Below are positions 1 to 64,000 of a DNA stretch of 64,000 bases, piece after piece (positions within the stretch are counted from its first letter, which is position 1; every line of letters starts with the position of its first letter). A program made the position numbers and the translations under genes. The notes under the pieces were generated by a model that made no database searches, was not told the DNA's origin, and worked only from the letters and a program-made list of their open reading frames with translations. The DNA lies in NCBI GenBank assembly GCA_001787755.1, contig MFYJ01000012.1, positions 62,001 to 126,000 of the forward strand. Reading direction: 5' to 3'. This DNA is from Candidatus Peribacteria bacterium RIFOXYB1_FULL_54_35. Lineage in GTDB: Bacteria; Patescibacteriota; Gracilibacteria; Peribacterales; Peribacteraceae.

Positions 1-1
1 A

Positions 2-3000
2 CGTGTGCTCGCGCGGGAGGGTGCAAGCGTGGACGACGTTCTCCGTGCCGGTGGTTCCGTTGGTGATGCACTGGGTGCCGGTAGTCTCGATGACGTGTGC
101 AGAGCGCTGAACGGGATGGACGACGCTGCGGCCACGAAGCACGTCGCGGATCTTCTGAGGGCAGACTACAACGCGCAGCGTCTGGTGGATGCCGGAGTCG
201 ATCTCCGGCGGGTGGTACGTGCACTCGGGGAATTTGGCGATGATCTGCGCGGTTTTCACATCAAGTCTCTCCTCGATGGCAAAAAGTGCACACTCAAGCA
301 ACTCGTGGAGGCTGGTGCTCAGGTTGCCGATATCATCAGAGTGCCGGGGGCGTCTCTCGATGAACTCATGGAGGCGGTGATGCACATCGATGATGTTGCA
401 GTGAGGCAAGCCCGCATAGCCGAACTCCTCGCTTCCGGAGGGGATACTATTCCTTCGCGTTTGCTGAGTGCTGGGGTACAGGCAGATGATCTGCTCCGGG
501 CAGGTGCACGTCCGGCACTGGTGGTGGATGCAGTGCTCGGTATGGAAGACGATGCAATGCGCATGGCTGCCATGCGTGAAGTACTTGCCACCGAGCATGC
601 AGATGAGCTTGTAGGAGCTATCTCGCGTTCGGGGAAACCGCAGCTCGTTCGTGATGTACAGGCGGTTGTGGAAGGGGCTACAGATCTGAGTGACGATGTT
701 GCGCGTTCTGTGCGCTCACTCTCTGTTGAAACAGGGGAGACTGCAGGGCGTGCTGCGGCGAGGACAGGCAGCGTGCTGCCGGAAGGTGCGCGTGTGGCTG
801 CCGGCGCGGAGGGTCTTACGCATGCGGCTCCTGCGGTTGTGGCATCGGATGCTGCGGAATCTTCGGTGCGGCTCTACCGTCCGTCGGTTGCCGAGGAGGC
901 GCAGAGAGCGCTCCGTGAATCTATGGGTGCGACGGATTTCGAGGCGCTCATGCGGCACAAACCGTGCCGGGTTCTCCTGGAAGGAGAGCACGCGGATGAA
1001 GCCGCACGTTTCATCGCAGTGGGAATGGAGGAGGGGAGAGGTCTGGCCGGAGCCAAGAATGTTGCGCGCTACCTCCTGGCAATCGGCGATGATGTTCCGG
1101 CTGCACTGCGTGCGCCGGAAGTTGTTCGCATGGTTTCTTCCGGGAGCCATGGAAATGCTGCGGCCATAGGCCGATTCCTCGCCAACGGTGCACGTGCGGG
1201 AGGCGAAGTAACCGGTGGAGGATGTGTGAAAGCCATTGAACAGATGACCCGCTGGCAGAAGGCGGGCACGGGCATGCGCTCACTCTACTTCGTTGGTGCG
1301 GCGGCAGAGGTAGGTTTTCTTGGCTACGAAATTTACAACGCAACACAGGAGTATGCGAGTGAGACGAAGCAACTCGATGCATTGAAGGGGGAGCTCACTC
1401 GCATTGGCCTGAAGCCTTCCTCCGGTAATCCAAATGTGTACGAAGGATTTGGGGTGGAGGTATCCCTCGAGACACTCGACCCGACGAATTTTGAGGCAAG
1501 TCTCACTCGTGCAGGCATTGCAGCAGGGTCGCTTGCAACCACTATTCTTGCACCCAGCTTTGTACTGGGACCTGGTGGTCTTCTGGTTGCAGGAGTCGTG
1601 ATCACTGCTGTAATCGCAGTCGATACCATATGGAGTGCTGTAGAACAGCGTCGTCATCTGGAGTTTCTCTCCAGTGCGCCTGCCTGGTTACTTGCGATGC
1701 TTGGTACAGAGAGCACCATTGGCCAGACAGCCTACGATACCGTGCGCGAGTACAACGGAGTGATCATGTCTGATATTGTTCCAACCACATTCACGGAGGG
1801 TGCTCTCGCCATCAATCCTCTTACTGCAGGGTTGAGTCCTTTCCTACGCGAGAATCGGGAGGGGAGGAAAGAGCAGGCCCGCGAGAACGTCATGCTTGGC
1901 CACATGTACCGGCGATTTGCCCAGTACTACGATACATACCTTCCAGAGCTGCCGAATACACAGGATGGGCCGCGATCTCTCTTTGATCCTCAGAGTGAGT
2001 TCATGAAACCGGGCGGGGACTTTGAGCGCATAGTGCGGCCGTACCTCATTCTGAGATTGCATGCCGAAACCAAGGGAGAGGGTGTTGCGTTCGCCACGAC
2101 GCAGCATTTGGATCTTTCTGAGCGGGAAGGGGGATTTGCTTCCTGGCTGGCGGGTGCAGGGTTTCCTGCGGTGTCGAAGTATGAATTTGATGATGCGTTG
2201 GAAGAGGCGATGATGCTCGAAGTCTGGCACAGGCGCGAGAAGCTGCACTGGGCGCGTATAGATCATATTGCAAAGAAAGTGGAAGAGGAGAAGCAGCGCC
2301 TTGTCGGTATCAAAGAGATGTCAGCGGAGAGTCGTGAGGCTCGTATCACGCTGTACAGGGAAGCACTGGAGGAAGCGTACGAAGATGAAATTCAGTACGA
2401 CCCGGCCGGCCGCTACATCTTCAATGTCCATCCGAAGAATATTCCTCGGCGTTCAGATGGCCTCACGTGGGCGGAAGCTGTGGTGCAAGAACGCACCAAG
2501 TGGGCCAGCAGAGTGCAGTCAGGTCTCTCTGCCGGTGAGGCTGCTCATGGGTTCAGTCTTCCGTGGGTGAAGAATGGAGAAGCAATGGATGTTGCGGAAT
2601 TTGCCCGGGAACATGTGCGTCCGAAGCAGCTGGAGAGCGTGCGGTTGCGTGTCGAGAAGAATTCTCCTCCGAAGGGGGAGCCATTCTCCTTCCAGGAGCT
2701 GGAAGCCATGGGACAGCCGGCAGATCTGAATGAAAAGTGGGATGCAGAGCAGTTCCGGCAGCGCTTCACTGCTGCGATCGCTCCCCTCGAGAGGGTGAGC
2801 AATGTGTTCACGAGGCAGATGAAAACGGATGCGCAACTCAAGGAGGCAGTGCAGACGAATGCAGATGCCATGGATTTCTACCTGCAGTTCACCGAGCATG
2901 AATCGTACTACCGGGATTACCTCAGCCACTGGCGTGGTGTTTCTGTTTCTCTCCCCCTCCGGGTGTCACGTGAGTTTGTATCACTCCTCAGGGATTGGCG

Positions 3001-3787
3001 GAGGAAGGGGTGTCCCAAGCTTGTTCCCACAGAGGAGGAGTTCAGGCAGATACAGAGCTACGCGCGCAACCGCAATCTTTCTGTTCCTGCCGAGGGCCAA
3101 TTACCGTTAGTACGTAGGTCCGGTGGCATGTTCGGGACCGGAGCAGAGAGGCAGGGTAGCGGTCCTGTTCTCCGTCTGCCCGGTATGGATCTCCCGGGAT
3201 ACGATCCTGGTCGGGAGGGAGTGCTACTCTGCTCGTACGGAGGGTATGCGTACCTGAGGAAAAGGCCGCAGGAGGAGCAACTCTTTGGCGGAGATGCATT
3301 CCTTCTACTGGATCCAAGAGAGAGAATACTCCGTTCGCTGAGAATCGGTACTCCTGCTGGCTCGTCTCCTTACGGGGACAGGCTGAGAATGTTCTCTCCT
3401 CTGCCCTCGCGGACGAGAGATGAACATGACCGCTCTCTGCATCAGTTGTATTCCCAGATGAATGGGAAGTACCTCGATGCCACAGGGAATGCTGTTCCCA
3501 TCCTTGCGTTGCAGGGTCGTGATGATCTTGTGGCGTTGACGCCGCAGGAAGCAGGGATGCTGTTTCAGCGGCTGAACCCTGGATTCAATCCGGATATGCC
3601 TTTTGTGCTGCCGCGCAGGGGGGAAGCTCCTGTGCCATCTGCTCTCATACCAAAGTATCTCCCGTTGCAGCAGTACCTTCTCCAGTCGCGCCTCTTTATC
3701 ATCCACGATCCGCAGCCGCAGCAGCCGTCGCTTCCTCTGGATCTCTCCGGTACCTCCATTCGTCTCCCGCTGCCCTCCGCGAACTAG
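2..3787 (+). CDS. Giant uncharacterised helical-repeat membrane protein, 5' end cut
   Basis: The reading frame is open at the left edge of the window, so the true start lies outside; about 1,260 codons are visible. The first roughly 210 residues are imperfect helical repeats that recur about every 55-60 residues and carry variants of LVDAGVD, LVEAGAQ, LLSAGVQ and LLRAGAR. Two hydrophobic stretches follow near residues 425-447 and 505-545, the second rich in Gly, Ala and Val like a membrane hairpin. The remaining 700 residues are charged and end in a Pro/Leu-rich tail. I recognise no enzyme family. The repeats suggest a scaffold or binding role, but that is only inference. The next gene has its own promoter-like box right after this stop. 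Confidence 0.75.
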   Translation, partial: RVLAREGASVDDVLRAGGSVGDALGAGSLDDVCRALNGMDDAAATKHVADLLRADYNAQRLVDAGVDLRRVVRALGEFGDDLRGFHIKSLLDGKKCTLKQLVEAGAQVADIIRVPGASLDELMEAVMHIDDVAVRQARIAELLASGGDTIPSRLLSAGVQADDLLRAGARPALVVDAVLGMEDDAMRMAAMREVLATEHADELVGAISRSGKPQLVRDVQAVVEGATDLSDDVARSVRSLSVETGETAGRAAARTGSVLPEGARVAAGAEGLTHAAPAVVASDAAESSVRLYRPSVAEEAQRALRESMGATDFEALMRHKPCRVLLEGEHADEAARFIAVGMEEGRGLAGAKNVARYLLAIGDDVPAALRAPEVVRMVSSGSHGNAAAIGRFLANGARAGGEVTGGGCVKAIEQMTRWQKAGTGMRSLYFVGAAAEVGFLGYEIYNATQEYASETKQLDALKGELTRIGLKPSSGNPNVYEGFGVEVSLETLDPTNFEASLTRAGIAAGSLATTILAPSFVLGPGGLLVAGVVITAVIAVDTIWSAVEQRRHLEFLSSAPAWLLAMLGTESTIGQTAYDTVREYNGVIMSDIVPTTFTEGALAINPLTAGLSPFLRENREGRKEQARENVMLGHMYRRFAQYYDTYLPELPNTQDGPRSLFDPQSEFMKPGGDFERIVRPYLILRLHAETKGEGVAFATTQHLDLSEREGGFASWLAGAGFPAVSKYEFDDALEEAMMLEVWHRREKLHWARIDHIAKKVEEEKQRLVGIKEMSAESREARITLYREALEEAYEDEIQYDPAGRYIFNVHPKNIPRRSDGLTWAEAVVQERTKWASRVQSGLSAGEAAHGFSLPWVKNGEAMDVAEFAREHVRPKQLESVRLRVEKNSPPKGEPFSFQELEAMGQPADLNEKWDAEQFRQRFTAAIAPLERVSNVFTRQMKTDAQLKEAVQTNADAMDFYLQFTEHESYYRDYLSHWRGVSVSLPLRVSREFVSLLRDWRRKGCPKLVPTEEEFRQIQSYARNRNLSVPAEGQLPLVRRSGGMFGTGAERQGSGPVLRLPGMDLPGYDPGREGVLLCSYGGYAYLRKRPQEEQLFGGDAFLLLDPRERILRSLRIGTPAGSSPYGDRLRMFSPLPSRTRDEHDRSLHQLYSQMNGKYLDATGNAVPILALQGRDDLVALTPQEAGMLFQRLNPGFNPDMPFVLPRRGEAPVPSALIPKYLPLQQYLLQSRLFIIHDPQPQQPSLPLDLSGTSIRLPLPSAN

Positions 3788-3815
3788 GTGTTCGCGCCCG
3801 TTTCCTGCTTTGGGG

Positions 3816-3830
3816 TAAACTGAGTGTGTG
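3816..3830 (+). promoter_or_regulatory. Leaderless-type promoter, TAAACT-N6-GTG
   Basis: TAAACT at 3816-3821 is followed by exactly six bases and then GTG at 3828. This is the spacing seen before many unit-leading genes of this window and predicts an mRNA starting on the start codon itself. Here the codon belongs to a broken duplicate of the next gene's 5' end. Confidence 0.5.
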
Positions 3831-3911
3831 TCTCTCTCTTTTGCCCGTCTCTCCACGTACCGTACCTGCCCCCGCTCTTCGACGGGCTCAGGGCTCCGGC
3901 TAGTTTTGTGA
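3828..3911 (+). pseudogene. Remnant start of a second RecB-like nuclease gene
   Basis: The frame beginning GTG at 3828 encodes VSLSFARLSTYRTCPR and then runs into unrelated codons and a TGA at 3909. Those 16 residues match the start of the intact nuclease gene (MSLSFSRLSAYRTCPR, from 3915), 87 bp downstream. The first part of the two copies differs mostly at synonymous positions, whereas 17 bp (3858-3874 and 3945-3961) are identical. This looks like the start of a paralogue left after recombination or deletion, not a recent slip duplication. Confidence 0.55.
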
Positions 3912-3914
3912 TAT

Positions 3915-4703
3915 ATGTCTCTCAGCTTCTCCCGGTTATCGGCATACCGTACCTGCCCCCGGCAGTTCGAGTATGAGTACATCAAAAAGCTCCCGCGCCA
4001 GATTCGTGCAGGAGAGAGCTTTGGTTCGAGCGTGCACAATACACTCAAGAAGTGGGGAGAGAGAGAAATAGCAGTAAGCGGAAAGCGGCAAGCGGGGATC
4101 GATCAGCTACGGCTCTTTACACAGGAGGATTCTGCCCATCACCTGCCTCTTGCCGTTGAAACACTGCTGGAGTTCTGGCACTCCTCTTTTATAGTGGAAG
4201 GATATGGAACACGGGTGGAAGCAGATATGGCAAGGCTCCGCGGCGAGGAGATCATGCAGTATTTCTTCGATTGGTGGCAGCAGCGGGAGCATGATGTTCT
4301 CTTCGTGGAGAAAGGGTTCTCGCTCGCAGTCGATGGCCAGAAAATCACCGGTCGTTTAGATCGTGTGGAGAAGGTGGAGGGGGGACTCAAAATCATCGAT
4401 TACAAGACATCGGCGGTGCGCAGCCAGAATCAGGCAGATGCTGATCTGCAGCTCTCGGTGTATGCATTGGCTTGCGAGCAGTCGCTGAAGCAGCCGTGCA
4501 GCGAACTCTCGTTCCTCTTCCTCTCGGAGGAGGGAGTGACGGAGGTTGTGACTGCACGCACTGCTGGCCAGTTACAGGATGCCGCAAAGCAGATTCGCCT
4601 CCTTGAAGAGTGCATCACCTCCGGAGATTTCCGTCCCACGCCCGGTCGTGAGGTGTGCCGATGCTGTCCGTACAGCAACGTGTGTGATGTCGCTGCTGTG
4701 TAA
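3915..4703 (+). CDS. PD-(D/E)XK nuclease with Fe-S cluster, RecB/AddB C-terminal family
   Basis: This 262-residue protein is a stand-alone nuclease of the RecB/AddB C-terminal (Cas4-like) family, expected to act in DNA end processing or repair. Visible catalytic residues are H41 in GSSVH, D149 in GRLD, and D162 and K164 in IIDYKTS. A four-cysteine iron-sulfur site is formed by C14 (TCPRQFEY) and C248, C251 and C257 at the C-terminus, the usual split arrangement. No helicase domain is attached and no AddA or RecB partner is in the window. There is no Shine-Dalgarno site; TAGTTT lies 8 bases before the ATG. A broken copy of the same 5' end sits just upstream. Confidence 0.85.
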   Translation: MSLSFSRLSAYRTCPRQFEYEYIKKLPRQIRAGESFGSSVHNTLKKWGEREIAVSGKRQAGIDQLRLFTQEDSAHHLPLAVETLLEFWHSSFIVEGYGTRVEADMARLRGEEIMQYFFDWWQQREHDVLFVEKGFSLAVDGQKITGRLDRVEKVEGGLKIIDYKTSAVRSQNQADADLQLSVYALACEQSLKQPCSELSFLFLSEEGVTEVVTARTAGQLQDAAKQIRLLEECITSGDFRPTPGREVCRCCPYSNVCDVAAV

Positions 4704-4778
4704 CGTTACTCGTTTGCTCGTTCTCTCGTTTCCTCGTTGTTTTCAGAACGAGCAACGAGAGAACGAGTGAACGAGCAA
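4702..4778. repeat. Short-word inverted repeat (CTCGTT words)
   Basis: Left arm 4702-4736 is built from repeats of CTCGTT and GCTCGTT; right arm 4745-4778 is its imperfect reverse complement (GAACGAG, CAACGAG words). The arm starts inside the nuclease stop codon. It could act as a transcript-end hairpin. The same words recur at 24306-24386 and near 59550. Confidence 0.7.
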
Positions 4779-4825
4779 CGAAAGCTGCTACCTCTGCAAT
4801 GGGTATTACCGGTATGCTATGTACC

Positions 4826-5308
4826 ATGCAGCTTCTCCGTGACTACCTCTTTCTCATTCCTCTGGCGGTTCTCGTTCTCAATGAAATGATGAAGGTCCTC
4901 ATTGGGGGGGTGATGCGGGGGGACCACTGGCACCAGAATCTCTTCAGTCCCGGGGGAATGCCAAGTACCCACTCCGCGTTCGTGACGTCTCTCCTCATTA
5001 TTGTCTGGAGGAAGATCGGCATCGAGTCTACGGAGTTTGCCATCGCGTTCTGCTTTGCATGTTTCGTGTGGTACGACGCCGTGGTCACGCGGCAGGTACT
5101 CGAGGAGCAGAGCAAGCTCCTCAACCGCATGCAGCACTTCAAGAGATTTGCCGAAGACATTGGCCACTCGGCGCTGGAGGTGGCTGCAGGCATCTTGTTT
5201 GGAGCTGTCGTCACTGCCGTGGGTATCTGGCTGAGTGGCCAGGGATTCGGCTGTGACTTCCTCCAGCCGATTTCATGGCTTGTTGGCAATTGTGAAACGC
5301 CGTTGTAG
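4826..5308 (+). CDS. Divergent PAP2 family (DUF212) membrane protein
   Basis: A 160-residue protein with about four hydrophobic segments. It carries GGMPSTHSA near residues 40-50, the signature of the divergent PAP2 (acid phosphatase/VanZ-related) family, and a later VWYDA segment typical of the same family. The family is presumed to act on membrane phospholipid or undecaprenyl-type phosphates, but its substrate is not established. I chose ATG 4826 because TATGCT lies 7 bases upstream, fitting a leaderless mRNA, and because upstream codons (from 4799) add an unlikely N-terminus. Confidence 0.75.
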   Translation: MQLLRDYLFLIPLAVLVLNEMMKVLIGGVMRGDHWHQNLFSPGGMPSTHSAFVTSLLIIVWRKIGIESTEFAIAFCFACFVWYDAVVTRQVLEEQSKLLNRMQHFKRFAEDIGHSALEVAAGILFGAVVTAVGIWLSGQGFGCDFLQPISWLVGNCETPL

Positions 5309-5311
5309 TGA

Positions 5312-5382
5312 CAGAAATCAGAAGGCAGAAGGCAGTGGCCGGCGAAACAGCACTGCCTACTGACTTCTGTCTACTGCTTTCT
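5312..5382. repeat. Short-word inverted repeat (CAGAAGG words)
   Basis: The left arm (5312-5336, words CAGAAGG and GGCAGTG) pairs imperfectly with the right arm (5351-5382, words CACTGCC, ACTTCTG and CTACTGC). It fills the whole gap between the PAP2 gene and proS. The proS -10 box begins 6 bases after it. Confidence 0.6.
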
Positions 5383-5387
5383 CATAC

Positions 5388-5402
5388 TATACTGCTCCTA
5401 TG
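5388..5402 (+). promoter_or_regulatory. Leaderless promoter of proS, TATACT-N6-ATG
   Basis: TATACT at 5388-5393, six bases, then ATG at 5400. A weak -35 (TTCTGT, 5365-5370) lies 17 bases upstream. The spacing puts transcription start on the A of the start codon. Confidence 0.6.
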
Positions 5403-7130
5403 TTCCTCTCACAGATCTTCGCTAAGACTTCCAAGGAATCCTCTTCCGAAGTGAGCAGCGTGAATGCCGATCTGCTCGAGCGTGGAGGGTTCATCCACAA
5501 GACTATGGCGGGGGTGTACTCCTACCTGCCTTTGGGAGTGCGTGTGCTCCACAGGATCGAGAATATTCTGCGTGAAGAGATGGATAAGATTGGTACAGAG
5601 GTTTTCTTACCGGCACTCGCACCCGTGGAGAACTGGCGGAAGACCGGGCGCTTCGATACGGTGAACGTGCTTTTCCAGGCTATCCCCGCCAATCCGTTCT
5701 CTGCCAGGCACAACGATGCGCAGTATGTGCTTGGCTCTACGCACGAGGAGATCATTACACCACTGGTGCAGCATTTCTGCTCCAGTTACCAGGATTTCCC
5801 CTGCGCTGCATACCAGATTCAGACGAAATTCCGGAACGAACCCCGCCCGAAGTCCGGCGTTCTCCGCGGGAGGGAGTTCCGCATGAAAGATCTCTACAGC
5901 TTCCATACGTCCGAGGAAGACATGCTGGAGTACTTCTTCCACAAGGCCATTCCTGCGTACCAGGCGTTCTTCAGCCGTATTGGGTTGGGGGAGATCACCG
6001 ACATCGTCCTCGCATCCGGTGGCGACTTTAGCAAGGAGTATTCGCGTGAGTTCCAGACGCGGTGCCCCACAGGGGAAGATCACATCTTCCAGATCCCGGG
6101 TACGGACACCCGCTACAACCGGGAAGTTGCTCCCAGTAAGGCGAAACGGTGGGAGAATGCATCGGAGAAAGAACTCCCGAGGCAGGATGTATCCGGGAAG
6201 GGGATTATTGGAGTCGACGAGCTCGCCAAGTACCTGAAGATCGAGGTGGAGAGGACAACCAAGACACTGCTTTTTGAAACGGAGAACGGCAAGGTTGTTG
6301 CTGCCGCCGTACGTGGAGATTACGATGTCAACGAGGCAAAACTCCGCGCGGTGCTCGGGTGCAAGGCGCTTGCCCTTGCTCCGGCAGCAGTGGTGAAGGA
6401 AGTGACTGGTGCGGAGGTCGGCTATGCGGGGCCCATCGGGCTTCCAGAGAATGTCCGGGTTGTTTGGGATGAGTCCACTGCCGGTCGCAGGAATTTTGAG
6501 TGTGGCGCAAACAAGACCGGCGAGCACTCCGTCAATGTGAACTTCGGGAGGGATATTCCGGAACCGAAGGAGTTTTTTGACATCAAGGTTGCGCGGGAAG
6601 GGGACGCCGATCCGAAGACAGAAAAAGAGTATACGGTCTACCGCGGCTCGGAGGTGGGCAATGTCTTCACGCTCTACACGAAGTTCAGTGACAGTTTCGG
6701 TTTCAAGTTCATGGATAAGGACGGGAAGGAGAAGCCGGTCTACATGGGGTGCTACGGCATTGGCACCACGCGCGTGCTGGGTGTGCTCGCCGAGGTGTTC
6801 CATGACGAGCATGGTGTCCTGTGGCCGGAGAATGTTGCGCCCGCGCGCGTGCACATCATTCCACTCGCGAAGAAAGAGAGTGATGCTCCCTATAAAGAAG
6901 CTCTTTCCCTGTACAAAAAACTGCAGAAGCAGGGAGTGGATTGCCTCTTTGAAGACCGAATCAACCGCTCTGTCGGTTCCCGCATGGCGGATGCCGATCT
7001 CATCGGAGTGCCAACGAGAGTTGTGGTGTCCGAGAAGACGCTTGCAGACAAGGGTCTTGAGGTGAAAGACCGGCGGACGGGAGAAATACAGATGCTCTCG
7101 GTGGCTGCGTTCCTGAAGAGGTTTGCGTAG
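5400..7130 (+). CDS. proS: Prolyl-tRNA synthetase, bacterial type
   Basis: This class II aminoacyl-tRNA synthetase charges tRNA-Pro with proline in the cytoplasm. It is 576 residues long, close to the bacterial ProS norm. The N-terminal catalytic half contains the motif 2 region TKFRNEPRP followed by REFRMKDLYSFH. A central insertion of about 170 residues (roughly 225-400) corresponds to the YbaK-like editing domain, with the GPIGLP signature and a later FECGAN segment. Motif 3 is YMGCYGIGTTR, and a C-terminal anticodon-binding domain follows. The gene stands alone between two short-word inverted repeats and appears to be leaderless. Confidence 0.97.
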   Translation: MFLSQIFAKTSKESSSEVSSVNADLLERGGFIHKTMAGVYSYLPLGVRVLHRIENILREEMDKIGTEVFLPALAPVENWRKTGRFDTVNVLFQAIPANPFSARHNDAQYVLGSTHEEIITPLVQHFCSSYQDFPCAAYQIQTKFRNEPRPKSGVLRGREFRMKDLYSFHTSEEDMLEYFFHKAIPAYQAFFSRIGLGEITDIVLASGGDFSKEYSREFQTRCPTGEDHIFQIPGTDTRYNREVAPSKAKRWENASEKELPRQDVSGKGIIGVDELAKYLKIEVERTTKTLLFETENGKVVAAAVRGDYDVNEAKLRAVLGCKALALAPAAVVKEVTGAEVGYAGPIGLPENVRVVWDESTAGRRNFECGANKTGEHSVNVNFGRDIPEPKEFFDIKVAREGDADPKTEKEYTVYRGSEVGNVFTLYTKFSDSFGFKFMDKDGKEKPVYMGCYGIGTTRVLGVLAEVFHDEHGVLWPENVAPARVHIIPLAKKESDAPYKEALSLYKKLQKQGVDCLFEDRINRSVGSRMADADLIGVPTRVVVSEKTLADKGLEVKDRRTGEIQMLSVAAFLKRFA

Positions 7131-7147
7131 TCCTTATCAGTTTGTAG

Positions 7148-7213
7148 TTTGTAGGTTGTAGCTTTTCGGTTTCTTGCTTCTCTCCTTGGGATTTCCTACA
7201 AGCTACAACCTAA
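7148..7213. repeat. Short-word inverted repeat after proS
   Basis: GTAGGTTGTAGCTTTT (about 7151-7166) pairs with AAGCTACAACCTAA (7200-7213). It lies between the convergent ends of proS and the gene on the minus strand and could serve both as a bidirectional transcript end. Confidence 0.55.
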
Positions 7214-8062
7214 GCTCTGGTGCACCAGTTGCCCGCAAAGTGTCTCCACTTGTTCAAAGTATCTTTCGCGCAGTGCGAACAGATCGCGCATTCTCCGTTC
7301 GGCAGTATCCCTCTCCTCCACTTTGGCGAGCCGGTGAAGATCCTGTCCTGTGTAGAAGGAAGTAAGCCGTGGGAATCCCCCCGGCTGGCAGAGTTCCTGC
7401 ACGGAGTCTCCTGGATCACAGCAGAGGGCGAGCAACTGCGATACATCTCCTGCTGTTTCTATCTTGCGTTCCGCTGTGACTGCGCTTCTGGCTGCTGCAG
7501 TGTCTCTAAGGCAGAGACTCTCGACCGTTTCAACTCTGGATTCGTGTTCCGCTTCGTTCTTTGCGTCTTGTCTCAAGGCGGGCAGTATTTTGTTGGTTGC
7601 GAGTATTTCCCCATGCACGGCGTGTCCATCGGTGCAGGTGTTTGTGGTCCGAAGAAGTTTGATGCGCTCAAAGTACCGGTGCCTGAGATCCGTGAGCAAC
7701 TGCGCGAGGCGCAAGGTTGCTGCGATTTCCTGTTCACTGAGGGTGGCCCTGAGATCCTCTGCGACGGCTTGTGTTCCTCTCACAGAGAGCCTGGATGGAA
7801 TGCAAAGTTGTTCCTGCTGCGCTTCTGGAGAACAGGTGGCTGCCAGGAGCGCGAGCGTATCCCCGGCGACAATGCTCCGTGAATGCATCGCCGCAATCTG
7901 TTCTATTCGCAGGGGATGGCAGAGGTTCCAGCCGCAGCAGCAGATTTCCTGCCAGAGGTTTTCTCCGAGCAGGAGTTCCTGCACCCTTTGCTCATCAGCT
8001 TCGTCTGCACGGAGTGCATCGAAGAATTCTTCTCCTGCAGCTCTGTCTTTGTCGGGAGCCAT
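7196..8062 (-). CDS. Uncharacterised soluble protein
   Basis: A 288-residue frame rich in Leu, Glu, Arg and Ala that looks largely helical, with Cys residues near its N-terminus (ICCCGWNLC). I do not recognise a family. The start at 8062 (MAPDKDRA) is chosen because the protein becomes regularly charged from there; a longer start at 8134 is possible. Overlapping plus-strand frames exist, but their composition (Ser/Cys/Arg-rich) looks like a shadow, so I favour this strand. It is divergent from the YtxH-like gene at 8182 and convergent with proS. Confidence 0.45.
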   Translation of the reverse strand: MAPDKDRAAGEEFFDALRADEADEQRVQELLLGENLWQEICCCGWNLCHPLRIEQIAAMHSRSIVAGDTLALLAATCSPEAQQEQLCIPSRLSVRGTQAVAEDLRATLSEQEIAATLRLAQLLTDLRHRYFERIKLLRTTNTCTDGHAVHGEILATNKILPALRQDAKNEAEHESRVETVESLCLRDTAAARSAVTAERKIETAGDVSQLLALCCDPGDSVQELCQPGGFPRLTSFYTGQDLHRLAKVEERDTAERRMRDLFALRERYFEQVETLCGQLVHQSLGCSL

Positions 8063-8181
8063 ACAAGTGGTAGTGGAGAGAAGGAAGGTACCTTGCTCCA
8101 AAGCGGAAAGATGAGCAAGTGTTCCTCCTCGCATTTTTGCAGGAAAGTTCGTACACTTCCTCTCACTTTCCTCTTGTTTCT

Positions 8182-8571
8182 ATGAAGAAAATCTCTCTCC
8201 TCTTAAGTACGCTTGGCGGTGCCATGGGTGGGTATCTCCTCAGTAATAAGAAACTCCGGGAAGAACTCATGAAGGCGAAGGATGCAGAGACGGCAGCAAA
8301 GACCCTCGGGAAACACCTGCAGCGGGATGGCAAGAAAATTGCGGGACAGGTGCGTGAGTTTGTGGGAAGTGAGGATGTACAGCTCAATATTGCGAAAGCG
8401 AAGCAGTTTGCGAAGACGAAGGCGGATGAGGCGAGAAGGGAACTTTCCCAGCTCGTTGCTTGTGGGAAGAACAAGGCGAAAACTCAAGTAAAGAAGACAG
8501 CAGCGCAGGCAAAGAGGGCTGCAGCAAAGACTGCGCGGCGTGTGAAAGCCAAAACGCGCAAGCTGTCGTAG
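8182..8571 (+). CDS. YtxH-like protein with histone-H1-like lysine-rich tail
   Basis: A 129-residue protein. Residues 1-22 form an N-terminal hydrophobic segment with a Gly-rich stretch (STLGGAMGGYLLS) followed by a coiled, charged region, the pattern of YtxH/gas-vesicle-associated small membrane proteins. The last 35 residues are Lys/Ala/Arg-rich (KKTAAQAKRAAAKTARR), like histone H1-type or DNA-binding tails. The role is unknown; membrane tethering of nucleic acid is a possible inference. The start at 8182 follows a pyrimidine-rich leader with no Shine-Dalgarno site. Confidence 0.65.
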   Translation: MKKISLLLSTLGGAMGGYLLSNKKLREELMKAKDAETAAKTLGKHLQRDGKKIAGQVREFVGSEDVQLNIAKAKQFAKTKADEARRELSQLVACGKNKAKTQVKKTAAQAKRAAAKTARRVKAKTRKLS

Positions 8572-8673
8572 TTTTGTGTACAAAAGGTGTACTCAAACAC
8601 AGTTTTCTGGTTGCTTCGTGGCAGAAGCTGTCTTACGATGCAGTTGTATTTAACATATTTTCCTCTCTTTGCA

Positions 8674-9177
8674 ATGAAGCGTTTTCTTTTTTCCTCTCTC
8701 TCATTTGTTCTCGGTCTGAGTATCATTACTCCGGGATTTGCGTATTTCTCTGTGCCAGGGAATGCAGAGTCTAGCTATGTGGTCCGCCAGACCAGGCGGC
8801 ACATTGTGAACCGGGCAGAAGCTACGAATAAGCTTCCGGAATTTATTCCACAGGAAGACCGCAACCGGGGTGAAGCTGTGCAGCAGGCCACTACTGGCTA
8901 CATGCTCATGCGCGGTTCAGAAGGCCGCCGTCTGCGCCGCTACAACCGTACCCGCAAGCCGGGCTTCGACCGCTACCGCACGCTCAATCTCCGCACAAAC
9001 AGGCGTAGCTTGCGTGGCATGGAGTACGAGTCCAGCCTGGATCTTCCCCGCACGCTCGTGCAGACAGGCGGTTACGACCGTCCCACACGGCGCGACATCC
9101 GCGATAATGCTCTCTTCAACGATGTCTACAGCCGTAATCGCAATATCTTGAACGAGATTTCGGAGAGTGCAAGGTAG
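8674..9177 (+). CDS. Uncharacterised secreted basic protein
   Basis: A 167-residue protein beginning with a signal peptide (MKRFLFSSLSFVLGLSIITP, cleavage likely after GFA). The mature part is Arg-, Asn- and Tyr-rich with recurring RRYNRTRK, DRYRTLNLR and NRRSLRG segments, so it is strongly basic. I do not recognise a family. The ATG at 8674 is chosen because it starts the signal peptide; the leader before it is a pyrimidine tract. A strong terminator follows. Confidence 0.65.
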   Translation: MKRFLFSSLSFVLGLSIITPGFAYFSVPGNAESSYVVRQTRRHIVNRAEATNKLPEFIPQEDRNRGEAVQQATTGYMLMRGSEGRRLRRYNRTRKPGFDRYRTLNLRTNRRSLRGMEYESSLDLPRTLVQTGGYDRPTRRDIRDNALFNDVYSRNRNILNEISESAR

Positions 9178-9204
9178 AGTTGTTCCTCTGTAGTTTGTTT
9201 CTAG

Positions 9205-9238
9205 AAACACCGTCCTGCACACGCAGGCGGTGTTTTTT
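9205..9238 (+). terminator. Rho-independent terminator
   Basis: The stem AAACACCG (9205-9212) pairs with CGGTGTTT (9228-9235), with an inner CCTGC/GCAGG stem, and the 3' arm runs into TTTTTT ending at 9238. It closes the unit of the secreted basic protein. Confidence 0.85.
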
Positions 9239-9348
9239 CATACCCCTTCACTTTCGGGCTTCCCACTTCGCTCTTCGAGCTTCGAGGGACAGGTCGGATG
9301 GGCAGACGAGAGAAGGAAGGAACTGGCTCTCTGGGATAGTCGCTGTGC

Positions 9349-9557
9349 CAATGCAACTTGGTATCATACCACTTCGTCCGCCTACGGCGGACTATGCGGC
9401 ATGAAAGGAGGGAGTATCCGGTTTCCGAAACACTCACCTTTTCAATGCAACTTGGTATCATACCACTTCGTCCGCCTACGGCGGACTACACGGCATGAAA
9501 GGAGGGAGTATCTGGTTTCCGAAACACTCACCTTTTCAATGCAACTTGGTATCATAG
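9349..9557. repeat. 94-bp tandem repeat, 2.2 copies, with internal palindromes
   Basis: Copies start at 9349, 9443 and 9537 (the last one partial, about 20 bp) with only a few differences. Each full unit contains TGGTATCATACCA and GTCCGCCTACGGCGGAC, both perfect or near-perfect palindromes. The array lies in the 433-bp gap upstream of the pyrophosphatase homologue. I see no gene in the gap. Confidence 0.85.
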
Positions 9558-9610
9558 GATTTCTTTGCATGCTCCAGTACAATTCCCCGTAATAGTTTTC
9601 CACGATTTCT

Positions 9611-11716
9611 ATGTTCACTTTTCTCCCTTTCCAGAGCCCCGTGTCGCTCATGCTTTCCATTGTGCTTTCCTGCGGGGTTCTCGCTCTGCTGGTTGCGGCA
9701 ATTTTCCGCATCCTCGTTGGGATGAAGAATGCAGGGACAAAGAAAATGCAAGATGTTGCCGCGCAGGTCCGTAGCGGTGTTATGGCATTTCTGTGGCGGG
9801 AGTACATCGTGATCGTGGTCTTCCTGTGCGTCATAGGTTCACTCCTCTTCCTCTTTCTCGACACCACATGGGCGGGGATGCAAACCGGTTCCTGGAAACC
9901 TCCCTACATCGCAGGGAGTTTTGTGCTGGGGGCTCTCTGTTCCATTTTTTCGGGTTTCATTGGCATACGAGCAGCAACTTCTGCCAACGTGCGCGCGACT
10001 CAGGCTGCCCGCACCAGTTTGGGGAAGTCGCTTCGCGTAGCATTCTTGGGCGGTGCTACCACAGGGCTCTCTGTGGTGGGGCTTGCGATCATCGGTCTCA
10101 CCGGATCCATTCTCTATTTCACAGAGGTGGCTTCAGTGAGCTTCATTCAGGCTTTGAGCATTCTTGCCGGGTTTAGTTTCGGCGCGTCTTCTGTTGCACT
10201 CTTCACACGTGTAGGGGGTGGCATTTATGCCAAGGCTGCGGATGTTGGTGCGGGTTTTTTTGGAAAGGTGGAGGTTGGCACCCCGAAAGATGAGTCGTGC
10301 AATCCTGCAGTGGTTGCGGACTATGTCGGTAACAACGTCGGCGGTGTTGCGGGCATAGGTGCAGATCTCTTTGAGAGTTACGTTGGTTCTCTGGTCGCTG
10401 CCATGCTTATAGGAGGGACGGTTGATTGGGGTACTGCTCCCCAGGCAGCCGAGGCGGCAATCCTCTTTCCGCTCGTCATTTCTGCATTCGGCATTATTGC
10501 CAGCATTATCAGCACGTTTGTAGTGCGGACCAAGGAGGGGAGCGGCGATGTGCACGATGCGCTGAAGAACGGTCTCTTCCTCGCATCAGCGCTCGTGGTT
10601 GTCTTCGCCTTTTTCTTTGCCAAGAAGATGTTGCCTGCGCAGGTGTGGTGGGGTGTGTTCCTCGCGCTCACTGCTGGTCTTGTTGCCGGTGTGATCATCA
10701 GGATGCTCACTGAGTACTACACATCCTCGAAGTACACTCCGGTGAAAGAACTTGCTTCTGCAGCGAAGGCAGGTTCCGCCACCACGATCACTGACGGTCT
10801 TGCTCTTGGGTACATTTCCACGTTTTTGCCTCTCCTTTTCCTCTGTGCTGCCATTGGCATCGCATACAGTCAGGCGGGTCTCTATGGCATTGCCGTGAGT
10901 GCGGTGGGCATGCTTTCTACGCTCGGCATCAGTCTCGCTATAGATGCATACTGTCCCATTGTGAGCAATGCAGGAGGATTTGCCGACATGGCCCAGCTCA
11001 CAAAGCAGGTCCGCGAACGGATCGACATGCTGGAGAGCGCAGGCGGTACTTCTGCTGCCATCGGGAACGGATTTGCCATTGGTTCTGCAGCTCTCACTGC
11101 GCTTGCATTATTTACAGCATTTTCAGAGGGAGCGGCACTCTCCGTCATCAATCTCATGAATCCTCTGGCACTCATTGGTCTCCTCATTGGAGGTGCTCTT
11201 CCCTATGTGTTTGCTGCCCTGACTATGCGTGCAGTCGGGCATGCAGCGTCTGTCATGGTCGGAGAAGTCCGGAGACAGTGTAAGGAGACTAAGGGGTCTG
11301 TAAGTGGTCGGATGCAGGGAGAAGGTACTCGTTGTGTGGGTGTTGCTGCCGGGGCTGCTATGTATGCGACGATGTTCCCGGGTTTCATTGCCATTGCCAT
11401 TCCGGTTGCCGCTGGTTTCCTGTTTGGTTCTGAGGCTCTTGGTGGTCTCCTTGTGGGGTCGCTGGTGAGCGGTGCCCTTCTTGCTCTCTCCATGATGCAC
11501 AGCGGAGGAGCCTGGAACAATGCCAGAAAGTACATCGAAGCGGGGAACTTGGGTGGCAAGGGGAGTGAGTCGCACAAGGCCACACTCGTAGGGAATACCG
11601 TCGGTAGTTTCTTCAAGGATGCATCTGGTCCTTCCGTCAGTGCTTTCCTCAAGCTCATGACTATTGTGTCGTTGCTGACGGTGGGGTTCTACTCTGTGAA
11701 TGGTCTCCTGGGGTAG
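9611..11716 (+). CDS. Membrane pyrophosphatase homologue lacking Mg-PPi ligands
   Basis: A 701-residue polytopic protein, clearly homologous along its length to H+/Na+-pumping pyrophosphatases (AKAADVGA, GFAIGSAALTALALF, GGAW, KYIEAG, GSESHKA and KDASGP are all recognisable). Normal family members bind Mg-pyrophosphate with a set of Asp residues. Here many are replaced: DVGAD becomes DVGAG (G215), DNVGDNVGD becomes DYVGNNVGG (N241, G245), the family DNAGG becomes SNAGG (S452), GNTT becomes GGTS with the following KG changed to NG (N486), GGAWDN becomes GGAWNN (N636), and GDTIGDPLKD becomes GNTVGSFFKD (N662, S666). D211, K222, E224, D237 and D670 remain. Hydrolysis by the known mechanism is therefore unlikely. 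The start at 9611 is tentative; 9650 is an alternative. Confidence 0.9.
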   Translation: MFTFLPFQSPVSLMLSIVLSCGVLALLVAAIFRILVGMKNAGTKKMQDVAAQVRSGVMAFLWREYIVIVVFLCVIGSLLFLFLDTTWAGMQTGSWKPPYIAGSFVLGALCSIFSGFIGIRAATSANVRATQAARTSLGKSLRVAFLGGATTGLSVVGLAIIGLTGSILYFTEVASVSFIQALSILAGFSFGASSVALFTRVGGGIYAKAADVGAGFFGKVEVGTPKDESCNPAVVADYVGNNVGGVAGIGADLFESYVGSLVAAMLIGGTVDWGTAPQAAEAAILFPLVISAFGIIASIISTFVVRTKEGSGDVHDALKNGLFLASALVVVFAFFFAKKMLPAQVWWGVFLALTAGLVAGVIIRMLTEYYTSSKYTPVKELASAAKAGSATTITDGLALGYISTFLPLLFLCAAIGIAYSQAGLYGIAVSAVGMLSTLGISLAIDAYCPIVSNAGGFADMAQLTKQVRERIDMLESAGGTSAAIGNGFAIGSAALTALALFTAFSEGAALSVINLMNPLALIGLLIGGALPYVFAALTMRAVGHAASVMVGEVRRQCKETKGSVSGRMQGEGTRCVGVAAGAAMYATMFPGFIAIAIPVAAGFLFGSEALGGLLVGSLVSGALLALSMMHSGGAWNNARKYIEAGNLGGKGSESHKATLVGNTVGSFFKDASGPSVSAFLKLMTIVSLLTVGFYSVNGLLG

Positions 11717-11740
11717 GAGGGAATGAATCGCCATATGCTC

Positions 11741-11763
11741 GCCGCCCGGAAGGGCGGCTTTTT
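11741..11763 (+). terminator. Rho-independent terminator
   Basis: GCCGCCC (11741-11747), loop GGAA, GGGCGGC (11752-11758), then TTTTT. It ends the pyrophosphatase-homologue transcript. Confidence 0.9.
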
Positions 11764-11773
11764 GTATTAAAAA

Positions 11774-12314
11774 CCAGAGTTTTTCCTTCTCGGCGGTGCG
11801 GGGACGCTGGAGGAAATCGCACTCTCACTCTGTTCCCAGAAGCTCTACAAGAACATTCTCACGCCGCTCATTTTCGTCGACCCCAAAGGCGTCAGTAATG
11901 AAGGCAGGGAACTTCTGGGCGAAGCTGGAGGCTTTCATCGATGATATGTCCACAACGAAGCAGATTACGATTGAAGAAGATGACGAAAGCCATTGGACGG
12001 TGGTTCTGGATGATGTGGATGCTGCTCAGACAAGAGTGAACATTCAGCTGCTGCAGGGGCACATGAAGAACTTCATCCATGTGGTGGATAATTACGATGC
12101 AGCTGCGGATATCATCGAGGTTTTTGTCCGGGATCCTGTTGGGTACTACATACATGCGGGCGTAACGAGGCGTGAGTTCATTACCGCATGCGAAGGTGCC
12201 CTCGAAGTGCGGCGCGACACGCATTTCCCCATGCCGCACTGGATTGATGCGCATGCGTACAGTGAGATGCTCGAAGACAGCCGTTGGCCTAAAGAAGCGC
12301 AAGAAACGCCTTGA
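11774..12314 (+). pseudogene. Decayed LOG-family (lysine decarboxylase-like) gene fragment
   Basis: From 11774 one frame reads PEFFLLGGAGTLEEIALSLC, the nucleotide-binding GGxGTxxE region of the LOG/TIGR00730 Rossmann family, and continues to IFVDPKGVSNEG. There is no start: a stop codon lies just upstream at 11768, and the terminator of the previous gene lies before that. Near 11905 the likely continuation (NFWAKLEAFIDDM) is in another frame, so there is also a frameshift. The downstream frame runs on for about 120 residues to 12314. That part could still be translated from ATG 11946 as a small protein of unknown role, but I regard the whole as the 3' remnant of a LOG gene. Confidence 0.6.
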
Positions 12315-12346
12315 AATTATCTGTTTTTTCGGTAAGATACTCAGCG
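12311..12346 (+). promoter_or_regulatory. pyrG promoter with GGGCT start
   Basis: TTGAAA (12311-12316), 16 bp, TAAGAT (12333-12338), then about 7 bases to GGGCT at 12346. This gives a leader of about 58 nt before pyrG. A transcript starting in GGG followed by a pyrimidine is the known requirement for CTP-sensitive reiterative initiation of pyrG in Gram-positive bacteria. A C-rich run lies near 12380, but I see no clear terminator. Confidence 0.5.
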
Positions 12347-12361
12347 GGCTCCTGGTGGTGA

Positions 12362-14975
<2,614 letters not shown>

Positions 14976-15017
14976 ACGGCCCTATCATATCCCGCTGCAG
15001 GATCGTGATGCCACTCC

Positions 15018-15035
15018 GCTCCGCATGTGCGGAGC
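15018..15035. promoter_or_regulatory. Palindrome between divergent genes
   Basis: GCTCCGCA-TG-TGCGGAGC, a perfect 8-bp inverted repeat in the 160-bp space between the PHP gene (minus) and the ABC ATPase (plus). It could be a repressor site or a hairpin. I see no protein gene in this gap. Confidence 0.4.
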
Positions 15036-15135
15036 TCCGAGGCACGAGAGAATGGGGCAAATGGAGGAATGGCCGCTTTCCGTTTCAGGGCAAAATGGTA
15101 TGACAAGCATCCAGTACAGCGCTACAGTGAGCCCA

Positions 15136-15870
15136 ATGCCAATTCTCTCGCTCAACGGCATTTCCCTCACCATTCAGAATCACAGGATTCTGCAGGATGT
15201 GTCATTCGATGTGAAAGAGGGGGAGATCATCGGCCTTATCGGCCCGAACGGTTCAGGGAAGACCACGCTTTTCAATGTGCTCTCCGGCTTTCTCCAGCCC
15301 TCAAAGGGGACCATTGCCTTCAGGGGGCAGGACATTACCACTCTCATCCCCTCCAGGCGTGCCCGCCTCGGCATTGGCCGTGTGTTCCAGCACTTCGGTA
15401 TCTTCCGCGAGATGACGCTGGAGGAGAATGTGCGTGTTGCTTTGGAGGCTCTGCCGCGGGAACAGCGCAGAGCTCTTGGAGATCTGGAGGAATTGATCGG
15501 AGCCACGCTTGAGATGGCAACACTGAAATCTCATGCAAAGCAGAAAGCAGGTTCCCTCTCCGGGGGGCAGATGCGCCTCCTCGAGATTGCTCGTACATTG
15601 AAGAGCGGCAAAGAACTTTTCCTCCTCGACGAGCCCACTGCGGGTGTTTCGCCCAAGATGACCCATCAGGTCGCCGACATCATTCAGGAGCTCAAGAAGA
15701 AAGGCAAAACGGTGCTCATCATTGAGCACGACCTCCCCTTCATTGGCCGCATCTGTGATCGGGTGGTGGTGTTGGATCTGGGGAAAGTGGTACTGATCGA
15801 TGAGCCGGAGAAAGTGCGTCAGTCGAGGGCACTGAAGGAGATTTACTTCGGTGCGGATCCGACGACGTGA
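15136..15870 (+). CDS. livG: ABC transporter ATPase, branched-chain amino acid (LivG) type
   Basis: A 244-residue cytoplasmic ATPase with Walker A GPNGSGKTT, signature LSGGQMRLLEIAR, Walker B LFLLDEP and H-loop IIEHD. The LivG-type segment between Walker A and the signature and the C-terminal LIDEPEKVR end support the branched-chain amino acid class. The start at 15136 (MPILSLNG) gives a normal length, and TACAGT lies 7 bases upstream. No LivF-type second ATPase is present in the cluster, so this subunit may work as a homodimer, which is unusual for the class. Confidence 0.9.
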   Translation: MPILSLNGISLTIQNHRILQDVSFDVKEGEIIGLIGPNGSGKTTLFNVLSGFLQPSKGTIAFRGQDITTLIPSRRARLGIGRVFQHFGIFREMTLEENVRVALEALPREQRRALGDLEELIGATLEMATLKSHAKQKAGSLSGGQMRLLEIARTLKSGKELFLLDEPTAGVSPKMTHQVADIIQELKKKGKTVLIIEHDLPFIGRICDRVVVLDLGKVVLIDEPEKVRQSRALKEIYFGADPTT

Positions 15871-15876
15871 TGAACA

Positions 15877-16033
15877 GGGTTAGGGTTAGGGCTAGGGTTA
15901 GGGCTAGGGATAGGGTTAGGAAAGATAGTTGGAACCCGTTCCTTACTTCTTGGAGAACTTGAATTTATTGGAAGTTCTTGGCAACAGGTGATCAATTCTT
16001 CGTCCAAGTCCTAACCCTAACCCTAGCCCTATT
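15877..16033. repeat. TTAGGG-like inverted repeat with nested hairpin
   Basis: The left arm (15877-15920) is built from GGGTTA, GGGCTA and GGGATA units. The right arm (16010-16033) is the complementary CCTAACCCTAACCCTAGCCC type and pairs with the end of the left arm at about 21 of 23 positions. The 89-base loop contains a second pair, AGAACTT/AAGTTCT. The left arm carries seven GGG runs on the plus strand and could form a G-quadruplex. It separates livG from the binding-protein genes. Confidence 0.85.
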
Positions 16034-16117
16034 TCCGTTATCTAATTTCATTCTCATCCGCCCTTGCCAAGTGCCCTTTTTTCCAGCAGAATATGCGCAC
16101 ATATTCTCCATACACTC

Positions 16118-17302
16118 ATGCGTACTTCAACATTTGTAGTTTTTTCTGCATGTCTTGCAGTGTTTCTTGCAGCATGTCAGATGCTCGAGAAAGAACCTAT
16201 GAAGATCGGGTACATCGGGCCGCTCACCGGTGATGCATCGGCGTACGGAGTAGATACGCTCAATGCCGTGAAGATGAAGGTGGAGGAAGTGAATGCAGCC
16301 GGAGGCATCGGTGGCCGCCAGGTGCAGCTCGTTGCAGAAGATGGTCGTTGCACAGGGGGTGATGCCGCGAATGCCGCGCGGAAACTCATCGATATCGACA
16401 AGGTCGTTGCCATCATTGGCGGACAGTGCAGCAGCGAGACGCTCGGTGCAGCTCCCATTGCCGAGGCCGCGGGCATCGTGCAGGTTTCCCCTGTGAGCAG
16501 CAGCCCCGATGTTGCCGATGCCGGTGATTTCATCTTCCGTACGTATCCCAGCGATGCTCTGAAGGGCATTGATATTGCGGAGTACTTCGGAGAGAAGGGG
16601 TACACCAAAGTGGCAATCATGACAGAGAACACGGATTACTGCGTGGGTATCCGCGATTCCATTAAGGCAGCTCTTCCGGAGGGGGCTGAAGTGGTGTTCG
16701 ATGAGCTCACGGAGCCGGGAGTGAAAGATTTCCGCAGTCTCATTACACGTCTGGAAGATATGGAGTTTGATGTGTTCGTTCCCAACGCACAATCCGATGC
16801 TGTTCTTGGTGCCATGGCACAGCAGATGCGCGAGCAGGGCTTTGAGCAGCCGATGGTGAGCCAGGATATTGCAGACAGTAACAACCTGCCCTCCATTGCC
16901 GGTGAAGCAGTCGAGGGAATGCGCATGTTCAATGTTTCCTCGCTCCTCGGAGAGGAGGCCCGAACGGAGGGTGCGAGACCGTTCGCAGAGAAGTTCCGGG
17001 AGCTCCACGGGGATCCGCAGCAGAACATGGGTTTTGCCGTCCTCGCGTACGATGCAGCGGGAGTGCTTCTGGAGGCGATTGCTGCTGTTGGTACCGAAGG
17101 GACCGCCATTCGTGATTACCTCTATGGTCTCCAGGCCTACGAAGGTGCAGCTGGCACATTCCGCTTCGATGCGAAGGGGGAAGTCGTTGGTATCGGGAAT
17201 GTTCAGAAGCGGTTCGAGAATGGCAAAATAGTTGAGGGGGTCGTTACTGAGGAAACAGTGGAAGAAACCGGTACTGGTGCAGATACTGACGTCACCGAGT
17301 AG
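16118..17302 (+). CDS. Periplasmic-type amino acid binding lipoprotein 1
   Basis: A 394-residue extracytoplasmic substrate-binding protein of the LivJ/LivK (Peripla_BP_6) family. The N-terminus is a lipoprotein signal with the lipobox LAAC near residues 18-21, then KIGYIGPLTGDA, the standard first strand of this family, and VNAAGGIGGR. It should capture an amino acid or similar ligand and deliver it to LivH/LivM. A second paralogue follows 31 bp downstream. The ATG at 16118 is chosen because it starts the signal peptide. Confidence 0.93.
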   Translation: MRTSTFVVFSACLAVFLAACQMLEKEPMKIGYIGPLTGDASAYGVDTLNAVKMKVEEVNAAGGIGGRQVQLVAEDGRCTGGDAANAARKLIDIDKVVAIIGGQCSSETLGAAPIAEAAGIVQVSPVSSSPDVADAGDFIFRTYPSDALKGIDIAEYFGEKGYTKVAIMTENTDYCVGIRDSIKAALPEGAEVVFDELTEPGVKDFRSLITRLEDMEFDVFVPNAQSDAVLGAMAQQMREQGFEQPMVSQDIADSNNLPSIAGEAVEGMRMFNVSSLLGEEARTEGARPFAEKFRELHGDPQQNMGFAVLAYDAAGVLLEAIAAVGTEGTAIRDYLYGLQAYEGAAGTFRFDAKGEVVGIGNVQKRFENGKIVEGVVTEETVEETGTGADTDVTE

Positions 17303-17333
17303 TTTCTCTTTTTGTTTTTTTCTTCTCATTCCC

Positions 17334-18443
17334 ATGAAGTACGTTCAATTATTCTCCGGTGTTCTCGTTCTTGCTCTCCTCACGGCATGTAAACCGACGG
17401 GTTCCATCAAAGTCGGATTCATCGGGCCGCTCACCGGTGATGCTGCGACGTTCGGGACAGATACGCTCCACGGCGTTCAGCTGAAGATAGAGGAGGTCAA
17501 TGCCGCAGGCGGCATCGGTGGCCGGATGATCGAGCTTGTTGCCGAAGACGGGCGTTGTGCCGGCGGCGATGCGGCGAATGCCGCACAGAAACTTGTGGCT
17601 GTGGATAAAGTGGTGGTCATCGTCGGTGGAGACTGCAGCGGCGAGACGCTCGCAGCGGCACCCATTGCGGAAGCCGGCGGTGTTGTCATGATTTCCCCTC
17701 TGAGCAGCAGCCCCGATGTGGCGCAGGCGGGAGATTTCATTTTCCGCGACTACCCGAACGATCTCCTCAAGGCGAAAGCCGTCGCACAGTTCTTTGCTGA
17801 GGAAGGGATCTCCAAGGTTGCGATCATTACGGAGAATGTCGACTTCACTGTCGCGTTCCGGGATGCCCTGAAGAAAGACGTACCGGAGGGGGCTTTGGTG
17901 TTTGATGAAGTGGTGGACCCTGGAACGAAGGATTACCGCAGCCTCATGACACGTCTGCAGGACATGGAGTTCGATGCCTTCTTCGCGAACGGGACGAGTA
18001 CTGCCACCATCGGTGCCATGATGCAGCAGTTGCGCGAGCAGGGGTTTACGCAGACCGCGATGACGCATGATGCGGGCCAGGACAAGTCCGTCATCGACAT
18101 CGGTGGGGAAGCAGTGGCAGGTCTGTATGCCATCAATGTCCCTTCCGTGAACGAGGACAGTCCGTTCGGGCAGAAAGTTGCAGAGAGGTTTGGCGGCACC
18201 CAGGCGGGTATGGCGTTCGTCTCGCATTCCTACGATGCCATGGGGGTGCTTGCGGAGGCTATGCAGGCGGTGGGAACCGAGGGGACTGCCATCCGCGACT
18301 ATCTCTACAATCTGTCCTCCTATAGTGGTATTGTTGGCAACTTCTCCTTCGACGAGAACGGCGACGTCATCGGCATTCCCCTCGTGCTGTGGCAGGTGCA
18401 GAGCGGGGCGTATGTGAAAGTGAAAGATATTGCGGTGAATTAA
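17334..18443 (+). CDS. Periplasmic-type amino acid binding lipoprotein 2
   Basis: A 369-residue paralogue of the preceding gene, with lipobox LTAC near residue 18 and KVGFIGPLTGDAATFG. Long stretches are shared with copy 1 (for example VNAAGGIGGR and GTEGTAIRDYLY), so this is a tandem duplication that has since diverged. Having two receptors for one permease suggests two ligand preferences. No Shine-Dalgarno site is visible; a 30-base pyrimidine tract precedes the ATG. Confidence 0.93.
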   Translation: MKYVQLFSGVLVLALLTACKPTGSIKVGFIGPLTGDAATFGTDTLHGVQLKIEEVNAAGGIGGRMIELVAEDGRCAGGDAANAAQKLVAVDKVVVIVGGDCSGETLAAAPIAEAGGVVMISPLSSSPDVAQAGDFIFRDYPNDLLKAKAVAQFFAEEGISKVAIITENVDFTVAFRDALKKDVPEGALVFDEVVDPGTKDYRSLMTRLQDMEFDAFFANGTSTATIGAMMQQLREQGFTQTAMTHDAGQDKSVIDIGGEAVAGLYAINVPSVNEDSPFGQKVAERFGGTQAGMAFVSHSYDAMGVLAEAMQAVGTEGTAIRDYLYNLSSYSGIVGNFSFDENGDVIGIPLVLWQVQSGAYVKVKDIAVN

Positions 18444-18449
18444 TGGAGA

Positions 18450-18546
18450 AGTAGAGGAAACAGAAGAATAAGAAGAAACAGAGGAGAAATCCAAAGCTTC
18501 CAATCCTCTGTTTCTTCTGTTTCCTCTTAATTTCCTCTGTTTCCTC
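18450..18546. repeat. Short-word inverted repeat (AGAGGAAACAG words)
   Basis: The left arm, GAGGAAACAGAAGAATAAGA and onward (18450-18487), pairs with the right arm of CCTCTGTTTCTTCTG words (18504-18546). It fills the gap between binding protein 2 and livH, whose promoter box starts 14 bases later. Confidence 0.7.
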
Positions 18547-18560
18547 GCTCAGGACTTCCC

Positions 18561-18575
18561 TAGTATTTCATTGTG
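18561..18575 (+). promoter_or_regulatory. Leaderless promoter of livH, TAGTAT-N6-GTG
   Basis: TAGTAT (18561-18566), six bases, GTG at 18573. The permeases may thus be transcribed separately from the binding proteins. Confidence 0.5.
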
Positions 18576-19451
18576 CAGCTCCTAATCAATGGGCTCATTG
18601 CCGGTTCACTTGCCGCTCTCATAGCGGCAGGTTTGGCTTTGGTTTACGGCGTGCTCGGGGTCTTCAATCTTGCACTCGGTCAGATAGTCCTTGTCGGTGG
18701 CTATGCAACGTGGTGGTTCTGCCAGGTGGCAGGCCTCCCGCTCTTCCTGGGCATTCCGGCCGGGCTTGTGACTGGCGGGCTCGTTGCCTGGCTGACATTC
18801 ATTCTCTTCGTGAAGCCGTTCTATAAGCACCATCGTTTCCTCCCGCTTGTCACAACCATCGCGCTCAGCATGATTCTCGACGGGCTCATTTTGCTCCTGT
18901 TCCAGGAACGTCCCCGGAGCATCCTCCCCGGCATGAAGGAGACCATGCTGCTTTTTGGCGGGAGAGTCAGCAGTGAACAGTTAGTACTCATTGCTTTCAC
19001 TCTTGTGATTCTTTTCGGGTTCGCATACCTCTTCCACTCCACTGCTGTTGGCCGGCGCATCCGTGCTGTTGTGCAGCATGACCATGCGGCGATGAGCCTG
19101 GGAATCAATGCGCCTTCCCTGCACACACTCATTTTTGTGCTCAGCGGTGTGTTCGCTGCAGCAGGAGGCATCTTCATCGGCATCGACCAGAATCTCACGC
19201 CCACGCTGGCGTTCCCCATCACTATTAAGGCGTACGCAGCCATCATCGCAGGCGGGAAGGGAAACTTCTGGGGAGCTATTGTTTGTGCGTATCTCATTGC
19301 ACTTCTCGAGCAGGTGGTTGTCGGCATCCATTGGTTCGGTGTCTTCTACATCCCCGCAGGGTACCAGCAGACAGTGGCACTTCTCTTTATCATTGTCTTC
19401 CTCCTCCTGAAGCCGACAGGCATTTTCGGGTCTGTCAGCCGTTCCGCGTAA
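18573..19451 (+). CDS. livH: Branched-chain amino acid ABC transporter permease LivH
   Basis: A 292-residue inner-membrane permease with about eight hydrophobic segments. QLLINGLIAGSLAALIAAGLALVYG at the N-terminus is the standard LivH opening, and the later GVFAAAGGIFIG and IIAGGKGNFWGA segments match the family. It forms the channel with LivM and is driven by the LivG-type ATPase. The start codon is GTG, with a promoter-like box placed for leaderless transcription. Confidence 0.95.
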   Translation: MQLLINGLIAGSLAALIAAGLALVYGVLGVFNLALGQIVLVGGYATWWFCQVAGLPLFLGIPAGLVTGGLVAWLTFILFVKPFYKHHRFLPLVTTIALSMILDGLILLLFQERPRSILPGMKETMLLFGGRVSSEQLVLIAFTLVILFGFAYLFHSTAVGRRIRAVVQHDHAAMSLGINAPSLHTLIFVLSGVFAAAGGIFIGIDQNLTPTLAFPITIKAYAAIIAGGKGNFWGAIVCAYLIALLEQVVVGIHWFGVFYIPAGYQQTVALLFIIVFLLLKPTGIFGSVSRSA

Positions 19452-19454
19452 GCT

Positions 19455-20312
19455 ATGGATTTTATTCTTCACATCATCATCAGAGCCAGTTTTGTCCTCT
19501 TCGTGGTTGCAGGGTACAACGTCGTGTTCGGGAAGGGGAAAATCCTCCACTTCGGGCAGGAGGCGCAGGACATCGTCGTTGCCTACATGATCTGGGTGCT
19601 TGTCATGCGTTTCGGGTTCCCCCTGGGGGTAGCGCTTCTTGCAGGTGTTCTCGCTGCAGTGCTCTCTGCCGCCCTCTTCACGTGGCTCTCGCTGCGGCTC
19701 GAGCCTGATGGATTTGGTGTTATGTCCATTGCAGTGCACCTTGCGTGCCTTTCCGTTGTTCTGAACTGGCAGTCGGTGACGCGCGGGGCACTGGGCATTC
19801 CGCGCATTCCCCGCGCCCCCTTCCCTTCAAGTCTGGGAGAATTTGCTCTCTTCACTTCCATTCTTCTTGTTGCCTGGCTCCTTGTGCTCTGGAAATTGGA
19901 CAGAGGGAGGTTCGGGCGGCAGCTCACGGCGCTCGCGGGGCATGAATGGCATGCTGCGTCTCTGGGTATTGATCGCAGGAAGGTGCATTTTCTTGCATTC
20001 CTCCTTTCAGGTATCGGTGTTGTGTTTGCTGCAACGCTGTTCCCTGCCTACCTTTTTCTCCTCACCCCCTCCGATTACCACTTTTCGGCCATGATTTTCT
20101 ATGTGATGTGCACAGTTGCGGGCGGGCCCGGTCATGTTTGGGGAGTAGCCATCGCGACATTCGCGATTGTGTTCCTGCGGGAGGGGTTGCGTTTCGTTTC
20201 TCTGCCCCCCGATGTCCTCGGGCCAATGCAACTCATTCTCTTCGGGTTGATTTTGCTCATTGCCGTGTGGCTGCGGAGAGATACGATTTTCCCGAAGCAG
20301 AGGATGGTGTGA
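19455..20312 (+). CDS. livM: Branched-chain amino acid ABC transporter permease LivM
   Basis: A 285-residue inner-membrane permease that starts 3 bases after the livH stop. It contains the LivM-type features AGYNVVFGKGKILHFGQEA (short form) and VAGGPGHVWGVAIATF. LivM proteins usually have a longer N-terminus, so this is a compact version. It pairs with LivH. No ATPase gene follows; the downstream unit is an S23-type gene on the other strand. Confidence 0.93.
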   Translation: MDFILHIIIRASFVLFVVAGYNVVFGKGKILHFGQEAQDIVVAYMIWVLVMRFGFPLGVALLAGVLAAVLSAALFTWLSLRLEPDGFGVMSIAVHLACLSVVLNWQSVTRGALGIPRIPRAPFPSSLGEFALFTSILLVAWLLVLWKLDRGRFGRQLTALAGHEWHAASLGIDRRKVHFLAFLLSGIGVVFAATLFPAYLFLLTPSDYHFSAMIFYVMCTVAGGPGHVWGVAIATFAIVFLREGLRFVSLPPDVLGPMQLILFGLILLIAVWLRRDTIFPKQRMV

Positions 20313-20863
20313 GAATAATAGGGATTAGAGTAATAGGTATTAGGATTGAGAACGACAGGATGAGATGAGTCCCGAGAGGATGCGACCGACTTCTCCATTG
20401 AGATTTAGTGCTGTTTCTGTGTCGTTTCTTGAGATGAATCCTAATTCCAGTGCAATGAGGAGAAATGCATAAACCTCACTGCATTCTCCTCGTGCGATTG
20501 TGTATTTGTAAGCTTTATCTGCATAGGTATAGCGTCCAAATCCCTCTGCGATATTTGCAAGAATGCTTGTAGATGCACGTCTTATCTGAGACGTAAGAGC
20601 AAATAACTCTGATCGGGGGAATTTTCCAGATAATTTGTAAATCTCTTTTGTCATCTGAAGTCCCTTTTGCCATGCTTGCAGGTCAGTAAAGGAGTCCATG
20701 AATAGAGTGTAAATGGTTCTAGTTTTCAAGTGGGGATGCTAGTCAGATATTTCCACACTCTTTCTTATTATTGGCTTCCATAAGGCATGTTTGTTGTTCT
20801 TGCATCTCTTGGAACAGATGAGAATTTTCCTATTAATCTATTATTCTCTTCCCTATTATTCTC
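20311..20863. repeat. Inverted repeat flanking the S23-type gene
   Basis: The left arm 20311-20345 (GAGAATAATAGGGATTAGAG and onward) matches the reverse complement of the right arm 20828-20863 over about 35 bp. The gene for a four-helix-bundle protein lies in the loop and its stop codon is inside the left arm. The right arm also holds the likely -10 of pyrD. The same words occur in the gene-free hairpin at 56749-56838. Confidence 0.7.
20340..20699 (-). CDS. Four-helix-bundle protein, S23 (23S rRNA intervening sequence) family
   Basis: A 119-residue protein with the family pattern: FTDLQAWQKG at the start, LTSQIRRASTSILANIAEG in the middle (helix 2) and RGECSEVYAFL (helix 3). S23/IVP proteins are small pentameric four-helix bundles first found inside 23S rRNA intervening sequences and also related to the Avd protein of diversity-generating retroelements. 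Their function is unresolved. No reverse transcriptase or template repeat is seen here. TACACT lies exactly six bases before the ATG, so the mRNA should be leaderless. The gene is more AT-rich than its neighbours. Confidence 0.88.
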   Translation of the reverse strand: MDSFTDLQAWQKGLQMTKEIYKLSGKFPRSELFALTSQIRRASTSILANIAEGFGRYTYADKAYKYTIARGECSEVYAFLLIALELGFISRNDTETALNLNGEVGRILSGLISSCRSQS

Positions 20864-20870
20864 CTAGGTG
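20854..20870 (+). promoter_or_regulatory. pyrD -10 region, near-leaderless
   Basis: TATTAT (20854-20859) and the overlapping TATTCT (20857-20862) lie 8 and 5 bases before the GTG at 20868. Either predicts a start within 0-3 bases of the codon. Confidence 0.4.
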
Positions 20871-21809
20871 AATCTCTCCCAAACTATCCTCGGCGTCACC
20901 TTCGAGAACCCCACGGTACTCGCTTCGGGGATTTGGGGTATTACAGCGGCGAGTTGGCGAAGGGTGGCTGAGAATGGGGCGGGAGGAGTGACCACCAAAT
21001 CTCTCTGGATTCGTGAACACAGAGGGCACCAAAACCCGACAGTCATTTCTACAGAACACTGGACACTCAATGCCGTCGGTCTCCCAGACGCTGGCCCGGA
21101 GAAGGCGCGGGAAGAGATAGGGGAGTATATGAAGGACAAGCCGGTTCCTCTCATTGCCAATATCGTTGCGGGAGCGGTGGATGATTTTGTTGCGATTGCA
21201 GAGGAGATTGTGAAACTCTCCCCGGATTTCCTTGAAGTGAATATTTCCTGTCCGAACGTCGACGATGAATTTGGGAAACCCTTTGCGTGCAGTGCTCCGG
21301 ATGCCGCACGGGTGACCAAGGAGGTAAAAGCGGTCAGCAAATCCATTCCTGTCTTCATTAAGCTGTCGCCCAATGCTCTCAGTATCGCCGATGTGGCAGT
21401 TGCATGTGCAGAGGCCGGTGCGGACGGGTTTACCGCTATCAACACCGTCGGGCCGGGCATGGCAATCGACCTGCGCTCGCGCATGCCCATTCTCGCGAAT
21501 AAAGTCGGCGGCCTCTCCGGTCCCGCCATCAAACCAATTTCTGTCCGGTGCATCGCGGATGTCTACAAGGCAACGGAGGGGAAGCTCCCCATCATAGGAA
21601 CGGGGGGAGTGTACACCGGAGAAGATGCTCTCGAACTCATGCTCGCCGGTGCATCACTCATTGGCATCGGTACGGCCATAGGCGACCGTGGCCAGGATGT
21701 CTTTAGAAAAGTTTGTGAGGAAATGAATGCCTGGTGTGAGAAGGAGGGAATCAAGAATATTGCGGAGATGGTAGGGGGCATGCACAAAGAACTCGCTTCT
21801 CGCTCGTAA
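20868..21809 (+). CDS. pyrD: Dihydroorotate dehydrogenase, catalytic subunit (class 1B)
   Basis: This FMN enzyme oxidises dihydroorotate to orotate in pyrimidine synthesis. It has 313 residues. NISCPNV near residue 125 contains the catalytic cysteine of class 1 enzymes, and the C-terminal GTGGVYTGEDALE segment binds the FMN phosphate. Class 1B enzymes pass electrons to NAD+ through PyrK, whose gene follows after 6 bases. The start codon is GTG with a promoter box almost on it. Confidence 0.95.
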   Translation: MNLSQTILGVTFENPTVLASGIWGITAASWRRVAENGAGGVTTKSLWIREHRGHQNPTVISTEHWTLNAVGLPDAGPEKAREEIGEYMKDKPVPLIANIVAGAVDDFVAIAEEIVKLSPDFLEVNISCPNVDDEFGKPFACSAPDAARVTKEVKAVSKSIPVFIKLSPNALSIADVAVACAEAGADGFTAINTVGPGMAIDLRSRMPILANKVGGLSGPAIKPISVRCIADVYKATEGKLPIIGTGGVYTGEDALELMLAGASLIGIGTAIGDRGQDVFRKVCEEMNAWCEKEGIKNIAEMVGGMHKELASRS

Positions 21810-21815
21810 CTCTCT

Positions 21816-22634
21816 ATGTCCTCCATTCCGCTCCAGACACGTCTCCCCAGGACCTGCCGCATCAGCGCTATTAAGCAGGAGACGGAGCACGTGCGCACAC
21901 TCACATTCGAAATATCCCTCGGAGCAAGGCCAGGGCAGTTTGCCATGCTCTGGATTCCCGGAGTGGACGAGAAGCCTTTCTCCATTGCCTACGATGATGG
22001 GAAGCACTGCAAGGTGACTTTCTTCACCATCGGTGCTCTCTCCCAGGCCCTTGCAGAGAAGAAGGTGGGGGATCTCGTAGGGGTCCGCGGTCCGTTTGGG
22101 ACATTCTACGAGTGGGAGAAGGGGCAAAAACTGGCTCTCCTTGCGGGTGGGTACGGGGCCGCCCCTATGTACTTTGTGGCTAAAGAGGCGGAGAAGGACA
22201 GAGCAACGCTCGATGTGATCGTCGGTGCCCGCAGCAAGGAGCATCTCCTGTATCTCAAGGAGCTTCAGTCACTTTCCAACACCACGCTGCACATAGCCAC
22301 GGACGATGGGTCGCAGGGATTCAAAGGGTACAACGTGCAGGTGCTCCAGAGCCTCATAGAAGAGGGAAAATCCTTCGATCAGGTGTTTGCCTGCGGTCCG
22401 GAGATGATGCTCAAGGCGGTTTCCGATCTCACGGCAAGGCATAAGATACCGAGCCAGCTCTCTCTCGAGCGGTACATGAAGTGCGGGTACGGTCTCTGCG
22501 GGAACTGCGTGGTGGATCCCCTTGGCATTCGTCTCTGCGTCGAAGGTCCGGTGGTGAAGAACGAGACGTGCAGAAAAATTACGGAGTTTGGGAAGTACCA
22601 TCGTGATAGTGTAGGGAGGAAGCATGAGTTCTAA
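21816..22634 (+). CDS. pyrK: Dihydroorotate dehydrogenase electron-transfer subunit
   Basis: PyrK is the FAD and [2Fe-2S] partner of PyrD class 1B and hands electrons to NAD+. It has 272 residues. The FAD-binding barrel includes RPGQFAMLWIPG and KPFSIA, and the C-terminal cluster motif is MKCGYGLCGNC with a fourth Cys in IRLCVEGP. The gene follows pyrD by 6 bases and overlaps the next gene by 11 bp. No Shine-Dalgarno site precedes it. Confidence 0.95.
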   Translation: MSSIPLQTRLPRTCRISAIKQETEHVRTLTFEISLGARPGQFAMLWIPGVDEKPFSIAYDDGKHCKVTFFTIGALSQALAEKKVGDLVGVRGPFGTFYEWEKGQKLALLAGGYGAAPMYFVAKEAEKDRATLDVIVGARSKEHLLYLKELQSLSNTTLHIATDDGSQGFKGYNVQVLQSLIEEGKSFDQVFACGPEMMLKAVSDLTARHKIPSQLSLERYMKCGYGLCGNCVVDPLGIRLCVEGPVVKNETCRKITEFGKYHRDSVGRKHEF

Positions 22635-23496
22635 TCCTTCCATGGCGGCGGGGTGTCTGAGGGTCGACTACCACTTCCACCCAAATTTCCCTCTGGGGGT
22701 GCCCCTTCTTGGGCATTTCCTGAGCCGCCGGAAGGCACGGCGTATCTGGCGTGCGTTCTCCCGCCACGGATTGCATCTCATTTTTGTTTCGGAACACGTG
22801 TATAAGCGTCCAAGGCGTGCGTACGAGTTCCTCCAGGCACAAAGGCCGGGCGAGGCAGGTACGCATCTTGTCCCTGCAGTTGAGTATCTTACGAGTGAGG
22901 GGGTGGATATCATTGTCTTTGCAGAGAAACCGGAACGCATCTACCGCCACAGAGACCTCCTCATCCCCTGGAAGCTCTCCGCTGCAGCAGTGGTCCAAAC
23001 GGTTCTGGACGATGCGCATTTGCAGGGGATTGTCGTCCATCCCTGTACGCCGGGTACAACCAGCATTCTTCGCAAGTGCGGCAAGGAATTTACATTGCGG
23101 GCCATAGGAGATCTCGGTTTTCTGGAAATACATAACTGCTCCAATGCGGTACTTCAGGAAGTATTCACCGTATTGAAGCTCGAGAAGCTTCTCCATACGA
23201 AATACCAGCAGATCGTGGAGACAAAGCATGCTCCTTCCTATCTGCGAGTGGATGGTGCAGTGTGTACCGGGGGCAGTGATGCCCATTTTGTGTGGGAGAT
23301 AGGGGACTGCATGGAGATCTCTGTCGAACATTCCGGTGATTTTTCCTCTCTCTTCGCGCTTGCGGTCTCAAGGAGTGGCTCTTTCCGCGAGCGTGAACGG
23401 CGGTACAAGAGGGCGCTCCCCCTCAGCGGGCTGACAGTGCTCTATGAGTGGCTCCTCAAGAAGACGCATCTCTATACTGTGGATGAGCCATTATGA
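22624..23496 (+). CDS. PHP-type metal-dependent phosphoesterase
   Basis: A 290-residue protein with YHFHPN near residue 17, FVSEHV near 57, VVHPCTPGT near 137 and TGGSDAHF near 220, the spaced His/Asp ligands of PHP hydrolases. The substrate is unknown. It overlaps pyrK by 11 bp and the next gene by 4 bp (ATGA), so it is co-translated with them. GGGAGG six bases before the ATG is a real Shine-Dalgarno site, rare in this window. Its neighbour makes phospholipid-type bonds, so a lipid or sugar phosphate substrate is possible. Confidence 0.8.
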   Translation: MSSNPSMAAGCLRVDYHFHPNFPLGVPLLGHFLSRRKARRIWRAFSRHGLHLIFVSEHVYKRPRRAYEFLQAQRPGEAGTHLVPAVEYLTSEGVDIIVFAEKPERIYRHRDLLIPWKLSAAAVVQTVLDDAHLQGIVVHPCTPGTTSILRKCGKEFTLRAIGDLGFLEIHNCSNAVLQEVFTVLKLEKLLHTKYQQIVETKHAPSYLRVDGAVCTGGSDAHFVWEIGDCMEISVEHSGDFSSLFALAVSRSGSFRERERRYKRALPLSGLTVLYEWLLKKTHLYTVDEPL

Positions 23497-24092
23497 GTGA
23501 ACATCTCAACTACTTCACCGGCAGCGAGCGGGAAAAGCAGCAGCGCTTCTGCGCTGTGCGGGCCCGCATGTTCCGTCCGCTTCTTGTTCTTTTAGACCGC
23601 ACCGGCATCACGCCAAACTTTCTCAGTTTTCTCTCCCTGCTCAGCATGGCGGGTTTCGTCTATTTCGTTCCAACAAACATGCTCTTTGCTTTGGGGTTTG
23701 TCCTTCTGCACATTTTTTTCGACGGCATCGATGGCAGTTTGGCGCGCTACCAGGACACGGCGTCCAATGCAGGTGCTCTTGCGGATATCTGTGTAGACCA
23801 GGGAGGGTTGGTTATTGCCGTACTAACGTTGATCTTCTATAAGATGATCGATGCGTTCTTCGGTGCGTGGTACCTCGTCATGTACATTGTCATGATTACA
23901 TTCCTGGTTTTGCTCAATCGCCTCGGATCTCCTGTGCGATTCGCCATCCGGAGCAAATACTTCTTCTACATCCTGCTTGTCCTGGACCTTTACACCGCGC
24001 GGAGCATTGTGCATCCGTTTCTGGTGTTGTTTGCATGCTATATGACGGTACTCAATGTGCATCTATTTCTGAGGCTGAGAAAGCTCGTGTAG
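23493..24092 (+). CDS. CDP-alcohol phosphatidyltransferase family protein
   Basis: A 199-residue membrane enzyme with the family signature DGIDGSLARYQDTASNAGALAD (D-G-x2-D-G-x2-A-R-x8-G-x3-D; the expected last Asp is in the following DICVD) near residues 77-100. Family members join a CDP-linked lipid or alcohol to another alcohol to make phospholipids. The exact acceptor cannot be told; it is not the pgsA at 57607. ATGA overlap with the PHP gene points to a functional pair. Confidence 0.85.
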   Translation: MSEHLNYFTGSEREKQQRFCAVRARMFRPLLVLLDRTGITPNFLSFLSLLSMAGFVYFVPTNMLFALGFVLLHIFFDGIDGSLARYQDTASNAGALADICVDQGGLVIAVLTLIFYKMIDAFFGAWYLVMYIVMITFLVLLNRLGSPVRFAIRSKYFFYILLVLDLYTARSIVHPFLVLFACYMTVLNVHLFLRLRKLV

Positions 24093-24096
24093 AAAA

Positions 24097-24123
24097 TTGG
24101 CACTCTTCTTAGGAGAGTGCTAG
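24097..24123 (+). promoter_or_regulatory. CIRCE element (HrcA operator)
   Basis: TTGGCACTC (24097-24105), nine bases, GAGTGCTAG (24115-24123). This differs from the canonical TTAGCACTC-N9-GAGTGCTAA at one position in each arm, with the exact 9-base spacer. HrcA binds CIRCE to repress heat-shock operons. No groES, groEL, dnaK or hrcA follows; the next 190 bases hold only a 15-codon frame and a terminator. Confidence 0.75.
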
Positions 24124-24183
24124 ACATCCTCCCCCCCGATCCGTTACGATGGGGATGTTCTGATTTCTTTCCCATTTCCCGTT

Positions 24184-24231
24184 ATGTGGTTCGACGATGG
24201 AGACGGATGCGGCTGCGGCGGATGCAAGTAA
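24184..24231 (+). CDS. Possible 15-residue Cys-rich peptide
   Basis: ATG at 24184 opens a 15-codon frame, MWFDDGDGCGCGGCK, ending TAA at 24229-24231. It lies between the CIRCE element and a terminator, so it is the only visible short product of that unit. Three cysteines in CGCGGC could bind a metal. It is equally possible that the unit makes a non-coding RNA and the frame is chance. Confidence 0.3.
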   Translation: MWFDDGDGCGCGGCK

Positions 24232-24260
24232 CATCTCGCTGCGAACCGTATTCGAGGCCC

Positions 24261-24308
24261 GCCACGGCAATCGCGATTGCCGTGGCCCGCCCTTTTGGTG
24301 GGCTTTTT
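24261..24308 (+). terminator. 26-bp perfect palindrome plus terminator
   Basis: 24261-24286 is a perfect 26-bp palindrome (GCCACGGCAATCG and its complement). It is followed by GCCCGCC-CTTTT-GGTGGGC and TTTTT (24285-24308), a rho-independent terminator shape. Confidence 0.75.
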
Positions 24309-24386
24309 CGTTACTCGTTTGCTCGTTGCTCGTTATTTTTTGCATGATGGAACAAGCGAACAAGCTCACGAGCAAACGAGCCAACG
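24306..24386. repeat. Short-word inverted repeat (CTCGTT words)
   Basis: The left arm (24306-24334, GTTACTCGTTTGCTCGTT type) pairs with the right arm (24351-24386, AACAAGCGAAC and GAGCAAACGAG words). It uses the same words as the repeat at 4702-4778. Confidence 0.65.
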
Positions 24387-24431
24387 GCACTGATCTCGGG
24401 CGGTTTTAGTGAGCCACGAAGGATCGTTCTC

Positions 24432-24830
24432 TTATTTCTCTCTTCCTACCCAGAAGATTTCCAGGTACTGGAGGATGGGGTGCAGGTCTTTCCCATCGAT
24501 TTTCCGTTTCAATCCTACGGTTTCAGGTTTCTGGTTCCTGAGTACGACGAGTGCATGGAGAGTGAGGCCAAGCAGGATCAGCAGCATGCCAAGGGCAAGC
24601 ATTGGTCCCATGTTTGGTACGACCGCCGCTGCGGGATGCAGCGAAATTCCCTGCACAAAGAACTGGTCACCACTTGGCACCGGTTGACCGGCGATGGCAC
24701 CCTGTCCTGTCTGGAAGAGGAGAGTGGCTTGCAGTGCTTCCTCAGTGCCGACGATGAGCGAGAGGATTCCTGCAAGTACCAGTAGGGCATTGAGGACACT
24801 CAAGATCGGATTTTGCTGTTTATTTGGCAT
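24432..24830 (-). CDS. Uncharacterised small membrane protein
   Basis: A 132-residue protein with two strong hydrophobic segments (about residues 11-30 and 75-97) and a long outside or inside loop between them. The C-terminus is basic. I do not recognise it. Upstream on its strand TATAAT lies 11 bases before the ATG, a consensus -10, so the leader is only about 5 nt. Confidence 0.6.
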   Translation of the reverse strand: MPNKQQNPILSVLNALLVLAGILSLIVGTEEALQATLLFQTGQGAIAGQPVPSGDQFFVQGISLHPAAAVVPNMGPMLALGMLLILLGLTLHALVVLRNQKPETVGLKRKIDGKDLHPILQYLEIFWVGREK

Positions 24831-24913
24831 ATTCTACGTATATTATACAATAATAATGCATTTTCCTCAAGTGCCGGTGTACTCCCTTGCGGTTTTTAAG
24901 TACTCTAGGCCTG

Positions 24914-24928
24914 CCTTTGGCCCCGTCG
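24914..24928 (+). repeat. Partial copy of the tRNA-Glu 5' end
   Basis: CCTTTGGCCCCGTCG is identical to 25040-25054, which spans the first bases of tRNA-Glu. The rest of the copy is not tRNA-like. The surrounding 24,840-25,040 region holds no gene that I can support. Confidence 0.5.
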
Positions 24929-25044
24929 CCCATTCGACAGAGCTCCAGCCTTCGCCCGCCCATGGTGGACTCCGGCCGGCTGGCAGGACGACTCGGTCTC
25001 TGTGCTACTGTTCTTTTCGTTCGCTTTCTTGGAAACGTCCCTTT

Positions 25045-25119
25045 GGCCCCGTCGTCTAACGGTTAGGACCTCAGATTTTCAATCTGGTAACGCGGGTTCG
25101 ATTCCCGCCGGGGCTGCCA
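25045..25119 (+). tRNA. tRNA-Glu (anticodon TTC)
   Basis: The acceptor GGCCCCG (25045-25051) pairs with CGGGGCT; the anticodon stem TCAGA/TCTGG encloses loop TTTTCAA with anticodon TTC; the T arm is GCGGG-TTCGATT-CCCGC; CCA is encoded at 25117-25119. The discriminator base is G, as usual for tRNA-Glu. Fragments of both ends are repeated about 130 bp away on either side. Confidence 0.95.
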
Positions 25120-25237
25120 ACCTTCGCACGCCTTCGCACTGTGCGCTTTGGCGTGTCTTCGGTTGGCAAGCCATTCTTTCGTGAGACAAGGGTTCGACTT
25201 GTCCTCCGAAGACCCGAACGGAGTGAGGGCGAAGGAG

Positions 25238-25257
25238 AATTCCCGCCGGGGCTACCA
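25238..25257 (+). repeat. Partial copy of the tRNA-Glu 3' end (att-like)
   Basis: This stretch matches the tRNA 3' end at 25101-25121 with a single G-to-A difference (ATTCCCGCCGGGGCTaCCAA). Duplicated tRNA 3' ends are typical scars of site-specific integration. The AT-rich methylase/endonuclease pair begins 95 bp further on. No integrase is visible. Confidence 0.6.
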
Positions 25258-25352
25258 ACACTGGCTATAATCTATCGATCCGCTTGCCTCAGCCAAAAAG
25301 TCGAAGTCTGAGGAGGCGAACTTTTCGGTTCTGCACCCGGCTGATCCAAAGC

Positions 25353-26186
25353 TCAATAGTTTGTGATCAAGAGTTCAGTAATATTTCTGCTTTGTGAATT
25401 AAGGTTAATCTCTCTTCTATTCTCAATAGTGTGAATATTAAATGTGCCATATAAATCCCGAATAAGAGCAGTGTCACTATTGCTCAATGCCCAGCGGATG
25501 CCTTTAGCGTCGAGTTTTTGGCAAATACTTGCAAGTCGGCTCTGATCTTTTTCATAGAATTTCAGCTCGGTGTATCGGTTAAAGTCAGAATATCCACCCA
25601 ACTTGTGATAAGGGGGATCAAGATACACGAAATCCTCTTTGGTGATGCCACTGATTCCTTGCTCAAAGTCACCAGTACGGACTTCAACATTCTGCAATGT
25701 CGCTGAAACTGCTTCAAGATTTTCAGGATCGTAATAACGACGGTCATACTCTCCGTACGGCACATTAAAGCCGCCGCTTTTGTTTACCCTGAAGAGACCT
25801 CTAAAACCTGTTTTATTGAGATAGATAAAATGAGCAGCCTTCCGGAACAGATCAAGTTGAACGTGTGGAATACACCGGATTTTTAGGTATTCCTCTTTCG
25901 TATTCTTGAGTGAGTCCAGAATAGATGCCACACGCTCCCAATCGTCTCGGATGGCTAGATAGGTATCTATGAGCCATATATTTTGGTCGCAAATAACTGC
26001 TTCATTTGGCAATAAAGTAAGAAAGACACTCCCTCCTCCAATAAATGGTTCGTAATATGTCTGGGAATCTAAAGGAAAGTACCGAACAAGCGTGGTTGCG
26101 ATTGCCTGCTTTCCTCCAACCCATTTTATGAAAGGTTTTGCCCGCAAAGCCAACAAGCTTGCACTCCGATGATTCACTCTGTGCAT
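25353..26186 (-). CDS. Adenine-specific DNA methyltransferase (D12/Dam class)
   Basis: The enzyme transfers a methyl group from S-adenosylmethionine to adenine N6 in DNA. KPFIKWVGGKQ near residue 18 and YEPFIGGGSVF near 45 form the AdoMet site, and FVYLDPPYHKLGG is catalytic motif IV. With the start at 26186 the protein has 277 residues, right for Dam-like enzymes; an in-frame ATG at 26258 would add 24 residues. The target is probably GATC-like, but this cannot be read from the sequence. The gene is markedly AT-rich compared with its flanks and divergent from a nuclease gene, so it is likely the modification half of an imported R-M system. Confidence 0.92.
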   Translation of the reverse strand: MHRVNHRSASLLALRAKPFIKWVGGKQAIATTLVRYFPLDSQTYYEPFIGGGSVFLTLLPNEAVICDQNIWLIDTYLAIRDDWERVASILDSLKNTKEEYLKIRCIPHVQLDLFRKAAHFIYLNKTGFRGLFRVNKSGGFNVPYGEYDRRYYDPENLEAVSATLQNVEVRTGDFEQGISGITKEDFVYLDPPYHKLGGYSDFNRYTELKFYEKDQSRLASICQKLDAKGIRWALSNSDTALIRDLYGTFNIHTIENRREINLNSQSRNITELLITNY

Positions 26187-26378
26187 TTCTGCATATTTTC
26201 CACTAATCTGTTGAGGATGAGTGATCGTAGCCGCTGGCAGAATCTTGGTTGGCATCATCCGGTGTGGAATCTGGTACGTTATTATTGCTCTCTGCGAACT
26301 GGGAGAGAAAAAGAGAGGTGGTTAGATCAACTCAGAGACGAGAACTGCATGAATGTAAGTAATGGAGAGAGTTTTCAT

Positions 26379-27020
26379 ATGGACAAGGAACATGTGAATC
26401 TCCTCTTGCAATATCTTGATTTTCGTCAGAAGGAACTTGAGAGAGTTTATGCTCTTCTGCGTAATGAGAGGCAGGCACTGAAATTCTGCAAACAATTGGG
26501 CGTAACGGTAAGCAAAACCAAAACGCGCAATCAAGATCACCATCAATCTTCCAAAGCATTGATTGCCGCTGTCACTGCAATAACAAGAACTGTATGTGAA
26601 AGGAAAGGGGTGGACTTTAACCCGAATCCTCAAACCCGATGCGTGTGGTGTTCTAAAAGGGGGCTTCATGTGACAGCGAGGAATTTGGATGGGGCAATAC
26701 CAGCCTTAGCAAACCCAACTATAATATGGGAGATCAAAGAGTACTGGGGATTGACTAGTGGAGGCAGCAAAATGAGTGATGCTGTATACGAGACAAACTT
26801 GGTAGGAAGCGAATTGCGCGAATTCGAGGAACACACGGGAGTAAAAGTGGTACATGTTTTTTTCTTAGACGGGCAACAGCAATGGTCTGTCCGAAAGGCG
26901 GATTTACTGCGCTTCGTAGATTTGATGCACCAAGGTCTCATAGACTATTTGTTAGTGGGGAGAGAAGTGGAGACTCAGTGGGAGAACATACTTGCGTCAC
27001 TTCTGGAGCCAAGAAGTTGA
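26379..27020 (+). CDS. Putative type II restriction endonuclease
   Basis: A 213-residue AT-rich gene divergent from the adenine methylase. I see a PD-(D/E)XK-like core: D in NLDGAIPAL (codon 26688) followed by E and K in IIWEIKEYW (codons 26730 and 26736), and a Cys pair CVWC before it. The family is not one I can name. Start 26379 is preceded by GGAGAGAG with a 7-base gap; upstream in-frame starts at 26169, 26217 and 26349 would overlap or crowd the methylase start. Context, composition and core residues together support a restriction role. Confidence 0.65.
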   Translation: MDKEHVNLLLQYLDFRQKELERVYALLRNERQALKFCKQLGVTVSKTKTRNQDHHQSSKALIAAVTAITRTVCERKGVDFNPNPQTRCVWCSKRGLHVTARNLDGAIPALANPTIIWEIKEYWGLTSGGSKMSDAVYETNLVGSELREFEEHTGVKVVHVFFLDGQQQWSVRKADLLRFVDLMHQGLIDYLLVGREVETQWENILASLLEPRS

Positions 27021-27093
27021 TTCCATAGATTTCATTTTGCCTTGAGATGATTCAAATAAGAATTATTTTATGATGCGGAGCATGCACATATAT

Positions 27094-27115
27094 GTTGGTG
27101 TACAAATGTACACCA
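27094..27115. terminator. Stem-loop after the endonuclease gene
   Basis: TTGGTGTAC (27094-27102), loop AAAT, GTACACCAA (27107-27115): a perfect 9-bp stem. It has no T-run but sits between the convergent ends of the endonuclease and the PRMT-like gene. It could be an operator or a transcript-end hairpin. Confidence 0.45.
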
Positions 27116-27239
27116 ATCAAATGACTTTAAAACCTCTGACCGCGTTGCCTCTAAACGGTCAAACCATTCCACCGCAAATTTGCAGGCAAGGATTCGATAT
27201 TTCAAGTTTCTTTTCCCTTTTGCTCTACCAATCTTTTTC

Positions 27240-28187
27240 TCACCCCTTCCGCATATCCATGCTCTGACTTCCCATTGTTTTGCCGGAGGCAGAGATCTGT
27301 TCGGCGGTCCACGAAACATTGATTTTCACCGCAGGGCGGGAGTCGGAGCGCAGGCCAAGCCGGAGTGTTTCGCCCTTTGCAAGGCGGAGAGGCTGCTCGA
27401 CCGGGAGAAAAATCTGCTGCCAGTGCGTGGGAGGTTCTTTGGGACTGGTGCTCAGCACTATGCCGGGGAGCAGCGTGCATACCCACCAAAGTGCAAAACC
27501 GTAGATTGTTACGGGTGATCCGATATGCCACTGGAGTTCGCCTGTGCGGATGCTTCGCAGCTTTCCCCCGGTAAGGTCTGCATCATCCCAGCGCTTTGCC
27601 GCACCGGTTCCCGGCAGGAGATCTCGTGGGCGGACTATCTTCACATACATGTTATTCATGGATTTCCTGCGTGCTTCTGACCAGTCGAGATCATGGTTGG
27701 CATGATCCCAGCTTGCGATCTCGCGCCAGAGACCTTGGGTGACGAGCGGGGCTGCGTACTGCTCGATGCGCTGCGGGATCATCACTCCTCCTTTCTTCAG
27801 GAAGCGTCTGGCATCCGTGAGGGTTTCGAGAATGTTCTCCTCGTAGGCGAAGTTGCCGAGGGTTTCGCTCACCACAAGGTCTGCTTTTGGCAGGCCGCGG
27901 ATTTCCGCCGAGTGGGCATGCAGAAACTCGCATCCCCGGATGCTGTTCCTGCGGGCGATGGCACGGGAGAGTTCCAGGAATTCCTCCTCGCGCTCGATGA
28001 GGATGCAGCGCTTTGCACCGAGTTTCCGTGCGAGGAACGCAAGAAATCCCGTTCCTGATCCCACATCGATCACCGTGCAGCCGGGGGTCACGGTCTGCCG
28101 CAGAGCTTTGGCGAATGCGTCCATGCGGACGCGGTCGTTCATGATGAGGCGCTGGTACTCAATGGCAGACATGGGAAGATTATACAT
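27240..28187 (-). CDS. PRMT-like (protein arginine methyltransferase family) methyltransferase
   Basis: A 315-residue AdoMet enzyme. The order of motifs is that of protein arginine methyltransferases: NDRVRMDAFAKAL, motif I VIDVGSGTGFLA, the acidic post-I strand ILIERE, a double-E loop SETLGNFAYEE and a THW loop PPTHWQQIFLP near residue 265. In eukaryotic PRMTs the two Glu bind the arginine guanidinium. Bacterial members are poorly known and the target here is unknown. The start at 28187 (MYNLPMSAIEYQ) fits the family; a longer frame runs through a GC-rich palindrome. Confidence 0.8.
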   Translation of the reverse strand: MYNLPMSAIEYQRLIMNDRVRMDAFAKALRQTVTPGCTVIDVGSGTGFLAFLARKLGAKRCILIEREEEFLELSRAIARRNSIRGCEFLHAHSAEIRGLPKADLVVSETLGNFAYEENILETLTDARRFLKKGGVMIPQRIEQYAAPLVTQGLWREIASWDHANHDLDWSEARRKSMNNMYVKIVRPRDLLPGTGAAKRWDDADLTGGKLRSIRTGELQWHIGSPVTIYGFALWWVCTLLPGIVLSTSPKEPPTHWQQIFLPVEQPLRLAKGETLRLGLRSDSRPAVKINVSWTAEQISASGKTMGSQSMDMRKG

Positions 28188-28235
28188 GCTTCGTGTCCTC
28201 CACTCCCGCTCGTCCCGGATACGCAGGACTCGCTT

Positions 28236-28260
28236 CCCCCTCCTCCAATGGAGGAGGGGG
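28236..28260. repeat. C/G-rich palindrome, REP-like
   Basis: CCCCCTCCTCC, loop AAT, GGAGGAGGGGG: a perfect 11-bp stem. Flanks CGCTTC before and GAGGGGGTGGAG after are shared with the palindrome at 59496-59521, so they belong to one family. Confidence 0.75.
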
Positions 28261-28289
28261 ATTGAGGGGGTGGAGGACACGAAGTTCCA

Positions 28290-29417
28290 TCAGGACTGTT
28301 TACTCCGTCGGCCATTCGCTCCTGCACGCGGCCGTTCAATCGGGGTGCTGCGCACCGCCGGTCCCTGGAAACTGCACTGTAGCTTGGGGTGGAGAGCGCG
28401 GAGACGTGCGGCGAGGGTGTTTCTCAGATGCGCGACTTCCTCCATGGTAATACCTGTAAATCCTTCGATGACCAGCTGCGCTTTGTACTGAGCTGCCATT
28501 CTTGCAGCGAGCAGGAATGGGTCTTCGCTGCCATCCTCGCCCTGCAGGTACTGTTGCGCCTCCTTCCCGCCCACCTTCACGGATGTCACTCCCGCGTCCG
28601 GCAGGTAGTCATACACCTGTTGGATCTGCTGCCCCACCCCCATTGCAGATCCGCTGAAGTCATCAAACGCGATAGTTGCCGTTCCTTCTTCGAGGAGGTC
28701 ACGGAGAAGATGAAGCACTCGGGTGCAATCTCCCGGATTTCCCCACTCCACAAGCTCAAGTTCCTGGAGTCTCTTCCCCTGCAGACCGGCATCGCACACT
28801 GCCTGATGGAATGTTTCCAGAACTTCCGGGTGCTCTCTTATGAGTCTCGCAGGGATGTTCATGGAAACAACAGGGATATGGTTGCCGCTCGAGAATGTCT
28901 TGCACCGTTCCTGGAAAGCGAGTGACTGCATGTACGTTGCGCGGAAGAGTGAGCGCAGTGCATCCGGATCCTCCATCACAGCTTTCGAGAGGAGGTGCCT
29001 TGCGAGCAGTACATGCACATGATCGTTGGCATCGGTCACGAGGAGCCGCACGAGCGCTTCGCACTTCTGGACGTCCTGGAAGTCCGGCGGGAACCGCCAG
29101 CCCTCCTGGTCATCAGGAGAGAACTGTGTGAAGCGCCGGATGAACTGCATGGCCATCGCCGCGGTCCTGTCCCCACCGCGCCCGTCGAGGATGTGCTGGG
29201 CTTCCATCTTCGTGAGAGCGGAAGGGAGAACTTCCGCAGCATTGGGGCTGTCTGTCCCGTAGGGGTTCACCAGCGGTTCAAATTGTGTTGCTCCTTCCTC
29301 ATCGCATCCTGCAACGAGAGCTGTCCACTGTTCTCTGGAAATAGGGAGAGGCTGCTTTCTCCTCGCCGAACGTCCGGGAGACCTTTCCCCGGTATCACTG
29401 GCATGTTCCTGCCTCAT
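28290..29417 (-). CDS. EAL-domain protein, probable c-di-GMP phosphodiesterase
   Basis: A 375-residue cytoplasmic protein whose middle is an EAL domain: CEALVRL (E120), VVSMNIP (N187), ELVEW (E221/E224), IAFDDFSGS (D252, D253), VKVGGK (K281) and LVIEGF (E318). These are the metal- and substrate-binding positions of cyclic-di-GMP phosphodiesterases, all present, though several surrounding residues are unusual (FSGS instead of FGTG). Residues 1-95 and the basic tail from 355 have no known domain. No GGDEF cyclase or PilZ receptor is in the window. No Shine-Dalgarno site precedes the ATG. Confidence 0.75.
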   Translation of the reverse strand: MRQEHASDTGERSPGRSARRKQPLPISREQWTALVAGCDEEGATQFEPLVNPYGTDSPNAAEVLPSALTKMEAQHILDGRGGDRTAAMAMQFIRRFTQFSPDDQEGWRFPPDFQDVQKCEALVRLLVTDANDHVHVLLARHLLSKAVMEDPDALRSLFRATYMQSLAFQERCKTFSSGNHIPVVSMNIPARLIREHPEVLETFHQAVCDAGLQGKRLQELELVEWGNPGDCTRVLHLLRDLLEEGTATIAFDDFSGSAMGVGQQIQQVYDYLPDAGVTSVKVGGKEAQQYLQGEDGSEDPFLLAARMAAQYKAQLVIEGFTGITMEEVAHLRNTLAARLRALHPKLQCSFQGPAVRSTPIERPRAGANGRRSKQS

Positions 29418-29612
29418 GGTTTCCGGGAGGAAGGAGGAGACTGTGTTTGAGAGTAGACAGGCTCGGAGGTTGATGGAAGTTCAGGGCGCAAGCAATCCCA
29501 AAATACCAAAGTTATAGTATTTGTCTAGTTGTGCACTCCTTTCGGTGTTTTACAGGCTACAGGAGCCTCCGTAAGGGAAACGACGGCATTGCAGCGCGGA
29601 AAGAATGCAGAC

Positions 29613-29987
29613 TTATTTCGACTTCAGCGCATCCCGGATTTCCGTGAGAAGCTTCACTTCAGCCGGTGGTTCAGCTGGTACGGCTGCCGGTACGGGCTTC
29701 TTGAAGCAGTTCATCTGTTTTACGATGATGAAGATGCAGAATGCAACGATGACGAAGTCCACAACGGACTGGATGAACATGCCGTAGGCTATTTTGGTGC
29801 TGCCGATCTCGAAGGCGAGCGTTTTAAAATCCACTTTTCCCACGAGGAGCCCGATGGCGGGCATCAGCATGTCGTTCACGAGCGAGCTCACGATCTTGCC
29901 GAAGGCTGCGCCGATGATGATGCCGACTGCCATATCGACGACATTGCCCTTCATGGCGAAGTCGCGGAATTCCTTGAGCATGGACAT
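29613..29987 (-). CDS. mscL: Large-conductance mechanosensitive channel
   Basis: MscL opens under membrane tension to release solutes during osmotic downshock. It has 124 residues with two transmembrane helices. [31 protein letters not shown] is the standard first helix region (seen here from residue 3), and the second helix lies near residues 70-95 with [13 protein letters not shown]. The C-terminal helix ends [10 protein letters not shown]-like. The start at 29987 or 29981 is possible. TATACT lies 24 bases upstream on this strand (30012-30017). Confidence 0.96.
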
Positions 29988-30140
29988 AGATGATGGGGGA
30001 AAGGGATTTCCAGTATACGGGAATGGGTTTTGGCGATGGAAGGTGCCCAAAACATAGAGCTTGCTTTTGCCGAGCATCGTCTTTGCATATTTGTGCTATG
30101 CAGGTGTCAATTCCATCCTGTAGTGGTAGTCATATAGTAT

Positions 30141-31499
30141 ATGAGTAAGTATTCATTTTTCTATCCTATGCGAGTGAAGAACTTTTTTCCCGTAACAATT
30201 GCGTTTGCCTCTGTTGTAGGTGCGCTTATATTTTTACCCCACGCGTACGCACAGGAAAACATTCCTGTTGATCTTGTGCTTTTTTACGGGCAGGGGTGTC
30301 CCCACTGTGCGCGGGCGATCAATTGGCTCGACGAGGTTGGGGAGAAATATTCACAGTTGAATACGCATCAGTTTGAAATCTATTTCGCGAAAGAGAACAT
30401 TCCTCTGTTCCAGAGGATTGCACAGGAGTACGGGCAGGATATTGGTGCTGTTCCGACGATATTTATCGGTGAGGAGGCTTTTGTGGGGTTCGGGGGGAAT
30501 CTTCAGGCGGAAGTGGAGAGCGAGATTGTTCGTTGCTTGAACGAAGGTTGTCCTTCGCCGTTGCGTTTTGTAGATCCGGAGAGGGTAGCTAATGTGCAGG
30601 CAGAAGATCTGCAGCAAAGCAGTGCCTCAGCTGTCTCAGTGATCGCCGAGAGCAGTGTGGAGCGGGGTGCCCCGATGGGAGAATCGGTTTCTTCTGCTTT
30701 TATTGAGCAAGAGAACAGCAATGCAAATGAAGGCAGCACTGGACAGAACATGGAGGTGGAGGAGGGGAGGAATGAGATAGTGGAGGAAGATGCAGCTGTA
30801 AATTTGGCAAATGCCATTACTATTCCTGCAGTGGTGGGGGGAGCATTGGTCGATGCTATCAATCCCTGTGAATTTGCAGTACTCATCATCCTCATAACAA
30901 CGATTCTTGTTTCAGGGAAGAAGCGCCGCGCACTTTTTGCCGGTCTTGCATTTTCTCTCTCCATCTTCATCTCGTATTTTCTCATGGGGGTTGGCCTCTA
31001 CTCAGCCATTCAGGCTTCCGGCTTCACTCATACCTTCTATCTGGTCATTGCCATACTGGCCATCTTCATCGGACTCTTTAACCTCAAGGATTATCTCTGG
31101 TATGGCAAATGGTTCGTGATGGAAGTGCCCATGAGCTGGCGGCCGCGGCTCAAGGCACTCATTCGCAGTGTCACTTCTGTGCCGGGAGCATTTTTCATTG
31201 GATTTGTGGTGAGCCTTTTTCTTCTCCCATGCACTTCCGGGCCTTACATTGTCGTCCTCGGACTACTGGCGCATACAACGACAAGAGGATATGCGCTGGC
31301 TCTTCTCACGCTTTACAACCTGATCTTTGTGTCGCCGATGATTCTGATTACCTTTGCCGTATATTTTGGTTTCACAACGACTGACAAGGCGGAGGAATGT
31401 CGTATGAAATGCCTCAAGACACTCCACCTCATTGCTGGTCTTATTATTCTGTGCTTGGGTTTTGTTATGCTTGGCTCAGTGTTGCTGGGCTATGTTTGA
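30141..31499 (+). CDS. Thioredoxin-CcdA fusion, envelope thiol-disulfide transporter
   Basis: A 452-residue membrane protein. After a signal segment, residues 45-135 form a thioredoxin/glutaredoxin-like domain with CPHC (QGCPHCARA) and cis-Pro GAVPTIFIG. A Ser/Glu-rich linker of about 80 residues follows, then a CcdA/DsbD-type transmembrane domain with DAINPCEFAV and LLPCTSGPY carrying the paired redox cysteines. This is DsbD-like logic with the soluble domain at the N-terminus. It should move electrons from the cytoplasm to extracytoplasmic thiol proteins. Its 3' end overlaps the DUF134 gene by 10 bp. It is the first redox gene of the metal island. Confidence 0.88.
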   Translation: MSKYSFFYPMRVKNFFPVTIAFASVVGALIFLPHAYAQENIPVDLVLFYGQGCPHCARAINWLDEVGEKYSQLNTHQFEIYFAKENIPLFQRIAQEYGQDIGAVPTIFIGEEAFVGFGGNLQAEVESEIVRCLNEGCPSPLRFVDPERVANVQAEDLQQSSASAVSVIAESSVERGAPMGESVSSAFIEQENSNANEGSTGQNMEVEEGRNEIVEEDAAVNLANAITIPAVVGGALVDAINPCEFAVLIILITTILVSGKKRRALFAGLAFSLSIFISYFLMGVGLYSAIQASGFTHTFYLVIAILAIFIGLFNLKDYLWYGKWFVMEVPMSWRPRLKALIRSVTSVPGAFFIGFVVSLFLLPCTSGPYIVVLGLLAHTTTRGYALALLTLYNLIFVSPMILITFAVYFGFTTTDKAEECRMKCLKTLHLIAGLIILCLGFVMLGSVLLGYV

Positions 31500-31789
31500 T
31501 TGCACGCGCATCTCTTGTCGTGTATCCGTATCGCACATCCCTCCACGATTGCCGTGCCTATTTTCTTCTGCGCGCTTGCAAGGATGCGCTGGAACGTACT
31601 TTGGGAAGTACACATTTCCTTTGCGGCTTCAGTCTGGCTCAGGTCTTTTACGTTTTTTAAGCGCAACGCTTCGAGTTCTTCCGGTGTTATTTCCACAACT
31701 TTCAGCGCACACAGGGGCACCCCCTGCGGCTTGTAATAGGTCACAGAGGGGGAGAAACGAATGCGGCGGAGTCCCCTGGGGCGAGGCAT
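31490..31789 (-). CDS. DUF134 family HTH protein
   Basis: A 99-residue protein beginning MPRPRGLRRI and containing EITPEELEALRLKNVKDL followed by a helix-turn-helix (SQTEAAKEMCTSQSTFQRIL). This is the DUF134 family, presumed DNA-binding regulators often next to DUF5320 and NifX-like genes, as here with DUF5320. On its strand TATACT lies 9 bases before the ATG. It may control the redox or metal genes around it, but no target is known. Confidence 0.88.
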   Translation of the reverse strand: MPRPRGLRRIRFSPSVTYYKPQGVPLCALKVVEITPEELEALRLKNVKDLSQTEAAKEMCTSQSTFQRILASAQKKIGTAIVEGCAIRIHDKRCACNQT

Positions 31790-31804
31790 AACGGGAGAAG
31801 TATA

Positions 31805-32068
31805 CTACTTCTTCTCGTTCTTGCGCGCCTTGCGTACTTCCTCCAATTCTGCCTCAAGAGCTTTCTCCTCTTCCTCGAGGCTTACCTGTGTGGCAAAGCC
31901 AGAGAACCAAGGACAACCTTGCCCGCATCTTCCTCTTCCCATACCCCTCCCATTTCTCCTCCCAAAGCCAAACATGCGTGGCATAGCTGCTCCCTGACTG
32001 CACGGCCCCATACCGCGTCCGGTTCGCGGACCCTGTCCTGCCGGTCCTGTTCCGTCGAATCCTGGCAT
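31805..32068 (-). CDS. DUF5320 family protein
   Basis: An 87-residue protein with MPGFDGTGPAGQGPRTGRG at its start, then GRCGQGC and a charged coiled-coil tail (EEEEKALEAELEEV). The Gly-rich start and coiled tail define DUF5320. Its function is unknown; it commonly accompanies DUF134 regulators and iron-molybdenum-cofactor-type proteins. It sits 15 bp upstream of the DUF134 start in the same direction. Confidence 0.82.
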   Translation of the reverse strand: MPGFDGTGPAGQGPRTGRGMGPCSQGAAMPRMFGFGRRNGRGMGRGRCGQGCPWFSGFATQVSLEEEEKALEAELEEVRKARKNEKK

Positions 32069-32175
32069 AATACAAGTGTGGAAAGAAATAGAACATAATG
32101 AATATATACCCATAACTTTTTCAAGTCAACACAATCCTCTATTTTTCACGGACGGAGAATGGGCACAGGGGTACT

Positions 32176-33288
32176 ATGAGCACTGTGTTATCACGTTTTC
32201 TTCTTTTCTCTGTCTTTGTCTTTTTTGGGGCCATTACTTTTTTCGTTCCTTTTGGCATGCTGGCGCAGGAGCCACGCATGGATTTTGTTCGTGCTGAGGT
32301 TCAGGAGGTCGTAGAAAAAGATGCCGGAACAGAGTTTCCTCTTCAGGAGGCTCGTCTCCGAGTGCTCACTGGTCCCGACGCTGGTGATGAAGTGATCGTC
32401 TCCAATGAGATACTGGGCCATCGTGAGGATCTGCGCCTGGCTCCGGGCCGAACTGTCATTCTTCAGCGTGTAGAACGGTCAGACGGATACAGCATGTATT
32501 ATTTCCAGGAGTACTACAGACTGCCAGCACTCATTATTTCATTTGTCCTTTTTGTTCTTCTGGGTGGGGTTATAGGGAGGAGACGGGGGATTATGTCCCT
32601 CTTCGGTCTTGTGCTTTCCATTGTCATCATTGCCTTCGTGATGTTCCCGCTCATGGTTTCCGGTTGGAATGCATTCTCAGTGAGTGTCATTGGTTCGTTC
32701 CTCATTGCAGGTTCTACCATTCTCATCGCACACGGCTATTGCAGACGGACTTTGCTTGCGCTCCTCGCCACCTGCATCACTCTTGTCTGTGCCATTGTTA
32801 TGGCAGTCGTCGCTGTTACACTCACCAGGCTCTTTGGGCTCGGAAGCGAGGAGAGCGTTTTTCTCCAGCTTGATCCAACCATCCATGTAGATCCCAGGGG
32901 TCTTTTGCTTGCCGGTATCATCATTGGGGCATTGGGTGTGCTGGATGATGTCACAACAACACAGGTCGCGGCAGTGGAGGAGGTGCGTAAGGCAAATCCG
33001 TCCTCTACATTCAGGCAGCTCTACTCCGCAGGTGTTTCCGTTGGACGTGAACATGTTGCATCCATGATCAATACGCTGGTTCTTGCCTATGTTGGTGCGT
33101 CTCTTCCTCTATTGCTTCTCTTTTCTCTCGGTGGAGATGTTCCTGCCTGGGTGACATTGAACAGTGCGTTTTTTGCAGAAGAAATTGTGCGGACATTGGT
33201 TGGGAGCGCCGCTCTTCTGCTTGCCGTTCCTATAGCAACATTCCTTGCTGCCTACGGTTTTTCCAAGAGAAGTTTTGTTGCTGCCTAA
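32176..33288 (+). CDS. YibE/F family membrane protein
   Basis: A 370-residue protein with a signal/anchor segment, a small beta-rich outer domain (residues about 35-110, RVLTGPDAGDEVIVSNE) and seven or so transmembrane helices containing GALGVLDDVTTTQVAAVEEV, the YibE/F hallmark. The family is suspected of transport, but the substrate is unknown. It is divergent from the DUF5320 gene. AGGGG lies close to the ATG as a weak Shine-Dalgarno site. Confidence 0.88.
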   Translation: MSTVLSRFLLFSVFVFFGAITFFVPFGMLAQEPRMDFVRAEVQEVVEKDAGTEFPLQEARLRVLTGPDAGDEVIVSNEILGHREDLRLAPGRTVILQRVERSDGYSMYYFQEYYRLPALIISFVLFVLLGGVIGRRRGIMSLFGLVLSIVIIAFVMFPLMVSGWNAFSVSVIGSFLIAGSTILIAHGYCRRTLLALLATCITLVCAIVMAVVAVTLTRLFGLGSEESVFLQLDPTIHVDPRGLLLAGIIIGALGVLDDVTTTQVAAVEEVRKANPSSTFRQLYSAGVSVGREHVASMINTLVLAYVGASLPLLLLFSLGGDVPAWVTLNSAFFAEEIVRTLVGSAALLLAVPIATFLAAYGFSKRSFVAA

Positions 33289-33353
33289 GTGGAGCATACA
33301 CAGGTAATCCCGAGTCTCGTGCGTTACATGCTTCATTCCATACAGGGTGCATC

Positions 33354-34304
33354 CTACGGAAGCAGCGCATTCAGCGCGTACCCAATGAAGATGATTGCTG
33401 CCGTGACGGTGCCAAAGAATATTCCCAGCAGCTTCCAGCTCATCACACGCCTGAGAATGAGCGCCTCGGGGAGGGAGAGGCCCACGATTGCCATCATGAA
33501 TGCAATGGCAGTGCCGAGGGCAACTCCTTTCTCTACGAGAGCGGACATAATCGGAATGGCGGCGGCTGCGTTTGCGTAGAGCGGGACTGCAAGGATGACC
33601 GCAAGCGGCACACCCCGAATGTTGTCTCCTGAAAGGATGCTTGCGAAGTACCCCTCCGGGATGTACCCGTGCACTGCCGCTCCCACCCCTACACCTATGA
33701 GGACATAGGGCATCACCTTTCCTGTAATTGCCCAGGCGTCGCGGGAAGCAAAGAGCAGTGGACTCACTCTTCTGCCATCATTTCCTTTGCATTGGCAGGT
33801 TCCCATCTTCATATCTTTTGCGATTTCATTCTCCATCTTCATTTTCCCTATGAGGAATCCTCCAAGCATCCCCAACAGCATCCCGAGCGTTACGTAGAGG
33901 GCAGTGATCTTCCATCCGAATGCCGAGATGAAGAGCACGATGGCGACTTCATTGATCAGCGGAGAAGTAATGAGAAAAGCGAATGTTAATCCCAGCGGGA
34001 TTCCTGCATCAATGAAGCTGATGAAGAGGGGGATGGAAGAACATGTGCAGAATGGTGTGATGGCTCCGAAGAGAGACGAAAAGAAATAATCCATTCCGAA
34101 CAAGCGTCTTTTTTCGAGGAATGTGCGCATCTTCTGCACGGGCAGGTAGTACCGTACCAGGCCCGCAAAGTGCGTCAAAAGCACCAGGAGCAGGAAGATT
34201 TTGATGTTTTCGTAGATGAAGAAATATGCACTTTCCCCGAGGTGTGTTTCCGGCACATGATGGAGCAGGTCGAACGTGATCCAGCTGGAGAAGCGTTGAA
34301 GCAT
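33354..34304 (-). CDS. ArsP/DUF318-type permease
   Basis: A 316-residue polytopic permease of the UPF0718 (DUF318) family. PFCTCSSIPLF near residue 83 holds the conserved cysteines and FLITSPLINEVAIV near 110 is the family signature. ArsP members export organoarsenicals; others may move metals or thiol-bound toxicants. A Cys-containing cytoplasmic loop (GTCQCKGN) lies near residue 170. TATCAT is followed by six bases and the ATG, predicting a leaderless mRNA. It lies in the metal island next to terC. Confidence 0.85.
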   Translation of the reverse strand: MLQRFSSWITFDLLHHVPETHLGESAYFFIYENIKIFLLLVLLTHFAGLVRYYLPVQKMRTFLEKRRLFGMDYFFSSLFGAITPFCTCSSIPLFISFIDAGIPLGLTFAFLITSPLINEVAIVLFISAFGWKITALYVTLGMLLGMLGGFLIGKMKMENEIAKDMKMGTCQCKGNDGRRVSPLLFASRDAWAITGKVMPYVLIGVGVGAAVHGYIPEGYFASILSGDNIRGVPLAVILAVPLYANAAAAIPIMSALVEKGVALGTAIAFMMAIVGLSLPEALILRRVMSWKLLGIFFGTVTAAIIFIGYALNALLP

Positions 34305-34322
34305 GTCTCAATGATATGCCCT

Positions 34323-35402
34323 CTAGAACTCTTTCGGAAAGAGAAGAGAGAGGAGAAGTGAGCCTAAGAGACAGGCCATGACGGCCGCGAAGGAAATGGC
34401 GGAAGAGATGTGAATGCCGAACATGACGAGGAGCATCTTTGCCCCGATGACAAAAAGCACCAGGGAGAGGCCTTTCTGGAGGTGGTGGAATTTGTGGATG
34501 ACGGCTTCGAGGAGGAAGAACATCGCCCGCAGGCCAAGAATGGCGAAGATGTTCGATGTGTAGATGACGAAGGGGTCCTGAGAGATGGCGAAAGCTGCGG
34601 GAATGGAATCCACTGCAAACACGAGGTCCGTCCATTCAATGATGACCATGACGAGGAAGAGCGTGGTGAAGAAAAGTTTTCCCTGTTCACCCGACTCCGC
34701 AGGAGGCCACGGGCGTAAGCCCGTGGAGGAATGCGGGTGAAGCCGCGAAGCCCGAAGGGCGAAGTGGCCTCCCGCTACGCCGGGTTCCGCCGCCGCCTTG
34801 CGGCGGCGCATCAAAGAGATGCCACGGCCGTAAGGCCGTGGAGCTTCACGGACGATAAAATGTCCGCCGTGGTGATTGCTGCTGAAGTGAAACAACCGAT
34901 GTGCGAGGCGGTACATCTTGTTATTGTGGAAATCGATGTGTTCCTCCTTCTTCTCAAAGAACAGTTTGAAGCCGGCATAGACGAGCATGGCCCCGAAGAT
35001 GTAGAGGATCCAGTGGAACATGGAGACCACCACCGATCCCAGTCCTATGAAGACTGCACGCATGATGATGGCGCCGAGGATCCCGTAGAAGAGCACCCTG
35101 TGTTGATACTTCTCCTCTATGGAGAAGAAATTGAAAATGAGCAGTATGACGAACAGGTTGTCGACCGAGAGCATCTTCTCCGTCGCGTACGCGCTTAGGA
35201 ATTCCATGGATTTCGTTGCATCGTAGAAGAGGAATATGCACCATGCGAAGATGACGGAGATGGTGATCCAGAAGATGCTTTGCCATGCGGCGGCGCGGAC
35301 CGAGATCGCGTGTGCCTTGCGGTTGAGAATCCCCAAGTCCACGATGAGGAAACCTACGATGATGACAGCAAATGCTATTTCAAGAATGAGGCGGGGTGAC
35401 AT
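34323..35402 (-). CDS. TerC family membrane protein with in-frame palindromic insertion
   Basis: TerC/Alx proteins are inner-membrane proteins linked to metal (Mn, tellurite) homeostasis and metalation of exported proteins. This one has 359 residues, about 40-50 more than usual. EKMLSVDNLFVILLIFNFF and EWTDLVFAVDSIPAAFAIS are the two conserved acidic helices. Between HHGGHFIVRE and FFTTLFLVMV, normally joined by a short loop, lie about 55 extra residues rich in Arg, Pro, Ala and Gly encoded by GC-rich palindromes (34686-34841). The frame stays open through the insert. CCAGGAG precedes the ATG at short spacing. Confidence 0.9.
   Translation of the reverse strand: MSPRLILEIAFAVIIVGFLIVDLGILNRKAHAISVRAAAWQSIFWITISVIFAWCIFLFYDATKSMEFLSAYATEKMLSVDNLFVILLIFNFFSIEEKYQHRVLFYGILGAIIMRAVFIGLGSVVVSMFHWILYIFGAMLVYAGFKLFFEKKEEHIDFHNNKMYRLAHRLFHFSSNHHGGHFIVREAPRPYGRGISLMRRRKAAAEPGVAGGHFALRASRLHPHSSTGLRPWPPAESGEQGKLFFTTLFLVMVIIEWTDLVFAVDSIPAAFAISQDPFVIYTSNIFAILGLRAMFFLLEAVIHKFHHLQKGLSLVLFVIGAKMLLVMFGIHISSAISFAAVMACLLGSLLLSLLFPKEF
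34686..34841. repeat. Composite palindromic element inside terC
   Basis: At least six inverted repeats are nested here: TTCACCCG/CGGGTGAA (34686-34693 with 34734-34741), GAGGCCAC/GTGGCCTC (34703 with 34764), CCACGGGC-GTAA-GCCCGTGG (34707-34726), GCCC-GAA-GGGC (34750-34760), CGCCGCCGC/GCGGCGGCG (34788-34808) and CCACGGCC-GTAA-GGCCGTGG (34822-34841). The two GTAA-loop hairpins share their outer stem. The element is in frame with terC and adds a basic loop to the protein. Confidence 0.85.
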
Positions 35403-35430
35403 GTACTCCTGGATGAAAAAATAAAAGGTT

Positions 35431-37659
35431 TCAGAGATGTATATGTTTCAGTCTCAGGGAATTGAGGACTACCGAGAGCGAGGAGAAGCTCATGGCTGCA
35501 GATGCGATGACCGGCGACAGGAGGAGACTGGTGAGAGGGTAGAGCACTCCTGCTGCGATGGGGATTCCCAGGGTGTTGTAGGCGAATGCCCAGAAGAGAT
35601 TCTGCTTGATTACGCGCATGGTGGAGCGGGAGAGCCTGAGTGCCTGGAGGATCTTGCTGATGTCTCCTTTCAGGAGAGTCATGCCTGCGGATTCCATGGC
35701 CACGTCCGTTCCGGATCCCATGGCAATGCCGATGTCTGCCTGCACGAGAGCCGGAGCATCGTTGATTCCGTCCCCCGCCATGGCGACGATTTTCCCTTCC
35801 GCTTGCAGCGCTTTCACTCTCTCCGCTTTCTCCTCAGGCAGCACGCGGGCAAAGACCCGTTCAATGCCGACCTGCTTCGCAATCGCTTTTGCGGTGTCCT
35901 CGTTATCTCCGGTGATCATGATCGGCTCGATGCCGAGTTTCCTGAGCTCTCTGACCGTTTCGACCGCATTTTCTTTGAGAGTATCTGCGATGGCAACTAT
36001 GGCACTCGTCTTGCCTTCCGTTGCCACAAACACCACCGTCCTCCCGCTTTGTTCCAGCTCTTTTGCTTTTCCATCGAGTGTTGCAGATTGAACTATTCCC
36101 TGTTCCGAGAGGAAACGCCGCGTTCCCACGAGAACAGGTTTGCCATGCACCGTTGCAGACACCCCTTTTCCCCGATGCGCCTGGAAATCTTTTGACCCAT
36201 ATTCCTGCAGTCCCTTTTCTTTGAAGTCGACAACAATCGCCTGTGCAAGCGGATGCTCGGATTGCTTCTCGATTGCTAGAACAAGCGGCAATACGTCTTC
36301 CTGCGTGAACCCTTCCGCCATGGCGATGTCCGTGACCCGCGGTTTGCCCTCTGTCAGCGTTCCTGTCTTGTCAAACACCACGGCAGTTACTTTGTGCGCA
36401 TTCTCCAGTGCCGTGGCGTCTTTGATGAGGATGCCGTGTTCCGCCCCCTTTCCCGTTCCCACCATCACGGCAGTCGGCGTTGCGATGCCGAGGGCGCAGG
36501 GGCAGGCGATGATGAGGACGGAGACGGCTGCCACGAGTGCCGATGTGAAAGCATTCACGCCGCCGCCGAAGAAGAGCCATGCTCCGAAGGAGAGCAGGGC
36601 GATCACGATCACGACAGGCACGAAGAAGGCGGAAACCTGATCAGCCAGCCGCTGGATGGGTGCTTTGCTGGCCTGTGCTTTCTTCACGATGTCGATAATG
36701 TGTGCGAGGACGGTCTCTGCCCCCACTTTGGTTGCTTTCATCGTGAAGCTCCCGGTTTCATTGATCGTCGCGCCGATGACGCTGTCTCCCGGATGCTTGG
36801 AAACGGGGATACTCTCCCCTGTGACCATGGATTCATTCACAGCAGAAGATCCATCCATCACTGTACCATCGACGGGGATTTTCTCCCCCGGACGGACGAG
36901 GAGTACGTCTCCGGCCTGCACCTCCGCAATGGGAATGTCCGTTTCCTTTCCCCCTCGGATGATGCGGGCAGTCTTTGGCTGGAGGCCGAGGAGCTTTCGG
37001 ATGGCTTCCGACGTTCCCTTCTTCGCCCGCTCCTCCAGGTACTTCCCGAGGAGGATGAGCGTGATAATGACGGCGGCGGTGTCGTAGTAGACGTCGGGGA
37101 CGATGCCGCTCCTAGAGAGGATGTCCGGTGTGAATGTTGCAACCAGCGAATAAAGGAATGCCGCCCCCGTTCCCAGAGCGATGAGGGTATCCATGTCGAC
37201 GATCTTCCGCATCGCTTTCGCGTACGCTCCCGAGAAAATCTTCCCTCCCGTCCAGAAGAGGATGGGGAGCGTGAAGATCAGCTGGAGCACATTCGAGACG
37301 TTCGCCGGTATTTCCATGCCGGAGAACGGCGCGTAGACGATGCCGAGGATGATGACGGAAAGGATGCCGCCCACCGTCACCTTGTTCCTGAGGAGTGCGA
37401 GGGAGCGCTGGTCATCAGCATCTTGATCGGTAGTCTCTACCCCGGAGATCACCGAGGGCTCATATCCGGCATTTCGAATGGCTTTCAGAATCTCGCCGAG
37501 TTCAGCGTCATTGTTTTTGAAGGTGATCGTTGCTTCCCTGTTCGCGAAGCTTGTCTGCGCTTCCTGTACGCTCCTGAACGATTCAATGACTTTCTTCACG
37601 ACTCCTGCGCAGTGGTCGGAGCCCATGCCGTTCACGGTGAGTGTAATGCGGTTGCTCAT
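35431..37659 (-). CDS. copA: Cu+-exporting P-type ATPase
   Basis: A 742-residue P1B-type ATPase that pumps Cu+ out of the cytoplasm. Motifs in order: one N-terminal HMA domain, actuator TGES (VTGESIPVS), CPC in [23 protein letters not shown] (SEHPLAQ), TGDNEDTA and [10 protein letters not shown]. The last helices carry YN (AFAYNTLG) and M-x2-SS (AAMSFSS), the Cu+ subclass ligands. The HMA domain is odd: GMGSDHC keeps only one of the two CxxC cysteines. It is the last gene of a long minus-strand run that starts near 44149 or 44583. Confidence 0.96.
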
Positions 37660-37755
37660 GCTTGGAATGGGGGAATGTTGGGGATAAAGCGTCTGGGGAC
37701 TTTCTTGAGATATTCTTCTAAGCTGCTGAACCAGGGGGAGAGAAGAAATTCCATG

Positions 37756-38043
37756 TCACTTCTGTGCAAAGATATTCAAACTGGAGGCAATGGCGGCTCC
37801 GACAATGAGGCCAGAGACAATGCTCTCGATGAGGCCGATAATGATACTCATTGCGTCCATCCCGGAGAATCCCGGCAGGGAAATGCGCAGCAGGTCCATG
37901 TGAAGTCTCTGGAGGGCTGGGTCAGTAATGAGAGCGCTCCACAAGATGCAGATGACGAAGAAGATTCCGGCGAGGAGCGCGAATGCTTTTGACCATTGCG
38001 GTAGGGAGTAGTGAGACACTTGTGGTGATTCTGGTTGAACCAT
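37756..38043 (-). CDS. DUF5676 family small membrane protein
   Basis: A 95-residue protein with two transmembrane helices and LPQWSKAFALLAGIFFVIC near its start, the DUF5676 pattern. The family has no assigned function but regularly accompanies copper and mercury gene clusters. The ATG at 38043 follows a stop-to-start gap of 20 bases that is C/T-rich. It sits between copA and the DUF2933 gene in the same orientation. Confidence 0.7.
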   Translation of the reverse strand: MVQPESPQVSHYSLPQWSKAFALLAGIFFVICILWSALITDPALQRLHMDLLRISLPGFSGMDAMSIIIGLIESIVSGLIVGAAIASSLNIFAQK

Positions 38044-38062
38044 GATGGGTGAGGGGAAGGAA

Positions 38063-38284
38063 TTAATGACAGTTGCCTCCGTCTTTCTTTTGCGTGCTGG
38101 AGGCATGATGCTGTTCCTCGTGACTGCCTCCGCTATGGTCATGTCCCATGAAGAGATGCATGAGCGGACAGAGGAGGAACAAGAGAAACGGCCAGCCTTG
38201 TGTGACGGCAGGCCACTGGAACGTGAATCCGAGGCCCAGGATGCCGATGATGATTGCCAGGGTGATCAGGAGTGGTTTGGACAT
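38063..38284 (-). CDS. DUF2933-type small membrane protein with His-rich tail
   Basis: A 73-residue protein with two hydrophobic segments (MSKPLLITLAIIIGILGLGF and WPFLLFLLCPLMHLFMGH) and a tail holding HDHSGGSHEEQHHASS and a final NCH. The family DUF2933 is typically found with heavy-metal genes. The His/Cys tail could hold Cu or Zn; this is inference. The leader before the ATG is CTACCCCCTTCACACT, pyrimidine-rich. Confidence 0.7.
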   Translation of the reverse strand: MSKPLLITLAIIIGILGLGFTFQWPAVTQGWPFLLFLLCPLMHLFMGHDHSGGSHEEQHHASSTQKKDGGNCH

Positions 38285-38300
38285 AGTGTGAAGGGGGTAG

Positions 38301-38717
38301 TTAGTGGCAGTTGATGCCGGTTGTGAGAGCGTCAAAAACCCGCGAGAGTTTCTTTTCGGCAGTGCAGGATGATTCCTGCACTTTGAGTCCCTTGAAAGGC
38401 TTGAGGGCGACGGAGGGGAGCAAGGCAGACACCATCGTCTTCCCATTCTGTTCCCGCAGGACGACGTTACAGGGAAGTGCAAGTGCGACGTCCGGATTCT
38501 CTGCGAGTGCCTGGTACGCGAGCTTTGGATTACATGCGCCGAGGATGACATGCGGAGGCTGCTCGATTCCAAGCTTCTCTCTGAGCTTGGCTGCGATGTC
38601 GATCTCAGAAATGAGGCCGAATTGCTCTTCTTTGAGTGCGGAAAGCACTTTTTCCCGCGCTTCGGGCAACGGGAGTTCGAGAATGGTTTCGAAGCTGTAG
38701 GGTGTAGAAGATTTCAT
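38301..38717 (-). CDS. DUF302 domain protein
   Basis: A 138-residue soluble protein with LREKLGIEQPPHVILGACNPKLAYQAL (seen in pieces around residues 46-72) and LPCNVVLRE, the DUF302 core. The fold is known (TT1751-type) but its function is not. It is common in copper and sulfur gene neighbourhoods. The conserved Cys in GACNP and LPCN could take part in metal or thiol chemistry. Its leader contains CCCTCC and CCCCTTCCCC. Confidence 0.85.
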   Translation of the reverse strand: MKSSTPYSFETILELPLPEAREKVLSALKEEQFGLISEIDIAAKLREKLGIEQPPHVILGACNPKLAYQALAENPDVALALPCNVVLREQNGKTMVSALLPSVALKPFKGLKVQESSCTAEKKLSRVFDALTTGINCH

Positions 38718-38745
38718 GGTAGAAAGAGGGGAAGGGGCAGGAGGG

Positions 38746-39177
38746 TTACAGGTTCATCTGGCGTGAGTCATCCATTTCCATGGCGCTGCTTGTACTTTCG
38801 CTGCCTTCCTCAGGGTGGTGCTCAGCCTGCGATGAGCTTCCTGAGTCCATCATCATATTCATCATGTCTTCCATCATGGGCATGTTCATCATCGGGCATT
38901 CGTACTGCCCGCCGCGCCACGTGTTCACCATAGTCCGGAATGCTGCCATTGCAGGAATGGCGGTGAGGAAGGATCCTGCAATGCCGAGAGCAAGCAGCCA
39001 GATGGCAAGCGATTTCAGGGTACTGCCGGAGAGATTTTTTATCGCCCAGGTAACAAAGAGGATGAAGCCGGCAATAGCAAAAACACCGAGAAAACAGTGA
39101 AGTTCAAGCCAGAGGATACCACTAGTATTTACCGCTGCTGCGGCTGGCATGCCGGTGGTGTTCATCATGTCCATCAT
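38746..39177 (-). CDS. Met/His-rich small membrane protein
   Basis: A 143-residue protein with two transmembrane helices (about residues 30-50 and 58-80) and Met-rich ends: MMDMMNTTGM at the start and CPMMNMPMMEDMMNMMM near residue 95, followed by AEHHPEE. Such Met clusters bind Cu+ in extracytoplasmic copper proteins. No named family is recognised. The gap to the upstream gene is a 28-base pyrimidine tract ending at the ATG. Confidence 0.65.
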   Translation of the reverse strand: MMDMMNTTGMPAAAAVNTSGILWLELHCFLGVFAIAGFILFVTWAIKNLSGSTLKSLAIWLLALGIAGSFLTAIPAMAAFRTMVNTWRGGQYECPMMNMPMMEDMMNMMMDSGSSSQAEHHPEEGSESTSSAMEMDDSRQMNL

Positions 39178-39207
39178 AGAGAGAGAGGAGGGAGAGAATA
39201 AAAGTTA

Positions 39208-39714
39208 CTACTGGTGGTTTTCCGGTTCATCACTGGTATGTGCATGTTCATCTTTGAGCTCGAAAGCTTCCGGACCGAGATCGAGGTCTATCTCTGCCCA
39301 GATTTTCACTTCCGGTTGTGATGGAAGGGGAGGCTTGGTCAGCATTGTAACGGACTTGTAAAAACGTCCTTCCGGTTCTTCGTGGAGATTGGGATTGAAT
39401 GTGACAGTGAGCACTCCGCTGTCTCCGGACTCAAGCTCCCTCCGGTCCACCTCCGCGCTTGCACAAGCGCAGCTCGTGGGGATGGCAGTGATGACGATTG
39501 GTGCATCCCCGGCATAGGTGAATGCGAAGTCATGCGATACCTTCCCGCCAGACTGCTTGATGGTGCCGAAGTCGAATGCTGTCTCCGTGAACAGGATTCC
39601 TGCCTCTCTGATTGGTGGTGTCTGTTGCGTCGTTTCTTCCTTTGGCTCCTGTAGGGTGCATCCTGTGAGGAGGAATGCTGTCAATGTACCAATGATCATC
39701 GTTGAGGTTCGCAT
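39208..39714 (-). CDS. DUF1573 lipoprotein (copy 1 of 3)
   Basis: A 168-residue lipoprotein (lipobox LLTGC near residue 19) with one DUF1573 Ig-like domain: FDFGTIKQSGGKVSHDFAF and the conserved IPTSCACASA. It ends in an acidic, His-containing tail (DEHAHTSDE). DUF1573 proteins are extracytoplasmic and of unknown role; the T-S-C-x-C motif suggests metal or thiol binding. The start comes 4 bases after the stop of the CcdA gene. Confidence 0.85.
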   Translation of the reverse strand: MRTSTMIIGTLTAFLLTGCTLQEPKEETTQQTPPIREAGILFTETAFDFGTIKQSGGKVSHDFAFTYAGDAPIVITAIPTSCACASAEVDRRELESGDSGVLTVTFNPNLHEEPEGRFYKSVTMLTKPPLPSQPEVKIWAEIDLDLGPEAFELKDEHAHTSDEPENHQ

Positions 39715-39718
39715 AGTG

Positions 39719-40363
39719 TTATCGGAACATGAGCCATGTAAGGAGTAAAACGCCGATGATGATCATTGCGGCGCAGCTGACGTAGCGAGCTTTAGTACCA
39801 AAAGCACCGACGATGTGTGAGATTGTGCGGGCAGCAGTCAGGTTGTAGGCAAAGATGAAAAGGAGAATGAGCGGGAGCACGAACATGAGGTTGTACCACA
39901 GGAGGTAGAGCAGCCCTGACCAGAATGTTTCTTCAATGCCGAGGAGACCCACTGTTGCGAGGTAGATGCCTCCCGAGCAGGGGAATTCGCAGATCCCGAC
40001 GAGGAAGCCGAACACGATTCCTGCGGCGATGGTCGCCTCTTTCGGCGTCTTTTTTGGGATGATGCAGGCAGACCCTCTCAGATGCCAAAATCCCATGAAG
40101 ATGAGCGCGATGGCCGATGCCCACCCGAAGAAGTTATGGATGTTGAAGAGGTGGACGGCTTTGAGGATTCCCAGACCGATGAGGAGGTACGTGACGTAGG
40201 TTGCAAGGATATAGAAGGAGCCGAACCGGAGGATGTGTGCCCGGTAATTACCCAGTGAGAAGAGGATAGCGACGCTCGCCGCGAGCACGCCAATGGCGCA
40301 CGGATTGATCGCGTCGATCAATCCGTTCATGGTTATGAGCGAGAATGTGATCTTATCGGACAT
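39719..40363 (-). CDS. CcdA-type cytochrome c biogenesis/thiol transporter
   Basis: A 214-residue inner-membrane protein with six helices. The redox cysteines lie in DAINPCAIGV near residue 20 and ICEFPCSGGIY near 125, in symmetric halves. It should carry reducing equivalents from cytoplasmic thioredoxin to envelope proteins, here probably the DsbA-type and DUF1573 proteins encoded beside it. It resembles the membrane half of the fusion at 30141. The start at 40363 overlaps the upstream DUF1573 gene by 11 bp; the longer frame to 40405 overlaps it more. Confidence 0.88.
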   Translation of the reverse strand: MSDKITFSLITMNGLIDAINPCAIGVLAASVAILFSLGNYRAHILRFGSFYILATYVTYLLIGLGILKAVHLFNIHNFFGWASAIALIFMGFWHLRGSACIIPKKTPKEATIAAGIVFGFLVGICEFPCSGGIYLATVGLLGIEETFWSGLLYLLWYNLMFVLPLILLFIFAYNLTAARTISHIVGAFGTKARYVSCAAMIIIGVLLLTWLMFR

Positions 40364-40835
40364 AGGCGTGCAGGTTGATGACAAGGAAAGGCTGGTCAGG
40401 ATCATTTGTTTCTATACGTACTGCGCGCTCAGTGTCTCCGCGCGCATCGTGGGCATCCGGGTCGAATTCGATGTGAATGACCCCCTGGCGGTTGGGAGGG
40501 AGAATCGCGGGGAGTTCCGCGGCATTTCCGTCCAGACGGAGCTGTGCCGTTGTGCAGCCGCACGATGTGGCGATTGTTGAGATAGTGAGATCCGCATTGC
40601 CCCGGTTGCTGATGAGAAAATCCTGCTGTGCGATCTGTGTACGGCTTATCTCCCCCCAGTCGAATTCCGTCACGTTCAGCACGGCAGCTGGCGCTCTGCC
40701 GCTAGTGCGCAGAATTTCGCGCTCTTCGCGCTCTATTTCTGTTTTCATGTAAGCAGAGGCAATACTACCAATCGCAATGATAGCGAGAATCAATGCGGCA
40801 ATGGATGCGCTGTGGTGTCTTATGAACCGGATCAT
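40353..40835 (-). CDS. DUF1573 membrane-anchored protein (copy 2 of 3)
   Basis: A 160-residue protein with an N-terminal anchor (about residues 10-28) and a DUF1573 domain containing FDWGEISRTQ and IATSCGCTTAQL. It also has FDPDAHDARGDTERAV, which resembles copy 3 (FDPNAHGPQGTG). The protein should face outside the inner membrane. It overlaps the CcdA gene and follows copy 3 by 8 bp, so the three are co-expressed. Confidence 0.85.
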   Translation of the reverse strand: MIRFIRHHSASIAALILAIIAIGSIASAYMKTEIEREEREILRTSGRAPAAVLNVTEFDWGEISRTQIAQQDFLISNRGNADLTISTIATSCGCTTAQLRLDGNAAELPAILPPNRQGVIHIEFDPDAHDARGDTERAVRIETNDPDQPFLVINLHAYVR

Positions 40836-40842
40836 GTGAGCA

Positions 40843-41373
40843 TTATGGAACGACGGTACCGCTGAAGCGGAAAGTCACTTTCGGTGTGCGCGTTGCATTA
40901 GTAGTGAGGGTCACATCTCGCATGATGGGGCCAGTCCCCTGTGGGCCGTGGGCGTTCGGGTCGAATGTGGCGATGAGCTCCGCTTCTTCGCCCGGCTCCA
41001 GCACTTGGTTTACACGGGCAGTTGGACCGTGCCCGCGCATGGTAATGCGCTGAGATGTCCCTGCGTTACCTTTCACCGCTGCGGTAGTGCACATGCAGCT
41101 TGTCATCCCTTCGAGGAGGGCAACAGGTTCATTGCCGTCATTGCGGAATGTGAAAGGGACATCCATCTTTCCCTTCCTCATTTCTATTGTTCCTACCTCA
41201 ACGTTGTTTTGCAGGATAGTCACGTATCCGTTACTGCCTGTGTTCCGCATGGAGGCTGCCTGCGATGCTTCACTTTTGCTGCATCCGGCAAGGATCGCGA
41301 GTGCAGCGATACAGATGAACGCGAATGTCACACTTCTCCAGTGGGTTTCCGATGTGAGCGAGGATGTATGCAT
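40843..41373 (-). CDS. DUF1573 lipoprotein (copy 3 of 3)
   Basis: A 176-residue lipoprotein (lipobox LAGC near residue 30) with a DUF1573 domain: VPFTFRNDGNEPVAL and MTSCMCTTAAV. Start 41373 is chosen because it begins the signal peptide; the leader before it is CTATCCCCCTTTTCCCC. The 12-mer TATCCCCCTTTT also occurs upstream of the adjacent csoR. Confidence 0.83.
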   Translation of the reverse strand: MHTSSLTSETHWRSVTFAFICIAALAILAGCSKSEASQAASMRNTGSNGYVTILQNNVEVGTIEMRKGKMDVPFTFRNDGNEPVALLEGMTSCMCTTAAVKGNAGTSQRITMRGHGPTARVNQVLEPGEEAELIATFDPNAHGPQGTGPIMRDVTLTTNATRTPKVTFRFSGTVVP

Positions 41374-41396
41374 GGGGAAAGGGGGATAGAAGACGA

Positions 41397-41666
41397 TTAA
41401 CGGGTTGAAAGGCCAAAGACCTTGAGCAACTCTTCCACAAACGCATCTTTGTCTTTCTCCGCTAGGAGCCTCTTTGGTGCGCATGTCTTCATGTGGCTTT
41501 CGAGGATGCGTGCCTGCACATGATCAAGGTGCCCCTTCATAGCAAGGACGTTCCGCAGTATTTCCGCGCAGTATTCGTCCCCCTCGATCATCTGACGGAC
41601 TTTCATACTCAGGCCATCGAGGCGTTTCAACGCTGCGAGTGCCTTTGTTTTCTGGTCTGGTAGCAT
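41397..41666 (-). CDS. csoR: CsoR-family copper-sensing repressor 1
   Basis: An 89-residue four-helix repressor that releases DNA when it binds Cu+. The three Cu ligands are present as Cys in GDEYCAEI and His and Cys in ESHMKTC. The start at 41666 (MLPDQKTKAL) fits family length. Upstream at 41690-41707 lies a doubled GTACTGG word with GGTACC and AGTACT palindromes that could be an operator. It sits inside the operon it may control. Confidence 0.9.
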   Translation of the reverse strand: MLPDQKTKALAALKRLDGLSMKVRQMIEGDEYCAEILRNVLAMKGHLDHVQARILESHMKTCAPKRLLAEKDKDAFVEELLKVFGLSTR

Positions 41667-41689
41667 GGCAGTAAAGGGGGATATAGTAG

Positions 41690-41707
41690 TACTGGGTACT
41701 GGTACCT
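41690..41707 (-). promoter_or_regulatory. Candidate CsoR1 operator
   Basis: AGTACTGGGTACTGGTACC on the plus strand holds two GTACTGG words and two palindromes directly upstream of csoR1. It does not match a textbook G-tract CsoR site, so the assignment is weak. Confidence 0.3.
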
Positions 41708-41778
41708 TACTCTTCATTGCTGTGCTCCGTCAAGCAATCACAGCTTTTTCGCGTTTTCCTGCGGCAGTACCTATTGTC

Positions 41779-42375
41779 CTAGAGCGGGACCGGGGGGTTC
41801 GTCAGCTGGTTGATGGCTGAGCCGAGGGAATTGAGGTCGTGAGGCACTTTCTCCCCATTCACGAAGAATGACGGCGTGCCTTTCACTCCGGCTTTTCTCC
41901 CTTCTTTGTAATCGTTCAGTACGATTTGTCTTTTCGTTCTCGATTGTACACATTGCCGGAAGAGATCCATATCTATGTCCAGTGATGCAGCCCAGTCAGA
42001 GAGTGCACTTTCATCCAGCTCGTCCTGGCGTTCGTACGCCTTCTCTATGAATTCCCAGAATCTGCCCTGGTCCGCGGCGCATTCGGCCGCCTCCGCAGCC
42101 GGAAACGCATATTGGTGTATAGAACTGAGTGGAAAGTGTCTGTATTCATAGCGTATGCGGTCTCCGTACTGAGACAGCAGCGGTTTCACCACCCGCTCAT
42201 TGGTTGCCCTGCACGCAGGACACTGCAAATCTGCGTACTCAACGACTGTCACAGATGCGTTTGGGTTGCTCCCGGGGTGTGCGGAGCGGCTCGATGTTTC
42301 CGGCAGTTCCGTGCCCTTCACACAACCTGCCAGTATCAGTGTACAGAATACAAGCGTAAGGCAGTGGTTTCGCAT
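41779..42375 (-). CDS. DsbA-family lipoprotein oxidoreductase
   Basis: A 198-residue lipoprotein (lipobox LAGC near residue 17) with a DsbA/DSBA-like thioredoxin fold. The active site is LQCPACRAT, the cis-Pro loop is KGTPSFFVNG, and YEYRHFPL matches the family helix region. It probably oxidises or isomerises envelope disulfides together with the CcdA proteins nearby. It resembles residues 70-240 of the DsbA-cupredoxin fusion at 43109. Confidence 0.88.
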   Translation of the reverse strand: MRNHCLTLVFCTLILAGCVKGTELPETSSRSAHPGSNPNASVTVVEYADLQCPACRATNERVVKPLLSQYGDRIRYEYRHFPLSSIHQYAFPAAEAAECAADQGRFWEFIEKAYERQDELDESALSDWAASLDIDMDLFRQCVQSRTKRQIVLNDYKEGRKAGVKGTPSFFVNGEKVPHDLNSLGSAINQLTNPPVPL

Positions 42376-42407
42376 AGATGAAAAGGTGGGATGAAATACA
42401 GCCAAAT

Positions 42408-42845
42408 TCAGCTCTTGCGCGGCAGCAGAACCGAAAGATTCATTACGAGCATGAGAAGAACAATAGTACGCAGTAGCGGGAGATATGGGGTTAAGAAACT
42501 TAAACTTAAGGAAAATCCTGCTACTCCGGCAGGGAGAATAATGCAGATGGGGCAGAAGAGAGCAGTAGTCCCAAGTGTGCCTGCTATTCCGGTTGCTCTC
42601 TTGGAACCCATGGGACAGGAGCCGTACTTTCTTTGCCAGACAATCAATCCGATGCAGACAGAAAAAAGTGCAGCAGTCAGAACTGAGGAGAGCAATTCAA
42701 TGTTGGTCGGCTGTGGGCGGGGAGGACCTGTAAATCCGAAGGGACTGAGGAGCCCAAGCAGCCAGCTGAAGAGCAGGCCGGTGGCAGCAGACGATAGGGT
42801 TGTCGCTATCCAGAACCGGCCTGCCCTGAGGAAGGAGGTGTCCAT
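42408..42845 (-). CDS. Uncharacterised membrane protein with CPIC motif
   Basis: A 145-residue protein with four hydrophobic segments. TALFCPICIILPAG near residue 98 carries a CxxC within a membrane segment, and YGSCPMGSKR adds another Cys. A role in thiol or metal transfer is plausible from this and the context. I do not recognise the family. It starts 3 bp after the stop of the 80-residue Cys-rich gene. Confidence 0.6.
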   Translation of the reverse strand: MDTSFLRAGRFWIATTLSSAATGLLFSWLLGLLSPFGFTGPPRPQPTNIELLSSVLTAALFSVCIGLIVWQRKYGSCPMGSKRATGIAGTLGTTALFCPICIILPAGVAGFSLSLSFLTPYLPLLRTIVLLMLVMNLSVLLPRKS

Positions 42846-42847
42846 AA

Positions 42848-43090
42848 TTACTTTTTTGGGCGATTTGCATCGGTATTCTGGCAGCCACATCCGCATCCGG
42901 TCTTACGACAGGCTTCTTTGCTTGTGCAGTTACCGCCATTGCATGAGGCGGAATTCGGGCATACCTGCTTTGAAGCGCTGCTGGCAGCCGCTTCCGGCGA
43001 CAGGCCAATCCAGTAACCGGCGGTTGCTCCTATGATCGCAAGGGTGAGAACGACCCCGCGTTTTCCGATGAGAGAAAGAAGATTCTCCAT
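42848..43090 (-). CDS. Small Cys-rich anchored protein
   Basis: An 80-residue protein with an N-terminal membrane anchor (residues 8-28) and a Cys-rich tail: VCPNSASCNGGNC, EACRKTGCGCGC. Eight or so cysteines in 35 residues suggest metal binding outside the membrane. No family recognised. It follows the DsbA-cupredoxin gene after a pyrimidine-rich gap. Confidence 0.6.
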   Translation of the reverse strand: MENLLSLIGKRGVVLTLAIIGATAGYWIGLSPEAAASSASKQVCPNSASCNGGNCTSKEACRKTGCGCGCQNTDANRPKK

Positions 43091-43108
43091 AGTGTAGAGA
43101 GGGGAAAA

Positions 43109-44149
43109 TTAGAGAATAGTGAGCGTTCCTTTCATATCTTTGTGGCCATCGCCACAAGGAACATTGCAGAAGAATTCGTACGTTCCGGGCGTATCGGTTG
43201 GTATGGCAACGACGGTGCTTTCTCCCTGCGGTATGGAGGCGCTGATCCCAAGCGCGGGAATGGCAAAACCGTGATTTCCTTCAATTCCCATGAAATGTAA
43301 TGAGAGTTTCTCCCCCTCTTTCGCTGTTATTGTCTCCGGCGTGAACGACCAATTGGAAACATGTACCATCTGCGTCCGGTCTGCATTGGAAGGAATATTT
43401 GCCTCTTTTGCCTTCGCTTTTTCAACGAGCATTTCATCGATGACAGTTTTGAAGTTTTCGAACGGTTGTGCTCCGGAAAGGAGACGGGCCTCTTTCGTTT
43501 GAAGGTTGTAGATGATGTTGCCGGGAGTTCCGCTGATACCTGCGGCTGAGCCTCCTGCCGTATCTTCATTTACATGGCGGGTATATTTCCCGCTATTGAG
43601 GCATGATTCGAATGCATTGGTATCAAGACCAAGTTCTTCTGCATAGGAGATCAAATTATTCTTATCCGCGCCTCTTTCAAAGAGCAGATCCGTGTATTGC
43701 CAGAATGCATTGTTCCCGCCCTGGTCATTGGCGCATTCCGCTGCTTCAGCGGATGGTTGTGCGTTGGGGTGGAAGCTCAGCGGGAAGTGGCGGTACACCC
43801 AGCTGACTTTTCCGTCGTACTCTTCCACAATCTGGCTCATTGTTGGATGGTGGCGCTTACAGAATGGGCACTCGAAGTCCGAGTACTCGATGACGGCGAT
43901 TGTCGCATCCGGATTACCGCGAATATGGTCTTTTTCCGGGTCGACTGGTGGCACGTTCTGCGCTGCAGGAGCCGAGGGAGATGGGGCTGGTGTCGGCTGA
44001 GCCTGCTGTTTCTGTGCGACCTGTGGTGGCTGATTTGTCTCGGTCTTCGTTCCTCCATTGGTACCAACGGCGATGCCATATCCAATAATGACACCCATGA
44101 GTGCAAGAGATACACCGAACCACAATTGACGGGGAGTATGTACTGTCAT
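43109..44149 (-). CDS. DsbA-CuA cupredoxin fusion protein
   Basis: A 346-residue anchored protein. A transmembrane anchor (about residues 10-28) and a Pro/Gln-rich linker lead to a DsbA-like domain with FECPFCKRHH and cis-Pro SGTPGNII. The last 95 residues are a cupredoxin with VSNWSFTPETITAKEGEK, GNHGFAIP and FFCNVPCGDGHKDMKG. The C-x3-C-x3-H-x2-M spacing with the upstream His is the ligand set of CuA centres in cytochrome oxidase subunit II. So one polypeptide joins a disulfide oxidoreductase to a copper electron-transfer or copper-carrier domain. No oxidase is in the window. It heads the minus-strand metal operon. Confidence 0.88.
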   Translation of the reverse strand: MTVHTPRQLWFGVSLALMGVIIGYGIAVGTNGGTKTETNQPPQVAQKQQAQPTPAPSPSAPAAQNVPPVDPEKDHIRGNPDATIAVIEYSDFECPFCKRHHPTMSQIVEEYDGKVSWVYRHFPLSFHPNAQPSAEAAECANDQGGNNAFWQYTDLLFERGADKNNLISYAEELGLDTNAFESCLNSGKYTRHVNEDTAGGSAAGISGTPGNIIYNLQTKEARLLSGAQPFENFKTVIDEMLVEKAKAKEANIPSNADRTQMVHVSNWSFTPETITAKEGEKLSLHFMGIEGNHGFAIPALGISASIPQGESTVVAIPTDTPGTYEFFCNVPCGDGHKDMKGTLTIL

Positions 44150-44193
44150 AGTAAAACAGGAAAGAATAAAGGTATTCTGTTATCTTCCCTGTT

Positions 44194-44583
44194 TCACTCC
44201 AGTTTCACTATCGAGTGTGAATTTTCACGAGCAAGTGCATACAGTGGGTTTCCGGTTGCAGATAAAAAATTGTTTCCAGCATTCTCCTTCTCCGGAAAAG
44301 GCTCATTCTCTTGTGCTCTTGCGGATGCACCTTCGATAGGTTCCAGCATTTTGCTGTTGGGCACATACTCCGTATCCTTCTCACATGTTATACATCCATC
44401 GCAACAATCATGATTTCTGTGGTGCATTGATTGATAGCCGGCATCGTATTCAGTTCCGTGGTGATGTTCAATGGAGGGGGAAGCAGCGGTTGCCTTTGTT
44501 ACTAGGAATTCTCCGGCGCCACAGTGGGGGAGGCCGAAGCCGAAGAGGATTGCTGATGCTATGACGATGCGGAGTCGTTGCAT
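44194..44583 (-). CDS. Secreted His/Cys-rich protein
   Basis: A 129-residue protein with a signal peptide and a cluster EHHHGTEYDAG, MHHRNHDCCDGCITC, likely metal binding. The rest is acidic and without known domain. TACACT lies 7 bases before the ATG at 44583 (leaderless type). It is divergent from csoR2 and so probably under its control. Confidence 0.6.
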   Translation of the reverse strand: MQRLRIVIASAILFGFGLPHCGAGEFLVTKATAASPSIEHHHGTEYDAGYQSMHHRNHDCCDGCITCEKDTEYVPNSKMLEPIEGASARAQENEPFPEKENAGNNFLSATGNPLYALARENSHSIVKLE

Positions 44584-44651
44584 TGGTGACAGTGTATCAG
44601 AGGGGGGTAGAGGAGTATCAAGCTGCACAGTGTGTTGAGAACCTCGACGCT

Positions 44652-44672
44652 GAGTTCACGCTATGTGAACTC
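44652..44672. promoter_or_regulatory. Palindrome in the divergent csoR2 region
   Basis: GAGTTCAC, loop GCTAT, GTGAACTC: a perfect 8-bp inverted repeat in the 255-bp gap between 44583 and 44839. The gap also holds G-rich AGAGGGGGGTAGAGG near 44598 and its inverted relative near 44837. Either could be a CsoR operator. Confidence 0.35.
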
Positions 44673-44720
44673 TGGCTCCTGATCTCTTGTGAAATCCTCA
44701 GGAATGCAGGTCTATGTGTA

Positions 44721-44744
44721 CGAGCAGCCACTGTGCTCGTTTTT
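44721..44744 (+). terminator. Terminator-like hairpin upstream of csoR2
   Basis: CGAGCA (44721-44726), 7-base loop, TGCTCG (44734-44739), then TTTTT. On the plus strand it lies before csoR2, so it would stop any transcript started further upstream, or work as an attenuator. Confidence 0.45.
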
Positions 44745-44838
44745 AGTATCTTCTCAGTGTTTGTTTTTTCCCTTAGAATACTTCTTGCCAACCCTGCGAA
44801 GAACCTGTACCATAGGTCATGGTTATCCACCCCCTCTA

Positions 44839-45114
44839 ATGATCGACCCCTACAAAAGCAAGGCTGTCACCAACCTCAGGAAGGTCAGCGGGCAGATCGA
44901 GCGTGTCCTCAAAATGATCGAGCAGGGCAAATACTGCATGGATATAGCCCAGCAGGTGAATGCTGCACTGGGGTTGCTTAAGAAGACGAACCACTATGTG
45001 CTGGAGAGCCATCTTGTTACCTGCAGCGAGAAGAAACTGAGGAGGGGGGACAGAAAGTCCAAAGAACTTTTTGCAGAGGAAATCATGCGTGCCTGTAACG
45101 TTACAAGCCGTTAG
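44839..45114 (+). CDS. csoR: CsoR-family copper-sensing repressor 2
   Basis: A 91-residue repressor with LRKVSGQIERVLKMIE and the Cu ligands Cys in GKYCMDI, His and Cys in ESHLVTC. It is only moderately similar to CsoR1, so the two are distinct branches. It heads the plus-strand unit that includes the Met-rich protein, a lipoprotein and the CusB-CusA pump. The start at 44839 (MIDPYKSKAV) fits the family. Confidence 0.9.
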   Translation: MIDPYKSKAVTNLRKVSGQIERVLKMIEQGKYCMDIAQQVNAALGLLKKTNHYVLESHLVTCSEKKLRRGDRKSKELFAEEIMRACNVTSR

Positions 45115-45118
45115 CACT

Positions 45119-45487
45119 ATGTATCCAGCTTCCCTTACACTTGTCGGCTTCAGTCTCGCCACCGTCTGTGTGAGCATTTGTCCCATGAACATGAGTCCCA
45201 TGTTCATGGAGGATGACGGAATGCAGATGATGGCGCAGGCCATGCATCATGGTGAGGAGAGTAAAGATATGGACTGTGAGATGTGTGAGCAGAGGGGAGA
45301 AGAGCTGGCGTTTGCGTCTGCCACGGCTGTTTCTGTCTCCTCAGGAACGTTGCAGGCGGCAGTTATCTCCTCTGACATCAGTCCACTCTCCTCCCAGTCA
45401 TTCTATCAGAGGGGAGATTTCCTTTCCAATGCGGGGCCACCGTTACCGGGCAATCTGCTCGTTGGCACGGTGGTGCTGAGAACGTAA
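45119..45487 (+). CDS. Met/His-rich exported small protein
   Basis: A 122-residue protein with a signal-like start, then CPMNMSPMFMEDDGMQMM, MHHGEES and CEMCEQRG. The Met/His/Cys cluster is of the type that binds Cu+ or Cu2+ outside the cytoplasm. No family recognised. It starts 4 bp after csoR2. Confidence 0.6.
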   Translation: MYPASLTLVGFSLATVCVSICPMNMSPMFMEDDGMQMMAQAMHHGEESKDMDCEMCEQRGEELAFASATAVSVSSGTLQAAVISSDISPLSSQSFYQRGDFLSNAGPPLPGNLLVGTVVLRT

Positions 45488-45510
45488 GTTTTTCATCGTA
45501 AGTAAGTTAC

Positions 45511-45540
45511 GAGGTGCTTTTTGCACTTCGTTCTCACTTT
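45511..45540 (+). terminator. Hairpin with T-rich tail
   Basis: GAGGTGC, loop TTTTT, GCACTTC, followed after a few bases by a long T-rich stretch. It may be a partial terminator between csoR2 and the pump genes. Confidence 0.4.
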
Positions 45541-45563
45541 TTTTTCTTTTTCCCATTTTTATT

Positions 45564-45791
45564 ATGAGAAAACTTGTTTCTACCGTTCTCGTTCTATCCG
45601 TTGTTGCCCTCGCGGGATGTGCGTCCGAGAAGCCCCTTTCAGAGGCCGAGCAGGCTGCCCAGTACGGCATGACTGTCCAGCGCTACCGTGAAGAGAAGGC
45701 CGCTGCCGCCCGCATGAATATGAAGTTCGAAGACCACATGAAGACAATGGTGGGGGATGGCATGCAGATGGACCACGGGAACATGCAGTAA
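45564..45791 (+). CDS. Small lipoprotein
   Basis: A 75-residue lipoprotein (lipobox LAGC near residue 18) with a charged helical body and a Met-rich tail (MNMKFEDHMKTMVGDGMQM, HGNM). It could bind copper at the envelope near the pump, like a small CusF-type chaperone, but it shows no CusF fold. The leader is T-rich and lacks a Shine-Dalgarno site. Confidence 0.65.
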   Translation: MRKLVSTVLVLSVVALAGCASEKPLSEAEQAAQYGMTVQRYREEKAAAARMNMKFEDHMKTMVGDGMQMDHGNMQ

Positions 45792-45807
45792 TTTTCTTCT
45801 TTTTATC

Positions 45808-47637
45808 ATGAAAAAAGTATTCATCATCATCGGCAGGTTATCCCACAGGACGAAGGTCATTGGTGGGGTTCTGGCTGTTCTCGCTGTCTCCGGGAGCGGC
45901 TATCTCGCATTTGCGAGTTCCGGGGGCCTTGAGACTCCTCCCATGCTTGTGGAGGCAGGCGCGGATACATTGGAAGTATCTGCAATACATACAGTGCAGC
46001 CAGTGCTCCTGAGCAATTCCTCCTCCACCATCCTCATCGGAACAGTCCTCTCGCACGAGACAGCCAACATCTATTCCCGGAGGGATGGCATTGTGGAAGA
46101 TGTTCTCGTGGACATCGGCGACAAAGTACGCAAGGACCAGGTGGTTGCTCTGCTCCTTCCGCAGGGTGTGGAAGGACAGAGCGCGGCGATGATCGGCGAA
46201 AAGAATGCTATGAAATCGCAGGCGGAAGCGGAATTTCGCAAGTCGCAGGTTGTGGCGGACGAAACACTCATCAGCGCCAGGCAGGAGATCCAGGAGATGG
46301 AGACGGAACTGCTCGTCACGCAGCGAGAGCAACAGGCACTGCTCAATGAGTTTGCTGACAAAGAAGCGGATATCCGCCAGATGACAGAGCAGGCGTTCAC
46401 GACAGTCCGCATGGCAAAGCAGGTTACCGAGCAGATCCTGACAGGGACGAACTCGCGGCCGGGAGTGGACATTCAGGAGCGCCACATGATGGATCAGCTG
46501 GGTCTGCTCAACCGTCAGGAGCGGTATGACATGGAACCTCTGTTTATCCAGCTCTCCCGGGCGGAGAAAGAATTTCTCTCCGTGAAGGATACAAAGAAGC
46601 GCGAGGCGCTCGAGGAGCTTCTTCTGCTGACTGACAGGGTACTTTCCCGCGCTGTGAGTCTCCTCAGTGCAACACCGTCCGTTCCAACTGAGCAGACGGG
46701 GTTCTATACGCAGGAGGAACTGGCAGACCTCATTACCATGGTTCTTTCCGCGCAGGAGGACATTCTGGAAATGAAAGAGAAACTCCAGGATGCGGTGATT
46801 GCATTCGACATGCTCATTGCTTCCGAGCCGGATGTGTACCGTGCGTACCGGACCGGCAAGACAGATGGCATAAAGAGCAATGAGGTGAGAATGAAGGAGT
46901 CAGAACTTCTGACCATGCGGAACAAGTACTTCGTGGAGGAGGCAGACCAGTCGATGACTGTGGAACAGTACAAGCAGATGGTTGGTGTTGCAGATGCCCA
47001 ATTGCGCCTTCAGTATGCGGAGAGCGGCCACAGGCAGATCCGGTCGCCTTTCTCCGGCACCGTTTCAAAGCGTTTTGTCACTGTCGGGCAGATTGTGATG
47101 CCTTCCATGCCTGCGTTTGAGCTGACGGATGTCCCCACGACTCTTGCCAAGAAGGCCAAGCGCGAAATCCAGTTCGGGCTCCCGGAGATTCTTCGTTCAG
47201 CCGTCTCCCTCGGTGACATGGTGGTGTTCTTCCTTCCTGAAGAGGAGGAAGAGGCATACCAGGCGGAGGTCACACGCATCAGTCCGCAGGTGGACACTGA
47301 AACGCACACTGTCACCGTGCAGGCGAAGCTGGATGACTCACTCAAGCTTCCCCATAACACAAGTGTCCGTATCCGCATCGTGGATCGTTCCACGCCGCTC
47401 TTCCGTGTACCCTCCTATGCTGTAAAAAGGGAGGGCGACATGAATTTCGTGTGGCTGATGCATCCGGAGACTCTGTTGCCTGAGAAAGTGCGTGTGACTG
47501 TCCGTTCGGAGGAGGGGGAGTTTGCGGAGGTGACGGGGAACATTTCGGAGGAATCCAAGATCATTCTCGATCCGCCGGATTTTCTTGCACTGCCTCCGGT
47601 TGCAGAACCTACAGATGATTCCCAGCAAGAACTATGA
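45808..47637 (+). CDS. RND efflux periplasmic adaptor (CusB-like)
   Basis: A 609-residue adaptor protein with one N-terminal membrane segment (about residues 15-35). It contains a biotinyl-lipoyl-like part (EDVLVDIGDKVRKDQVVALL), a long coiled-coil hairpin region (about 130-390, longer than in CusB), then RSPFSGTVSKRFVTVGQIV and beta-barrel segments. It should couple the inner-membrane pump CusA to an outer channel or to the cell wall. The gene ends in an ATGA overlap with cusA. No outer-membrane CusC is encoded nearby, consistent with a cell that may lack an outer membrane. Confidence 0.87.
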   Translation: MKKVFIIIGRLSHRTKVIGGVLAVLAVSGSGYLAFASSGGLETPPMLVEAGADTLEVSAIHTVQPVLLSNSSSTILIGTVLSHETANIYSRRDGIVEDVLVDIGDKVRKDQVVALLLPQGVEGQSAAMIGEKNAMKSQAEAEFRKSQVVADETLISARQEIQEMETELLVTQREQQALLNEFADKEADIRQMTEQAFTTVRMAKQVTEQILTGTNSRPGVDIQERHMMDQLGLLNRQERYDMEPLFIQLSRAEKEFLSVKDTKKREALEELLLLTDRVLSRAVSLLSATPSVPTEQTGFYTQEELADLITMVLSAQEDILEMKEKLQDAVIAFDMLIASEPDVYRAYRTGKTDGIKSNEVRMKESELLTMRNKYFVEEADQSMTVEQYKQMVGVADAQLRLQYAESGHRQIRSPFSGTVSKRFVTVGQIVMPSMPAFELTDVPTTLAKKAKREIQFGLPEILRSAVSLGDMVVFFLPEEEEEAYQAEVTRISPQVDTETHTVTVQAKLDDSLKLPHNTSVRIRIVDRSTPLFRVPSYAVKREGDMNFVWLMHPETLLPEKVRVTVRSEEGEFAEVTGNISEESKIILDPPDFLALPPVAEPTDDSQQEL

Positions 47638-50600
47638 TCAACGCACTTATCGCCAAGGTCCTCAGGAACAGGTACCTGACACTCCTTGTCTTCGGGGGCA
47701 TTGCCATCATCGGCATCATTGCGATGGTACGGACTCCCGTAGATGCCATCCCCGATCTCTCGGAGAATCAGGTGATTGTCATGACGGAATGGATGGGCCA
47801 GAACCCGAAGAATATCGAGGACCAGATCACGTATCCGATCGTGGTGAGCATGCAGGGTCTGGCCGGTGTGAAGAACATCCGCGCAATCTCCATGCTCGGC
47901 GTTTCAATGGTCACGGTGATCTTTGAAGATGACGTGGGCATCTACTTCGCGCGTGACCGTGTGTCCGAGCGCTTAAACCTTGTCCGATCACAGCTGCCGG
48001 CCGGTGTCATGACTGTGCTCGGACCCGATGCCACCGGCGTCGGGCACGTGTTCCTCTACACGCTCGAGAGCGACCGTCACAGCCTCACGGAACTGCGGTC
48101 TCTGCAGGATTTCGTCGTGCGGTACGCCCTACAGGGCATCCCGGGTGTCGCGGAAGTCGCCTCCGTCGGAGGCTACAAGAAAGCCTATCAGGTCACGCTT
48201 GATCCTCAGAAACTCCAGCAGTTCGGCGTGAGTATTGCACAGGTGATGGAGGAGGTACGCATGGCGAACAACAACGTATCCGGGAAAGTCGTGGATACCG
48301 GCGGCCGCGAAGTGGCCATCCAGGGTGTTGGTTTCTTCCAGAGCCCGGAGGACATAGCGAACACCGTCATTGGTATGAAGATGAACGGCATGCCGCTTAC
48401 CATCACGGATGTCGGCGAAGTGGAGGTCTCCGGACTCTTTCGCCGTGCGATTCTTGCCGATCACGAGGAGGAGAAGGTGGGGGGTGTCGTCGTCATGCGG
48501 TACGGAGGGAATCCTCTCGAAGTCATTGGGCAGGTGAAGCAGAAGATAGAAGAACTGCAGTCCAGCCTTCCCGAAGGGGTGACCATCCGGCCTTTCTATG
48601 ACCGGACAGGACTCATACGGGGGGCGATAGCGACTGTCAGTGAAGCGCTCTTGGAGGAGATTATCATCACTGCCATCGTCCTCGGGCTCTTCCTGTGGCA
48701 TGTCCGCAGCACGCTCATCATCACCATCGGTCTCACCGTCGGTGTTCTCATCACCTTCATCTTCATGGCGCTCGCCGGCGTTCCCAGCAACATCATGAGC
48801 CTCGGCGGCATCATCATCGCCATCGGGGCGATGGTGGACGCCGATATCGTCATTTGCGAGAACGCCTTCGCCAGGCTCATGCGGCGTCCGCCGCGCTCGG
48901 AGAGCGAACGGATGACCACGGTCATCGAAGCGACCCTCGAAGTCGCCAAGCCCATTATCCCGGCCATGATCATCATTATTCTGTCCTTCGCGCCGATCTT
49001 CGCGCTCACGGGCATAGAAGGGAAACTCTTCTCCCCGCTGGCGTTCACGAATGTCTTCGGCATGGCGGGTGCGCTCCTTGCCGCCGTGTTCCTCGTGCCG
49101 ATTCTCTGCATGTTCTTTCTCAAGGGGTCGCTGCGGCCGGACGAACAGATCCCCCTCGTCCGTTTCCTCCAGCGGTACTACCGGCCGCTTCTCACCTGGT
49201 CGCTCGACCATCGCCGGACTGTCCTCACCGTCGCAGGAACGCTCGGACTCATCGGGATCCTCGCTGCTCTGCGCATCGGGTCGGAATTCATGCCTCCGCT
49301 GGATGAAGGTTCGGTCTGGTACATGCCCATTGCAGTGCCCGATGTCTCTGAAGAGAGGGCACAGGAGCTTCTGCTTGCTACCAACAGGATCATCGCGCAA
49401 TTTCCTGAGGTGGCGCAGGTCACAGGGAAGGCAGGGCGCTCCGATACCGCCACCGATCCCTCTCCGCTCGCGATGTTCGAGACGTTCATCACGCTCAAAC
49501 CCCGGAGCGAGTGGCGGAAAGGAATGACGAAGGAGAAACTCGTCGCGGAAATGAACAGAGCGATCAAGTTTGACAATCTCTGGAATAGTTTCACGCAGCC
49601 CATCATCGGGCGCATCGACATGCTTTCCACCGGCATACGGACCGCACTCGGCGTGAAGATTTTCGGAGACGATCCCGTGAAACTGGAAGAACTGGCCATA
49701 GAAGTCGAAGCCCTGCTCAACGGAGTTCCGGGTGCCGCGGATACCGTGGCGATCCGCTCGACGGGGCTCAGGTATCTCGATATCGACCTCGATGACGCCC
49801 TGCTTGCCCAGCACGGCGTTTCCAAAGGTGAAGCACTGGAGACGATCGCTGCCGGAGTGGGGGGTGAGGTCGTCACCCGGACGATCGAGGGGCGCGAGAA
49901 GTACGACGTCCAGATCCGGCTCAAGCAGGCCTACCGGCAGGACATCGAAGATATCAAATCACTGCCCATTCAGGGCATGAACGGCACACAGGTGCTCCTT
50001 GGCAGCATCGCCCGCATCGCGCTCATCAACGGGCCTGCGATGATCAACAGCGAGAACGGCGTGCTGCAAGCGATCGTGCAGTCGAATGTCCGCGGGAGAG
50101 ACATCGGGTCCTTCGTGAAGGAGGCGGATCAGGTGTTGCAGAAGGAGCTTAAGCTCCCTGTGGGGTACCGGTACTCCTGGTCGGGGCAGTACGAGAACCA
50201 GCAGCGGGCGAAGCAGCGTCTGCTCATCGTGATCCCGCTTGCGATTCTCCTCATGTTTGTCCTGCTGTATCTCACCTACAAGGATTTCCTGCTCTCCGGC
50301 ATGGTCATGCTCACCATTCCTCTCGGGCTTGTGGGCGGTGTACTTACACTCTTCCTCGCCCGCTACAACTTTTCCGTAGCGGTCTGGGTCGGCTTCATCT
50401 CGCTCTTCGGCAATGCCGTCGAGACAGGTGCAGTTATCATTGCCTACCTGGAGAACGCGTTCCGGGAACAGTTCGGGCTTCCGCTCATCGAAGGGGAGTA
50501 CGCAGAACATGTTGAACAGCGGCCTATCACGCGGGAAGGCATCCGTGAGGCGGTGCTCGGCGGTGCCACAAGGCGGCTCCGGCCGATCCTCATGACAGCC

Positions 50601-50804
50601 ATGGCTTCCGTCTTCGGTCTGGTGCCTCTGCTCGTTTCTACGGGGCCCGGTGCCGATGTGCAGCGTCCTCTGGCACTCGTGGTTGCCGTCGGTCTCACGA
50701 CATCCGTGTTCCTGGCGCTTGTGGTGCTCCCTGTGCTCTTTGCCATGCTGAGAGAGAGGCAGATTCCTGCTGCCTCTGCACGGTTCTCACGCGTGTCCTC
50801 TTGA
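47634..50804 (+). CDS. cusA: Heavy-metal efflux RND pump CusA
   Basis: A 1,056-residue inner-membrane RND transporter of the heavy-metal class. It has the class start TPVDAIPDLSENQVIVMTEW, the sequence GSEFMPPLDEGS and RIDMLSTGIRTALGVK, whose Met is one of the ligand positions known from CusA. It has twelve helices in two halves, with proton-relay residues expected in helix 4 (GAMVDADIVICEN). It should export Cu+ or Ag+ from the inner membrane or outer space using the proton gradient. It overlaps the adaptor by 4 bp. Its last 18 bp overlap the minus-strand gene that follows. Confidence 0.96.
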   Translation: MINALIAKVLRNRYLTLLVFGGIAIIGIIAMVRTPVDAIPDLSENQVIVMTEWMGQNPKNIEDQITYPIVVSMQGLAGVKNIRAISMLGVSMVTVIFEDDVGIYFARDRVSERLNLVRSQLPAGVMTVLGPDATGVGHVFLYTLESDRHSLTELRSLQDFVVRYALQGIPGVAEVASVGGYKKAYQVTLDPQKLQQFGVSIAQVMEEVRMANNNVSGKVVDTGGREVAIQGVGFFQSPEDIANTVIGMKMNGMPLTITDVGEVEVSGLFRRAILADHEEEKVGGVVVMRYGGNPLEVIGQVKQKIEELQSSLPEGVTIRPFYDRTGLIRGAIATVSEALLEEIIITAIVLGLFLWHVRSTLIITIGLTVGVLITFIFMALAGVPSNIMSLGGIIIAIGAMVDADIVICENAFARLMRRPPRSESERMTTVIEATLEVAKPIIPAMIIIILSFAPIFALTGIEGKLFSPLAFTNVFGMAGALLAAVFLVPILCMFFLKGSLRPDEQIPLVRFLQRYYRPLLTWSLDHRRTVLTVAGTLGLIGILAALRIGSEFMPPLDEGSVWYMPIAVPDVSEERAQELLLATNRIIAQFPEVAQVTGKAGRSDTATDPSPLAMFETFITLKPRSEWRKGMTKEKLVAEMNRAIKFDNLWNSFTQPIIGRIDMLSTGIRTALGVKIFGDDPVKLEELAIEVEALLNGVPGAADTVAIRSTGLRYLDIDLDDALLAQHGVSKGEALETIAAGVGGEVVTRTIEGREKYDVQIRLKQAYRQDIEDIKSLPIQGMNGTQVLLGSIARIALINGPAMINSENGVLQAIVQSNVRGRDIGSFVKEADQVLQKELKLPVGYRYSWSGQYENQQRAKQRLLIVIPLAILLMFVLLYLTYKDFLLSGMVMLTIPLGLVGGVLTLFLARYNFSVAVWVGFISLFGNAVETGAVIIAYLENAFREQFGLPLIEGEYAEHVEQRPITREGIREAVLGGATRRLRPILMTAMASVFGLVPLLVSTGPGADVQRPLALVVAVGLTTSVFLALVVLPVLFAMLRERQIPAASARFSRVSS

Positions 50805-51290
50805 GTAGGGCGAGCGTGGAGAGCTGCGCGGCAATATCTGAGGGAAGCAGATTGCAGCGCGGCTCTTGGGCATGGTTCCTGTCGTTTCCCCGGGCGGAGG
50901 TTGTTCCAGATCAACAGGGGATGTCTTGTGTTCCTTCGGAGTCCACAGGAGCGAGATTTTCAGGTCTCCCACTCCGTCTCTCACCCAGTACGAGATGGTG
51001 ATGATGGTGACTGTTGCGTTTTCTTTCGCGTGGTCACTGATGACTCCGGTGATTTCCAGGTGATCATCGTTTGCAGCCTGCATCTGGAGTGGTGTTGCGA
51101 GAGCAGTGCCAGGAATACTGTCAATGATACCCACGATCCGGCGGCCAACTTCTCTTGGGTTGATTGATAAATTTCTCACAGTGATACGATCATATTGTTT
51201 GGCACTTCCGGATTCCGTTTCTCCCTGGGCGAATGCAGCTTTCACCTTCGCTTCGAGTGCTGCTGCAACTGATTCTCTCAGCTGTGTCAT
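50787..51290 (-). CDS. Uncharacterised protein
   Basis: A 167-residue protein that looks soluble with helices at the start (LRESVAAALEAKVKAAFAQG) and beta strands in the middle (ATVTIITISYWV). The C-terminal tail is Pro-rich and overlaps the end of cusA. No family recognised. Confidence 0.5.
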   Translation of the reverse strand: MTQLRESVAAALEAKVKAAFAQGETESGSAKQYDRITVRNLSINPREVGRRIVGIIDSIPGTALATPLQMQAANDDHLEITGVISDHAKENATVTIITISYWVRDGVGDLKISLLWTPKEHKTSPVDLEQPPPGETTGTMPKSRAAICFPQILPRSSPRSPYSRGHA

Positions 51291-51371
51291 AAATAGACTC
51301 TAGAGCGGTCTCTGCCGGGAAGCTATCCGCAGTGGTATCGGAAGAGGTTCCTATCGTTGAAAAAGGCTTCT

Positions 51372-51749
51372 TTAAGCCAAAAATCCGAAGTATCCGAGCA
51401 CGAGGCCGAGGACGAATATCGCAGCTCCGGCGAGCTGCATGCGCGTGAGCCAGAACCGGGCGCGGTTGAGCACGAGGTTCGGTGCAACGATAATGACGAC
51501 TCCTTTGGCAAGCGCGATCCATCCGATGACGGTGATGAGAACCGTCCAATTATTTACCCATATGTTGTGGAAGGAGACAATGAGGTAGCCGAGGAGCAGC
51601 GAACACGTGCCCATCAGGTACATGATGGGAGCGCTCCTCATCATCTCGTCGTAGAGAGCGCGGAATCGTTCTTTGTCTGCGAGCATGCCGATTCCTGTCA
51701 CCAGGCAGATGAGCGCGAGCAGCTGTGCGAAGAAGACAGAGACTTCCAT
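51372..51749 (-). CDS. Uncharacterised four-helix membrane protein
   Basis: A 125-residue protein with four hydrophobic helices and few charges. It shows FRALYDEMMRSAPIMYLMG and a central IALAKGVVIIVAPN. It is of the kind found as small integral membrane proteins of unknown function. The leader before the ATG is pyrimidine-rich (TACCCTCCCCCACTCC). Confidence 0.65.
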   Translation of the reverse strand: MEVSVFFAQLLALICLVTGIGMLADKERFRALYDEMMRSAPIMYLMGTCSLLLGYLIVSFHNIWVNNWTVLITVIGWIALAKGVVIIVAPNLVLNRARFWLTRMQLAGAAIFVLGLVLGYFGFLA

Positions 51750-51906
51750 GGGTGGAGTGGGGGAGGGTAAAATTCATCATACGCTTTCTGGCGGGGAATA
51801 GAGTTTCTTTTTTTTGAATGTATGCAATCTCTCTCTTTATATGCAAGTGGTGTTGTGGGTGCCCATCGCAATCTATCTGCTAAACTGCACTCCTGATTTT
51901 TCTCCA

Positions 51907-53406
51907 ATGTATATGTTCACTTTGTTTCACCTGAGGACCGGCAGTGTGGTGTTCCTTGTGGTTGCGGGGTTCTTTCTCTTCACGGCGAGTGCGCATGCGG
52001 CCGACCGGTACTGGGGGGGGACAGGTGACCGCTGGGAGGATACGACTAACTGGTCCGCCCTCCCGAAAGGGGCGACTGGTGCAAGTGTTCCTGGGGCATC
52101 GGATACCGCGATCTTCAGTACAAGCGGCACCACGGTGCAAATTCGCAGTGCAGTGTCTGTCGGAGGTCTCCGATTCAGCACAGCGTGGGCAGGTTCCCTT
52201 CTGCTTGGAACGGGGAGTTTGTACGCGGGTTCGACGGGCATCAGCATCGGAGGAGGTACGTTCGTTGCGGGGACGGCTGCCGTTTCCACGTCCGGGAACT
52301 TCACGCAGACGGGCGGGACCGTGCGGGGATTGCAGGGGACATTCACTCTCTCGGGGAGCATCTCCATTACCGGTGCTTCTACTGTGTTCAGTTCCACGGG
52401 GACTGTCGTCTTTGATGGTGGCACGCAGACTTCCACGATTGGTTCCACCGCTTCAGGAGCCTTCAAGAATGTCACTATCGCCTCGACTACCAGTACCACC
52501 ATCGGTTCCAATCAGGCCGTGAGAGGCATTCTTCAGGTGAATACAGGTTCCACCTTCGCGATCGGGATCTACACGCTCTCTGCGACAGGCGCTTCCATCG
52601 TGAACTATGGGACCATCAACGAGGGAACGGGGAAGATATCGCACACTGCGACGAACATGATCATCAGCGATGGCACGTATGTTTCCCAGCAGGCCGGCTT
52701 CCCCGTTGGGGCAACTGTGTACTTCAGCCTCACGGAACAGGATGAAAACATCAATGGTACGGCGCAAGACACCGTATCCATTACGGTGGAACTTGGCAAC
52801 GGCGACTCTGAGGCAGTCACGCTGCAGGAAACGAATGACACATCCGCCATCTTTGTGGGTTCCATTGCAACGTCACAAATCTCTCCGACTGCCAGCAATG
52901 GCACGCTGGAAGCGGATACCAGCGAGATCATTACTGCCACCTTCACCGATGCACAGGATGCCCTGACCAACAGTGACACGGCTGACCTGACAGTGGGATC
53001 TTCTCCGGCCACAGGGACGGGGAGCCATGGTGCCGGAGGAAAGGCTGCACGTCTCGCGCTTATGCGCGCGCGCCAGGCTGCAGCACTGAAGTCCTCTGCA
53101 CCGGAGAGTGATGAGCCGGTGGTAAAGGTGGATTACGGTGTCACGAAGGTGCAGCCACGTTCAGTGCAGCGTAAAACCTCCACGCCGTCGGAGCGGGAGG
53201 TGCGCCTGCAGAACCGCCTGCAGCAGTATGGGGTTCCGCAGTCTACCAGCTCTCTCAAGCCTGCTGCCGTGCGTGAGCAGGTCACGGAGAACTTTAAGGT
53301 TCGTACCTGCGGGCGTGTCATGCGCTGGTTCCAGGGGAACGGGAAAATGCTCGGGCGCGTTAACACCCGTCTGGAGGGGCGCTTTGGATTCACCTGTCGT
53401 GAGTAA
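51907..53406 (+). CDS. Secreted beta-repeat surface protein
   Basis: A 499-residue exported protein with a signal peptide (residues 10-32, ending TASAHAA) and then RYWGGTGDRWEDTTNWS, a start common in beta-helix or adhesin-type surface proteins. The main body is Gly/Ser/Thr-rich (for example GGTFVAGTAAVSTSGNF, TLSGSISITGAS), followed by an Ig-like segment (VPVGATVYFSLTEQDENING type). The C-terminal 100 residues are basic with two Cys, perhaps for wall attachment. No sortase signal is seen. Start 51907 or 51913. Confidence 0.7.
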   Translation: MYMFTLFHLRTGSVVFLVVAGFFLFTASAHAADRYWGGTGDRWEDTTNWSALPKGATGASVPGASDTAIFSTSGTTVQIRSAVSVGGLRFSTAWAGSLLLGTGSLYAGSTGISIGGGTFVAGTAAVSTSGNFTQTGGTVRGLQGTFTLSGSISITGASTVFSSTGTVVFDGGTQTSTIGSTASGAFKNVTIASTTSTTIGSNQAVRGILQVNTGSTFAIGIYTLSATGASIVNYGTINEGTGKISHTATNMIISDGTYVSQQAGFPVGATVYFSLTEQDENINGTAQDTVSITVELGNGDSEAVTLQETNDTSAIFVGSIATSQISPTASNGTLEADTSEIITATFTDAQDALTNSDTADLTVGSSPATGTGSHGAGGKAARLALMRARQAAALKSSAPESDEPVVKVDYGVTKVQPRSVQRKTSTPSEREVRLQNRLQQYGVPQSTSSLKPAAVREQVTENFKVRTCGRVMRWFQGNGKMLGRVNTRLEGRFGFTCRE

Positions 53407-53419
53407 TTTTTCTGTGTGA

Positions 53420-54124
53420 TTACCGCACCGTGCAGGATGTGTGCTCTCCTGTGAGTATCTCTTGTCTCGTCTCGGCATGACAGAATTGCAGCAGCATTCC
53501 TGCGAGTTCGTCCGTTGCTTTCCTTAGGTCTTCTTGGGAGAAGGGTGCAAACCCCTCAATCACCACCACTGCCTGCTTCGTACTGTCGGTAATCTTCGTC
53601 CTGTCTCCCTCGCGCCAGTTGAGTTTGCGGCAGATCACGCCTTTATCATCCTTGTACACGAGTTCTCCTTTTGTTGGCGGATCTTCTATATTTTCGCCGA
53701 GCGGCAGGAAAGACTCCGTCCCCTCCGCGAATGCCAGACGGATGTCTCCCTCACACGCATCAATGTCCTCTGCGCCAGCGCAGACAATGTACCTGAGAGA
53801 GATGATGTTATAGATATCGACGAGCGGGTTGATGCTGGGGAGTGCTCCTCCTTTGAGCACCCGTTTCACCAGTGCCTGCGCGGAAGGGGGAAATTTGTTT
53901 GGGTTACTGCCAAACGACCTGTGCACTGCCTGCAGCGCTGCGATGTGCGGATGCTCTCTGGAATTTTCAGCATCAAGAGTGGTACGCACCTGTTCCTCCG
54001 CCCGGCGCAGACACTCTGCGATTTCCGGATTTGCTGCCGTGTTCTCTATCCCTGTGGCAATGATGACGCCGATCGCAAGATCGGGATACTGCTCGAAGAC
54101 ATCCAGAGCTACGGAGAATTCCAT
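53420..54124 (-). CDS. B3/B4 domain protein (PheRS beta-like)
   Basis: A 234-residue protein consisting of the B3/B4 domain also found in the phenylalanyl-tRNA synthetase beta chain: NPLVDIYNIISLRYIVC near residue 95 and LVYKDDKGVICRKLNWREG near 170 are typical. Free-standing B3/B4 proteins are widely found and their substrate is uncertain (tRNA or amino acid editing is proposed). TATGGT lies 7 bases before the start at 54124. Confidence 0.85.
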   Translation of the reverse strand: MEFSVALDVFEQYPDLAIGVIIATGIENTAANPEIAECLRRAEEQVRTTLDAENSREHPHIAALQAVHRSFGSNPNKFPPSAQALVKRVLKGGALPSINPLVDIYNIISLRYIVCAGAEDIDACEGDIRLAFAEGTESFLPLGENIEDPPTKGELVYKDDKGVICRKLNWREGDRTKITDSTKQAVVVIEGFAPFSQEDLRKATDELAGMLLQFCHAETRQEILTGEHTSCTVR

Positions 54125-54195
54125 GGTGTATACCATAGCGAACTCCGAGTTTAAATGCTTGAAAGACTTTGGGATGGAGACGACAATTCTCTCCC

Positions 54196-54846
54196 ATGCA
54201 GAAGCAGCTCTACTACAGAGGAGAGAAAGACGCCGGGAAGGTGCGTTCCTGGAAGAAGAAGCTGCAGGAGGTTTGTAAGCGCAGAAACGCTTTTCACCTA
54301 CATCAAGCAGCACTCCTCGTGGTGGATATGCAGCACTACTTCCTCGACGAAGATTCTCATGCGTTCGTGCCGAGCAGTCCGGCTATTCTCCCGAACGTTT
54401 CCAGGCTTGTACAGCTGTTTCGCAGCGCAGGACGCCCCGTCATCTTCACGTATTTTGCTGTGAAAGAAGGTGAAGAGGATCCGATTGGGAGATGGTGGGG
54501 ACGCACGGTGTATGAGGGGACTCCGGAGAGCGGCATCGTGCAGGAACTGCAGCCTCTGGCAGGCGAGCTTGTTCTCCGTAAGCCCTCCTACAGCTCTTTC
54601 CATGGGACTGTTCTGGAGGAATTTTTGAAGAGCAGAGATACCCGGAATCTTGTGGTCACGGGGGTGCTCACTAATCTCTGCTGCGAGACAGCTGCCCGCG
54701 AGGCGTTTTCCTGCGGGTTTGATGTCTTTGTCCCCCCGGATGCGACTGCTGCTTTCAATGAGGAAATGCATCTTGGGAGCCTCCTCAATCTTTCGTACGG
54801 GTTTGCAACACCTCTCACCACCGATGAGTTACTGCACAGCGCATGA
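54196..54846 (+). CDS. Isochorismatase-family cysteine hydrolase
   Basis: A 216-residue hydrolase of the isochorismatase/nicotinamidase fold. The catalytic triad is seen as Asp in LLVVDMQHYF, Lys in RKPSYSSFHGT and Cys in TNLCCETAAREA. The substrate is unknown (amide or vinyl ether). The first 25 residues are basic and additional to the core. It overlaps the flavoprotein gene by 4 bp and is divergent from the B3/B4 gene. Confidence 0.88.
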   Translation: MQKQLYYRGEKDAGKVRSWKKKLQEVCKRRNAFHLHQAALLVVDMQHYFLDEDSHAFVPSSPAILPNVSRLVQLFRSAGRPVIFTYFAVKEGEEDPIGRWWGRTVYEGTPESGIVQELQPLAGELVLRKPSYSSFHGTVLEEFLKSRDTRNLVVTGVLTNLCCETAAREAFSCGFDVFVPPDATAAFNEEMHLGSLLNLSYGFATPLTTDELLHSA

Positions 54847-55706
54847 TATATGACAGCATCATCATTGGCGCAGGACCCGCGGGAATCGTTGCTGCTCTGC
54901 AGATGAAGAGATCTGGTTTGCATGTTGTTCTCTTTGAGAAGGGAGAAATCGGTGGCTTGCTGCGCAATGCGAACTGCGTGGAGAACTACCTGGGATTTCC
55001 GGATGGTATCTCCGGCAGAGAGCTCATCTGCTCCTTCCAAGACCACCTCTGCAGGCATAAGGTGCCCACGATACGGGAAGAGGTGGTGGAAATCGGGAAG
55101 GATGGTGCGGTGTTCTCTGTCCGCACGTCCGGACATACATACTTCAGTTCTACTGTCGTGATTGCAACGGGGACTGCACCGAAAAAAGCGGGGATTAAAG
55201 GGGAAGAAGAGTGCTGCGGATCGCGCTTGTTCTACGAGGCGGCAGATTTGCCTGCGGATGGACAGCAGCATGCTGTTTTGGTCATAGGGGGCGGGGATGC
55301 CGCATTCGATTACGCGCTCAATCTTTCGGAACGAGGGTATGTGCCAACCATCGTCATGCGGGATTCTGTGTCCTGTCTGCCTCTGCTGAAGATGCGTGTA
55401 GAGAAAAAGGGGGTCCACATCGTTGAACACATGCCTGTTGCACGTATTTCTCTGGGGGTGGGTCAGCTTGAGGTGCACTGTCTTTCTGAGTGTTTTCAGG
55501 CGGACTATGTTTTGATTGCAGCCGGCCGGGAACCCCGTTACCCTCGCATCACTGCCAAAGACCGCAAAGGACTCTATTTCGTTGGGGATGTCCGGAGCGG
55601 TTCGTACCGGCAAGTGCACATAGCCACGGGAGATGCTTTGCACGCAGCGATGGAAATATCTCATTTCCTCTCCTCTCACTCTCAGTATGAGACCAAGTTG
55701 CAATAG
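54843..55706 (+). CDS. NAD(P)/FAD-dependent oxidoreductase, TrxR-like without CxxC
   Basis: A 287-residue flavoprotein with FAD motif IIGAGPAGIVAA and NAD(P) motif VIGGGDAAFDYAL in thioredoxin-reductase order. The redox CATC pair of TrxR is missing (the region reads CCGSRLFYEAADLP), so it is not a standard thioredoxin reductase. It could be a ferredoxin-NADP reductase-type or other TrxR-fold enzyme. ATGA overlap with the hydrolase gene suggests a joint task. Confidence 0.85.
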   Translation: MIYDSIIIGAGPAGIVAALQMKRSGLHVVLFEKGEIGGLLRNANCVENYLGFPDGISGRELICSFQDHLCRHKVPTIREEVVEIGKDGAVFSVRTSGHTYFSSTVVIATGTAPKKAGIKGEEECCGSRLFYEAADLPADGQQHAVLVIGGGDAAFDYALNLSERGYVPTIVMRDSVSCLPLLKMRVEKKGVHIVEHMPVARISLGVGQLEVHCLSECFQADYVLIAAGREPRYPRITAKDRKGLYFVGDVRSGSYRQVHIATGDALHAAMEISHFLSSHSQYETKLQ

Positions 55707-55737
55707 AAAGGCGACTACTCCAGAACACACGATGCTT

Positions 55738-55815
55738 CCTCCTCTTGCCTGCCCGTCCGGAGTCTGCAGGCGAAGGAGGGTACCCCGTAGCCCCGTGTGC
55801 GCGGGGCGAAGGGGT
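55738..55815. repeat. GC-rich nested palindromes upstream of the RlmN-like gene
   Basis: ACCCC-N4-CCCCG-N6-CGGGG-CGAA-GGGGT (55782-55815) is a nested palindrome that ends on the base before the start codon. A second pair around GCCTGC/GCAGGCGAAGG precedes it. This resembles the palindromes inside terC (CGAAGGGCGAAG words). Confidence 0.6.
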
Positions 55816-56751
55816 ATGAAAGTCATTCGGGAATTCGGTAGTGACGATCTCGCCAAAGTGTATGTAGCAGACATTGGGGGCCACACCATCGAATTTGTGG
55901 AATCCATACAGCCTCCGCATACGCGGGAGGAAAAATGGGTGCTTGTCCTTTCCTGCCTCATTGGTTGTCCTGTGCAGTGCCTGATGTGCGACGCAGGCCG
56001 CGAGTGCCACGGCGTTCTCACGAAGGAGCAACTATTCGCGCAGATCGATCACATGGTGCTCCGGAGATATCCGAATGCAGTCATCCCTGCAAAAAAATTC
56101 AAAGTGCAGTTCACGCGTATGGGGGAACCGGTGTTCTGTCCCGCAGTGCTGGATGTACTCGAGGAACTCCCCACCCGGTACAGTGCTCCGGGACTCATTC
56201 CTTCCGTCTCCACCGTCGGGCCGAAGCATGACCATGGTTTTCTCGATCGTCTTACAGATATTAAAGAGCGATTGTACGGCAACGGCATGTTCCAGATGCA
56301 GTTCTCCGTGCACACGACGGACGAGGAGAAGCGTGATGAGCTCATCCCTATCCGCAAGATGGGCTTTGCAGACATTGCAGCGTTCGGAGAGCGGTTCTTT
56401 GCACCAGGAGACAGGAAGATCACCCTCAATTTCATCGTCATGGAGGAGTATCCCATCGACCCTGCGGTCCTCCGGAGCCATTTCGATCCCTCCAAGTTCA
56501 TTATCAAGCTCACGCCGCTCAATCCCACGCAGACTGCAGAGGGAAACAACCTCCGCACACGGCTTGATCCTCACGATGGTCATTCTGTCTCTCCACTGGT
56601 GGATGCTCTCGCGTCCTGCGGATTTGAAAGCCTGGTGAGCATCGGGGCACTGGAGGAAAATCAAATTGGCAGTAACTGCGGGCAGTATGTGACAGCGAAA
56701 AGCAGCAGGGAGCTATCCACAGTTGTGTCTGGGAGGATTGTATTGGCTTAA
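55816..56751 (+). CDS. RlmN/Cfr-like radical SAM methyltransferase
   Basis: A 311-residue radical SAM enzyme. The cluster motif is C51-x3-C55-x2-C58 (CPVQCLMC), followed by FTRMGEPVFCPA. C288 in SNCGQYV lines up with the C-terminal methyl-carrying Cys of RlmN/Cfr (CGQ motif), so the dual-cysteine methylation mechanism is likely. RlmN methylates adenine C2 in 23S rRNA and some tRNAs. The protein is shorter at the N-terminus than RlmN, so it may be a paralogue with another target. Confidence 0.82.
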   Translation: MKVIREFGSDDLAKVYVADIGGHTIEFVESIQPPHTREEKWVLVLSCLIGCPVQCLMCDAGRECHGVLTKEQLFAQIDHMVLRRYPNAVIPAKKFKVQFTRMGEPVFCPAVLDVLEELPTRYSAPGLIPSVSTVGPKHDHGFLDRLTDIKERLYGNGMFQMQFSVHTTDEEKRDELIPIRKMGFADIAAFGERFFAPGDRKITLNFIVMEEYPIDPAVLRSHFDPSKFIIKLTPLNPTQTAEGNNLRTRLDPHDGHSVSPLVDALASCGFESLVSIGALEENQIGSNCGQYVTAKSSRELSTVVSGRIVLA

Positions 56752-56838
56752 GAGTAATAGGGATGAGGGATTAGAGTATTAGGAAGGTACCAAGGCCCAA
56801 GGAACTGTGTCCTAATATTCTCATCCCTATTACTCTTT
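56749..56838. repeat. Short-word inverted repeat (AATAGGGAT words), no gene inside
   Basis: The left arm AGTAATAGGGATGAGGGATT and onward (56753-56785) pairs with the right arm ending TCATCCCTATTACT (to 56838). The words match those of the S23-flanking repeat at 20311-20863, but here the loop is only about 25 bases. Confidence 0.7.
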
Positions 56839-56847
56839 CTTTTACTG

Positions 56848-57528
56848 TTACTCCAGCAGGTAGGTGTGGTGCTTGCTGTCGAAGATGAGTCTGGATTTTG
56901 TTCTGGACTCCAGCAGTTGGATGGTGCGTTTGGCAATTTCTTCCGGGCTGCACATGATTTTCTTCTTCTTCGCGAGGTCTTCCTCTGATACTCCCTCGCG
57001 GGCCAGGGGAGTGTCTACGGGTCCCGGACACAGGATTTTGACGGTGTAGTGCGGATATGTTTTGGCAATGAGATCTGCAAGATCCATGGTTGCCCGCTTG
57101 CAGAGGCTGTAGAGTGCGGGGTCTTCCGGCAGGTTGAGTGCGTGCCGTGAGGACATCTGTACGATGGTGGCGTTCTGCCTGAGGAGCGGCTGGGCATGTT
57201 TGAGCACGAGCCAGGATCCTTTGAGGTTCACATCAAAGAGGACATCGAAGTCCTCCTCGCTGCTCTCAAGCAGCTTGCCGCGCCGCATGACTCCGGCGTT
57301 GTTGATGAGAATGTCGATGGGTTCCCGTATGCGGGAGAGAGCGTCCTGTATTTGCTTACCCTTGGTGATGTCGACGTCGTAGGAGGTCCAGTGTGGGATC
57401 TTCTCCACCATATGTCTTCTGTCCATTGCAGAGATGACCGCGCCTTTCGCAATGAGTGCATGGGCGATTGCGCAGCCAATCCCGCTGCTCGCGCCGGTGA
57501 TGAGCACATGTTTTCCTTTGAGTTCCAT
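56848..57528 (-). CDS. Short-chain dehydrogenase/reductase
   Basis: A 226-residue Rossmann enzyme with TGASSGIG (NAD(P) binding) near residue 10, NNAGV near 78, the catalytic Ser in QMSSRHALN and the YxxxK pair in YSLCKRATM. The substrate is unknown. Start 57528 (MELKGKHVLITG) is standard. It is divergent from pgsA. Confidence 0.9.
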   Translation of the reverse strand: MELKGKHVLITGASSGIGCAIAHALIAKGAVISAMDRRHMVEKIPHWTSYDVDITKGKQIQDALSRIREPIDILINNAGVMRRGKLLESSEEDFDVLFDVNLKGSWLVLKHAQPLLRQNATIVQMSSRHALNLPEDPALYSLCKRATMDLADLIAKTYPHYTVKILCPGPVDTPLAREGVSEEDLAKKKKIMCSPEEIAKRTIQLLESRTKSRLIFDSKHHTYLLE

Positions 57529-57594
57529 AGTGTGCTTTTGAAAGTGTACCACTTCTTTTGCCTTCTGCAGATTGAACTTGCCCTTGCTTTGGGA

Positions 57595-57609
57595 TAGCGT
57601 TTGTTTGTG
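57595..57609 (+). promoter_or_regulatory. Leaderless promoter of pgsA, TAGCGT-N6-GTG
   Basis: TAGCGT (57595-57600), six bases, GTG at 57607. This supports GTG 57607 over the TTG at 57601 as the start. Confidence 0.5.
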
Positions 57610-58185
57610 ACGCTTCCCAATAAGATTACATCCCTGCGGTTTCTGCTTGCTGCCGTTGTGGTAGCGCTTTTGCTTGTTGAGAGTGTTCCCAGCCGGTTCA
57701 TCTGGGCGGTTGTTCTCTTTGTGCTGGCAGCTTCCACCGATTTTGTCGATGGCGTTGTCGCCCGCCGGACACAGAGCACTTCCGGCTTGGGGGCCTTCCT
57801 CGATCCGTTGGCAGATAAACTGCTGATTCTCCCCACCTTTGTTACTCTCGTTGTGCTGGACCTCTTTCCTCTGTGGTTGTTTGTGCTCATGCTGGTGCGG
57901 GATCTTCTCAACGATGCGTACCGGAATTATGCTGCAAGCCAGCGCATCATTCTCAAAGCGAATCTTGCGAGCAAAATAAAGACTTTCTTCCAAATGCTCT
58001 CTCTCACACTTGCGTTGGCTGTGCTGGTATTTCGCCACGAGCAGGCAGGCCTTGTTTCCGGTGCCTTTCTGGATTTCCTGTTCCAGCTGGCTAACTTCCT
58101 CATGCTGATGGCCTTCATTATTGGTATCGTGGGCACAGTACAGTTCATGGTGAGGCACACGCAGATTGTTACGGGGAACGAATGA
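57607..58185 (+). CDS. pgsA: CDP-diacylglycerol-glycerol-3-phosphate 3-phosphatidyltransferase
   Basis: A 192-residue integral membrane enzyme that makes phosphatidylglycerol phosphate. TLPNKITSLRFLLA at the start and TDFVDGVVARRTQSTSGLGA with FLDPLADKLL form the CDP-alcohol transferase signature in PgsA form. It ends in an ATGA overlap with the CarS-like gene, so the two are translated together and probably act in one lipid pathway. Confidence 0.92.
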   Translation: MTLPNKITSLRFLLAAVVVALLLVESVPSRFIWAVVLFVLAASTDFVDGVVARRTQSTSGLGAFLDPLADKLLILPTFVTLVVLDLFPLWLFVLMLVRDLLNDAYRNYAASQRIILKANLASKIKTFFQMLSLTLALAVLVFRHEQAGLVSGAFLDFLFQLANFLMLMAFIIGIVGTVQFMVRHTQIVTGNE

Positions 58186-58709
58186 GAGAGTTCATCACAC
58201 TGCTGTATGTATTCCTTCCGGCGTTCATTGCGAATTCCACGCCGGTGCTTGCGCAACATGCGCCGATACTCAAGCAGTGGGATACGCCAGTGTGTGCGAA
58301 GTGGTTCGGCTCCCATAAAACGTATCGTGGATTCCTCTTCGGAGTGCTCTTTGGCGTTCTCGTGAGTGTGCTCCAGTACTCCTTGCGCGATGTGAGGTTC
58401 CTCTCATCGATCACGATGCTGCACGATACTCTGCAGCAGAGCATTCTCGTGGGTTTCCTCATTGGGTGCGGGGCACTGGTCGGTGATGCCGTGGAGAGCC
58501 TCATCAAGCGGCGCATGCACATTGCGCCCGGCAAAGCGCTGCCGTATTGGGACGGAGCGGACTACATGATCGGATCCATTCTCTTCCTCATTCCTGTGTA
58601 TACGGTTCCTGTCCCTGGGATACTCTTTCTCCTCGTCATAGGCCCCCTGCTCAGCCTGTGTGCAAACAGCATCTCGTATTTTCTGGGGATTAAAGAAGTG
58701 TGGTACTGA
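58182..58709 (+). CDS. CDP-archaeol synthase (CarS/DUF46) family protein
   Basis: A 175-residue membrane protein with LPAFIANSTPVL near residue 12 and HKTYRGFLFG near 45, then SLIKRRMHIAPGKALPYWDG. These are the marks of the CarS/DUF46 family, related to CdsA and in archaea transferring CMP to unsaturated archaetidic acid. Bacterial members may take the CdsA role, supplying CDP-lipid to PgsA, its overlapping neighbour. The lipid type is unknown. Confidence 0.82.
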   Translation: MREFITLLYVFLPAFIANSTPVLAQHAPILKQWDTPVCAKWFGSHKTYRGFLFGVLFGVLVSVLQYSLRDVRFLSSITMLHDTLQQSILVGFLIGCGALVGDAVESLIKRRMHIAPGKALPYWDGADYMIGSILFLIPVYTVPVPGILFLLVIGPLLSLCANSISYFLGIKEVWY

Positions 58710-58825
58710 AAGTAGCTTTCAGCTTATAGCTTCGTTAGCTTCATTAGAAAAGTAATAAGGTATCAGATCCAATATCCAATCCCCTAGTGCAGCTAATGAA
58801 GCTAACAAGCTAAAAGCTACAAAGG
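58709..58825. repeat. Short-word inverted repeat (TAGCTT words)
   Basis: The left arm AGTAGCTTTCAGCTTATAGC and onward ends in TTAGCTTCATTAG (to about 58748). The right arm CTAATGAAGC and onward with TAAAAGCTAC (58794-58820) is its complement. It fills the gap before the methyltransferase gene. Confidence 0.7.
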
Positions 58826-58832
58826 AGAGGTG

Positions 58833-58847
58833 TACACTTTTGCTGTG
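58833..58847 (+). promoter_or_regulatory. Leaderless promoter, TACACT-N6-GTG
   Basis: TACACT (58833-58838), six bases, GTG at 58845. An AAAGGAGAG also lies at 58821-58829, close to an in-frame GTG at 58830, so both starts remain possible. Confidence 0.5.
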
Positions 58848-59378
58848 ATCGATCTTCTCCTCGGTTTCGTCATCCTCCTCACAGCTATTGTTGTGGTGAC
58901 GGCGGTGGCGCACATCTGGGCTGATGTCCCCTTCATCCCAACGCCAAAATGTGTGAGAGAAGAGATGCTGCGGCTGGCTGCACTGCATGGAGGAGAGAAA
59001 ATCTACGACCTTGGTGCCGGGGATGCGCGTCTGCTCATTGCGGCAAAGCATGCACATCCTTCCATTACCGCCGTCGGGGTGGAAATAGTGCCCACTATCT
59101 GGGCATTGGGAAAATTCCGCATCTGGTGCTCGCGGCAGAAGGTGGAACTTTTTCTCCGGAATGCCCTCTCGCAGAACGTTTCTGATGCGGATTGTATTTT
59201 CCTCTACCTCATTCCGGGTCTCATGAAGAAGCTCGAGAAGAAATTCGATACAGAACTTCCTCCAGGGGCCAAGGTGATCTCCTATGCATTTTCATTCCCC
59301 TCAAAGAAGCCGCTCATGGAGCAGTCAGTGAGGGGACTTGCCGGGGGAAAAACGAAGCTGCGTCTGTATCAATGGTAG
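58845..59378 (+). CDS. Membrane-anchored class I methyltransferase-like protein
   Basis: A 177-residue protein with one N-terminal transmembrane helix, then PFIPTPKCVREEML and an AdoMet fold with IYDLGAGDARLLIAA (motif I) and AVGVEIVP. The acceptor is unknown; this DUF-like family of anchored methyltransferases is widespread in small-genome bacteria. The region after motif I lacks an obvious NPPY-type motif. Start 58845 is chosen for the leaderless promoter spacing. Confidence 0.8.
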   Translation: MIDLLLGFVILLTAIVVVTAVAHIWADVPFIPTPKCVREEMLRLAALHGGEKIYDLGAGDARLLIAAKHAHPSITAVGVEIVPTIWALGKFRIWCSRQKVELFLRNALSQNVSDADCIFLYLIPGLMKKLEKKFDTELPPGAKVISYAFSFPSKKPLMEQSVRGLAGGKTKLRLYQW

Positions 59379-59454
59379 GCAGCTTCGTTGATTCGTAAGC
59401 TTGTTGGATGAGCACTTGTTCGTTGGTTTTCTGATGTTGTGCATGTTCTGCCCC

Positions 59455-59580
59455 TACCCCCGCTCATCTATCCGCTGCGGCGGACGGATTCGCTTCCCCC
59501 TCCCCCGTACGGGGGAGGGGGATAGGGGGTGAGGGCGGTAGTCCTGTCGACGAGAGAACGAGCTAACGAGTAACGAGTGT
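59455..59580. repeat. C/G-rich palindrome next to CGAGNNAACGAG words
   Basis: CCCCCTCCCCC-GTAC-GGGGGAGGGGG (59496-59521) belongs to the same family as 28236-28260, with matching CGCTTC and GGGGGTGAGGG flanks. GAGAGAACGAGCTAACGAG (59549-59567) next to it uses the words of 4702-4778; its second arm (TTCGTTGATTCG, CTTGTTCG) is before 59430. The repeat overlaps the end of comEC. Confidence 0.6.
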
Positions 59581-61116
59581 ATAAGTGTTTCTATTCAATT
59601 TGAGCACCAACATTCCCAGCACCATGTAATACACGAAAATGCTGATTCCGCTGATCTTCCCCGGCTCGAGAGATGCGAAAGGAAGCCCCGCCAGCTTCTC
59701 TGCCACAAGGATAATCCACTCCAGGCAGCCCCATCCGATGTATCCGATGAGTTGCCCGAGAGGGAACCAGAAGAAACTTGCGACTGTTCCGCAGAAACCA
59801 AAGAGCATCGCGAACGGTATGAACGGGGCGACGAGGAGATTGGCAATGGGTGCGATGAGTGAGAGTCTCCCAAACAGGAAGAGGATGAGCGGCACGGCGC
59901 TTAGTTGTGCAGCGACGGTCATCTGCAGCGCCTCGCGCATACCCAGTGTCTTTGGGATGTGTTTAAAGATGGGGTCGAGGTGCGGTGCGATTTCCGTGAG
60001 TCCGAGAACTGCGAGGAATGAGAGCTGGAATCCTGCGTCGTACCAGAGCTCCTTGGGGTTCCAGAGGAGCATGAGGAAGAGTGTCCAGAGAACAGCCAGC
60101 CGCACTTCCGATTGTCTTCCTGTCTGGAGTGCGAGCAGGCCGAGGATTCCCATGATGCTTGCCCGTACTACTGCCGCACTGGCACCAACGAAGAGGGTGA
60201 AGGCAGCAATTGCCGCAACCGCCGGGAAGAAGCGGATTTTGAGCGGGAGCCAGAAGAGCATGCCGGCAATCACGGCGATTACAATGGTGATGTTGTAGCC
60301 GGAGATGGCAATGATGTGCGTGAGGCCGGTTGTATTGAAGACATCCATCAGGTGCTCGGGAATGCCGCGGCGTGAGCCGGTGAGCAGGCCCGCCATGAAC
60401 GAAGCGTGTGGTTCCGCGTAGAGCCGGTTTATTTGGGATTCAAACACTCGCTTCACGGCGAAGAGAGTGCTGTTGATTCTTACAGGCAGGGAAGGGTCCA
60501 GAATGTTGGACACAGGAGTCTTTTCCAAAGATGCTCTGTAGATGACTGCGTACACGCCGAAGCGGGAGAGATATCTGTCGTAGGAGAACAGTTCGATCTC
60601 TCCCGGTTTTTCCAGCGTTCCACGAACCACTACAGCATCGCCGTAGGAGTACTCCGGCCAGCCGCTCGCATCCGTTGCCAGTATTTTCCCATGAACAGGG
60701 AAGATGATCGTGCCAGAGGGCAGTCGGATCTCCTCTGTTTCTACGGTGTATTTCGTCTGCATGGGGCGCCGGTCCGGTTCCGCAACAATCCTCCCTCTCA
60801 CTTCGACTATTTGTTCTGTCGCATATGTATCTATGCTCAGCGCAGTCGGCCCATGCGTTGTCCGTGCGACGGCCCCGCATGCGGATGCTATGCCGAGGGC
60901 GAGGGCGATGCAGACGCATCCGGTTTCCCGTGTTTTTCGGAGGATGCATGCAAGGAGTCCCACGAGTCCCAGGAGCAGAATGTTCTGCCAGAGTTCCGCC
61001 GGGTACAAGGCACGCTGATTCCACTGGAGCAGGAAGACAAAGACGATGAAACTGAGCAGGAATGCGTACGAACAATGCCGTGGATGCATGCGTACAGTGT
61101 CGCTGTTCTTCCCCAC
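59563..61116 (-). CDS. comEC: ComEC/Rec2 family DNA uptake channel protein
   Basis: A 517-residue polytopic protein. The N-terminal part has a DUF4131-like outer domain (VEVRGRIVAEPD, YGDAVVVRGTLEKPG), and the competence domain begins GLLTGSRRGIPEHLMDVFNTTGLTHIIAISG. It forms the inner-membrane channel for single-stranded DNA import. The C-terminal metallo-beta-lactamase domain of full-length ComEC (about 750 residues) is absent, a common short form. The GTG at 61116 or ATG at 61089 may start it. It follows rsmA on the same strand after 72 bp. Confidence 0.9.
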   Translation of the reverse strand: MGKNSDTVRMHPRHCSYAFLLSFIVFVFLLQWNQRALYPAELWQNILLLGLVGLLACILRKTRETGCVCIALALGIASACGAVARTTHGPTALSIDTYATEQIVEVRGRIVAEPDRRPMQTKYTVETEEIRLPSGTIIFPVHGKILATDASGWPEYSYGDAVVVRGTLEKPGEIELFSYDRYLSRFGVYAVIYRASLEKTPVSNILDPSLPVRINSTLFAVKRVFESQINRLYAEPHASFMAGLLTGSRRGIPEHLMDVFNTTGLTHIIAISGYNITIVIAVIAGMLFWLPLKIRFFPAVAAIAAFTLFVGASAAVVRASIMGILGLLALQTGRQSEVRLAVLWTLFLMLLWNPKELWYDAGFQLSFLAVLGLTEIAPHLDPIFKHIPKTLGMREALQMTVAAQLSAVPLILFLFGRLSLIAPIANLLVAPFIPFAMLFGFCGTVASFFWFPLGQLIGYIGWGCLEWIILVAEKLAGLPFASLEPGKISGISIFVYYMVLGMLVLKLNRNTYTLVTR

Positions 61117-61188
61117 ATCCGGATTTCTCTGGAGAAGATTGTGTAATCAATGTGTAGTTATTGTCTACAGGGAGCGGTTTCTCCGGTT

Positions 61189-61998
61189 CTATTCCTTCAG
61201 AGAACGTGCGAGGGCCACCCATTCCTTCACCGTGAGCGTTTCCGGCCTCCTCCAGGCATCTATTCCCACTTTCTGCAGCGCCTCAGCGCCTCCCGGCTGC
61301 CTGCCGAGAGTGCCGCGAAGCATTTTTCGCTTCTGCGAGAAGGCAATTTTCGTGAGCGAGAATACTTTTTTCAGCGTTGCATCATCCGCCAGAGGTTTGC
61401 GGAAGCATTCAATGTGCAGCACCGCCGAGTGCACCTTTGGCGGAGGCAGGAAAGCTTCTGGTGGAACAGTGATGAGCATTTCAGGAGTACCGAAAAGGCC
61501 GACGAGGATTGTGAGGAGTCCTGCATGTTCCGTGTCGCAGATTTTCTCTGCGACTTCCTTCTGTATGAGGAGCGTAAGCGAGTCCGGATGTACTGCAGAT
61601 TCCAGGAAGACATGCCTCAGGAGCGGAGAAGTGATGTGGTAGGGGATATTCGCCACGATTTTGTACGGTTCTTCCGGCATCGGGACCCGGAGGGCGTTGC
61701 CCTGGATCACAGTGAGCTTCGGATCGTCTTTCACATATGTCTCGAGCAGGGGGATGAGGCGGTCATCCAGCTCAATCGCAGTGACTTTCGCGGCTCTGGC
61801 GAGGAGTTCCTTCGTGAGCACGCCGATGCCGGGTCCGATCTCCACGATACTGTCCTCCGGCCGGATCTCCGGAGCCTCCACGATGGTCTGGAGCACTTCT
61901 GCATCCACGAGAAAATGCTGCCCGAGGTCCGTATTGAGCCGGAGGGCATAGGTGCTGCAGAACTGCCGTATTTCCTCTTCCAGACTTGGCACGGCCAT
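61189..61998 (-). CDS. rsmA: 16S rRNA dimethyladenosine transferase
   Basis: RsmA (KsgA) dimethylates two adjacent adenines near the 3' end of 16S rRNA. It has 269 residues. LGQHFLVDAEVL, VEIGPGIGVLTKEL, AIELDDRL and NIPYHITSPLL are the standard AdoMet and catalytic segments; the C-terminal domain includes FSQKRKMLRGTL. The start at 61998 (MAVPSLEEEI) gives the usual length; a longer frame would cross the divergent promoter of the pheA leader. Confidence 0.95.
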   Translation of the reverse strand: MAVPSLEEEIRQFCSTYALRLNTDLGQHFLVDAEVLQTIVEAPEIRPEDSIVEIGPGIGVLTKELLARAAKVTAIELDDRLIPLLETYVKDDPKLTVIQGNALRVPMPEEPYKIVANIPYHITSPLLRHVFLESAVHPDSLTLLIQKEVAEKICDTEHAGLLTILVGLFGTPEMLITVPPEAFLPPPKVHSAVLHIECFRKPLADDATLKKVFSLTKIAFSQKRKMLRGTLGRQPGGAEALQKVGIDAWRRPETLTVKEWVALARSLKE

Positions 61999-62001
61999 AG
62001 C

Positions 62002-62029
62002 TTGACATTCCGTTTCAGGGAAGTAAAGT
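62002..62029 (+). promoter_or_regulatory. Consensus promoter of the pheA leader unit
   Basis: TTGACA (62002-62007), 16 bp, TAAAGT (62024-62029). Transcription should start near 62036, four bases before the leader peptide GTG. Confidence 0.75.
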
Positions 62030-62039
62030 GTACGCAATC

Positions 62040-62090
62040 GTGATCGCCCAGACATTGAGCTTCGGTTTCTTCTTTACCCCCTTTGCATAG
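62040..62090 (+). CDS. pheL: Phe-rich leader peptide of pheA (pheL-like)
   Basis: GTG at 62040 opens a 16-codon frame, VIAQTLSFGFFFTPFA, ended by TAG at 62088-62090. Five of its last nine residues are Phe, as expected for a peptide whose translation senses charged tRNA-Phe. It starts just after a consensus promoter and ends at a segment (GGGGAAGG, 62090-62097) that can pair with the terminator arm. It resembles the leader at 63471 (both begin x-IAQ). Confidence 0.75.
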   Translation: MIAQTLSFGFFFTPFA

Positions 62091-62163
62091 GGGAAGGAAC
62101 CTGAGCGTCTGAATTTTCTCTCTCAAGTCCGTACCTTCCCCCAGCGAGCAAGGTGCGTTTTTT
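62090..62163 (+). promoter_or_regulatory. Attenuator of pheA
   Basis: The terminator form is GTACCTT (62131-62137) with AAGGTGC (62150-62156), then T6 (62158-62163). The alternative form is GGGGAAGG (62090-62097) with CCTTCCCC (62134-62141), eight perfect pairs that break the terminator. A ribosome waiting at the Phe codons (62061-62075) leaves GGGGAAGG free; one that reaches the stop codon covers it. Confidence 0.7.
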
Positions 62164-62172
62164 GTTACCCGT

Positions 62173-63438
62173 ATGCCTCCATCACTTCCAGAGCAGGAAC
62201 GTATAGTCCCCGAAGGGGTGACACTCTGCGCTATGCAGCGTCTCTCGTTCTCCGATGAAGCCGCCCGGATGGTGCAGGCAACGGAGCCCAGTACGCAGAT
62301 CGTATATGCAGACGACATTGAGGGAGTGTGGCGTGCAATTCAGGAGGGGCAGTACGGCATGATTCCTTTCGAGAATTCTGCGAAGGGGGTGGTGTGGAAG
62401 CACTTCGACCGCCTGCGCCAGAGCGGGGTGAGGATTCTCGGTGAAGTGCATCTGCATGTGCGCATGTGCATGGGTGGTCTCCTGGATGCGCAACCCCGGG
62501 AAGCGACGCATGTCCACTCGCACCCCGTGGGACTTGCGCAGTGCAGCAGGCGTCTGGATGAATTAGGCATACCACCCGAGAAACGCATCCAGACTAGGGC
62601 CACGCCCGACGGGCCGAGGGACGTTGCCGAACTTCGGGATCCACGCCGCATCTGCCTTGCGTCACGGCTGGCGATAGAAGATGCGGGTCTTGCGGTTCTG
62701 GAAGACGAAGACAGCGTTGCGAATCACGGCCGCGCGAACATCACGCAGTTCTTTGTGGTGCACCGCAACGGGCAAGTGGAACTTCCTGAGAAGGAGAAGG
62801 AGTACCACGGTCTCATCGTCGTTCCCGAGTACGAGAGGATCGGCGTGCTCCACGATACGCTCGGGGTCCTGCGGGACGGGCGTGTCGATCTCCACTCGCT
62901 CCATTCCCAGCGTCTCAGGGGCGGGGATGACGGGTACCGCTTCTTCATGGAGATGGAGTCGGGAGGGGATAGCGCACTCTTCGACATCATGCGGCGGAAG
63001 CTGGCGAACTGTTCCGCGGTGCGGGAAGCCCAGTGGCTCGGGAGCTGGAACGGCCGTCTGTACTCCGATTCCATCCGCACGGAAGATCCGCCGCGCAGGG
63101 ATCCCCTCGCAAGGCCGCAGGTGGAAGGAGCGCCGCTGGATCCTTCCCGGAGGTACCATGGTTTGCAGTTCAGGCCGGATAACTACCCCGGTGTGCTCTT
63201 CGACACCACCGGTTACATCCGGACATCCGATGTGAACCTCAGGTTCGTGCACTCAAGGCCGGAGGGCCACAAGCAGTACGGCTTCCTCGTGGGAATGGAT
63301 TCCAGCCAGACCACACCTGAACGCTTTCAGCTCATGCTTGACCACATGCAGTGCGACTCCCATCTCCAGTATGTTCACTGGCTCCGCTCCACGGATTCCT
63401 TAAGCGAACTCCACGAATTGGAGCCAAAAGAAGATTGA
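62173..63438 (+). CDS. pheA: Prephenate dehydratase with two tandem ACT domains
   Basis: The enzyme turns prephenate to phenylpyruvate, the committed step to phenylalanine. It has 421 residues. The catalytic PDT domain shows MIPFENSAKGVV, HSHPVGLAQC and NITQFFVV near residue 195, where the family has TRF (the Thr is kept, Arg is Gln). Two ACT-like regulatory domains follow instead of one: YHGLIVVPEYERIGVLHDTL with LHSLHSQR, and YHGLQFRPDNYPGVLFDTT with FVHSRPEG. ACT domains bind Phe for feedback control. An attenuator precedes the gene; no chorismate mutase domain is attached. Confidence 0.9.
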   Translation: MPPSLPEQERIVPEGVTLCAMQRLSFSDEAARMVQATEPSTQIVYADDIEGVWRAIQEGQYGMIPFENSAKGVVWKHFDRLRQSGVRILGEVHLHVRMCMGGLLDAQPREATHVHSHPVGLAQCSRRLDELGIPPEKRIQTRATPDGPRDVAELRDPRRICLASRLAIEDAGLAVLEDEDSVANHGRANITQFFVVHRNGQVELPEKEKEYHGLIVVPEYERIGVLHDTLGVLRDGRVDLHSLHSQRLRGGDDGYRFFMEMESGGDSALFDIMRRKLANCSAVREAQWLGSWNGRLYSDSIRTEDPPRRDPLARPQVEGAPLDPSRRYHGLQFRPDNYPGVLFDTTGYIRTSDVNLRFVHSRPEGHKQYGFLVGMDSSQTTPERFQLMLDHMQCDSHLQYVHWLRSTDSLSELHELEPKED

Positions 63439-63462
63439 TTCCTCCCCTCCTTTCAGTATACT
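63435..63462 (+). promoter_or_regulatory. Promoter of the DAHP synthase leader unit
   Basis: TTGATT (63435-63440, overlapping the pheA stop), 16 bp, TATACT (63457-63462), then 8 bases to the leader ATG at 63471. Transcription should start at or next to that ATG. Confidence 0.7.
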
Positions 63463-63470
63463 TCTGCCAC

Positions 63471-63545
63471 ATGATTGCTCAGAACTTCTTCTACGGTGCC
63501 TTCTGGTATTTCCCAACCGGGAAGTTGCCGTCTGTTCTGAGCTAA
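63471..63545 (+). CDS. Aromatic-rich leader peptide of the DAHP synthase gene
   Basis: A 24-codon frame: MIAQNFFYGAFWYFPTGKLP and VLS-type end, stop TAA 63543-63545. Residues 6-14 hold four Phe, two Tyr and one Trp, so the peptide can sense all three aromatic aminoacyl-tRNAs. The start MIAQ and the spacing of the aromatic block resemble the pheA leader. A terminator hairpin follows within 20 bases. Confidence 0.78.
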   Translation: MIAQNFFYGAFWYFPTGKLPSVLS

Positions 63546-63594
63546 TGTAACTCACTGTACGCGCACCTTCCCGAGAACCGGGAGGGCGTTTTTT
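63517..63594 (+). promoter_or_regulatory. Attenuator of the DAHP synthase gene
   Basis: The terminator is CCTTCCCG (63566-63573), loop AGAAC-like, CGGGAGGG (63579-63586), then TTTTTT (63589-63594). CGGGAAG at 63518-63524, inside the leader frame just after the aromatic codons, is complementary to CTTCCCG of the terminator arm and could form an antiterminator. Confidence 0.65.
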
Positions 63595-63618
63595 CTTATT
63601 CTTTTCTCCCCATCCATC

Positions 63619-64000
63619 ATGATCATCACATTCGAACGAGATCATGCCCAAGGCGATGTCAGCGCGGTCTGCGATCGTATTCAAGCAACAGGTGAGCTCA
63701 AGTCTGTTGTTGAAAACGGTGCGCCCTATACCGTTGTCGCAGTCATCGGGGATATCAACGGGCGGTGCGAGACACTCATTGAGCAGCTTGGTGCGATGCG
63801 CGGGGTAGCCGGTGTGCAACGGATAGGGAAGAAGTACCAGCTTGCTGCACGTAAACATCCGGACCAGCAGACGATTGTCGATGTTGGACATGGCGTGCAG
63901 ATTGGTGGTGACAGACTGGCGATCGTTGCGGGGCCCTGCTCCATAGAGAGTGAGGGGCAGCTGCGCACCATCGCGCAGGCAGTGAAAAATGCAGGTGCAC
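63619..64000 (+). CDS. 3-deoxy-7-phosphoheptulonate (DAHP) synthase, 3' end outside window
   Basis: The first 127 codons are in view. Residues 1-75 form a ferredoxin-like regulatory domain (MIITFERDHAQGDVSAVCDR, VVAVIGDINGRC), and the catalytic barrel begins with GDRLAIVAGPCSIESE. This domain order is that of type I-beta (Thermotoga-type) DAHP synthase, which makes the first intermediate of the shikimate pathway from phosphoenolpyruvate and erythrose 4-phosphate. Its expression should be governed by the aromatic leader and attenuator upstream. The ATG follows a pyrimidine tract. Confidence 0.92.
   Translation, partial: MIITFERDHAQGDVSAVCDRIQATGELKSVVENGAPYTVVAVIGDINGRCETLIEQLGAMRGVAGVQRIGKKYQLAARKHPDQQTIVDVGHGVQIGGDRLAIVAGPCSIESEGQLRTIAQAVKNAGA

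Follow-up and report, generated by a model that had tools for sequence, protein, structure and literature searches.

The window, as we call the whole 64,000-nucleotide stretch of DNA that was analysed, carries at positions 24097–24308 a CIRCE operator, a promoter, a 15-codon open reading frame (ORF), a palindrome and a terminator that together form a stand-alone transcription unit (Table 1). HrcA and CIRCE make up a textbook chaperone switch. The earlier note had reported here a near-perfect CIRCE with a 9-base spacer, followed not by a chaperone gene but by a Cys-rich frame of 15 codons, a 26-bp perfect palindrome and a terminator, and we find each of these elements in place. The operator reads TTGGCACTC-TTCTTAGGA-GAGTGCTAG, an inverted repeat of the form TTAGCACTC-N9-GAGTGCTAA in which 16 of the 18 half-site letters equal those of TTAGCACTC/GAGTGCTAA, and it has zero mismatches to the pattern TTNGCACTCN9GAGTGCTA. 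Transcription would start at about position 24157. Outside its perfect core the palindrome continues as wider, imperfect arms that span 24256–24291.

Table 1. Features of the micropeptide unit and its conserved upstream neighbours, in window coordinates
Feature	Position	Strand	Remarks
pyrD-pyrK (dihydroorotate dehydrogenase B)	20868–22634	+	Pfam DHO_dh, DHODB_Fe-S_bind; upstream neighbours conserved in relatives
CIRCE operator (predicted HrcA site)	24097–24123	+	half-sites 24097–24105 and 24115–24123; 9-nt spacer; conserved in 39 units
-35-like TAGACA, sharing bases with the right end of CIRCE	24121–24126	+	same place in 25/39 units
-10-like TACGAT, 18 nt past the -35	24145–24150	+	TAnnnT in this slot in 39/39 units
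Short pyrimidine-rich leader (TTTCTTTCCC) without Shine-Dalgarno	24157–24183 (approximate)	+	pyrimidine motif in 36/39 units
Micropeptide ORF MWFDDGDGCGCGGCK, 15 codons then TAA	24184–24231	+	
26-bp perfect palindrome, RNA hairpin-forming	24261–24286	+	absent from relatives' units
Intrinsic terminator GCCCGCC-CTTTT-GGTGGGC + TTTTT	24285–24308	+	stem 24285–24303, T-run 24304–24308; from sequence and fold

Within the 64-kb window this is the sole place that comes within three mismatches of the CIRCE pattern, its two matches being one site read on two strands, and shuffled sequence yields 0.53 matches on average at this looser level. The strict CIRCE is present in 32 of 59 genomes (the window's own and its relatives) and the pattern read backwards in none of the 59. 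A chance origin of the site was rejected on the basis of the shuffle comparison and the backwards pattern.

The genes upstream of the unit lie on the same strand and encode PyrD, PyrK, a PHP-type protein and a CDP-alcohol phosphatidyltransferase, the stop codon of which is 4 bases 5′ of CIRCE. On the other side, none of groES/groEL, dnaK/dnaJ, clp, hsp20 or hrcA is found 3′ of the operator, and the next likely sizeable gene (24432–24830) is convergent, on the opposite strand. Its product is a small membrane-like protein without a Pfam match that has relatives in 10 other unit neighbourhoods, some of them with weak scores. The space separating the terminator from the convergent gene contains a 13-bp perfect inverted repeat, CTCGTTTGCTCGT / ACGAGCAAACGAG, at 24314–24326 and 24368–24380, with 41 nt between its arms. 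Farther downstream, a tRNA gene (25045–25116), the 3′ end of which is apparently repeated near 25240–25258, is followed by a D12 adenine methylase and a DUF7687 ORF; the interval 25045–27020 is possibly a restriction–modification-like island at a tRNA.

The earlier note had made its reading depend on an HrcA encoded in the genome and on half-sites conserved in relatives, and both are found. An ORF of 237 aa in the window's own genome matches the Pfam HrcA family with 74 bits, and HrcA is found in 68 of 74 genomes of the family and in 37 of the 38 with a CIRCE micropeptide unit. In the window's genome a strict CIRCE also precedes dnaK, and a degenerate one lies just before the start of hrcA. 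The genes located 3′ of strict CIRCE sites are dnaK, clpB, clpC, groES, hsp20 and hrcA; a further recurring class of sites has a tiny Gly/Cys-rich ORF downstream and no chaperone. In some lineages CIRCE is altered alike on both arms (TTATCACTC...GAGTGATA), as expected if selection acts on the symmetry of the site. This symmetric TTATCACTC-N9-GAGTGATA form occurs at several sites in genomes G033, G034 and G061–G063, which suggests a shifted HrcA specificity in their lineage.

We find the CIRCE half-sites kept in 39 units from 38 of the 74 family genomes, the window's included, all of one plan: CIRCE, a promoter touching it, a leader lacking a Shine-Dalgarno sequence, an ATG located 72–87 nt from the start of CIRCE, a Gly/Cys peptide of 9–29 aa and a terminator. 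The units were collected with a sequence-only model built from 16 of them, which covers the stretch from CIRCE to the ATG and includes no coding sequence past it. Searching the 74 genomes with this model returned 37 matches at E<1e-6, and a Gly/Cys-rich ORF follows every one of them (37/37), as it does among the matches outside the model-building set (21/21). Two weaker matches, in G073 and G011, are also units and complete the set. Thirteen of the 39 operators have no mismatch to the pattern given above, 16 have one and eight have two; two units have poor sites, one with three mismatches and one with four. Promoter and leader were scored by patterns that are loose and were picked after inspection of the alignment. 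By these, the -35 element takes one of two layouts, TAGACA at the right end of CIRCE (25 units) or a TTG-type hexamer inside it (the other 14), such that in 39/39 units it lies at or within the operator; all 39 units have TAnnnT in the -10 slot and 36 the pyrimidine-rich leader motif; an SD-like motif is found in none of the 39. A terminator-like hairpin with a T-run follows 39/39 of the peptide ORFs, compared with 31 of 400 random stretches taken from the same neighbourhoods and judged by the same rule. Of the window's unit, CIRCE, promoter, ORF and terminator are thus conserved in relatives and the palindrome is not: the 26-bp repeat of the window is seen in none of the 38 other units, which have ordinary terminators instead. 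Overall, it is very likely that a CIRCE-controlled micropeptide gene exists and is conserved. Two genomes carry additional copies. G029 has a second micropeptide gene in tandem that lacks a full CIRCE (MIGGDEGGCCDGCK; L245, around 755), and the two copies of G096 (L231) are ~4 kb apart, one of them beside a partial pyrK duplicate.

Irrespective of the operator, a candidate peptide gene is present in 51 of the 74 family genomes. In the remaining 23 no peptide gene was found, either by inspection downstream of pyrK (13 genomes, two of these stretches ending early at contig ends) or, in the 10 where no pyrK was detected, by the model search only. Outside the family, 15 of 279 genomes have model matches at E<=1e-5. 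The 12 of these sites that were fetched all lead to dnaJ, dnaK or hsp20, and the peptide scan flagged no peptide at the other three (L031, L039, L068). An exact scan for TTNGCACTCN9GAGTGCTAGACA, which represents one of the two promoter layouts only, found 64 loci in named genomes, with a peptide that is complete at nine and cut by the end of the stretch at one (L127). All 10 are labelled Peribacteria, Peribacteraceae or Peregrinibacteria, and many of the remaining 54 lead to hrcA, groES, groEL, dnaJ or dnaK, with some left unassigned. The named relatives with the unit identify the host as Candidatus Peribacteria. Outside the family, this range refers to peptides under the CIRCE-type promoter.

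The peptides of the units contain two to seven Cys residues and share a composition of 44% Gly and 25% Cys, with CxC, CC and CxxC motifs; in one genus His accompanies Cys. Short ORFs of equal Gly/Cys richness are rare in the background, at 4 of 6214 in 37 neighbourhoods outside the units, and one of these four is the tandem second copy in G029. Residues other than Cys and Gly are barely conserved. When the window's peptide was turned into a degenerate DNA pattern and run against the 74 genomes, only the window itself matched, because the peptides share composition rather than sequence. Ten of the longer peptides (22–29 aa) match no Pfam family up to E 10; at 15 aa, the window's peptide is below the length usable in such a search.

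The earlier note had left the product as either a small RNA or a micropeptide, and the pattern of substitution favours the latter. In 37 same-genus pairs, mismatches counted in frame number 101/74/183 at codon positions 1, 2 and 3, the pairs having been aligned as nucleotides with the frame ignored. Because the pairs overlap with one another, a binomial value is only indicative. Many gaps in these alignments have lengths that are not multiples of three, which is to be expected when repetitive Gly/Cys codons are aligned with no frame imposed. In two species pairs with identical peptides, the DNA differences are all synonymous (3/3 and 1/1). The excess at third positions argues that selection keeps the peptide rather than the RNA, and we consider translation of the ORF likely. 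A stress-induced small RNA with an incidental ORF would suit a transcript of only ~150 nt, and the window copy does fold better than shuffled versions of itself (z -2.7). That fold is explained by the palindrome and the terminator, of which the former is not conserved, and relatives keep the Gly/Cys make-up while their DNA changes. We disfavour the small-RNA product chiefly on the codon-position pattern and regard it as highly unlikely.

The surroundings of the unit are constant on one side only. In 33 of the 39 units a same-strand pyrK is found no more than 1.5 kb upstream, and in 31 of them the gap is at most 409 nt; for the window and G001 it is 1.3–1.5 kb. The pyrK of G062 is inverted and adjoins the unit, and the first copy in G096 is a few kb from pyrK; the units of G020 and G029 are near contig ends, and G024 and G011 have the unit with no pyrK detected. 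The downstream genes vary among neighbourhoods, with no family common to more than a minority of them. A crude script called a first downstream ORF in 37 of 38 neighbourhoods, and in 21 of these that ORF is on the strand opposite to the unit. The constant position of pyrK, together with downstream genes that are variable and often on the opposite strand, makes the gene look old, mostly held in place and transcribed alone. In genus g5 (L297, L298; G006, G085), a small protein that by eye resembles cold-shock proteins is encoded on the opposite strand between pyrK and the peptide gene.

These neighbourhoods bear on three further explanations. A leader peptide that senses cysteine tRNA and attenuates a downstream gene would resemble, in its Cys-rich short ORF and terminator, the poly-Cys leader ORFs of mycobacteria, but such a leader requires a gene to control, and the downstream side offers no conserved candidate and frequently an opposite-strand ORF, as in the window itself; we judge attenuation extremely unlikely. 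Precursors of modified or exported peptides (a metallophore, RiPP or signal) are also short and Cys-rich in some systems. Inspection of the four ORFs closest to the unit on either side, in 38 neighbourhoods, shows pyrD/pyrK recurring, as well as a small membrane protein in a minority of cases, and no modification or export gene stands out as recurrent; we regard a precursor as very improbable. As far as these nearest ORFs go, the neighbourhoods disfavour both explanations. The third assigns the peptide a role at dihydroorotate dehydrogenase B (PyrDK), for instance at the Fe-S cluster of the enzyme. It would account for the constant neighbour, and in genus g27, where pyrK is not detected, the peptide gene is beside another dihydroorotate dehydrogenase, identified by eye. 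Against this, promoter, operator and terminator are all the unit's own, the two genomes G024 and G011 have it with no detected pyrK, and the conserved position may reflect a mere lack of rearrangement. We consider a role in PyrDK function improbable.

The peptide gene is not always under CIRCE. We read the DNA downstream of pyrK in the 23 genomes that have pyrK and lack the unit (two stretches shortened by contig ends), and a Gly/Cys-rich ORF is present in 10 of them. Five of these (G021, G076, G084, G006, G085) carry TTGACAATTRGTTYAGTWCTAAACTA, with a palindrome between the -35 and the -10. Three more genomes with TTGACAATTRGTTYAGTWCTAAACTA (G074, G028, G075) were reached through partial model matches or through the operator; of four such CIRCE-less partial matches that were read, those in G074 and G028 lead to a peptide and those in G008 (C23) and G066 (C13) do not. 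The peptide gene in these eight genomes has no CIRCE and this other palindromic operator instead. When up to two mismatches are allowed, 353 genomes of the class yield the TTGACAATTRGTTYAGTWCTAAACTA motif in these eight and no others, at a single place in each. Two operator searches in the eight genomes returned a single strong site for every genome, invariably the one at the peptide gene, besides scattered weaker sites, and linked no regulator gene to the operator. Five alternative-operator rows have PyrK, and a tree of this protein from 58 genomes places them at two positions, each inside a group that also contains CIRCE units, several branches around these rows being weak; transfer of the peptide locus between lineages may be the source of this pattern. 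In G002, G023, G087, G089 and G091, the peptide gene is present and neither operator was seen by eye. Given eight genomes with another operator and five with neither, heat-shock control is not universal for the peptide gene.

This second operator also bears on an alternative to a free thiol buffer, in which the target of the peptide is the chaperone system: it would be, for example, a feedback ligand of HrcA, GroEL or DnaJ, or a redox or zinc sensor for one of them. Its gene is placed by CIRCE in the chaperone regulon, and nearly every genome with the unit has HrcA. The eight alternative-operator genomes all encode HrcA too, yet they use the other operator, which makes a fixed partnership with HrcA unnecessary, and the sparse conservation outside Cys and Gly is unlike that of a binding partner. 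We consider an action on the chaperone system rather unlikely.

Our preferred reading is that of a monocistronic, HrcA-repressed mini-gene for a micropeptide, to which we assign a probability of roughly 0.6. With its -35 located at or within CIRCE, the promoter would be blocked by bound HrcA. Protein-folding stress would inactivate HrcA and release a transcript of ~150 nt that ends at the terminator, with the Cys/Gly-rich micropeptide (15 aa in the window, 9–29 aa in relatives) as its sole product. We infer HrcA binding and heat induction from the operator, the promoter, the presence of HrcA and what is established about HrcA. As a thiol ligand, the peptide would tie up soft metal ions or buffer thiol damage during proteotoxic stress, making it a gene-encoded analogue of metallothionein or phytochelatin. 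Such a metal or thiol function, suggested by the Cys and Gly content, the CxC, CC and CxxC motifs and the His of one genus, is our best guess, at somewhat less than even odds. More doubtful still is the broader picture that these peptides form a new class of gene-encoded, phytochelatin-like Gly/Cys stress micropeptides in the HrcA regulon of a CPR family, and that on two or more occasions their gene may have come under a different, dedicated repressor, which would recognise a palindromic operator of the AGTTTAGTACTAAACT type and have no other strong target.

Literature searches at the level of titles and abstract beginnings gave no description of a CIRCE-micropeptide unit, which is apparently undescribed so far. 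Here CIRCE would control a peptide that is too short for the usual gene finders and is retained throughout a family of bacteria that are uncultured and have reduced genomes. If our reading is true, the bacterial heat-shock response has a thiol peptide arm that annotation has overlooked, and the operator swap on one orthologous gene is a natural experiment on the stresses to which the peptide responds.

Among known systems, the CIRCE/HrcA regulon of dnaK, groE and hrcA operons is matched in operator sequence, 9-nt spacer, promoter overlap and the presence of HrcA in the genome; the difference is that the gene behind the operator is a solitary one of 15 codons, closed by a terminator of its own, instead of a chaperone, protease or hrcA. 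The mycobacterial leader ORFs mentioned above share a short frame with multiple Cys codons near the promoter and no Shine-Dalgarno sequence, whereas here a terminator follows immediately and no downstream gene is conserved. Bacterial metallothioneins and plant phytochelatins are likewise small, Cys-rich and stress-linked, with CxC, CC and CxxC spacing, and the unit peptides are short Cys-rich proteins with motifs of the CxC type. They differ from metallothioneins in that they are much shorter, in that Pfam gives no metallothionein-family match for the 10 peptides of 22–29 aa, and in that their metal binding is putative; from phytochelatins they are set apart by being gene-encoded, and Gly-rich rather than Glu-rich.

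Follow-up and report, generated by a model that had tools for sequence, protein, structure and literature searches.

The pheA and pheST leader attenuators (PheL) of Enterobacteriaceae are known systems in which a leader peptide controls genes of phenylalanine metabolism. Mycobacteria have cysteine-responsive attenuators with leaderless polycysteine ORFs, and in Salmonella the mgtCBR leader controls a Mg2+ transport/virulence operon. Proline codons are carried by this mgtCBR leader (PMC3641672). In Corynebacterium glutamicum, attenuators are described for trp, for ilvBNC, for aroF, whose leader reads Phe-Tyr-Phe, and for leuA, whose leader has four Leu codons (PMC4046766); the ilvBNC leader peptide is reported to need no ribosome-binding site (PMC4046766, citing Morbach 2000). 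Regulation in the Candidate Phyla Radiation (CPR), to which the ultra-small uncultured Candidatus Peribacteraceae belong, is little explored; CPR organisms are thought to depend on the amino acids of others, as has been inferred for Ca. Peribacter (PMC4736985).

We considered a stretch of 64,000 nucleotides (the window; contig MFYJ01000012.1) from Candidatus Peribacteria bacterium RIFOXYB1_FULL_54_35, whose genome is 1.56 Mb, in which an earlier reading made from the sequence alone had proposed a Phe-sensing attenuator before a prephenate dehydratase gene. The comparison with relatives supports that reading well, and we consider it very likely that the pheA leader is a ribosome-mediated transcription attenuator that senses charged tRNA-Phe and belongs to a Peribacteraceae-wide attenuator family whose scaffold has been adapted to the codons of Leu, Pro and other amino acids. 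The proposal was very probably right about the attenuator and too narrow in its scope, since the pheA leader is one member of a family-wide regulon.

Direct reading of the forward strand, on which all features lie unless stated otherwise, recovers every part that had been listed (promoter, leader, antiterminator and terminator pairings, T6). The -35 hexamer TTGACA (62002-62007) is separated by a 16-nt spacer from the -10 hexamer TAAAGT (62024-62029), and this TTGACA-16-TAAAGT pair recurs before most pheA-type leaders; the -10 hexamer has four of the six consensus bases. The leader ORF (62040-62090) begins ten nucleotides further on with GTG at 62040, ends with TAG at 62088-62090 and encodes VIAQTLSFGFFFTPFA in 16 codons, including the expected five for Phe (62061, 62067, 62070, 62073 and 62082), and homologous peptides are found in other genera. 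Segment 2, the antiterminator 5' arm GGGGAAGG (62090-62097), pairs with CCTTCCCC (62134-62141), whereas the intrinsic terminator (62130-62163; fold -8 kcal/mol, z -2.4) consists of CGTACCTT (62130-62137) paired with AAGGTGCG (62150-62157) and followed by T6 (62158-62163). Segment 3, CGTACCTTCCCC (62130-62141), supplies the 3' arm of the first pairing and the 5' arm of the second, and the two exclude each other. The T6 ends about ten bases 5' of the gene, the terminator thus separating the leader ORF from pheA, which starts with ATG at 62173 (62173-63438, 421 aa) and does encode a prephenate dehydratase (Pfam PF00800, E 9e-28). On the reverse strand, a divergent ksgA-like gene (61189-62001), named from sequence recognition and not by a family search, is the neighbour, and ORFs in L049, L053, L073, L077 and L110 place a similar gene at the same locus in other genera. 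The PheA proteins of the window and of G002 have about 420 aa, against about 295 aa in four aligned relatives, and the extra C-terminal stretch gives a weak ACT match.

A third pairing had been overlooked: the leader ORF itself builds a protector hairpin (1:2; 62049-62111), the predicted arms of which are CAGAC/GTCTG, CGGTTTC/GGAACC and CCCC/GGGG, and which overlaps the regulatory codons. The leader stop codon had been described as abutting the antiterminator arm in what was taken to be the right geometry. The two in fact overlap, the TAG sharing its last base with the first G of the arm, and the arrangement is peculiar to this genome: the ORF of the window stops at the arm and those of the other six pheA leaders continue through it (ending in SAGKEPMRL), so this geometry is a local variant.

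A second homologous leader of the same build, also missed at first, lies between pheA and the gene for DAHP synthase, the first enzyme of the shikimate pathway. Its ORF, MIAQNFFYGAFWYFPTGKLPSVLS (63471-63545), contains Phe, Tyr and Trp codons and is followed by a terminator (CTTCCCG/CGGGAGG plus T6, 63567-63594; fold -11.2 kcal/mol); the whole leader has a folding z-score of -3.3, and its match to the covariance model R1, which was built from 14 leaders including both of the window's, extends over 63471-63594 with 80.6 bits, this leader being itself a seed. The DAHP synthase gene starts at 63619 and continues beyond the end of the window at 64000 (Pfam PF00793, E 7e-77; full gene L042:2620-3666). 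At L042:11087-11692, about position 72086 in window coordinates and so outside the window, some 7-8 kb downstream of the DAHP synthase gene, lies a gene for a Trp repressor homologue (PF01371, E 3e-21), so that tryptophan control in this genome may be exerted by a repressor.

On folding alone, each element of the pheA leader is only mildly unusual (z-scores of -2.4 for the terminator, -2.6 for the leader hairpin, -1.75 for the antiterminator and -1.8 for the whole leader), and the case therefore depends on comparison. R1 gives the pheA leader 95 bits (E 4e-23 within the window), a score due in part to construction because this leader is a seed; leaders from other genomes that were not seeds reach E-values from 2.5e-28 to about 1e-6. 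Matches were obtained in 43 of the 74 Candidatus Peribacteraceae genomes at E<=0.01 and in 50 at E<=0.1, the latter threshold covering 30 of the 40 genera of the family. Outside it, R1 gave five weak matches in 279 other genomes of the class and a single match in a 380-genome sample of the phylum. Leaders in records named Candidatus Peregrinibacteria, Candidatus Peribacteraceae and Candidatus Peribacter are also matched.

Upstream of pheA in several genera, the leaders have the same build, with promoter, Phe-rich ORF and terminator, despite PheA proteins that are only about 39-54% identical; most of them contain GGGG(A/C)AGG and CCTTCCCC, and the majority of relatives have terminator-like ends. 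As evidence that would count against it, the sequence-only reading had named close relatives that lack the Phe codons or whose stems are no longer complementary, and neither loss is seen. All seven pheA leaders found keep their Phe codons (on average 5.1 Phe, 0.7 Tyr and 0 Trp per leader), while the leaders of DAHP synthase genes carry Phe, Tyr and Trp codons, and complementarity is kept family-wide with compensatory changes. Across an alignment of 52 aromatic leaders, 85% of the 1:2 hairpin is paired and 10 of its 16 pairs show compensatory changes, though alignments fitted by R1 lean towards this very structure; controls in which the hairpin was slid all score far lower in paired cells and covariation. 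The 2:3 core is 92% paired in the same leaders, and seven of its eight pairs have compensatory changes, where shuffling gives an expectation of 1.5 (0 of 500 shuffles). Pair counts for the Leu antiterminators give a similar picture of covariation.

Swap tests need no alignment of the arms, although the coordinates of the R1 matches defined the regions compared. Cognate arms gave -25.2 kcal/mol against -19.5 when permuted for 2:3, and -27.3 against -22.1 for 1:2 (0 of 20,000 permutations), so that on average exchanged arms pair 5-6 kcal/mol less well, and no permutation equals the cognate set. With one leader per genus (22 genera), cognate arms remained about 6 kcal/mol better and no derangement was as good. 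By its swap rank (0.57), the window's antiterminator belongs to the weaker ones.

The scaffold is used with other codons as well, a point absent from the earlier proposal. Among the weak R1 matches are leaders with Leu-rich peptides before leuA (MQQKGLLLGLLLLLLTEGGRLRA, for example) and with Pro-rich ones (MFLQATLPVPFTPPRAGRCLAA, for example), and Pro leaders precede glutamate 5-kinase in other genomes. Two further models for Leu- and Pro-type leaders, R2 and R3, match 55 and 49 of the 74 genomes, counts in which some cross-matches to aromatic leaders are included. The window's own genome has at least five leaders, before pheA, DAHP synthase, chorismate mutase (C2:52368), glutamate 5-kinase (C12:127232, just beyond the window) and leuA (C9:22458), the names leuA and glutamate 5-kinase being based on matches to two Pfam domains, HMGL-like and amino acid kinase, together with sequence recognition. 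A plain pattern, GGGAAGN{20,50}CTTCCC, was too noisy in this genome, with 14 occurrences against 9 for a backward-pattern control. Leaders also precede a LysE-type exporter gene (L084), ACT-domain genes, a gene resembling prephenate dehydrogenase, whose leader has Tyr/Phe codons (L068), and a class IV aminotransferase gene (PF01063). The leader of this last gene, VIITLRII (L203:329-457), has Ile/Val codons, which suggests that the scaffold also exists with a branched-chain specificity. A script assigned the downstream ORFs and leader classes, a few of which were corrected or excluded by hand, and some of these assignments may therefore be wrong.

Compared with the Enterobacteriaceae pheA and pheST attenuators, these leaders have in common a Phe-rich leader ORF, mutually exclusive 1:2, 2:3 and 3:4 pairings, a T-run and control of prephenate dehydratase. 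They differ in belonging to a lineage outside the Proteobacteria and in matching no known leader in Rfam, in having no Shine-Dalgarno sequence and a start codon that adjoins the predicted 5' end, in an ORF that usually traverses the antiterminator arm, and in a scaffold common to Leu and Pro attenuators. C. glutamicum has similar targets (DAHP synthase, leuA, ilv) and, in the reported case of ilvBNC, translates the leader with no ribosome-binding site; as it belongs to a distant phylum, convergence is likely, and the part of its description available to us presents neither a scaffold shared among specificities nor orphan small-protein targets. The mycobacterial polycysteine attenuators likewise sense a single amino acid through the codons of a short leaderless ORF, but it is a different amino acid in a different lineage. 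In Salmonella mgtCBR, too, Pro codons of the leader ORF influence terminator formation, whereas the Peribacteraceae Pro leaders would serve proline synthesis.

We infer a leaderless start, ribosome stalling and the switching itself as follows. RNA polymerase would start a few bases 5' of the leader start codon, and a ribosome would load on the nearly leaderless 5' end. When Phe-tRNA is plentiful, the ribosome would reach the stop codon and cover segment 2, leaving segments 3 and 4 to form the terminator; when it is scarce, the ribosome would stall at the first Phe codons (62061-62075), within segment 1, and open the leader hairpin, so that segment 2 could pair with segment 3 and pheA would be transcribed. 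If no ribosome is present, the 1:2 hairpin would form, with termination by default. The DAHP synthase leader would operate in the same manner with its Phe, Tyr and Trp codons.

For translation initiation, at least five of the six bases of TTGACA are present in 101 of 132 leaders, with a spacer of nearly always 16 bases, and the start codon is mostly found 7-12 bases 3' of the -10 hexamer, which predicts 5' UTRs of a few bases. Shine-Dalgarno-like motifs before 49 ORFs of the window, with the first ATG taken as start, are at background (8 of 49, against 17.6%). The 16S tail of the window's genome reads ACTTCC in place of ACCTCC. From these short predicted 5' UTRs, background motif frequency and altered 16S tail, the leaders are likely to be leaderless or nearly so, without Shine-Dalgarno sequences. 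The anti-Shine-Dalgarno region (L211, G000:C14) is CACTTCCTTA rather than CACCTCCTTA in this one genome, where an assembly error is possible.

The stalling step could also be brought about by arrest of the nascent peptide, as in TnaC or ErmCL, with the leader peptide itself, perhaps in response to a free amino acid, halting the ribosome in place of a shortage of charged tRNA. We regard this as improbable. Residues beyond the Phe codons are conserved (Gln, Gly and Ala-Gly-Lys-Glu-Pro), and the Pro-Pro of Pro leaders could slow ribosomes unaided, but the conserved positions are encoded by paired RNA (CAG, GGC, GCGGGGAAGGAGCC), and the window's leader has no C-terminal part at all. Leu and Pro leaders share the RNA arms and not the peptide: the GGAAGG arm is kept in a different frame, read as AGKE in aromatic leaders and AEGR in Leu leaders, which indicates that the RNA and not the peptide is conserved, and codon identity tracks the pathway. 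Still less probable is a leader that binds a protein or tRNA (TRAP-like, T-box) or a riboswitch, with the small ORF incidental. The TrpR homologue about 8 kb downstream indicates that other regulators exist in this genome, yet an Rfam scan gave no match at the gathering threshold, T-box, riboswitch and known amino-acid leader families included (at E<=5, only a sub-threshold miRNA match elsewhere in the stretch), an ORF with pathway-matched codons is kept in about 100 leaders, and the hairpin made of the ORF itself covaries. That an ordinary terminator came by chance to lie beside a Phe-rich random ORF, a reading to which the mild single-element z-scores would lend themselves, is refuted by the one-leader-per-genus swap test, and the homologues in 30 of 40 genera and the compensatory changes make its probability negligible.

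The attenuation reading also receives support from the composition of the controlled proteins, in which depletion of the cognate amino acid is expected because they would be made during starvation for that same amino acid. With homologous clusters counted once, and after three leader classes had been reassigned manually and six uncertain loci excluded, Leu content is 5.5% against 9.6% in Leu-controlled proteins (p 1e-5), Pro content 1.5% against 5.6% in Pro-controlled ones (p 7e-4) and Phe content 2.1% against 3.3% in those behind aromatic leaders (p 0.002). This depletion supports, independently of the RNA evidence, a probable expression under starvation. The PheA of the window is not Phe-poor (3.1% Phe).

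Gene order is conserved as ksgA, Phe leader, aromatic leader and Pro leader, and in several genomes a small protein (about 60-200 aa) replaces the enzyme behind the leader with this order unchanged. Such orphan targets, of several families and poor in the cognate amino acid, are found at L102, L049, L053, L103, L105, L110, L106, L086, L083 and other loci. None of ten orphan proteins scanned matched Pfam, and PDB searches with the predicted folds of two families returned nothing credible (best E 1.8 and 3; model pLDDT 74 and 82). We lean towards a modular, lineage-specific starvation regulon, in which changes of codons would have fitted a single scaffold to Phe, Tyr/Trp, Leu, Pro and perhaps Ile/Val. 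Many members, having no enzyme gene behind them, would have ceased to control synthesis and would switch on cognate-poor orphan proteins. If so, these host-dependent ultra-small bacteria would have an amino-acid-specific starvation response.

Our literature search, which covered few subscription papers, found no paper joining attenuation and leader peptides with CPR bacteria and, in agreement with the sequence-only reading, no description of attenuation for Candidatus Peribacteraceae (Peregrinibacteria/CPR); the Ca. Peribacter genome paper does not mention it (PMC4736985). Given this coverage we judge novelty cautiously: the mechanism is known, and what appears to be new in the literature searched is its occurrence in this lineage, the reuse of one scaffold and the orphan targets. 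Family-wide attenuators could give a read-out, from genomes only, of the amino acids that limit each species, and they point to small uncharacterized proteins that would be produced only when the cognate amino acid is limiting. About 100 natural variants of one RNA switch with differing amino acid specificities are thus available, and they suggest that attenuation coupled to leaderless initiation can serve as a standard means of regulation.

Some leaders depart from the common build. In L053 and L105 (G081 and G030), a long perfect palindrome, e.g. CCACGCCTTTCGCGAAAGGCGTGG, replaces segment 4, and these leaders have no usual T-run nearby. Inserted into the Leu leader ORFs L191, L192, L193, L194, L195 and L200 is a sequence with CCTGAGC...GTCGAAGGG or a variant of it; the insertion recalls dispersed palindromic repeats and in some of the ORFs adds LPALSxVEG in frame. 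Weak model matches in a different family of the class, L080 and L094 (G157 and G156), have aromatic-rich leaders, MIRTHSYSFSFYFRRRGEGKVRMV and MPFISFSYSFYFRSRGEGEVFVG, that precede similar-looking proteins of 105-109 aa, and from these matches the scaffold may be older than the Peribacteraceae.
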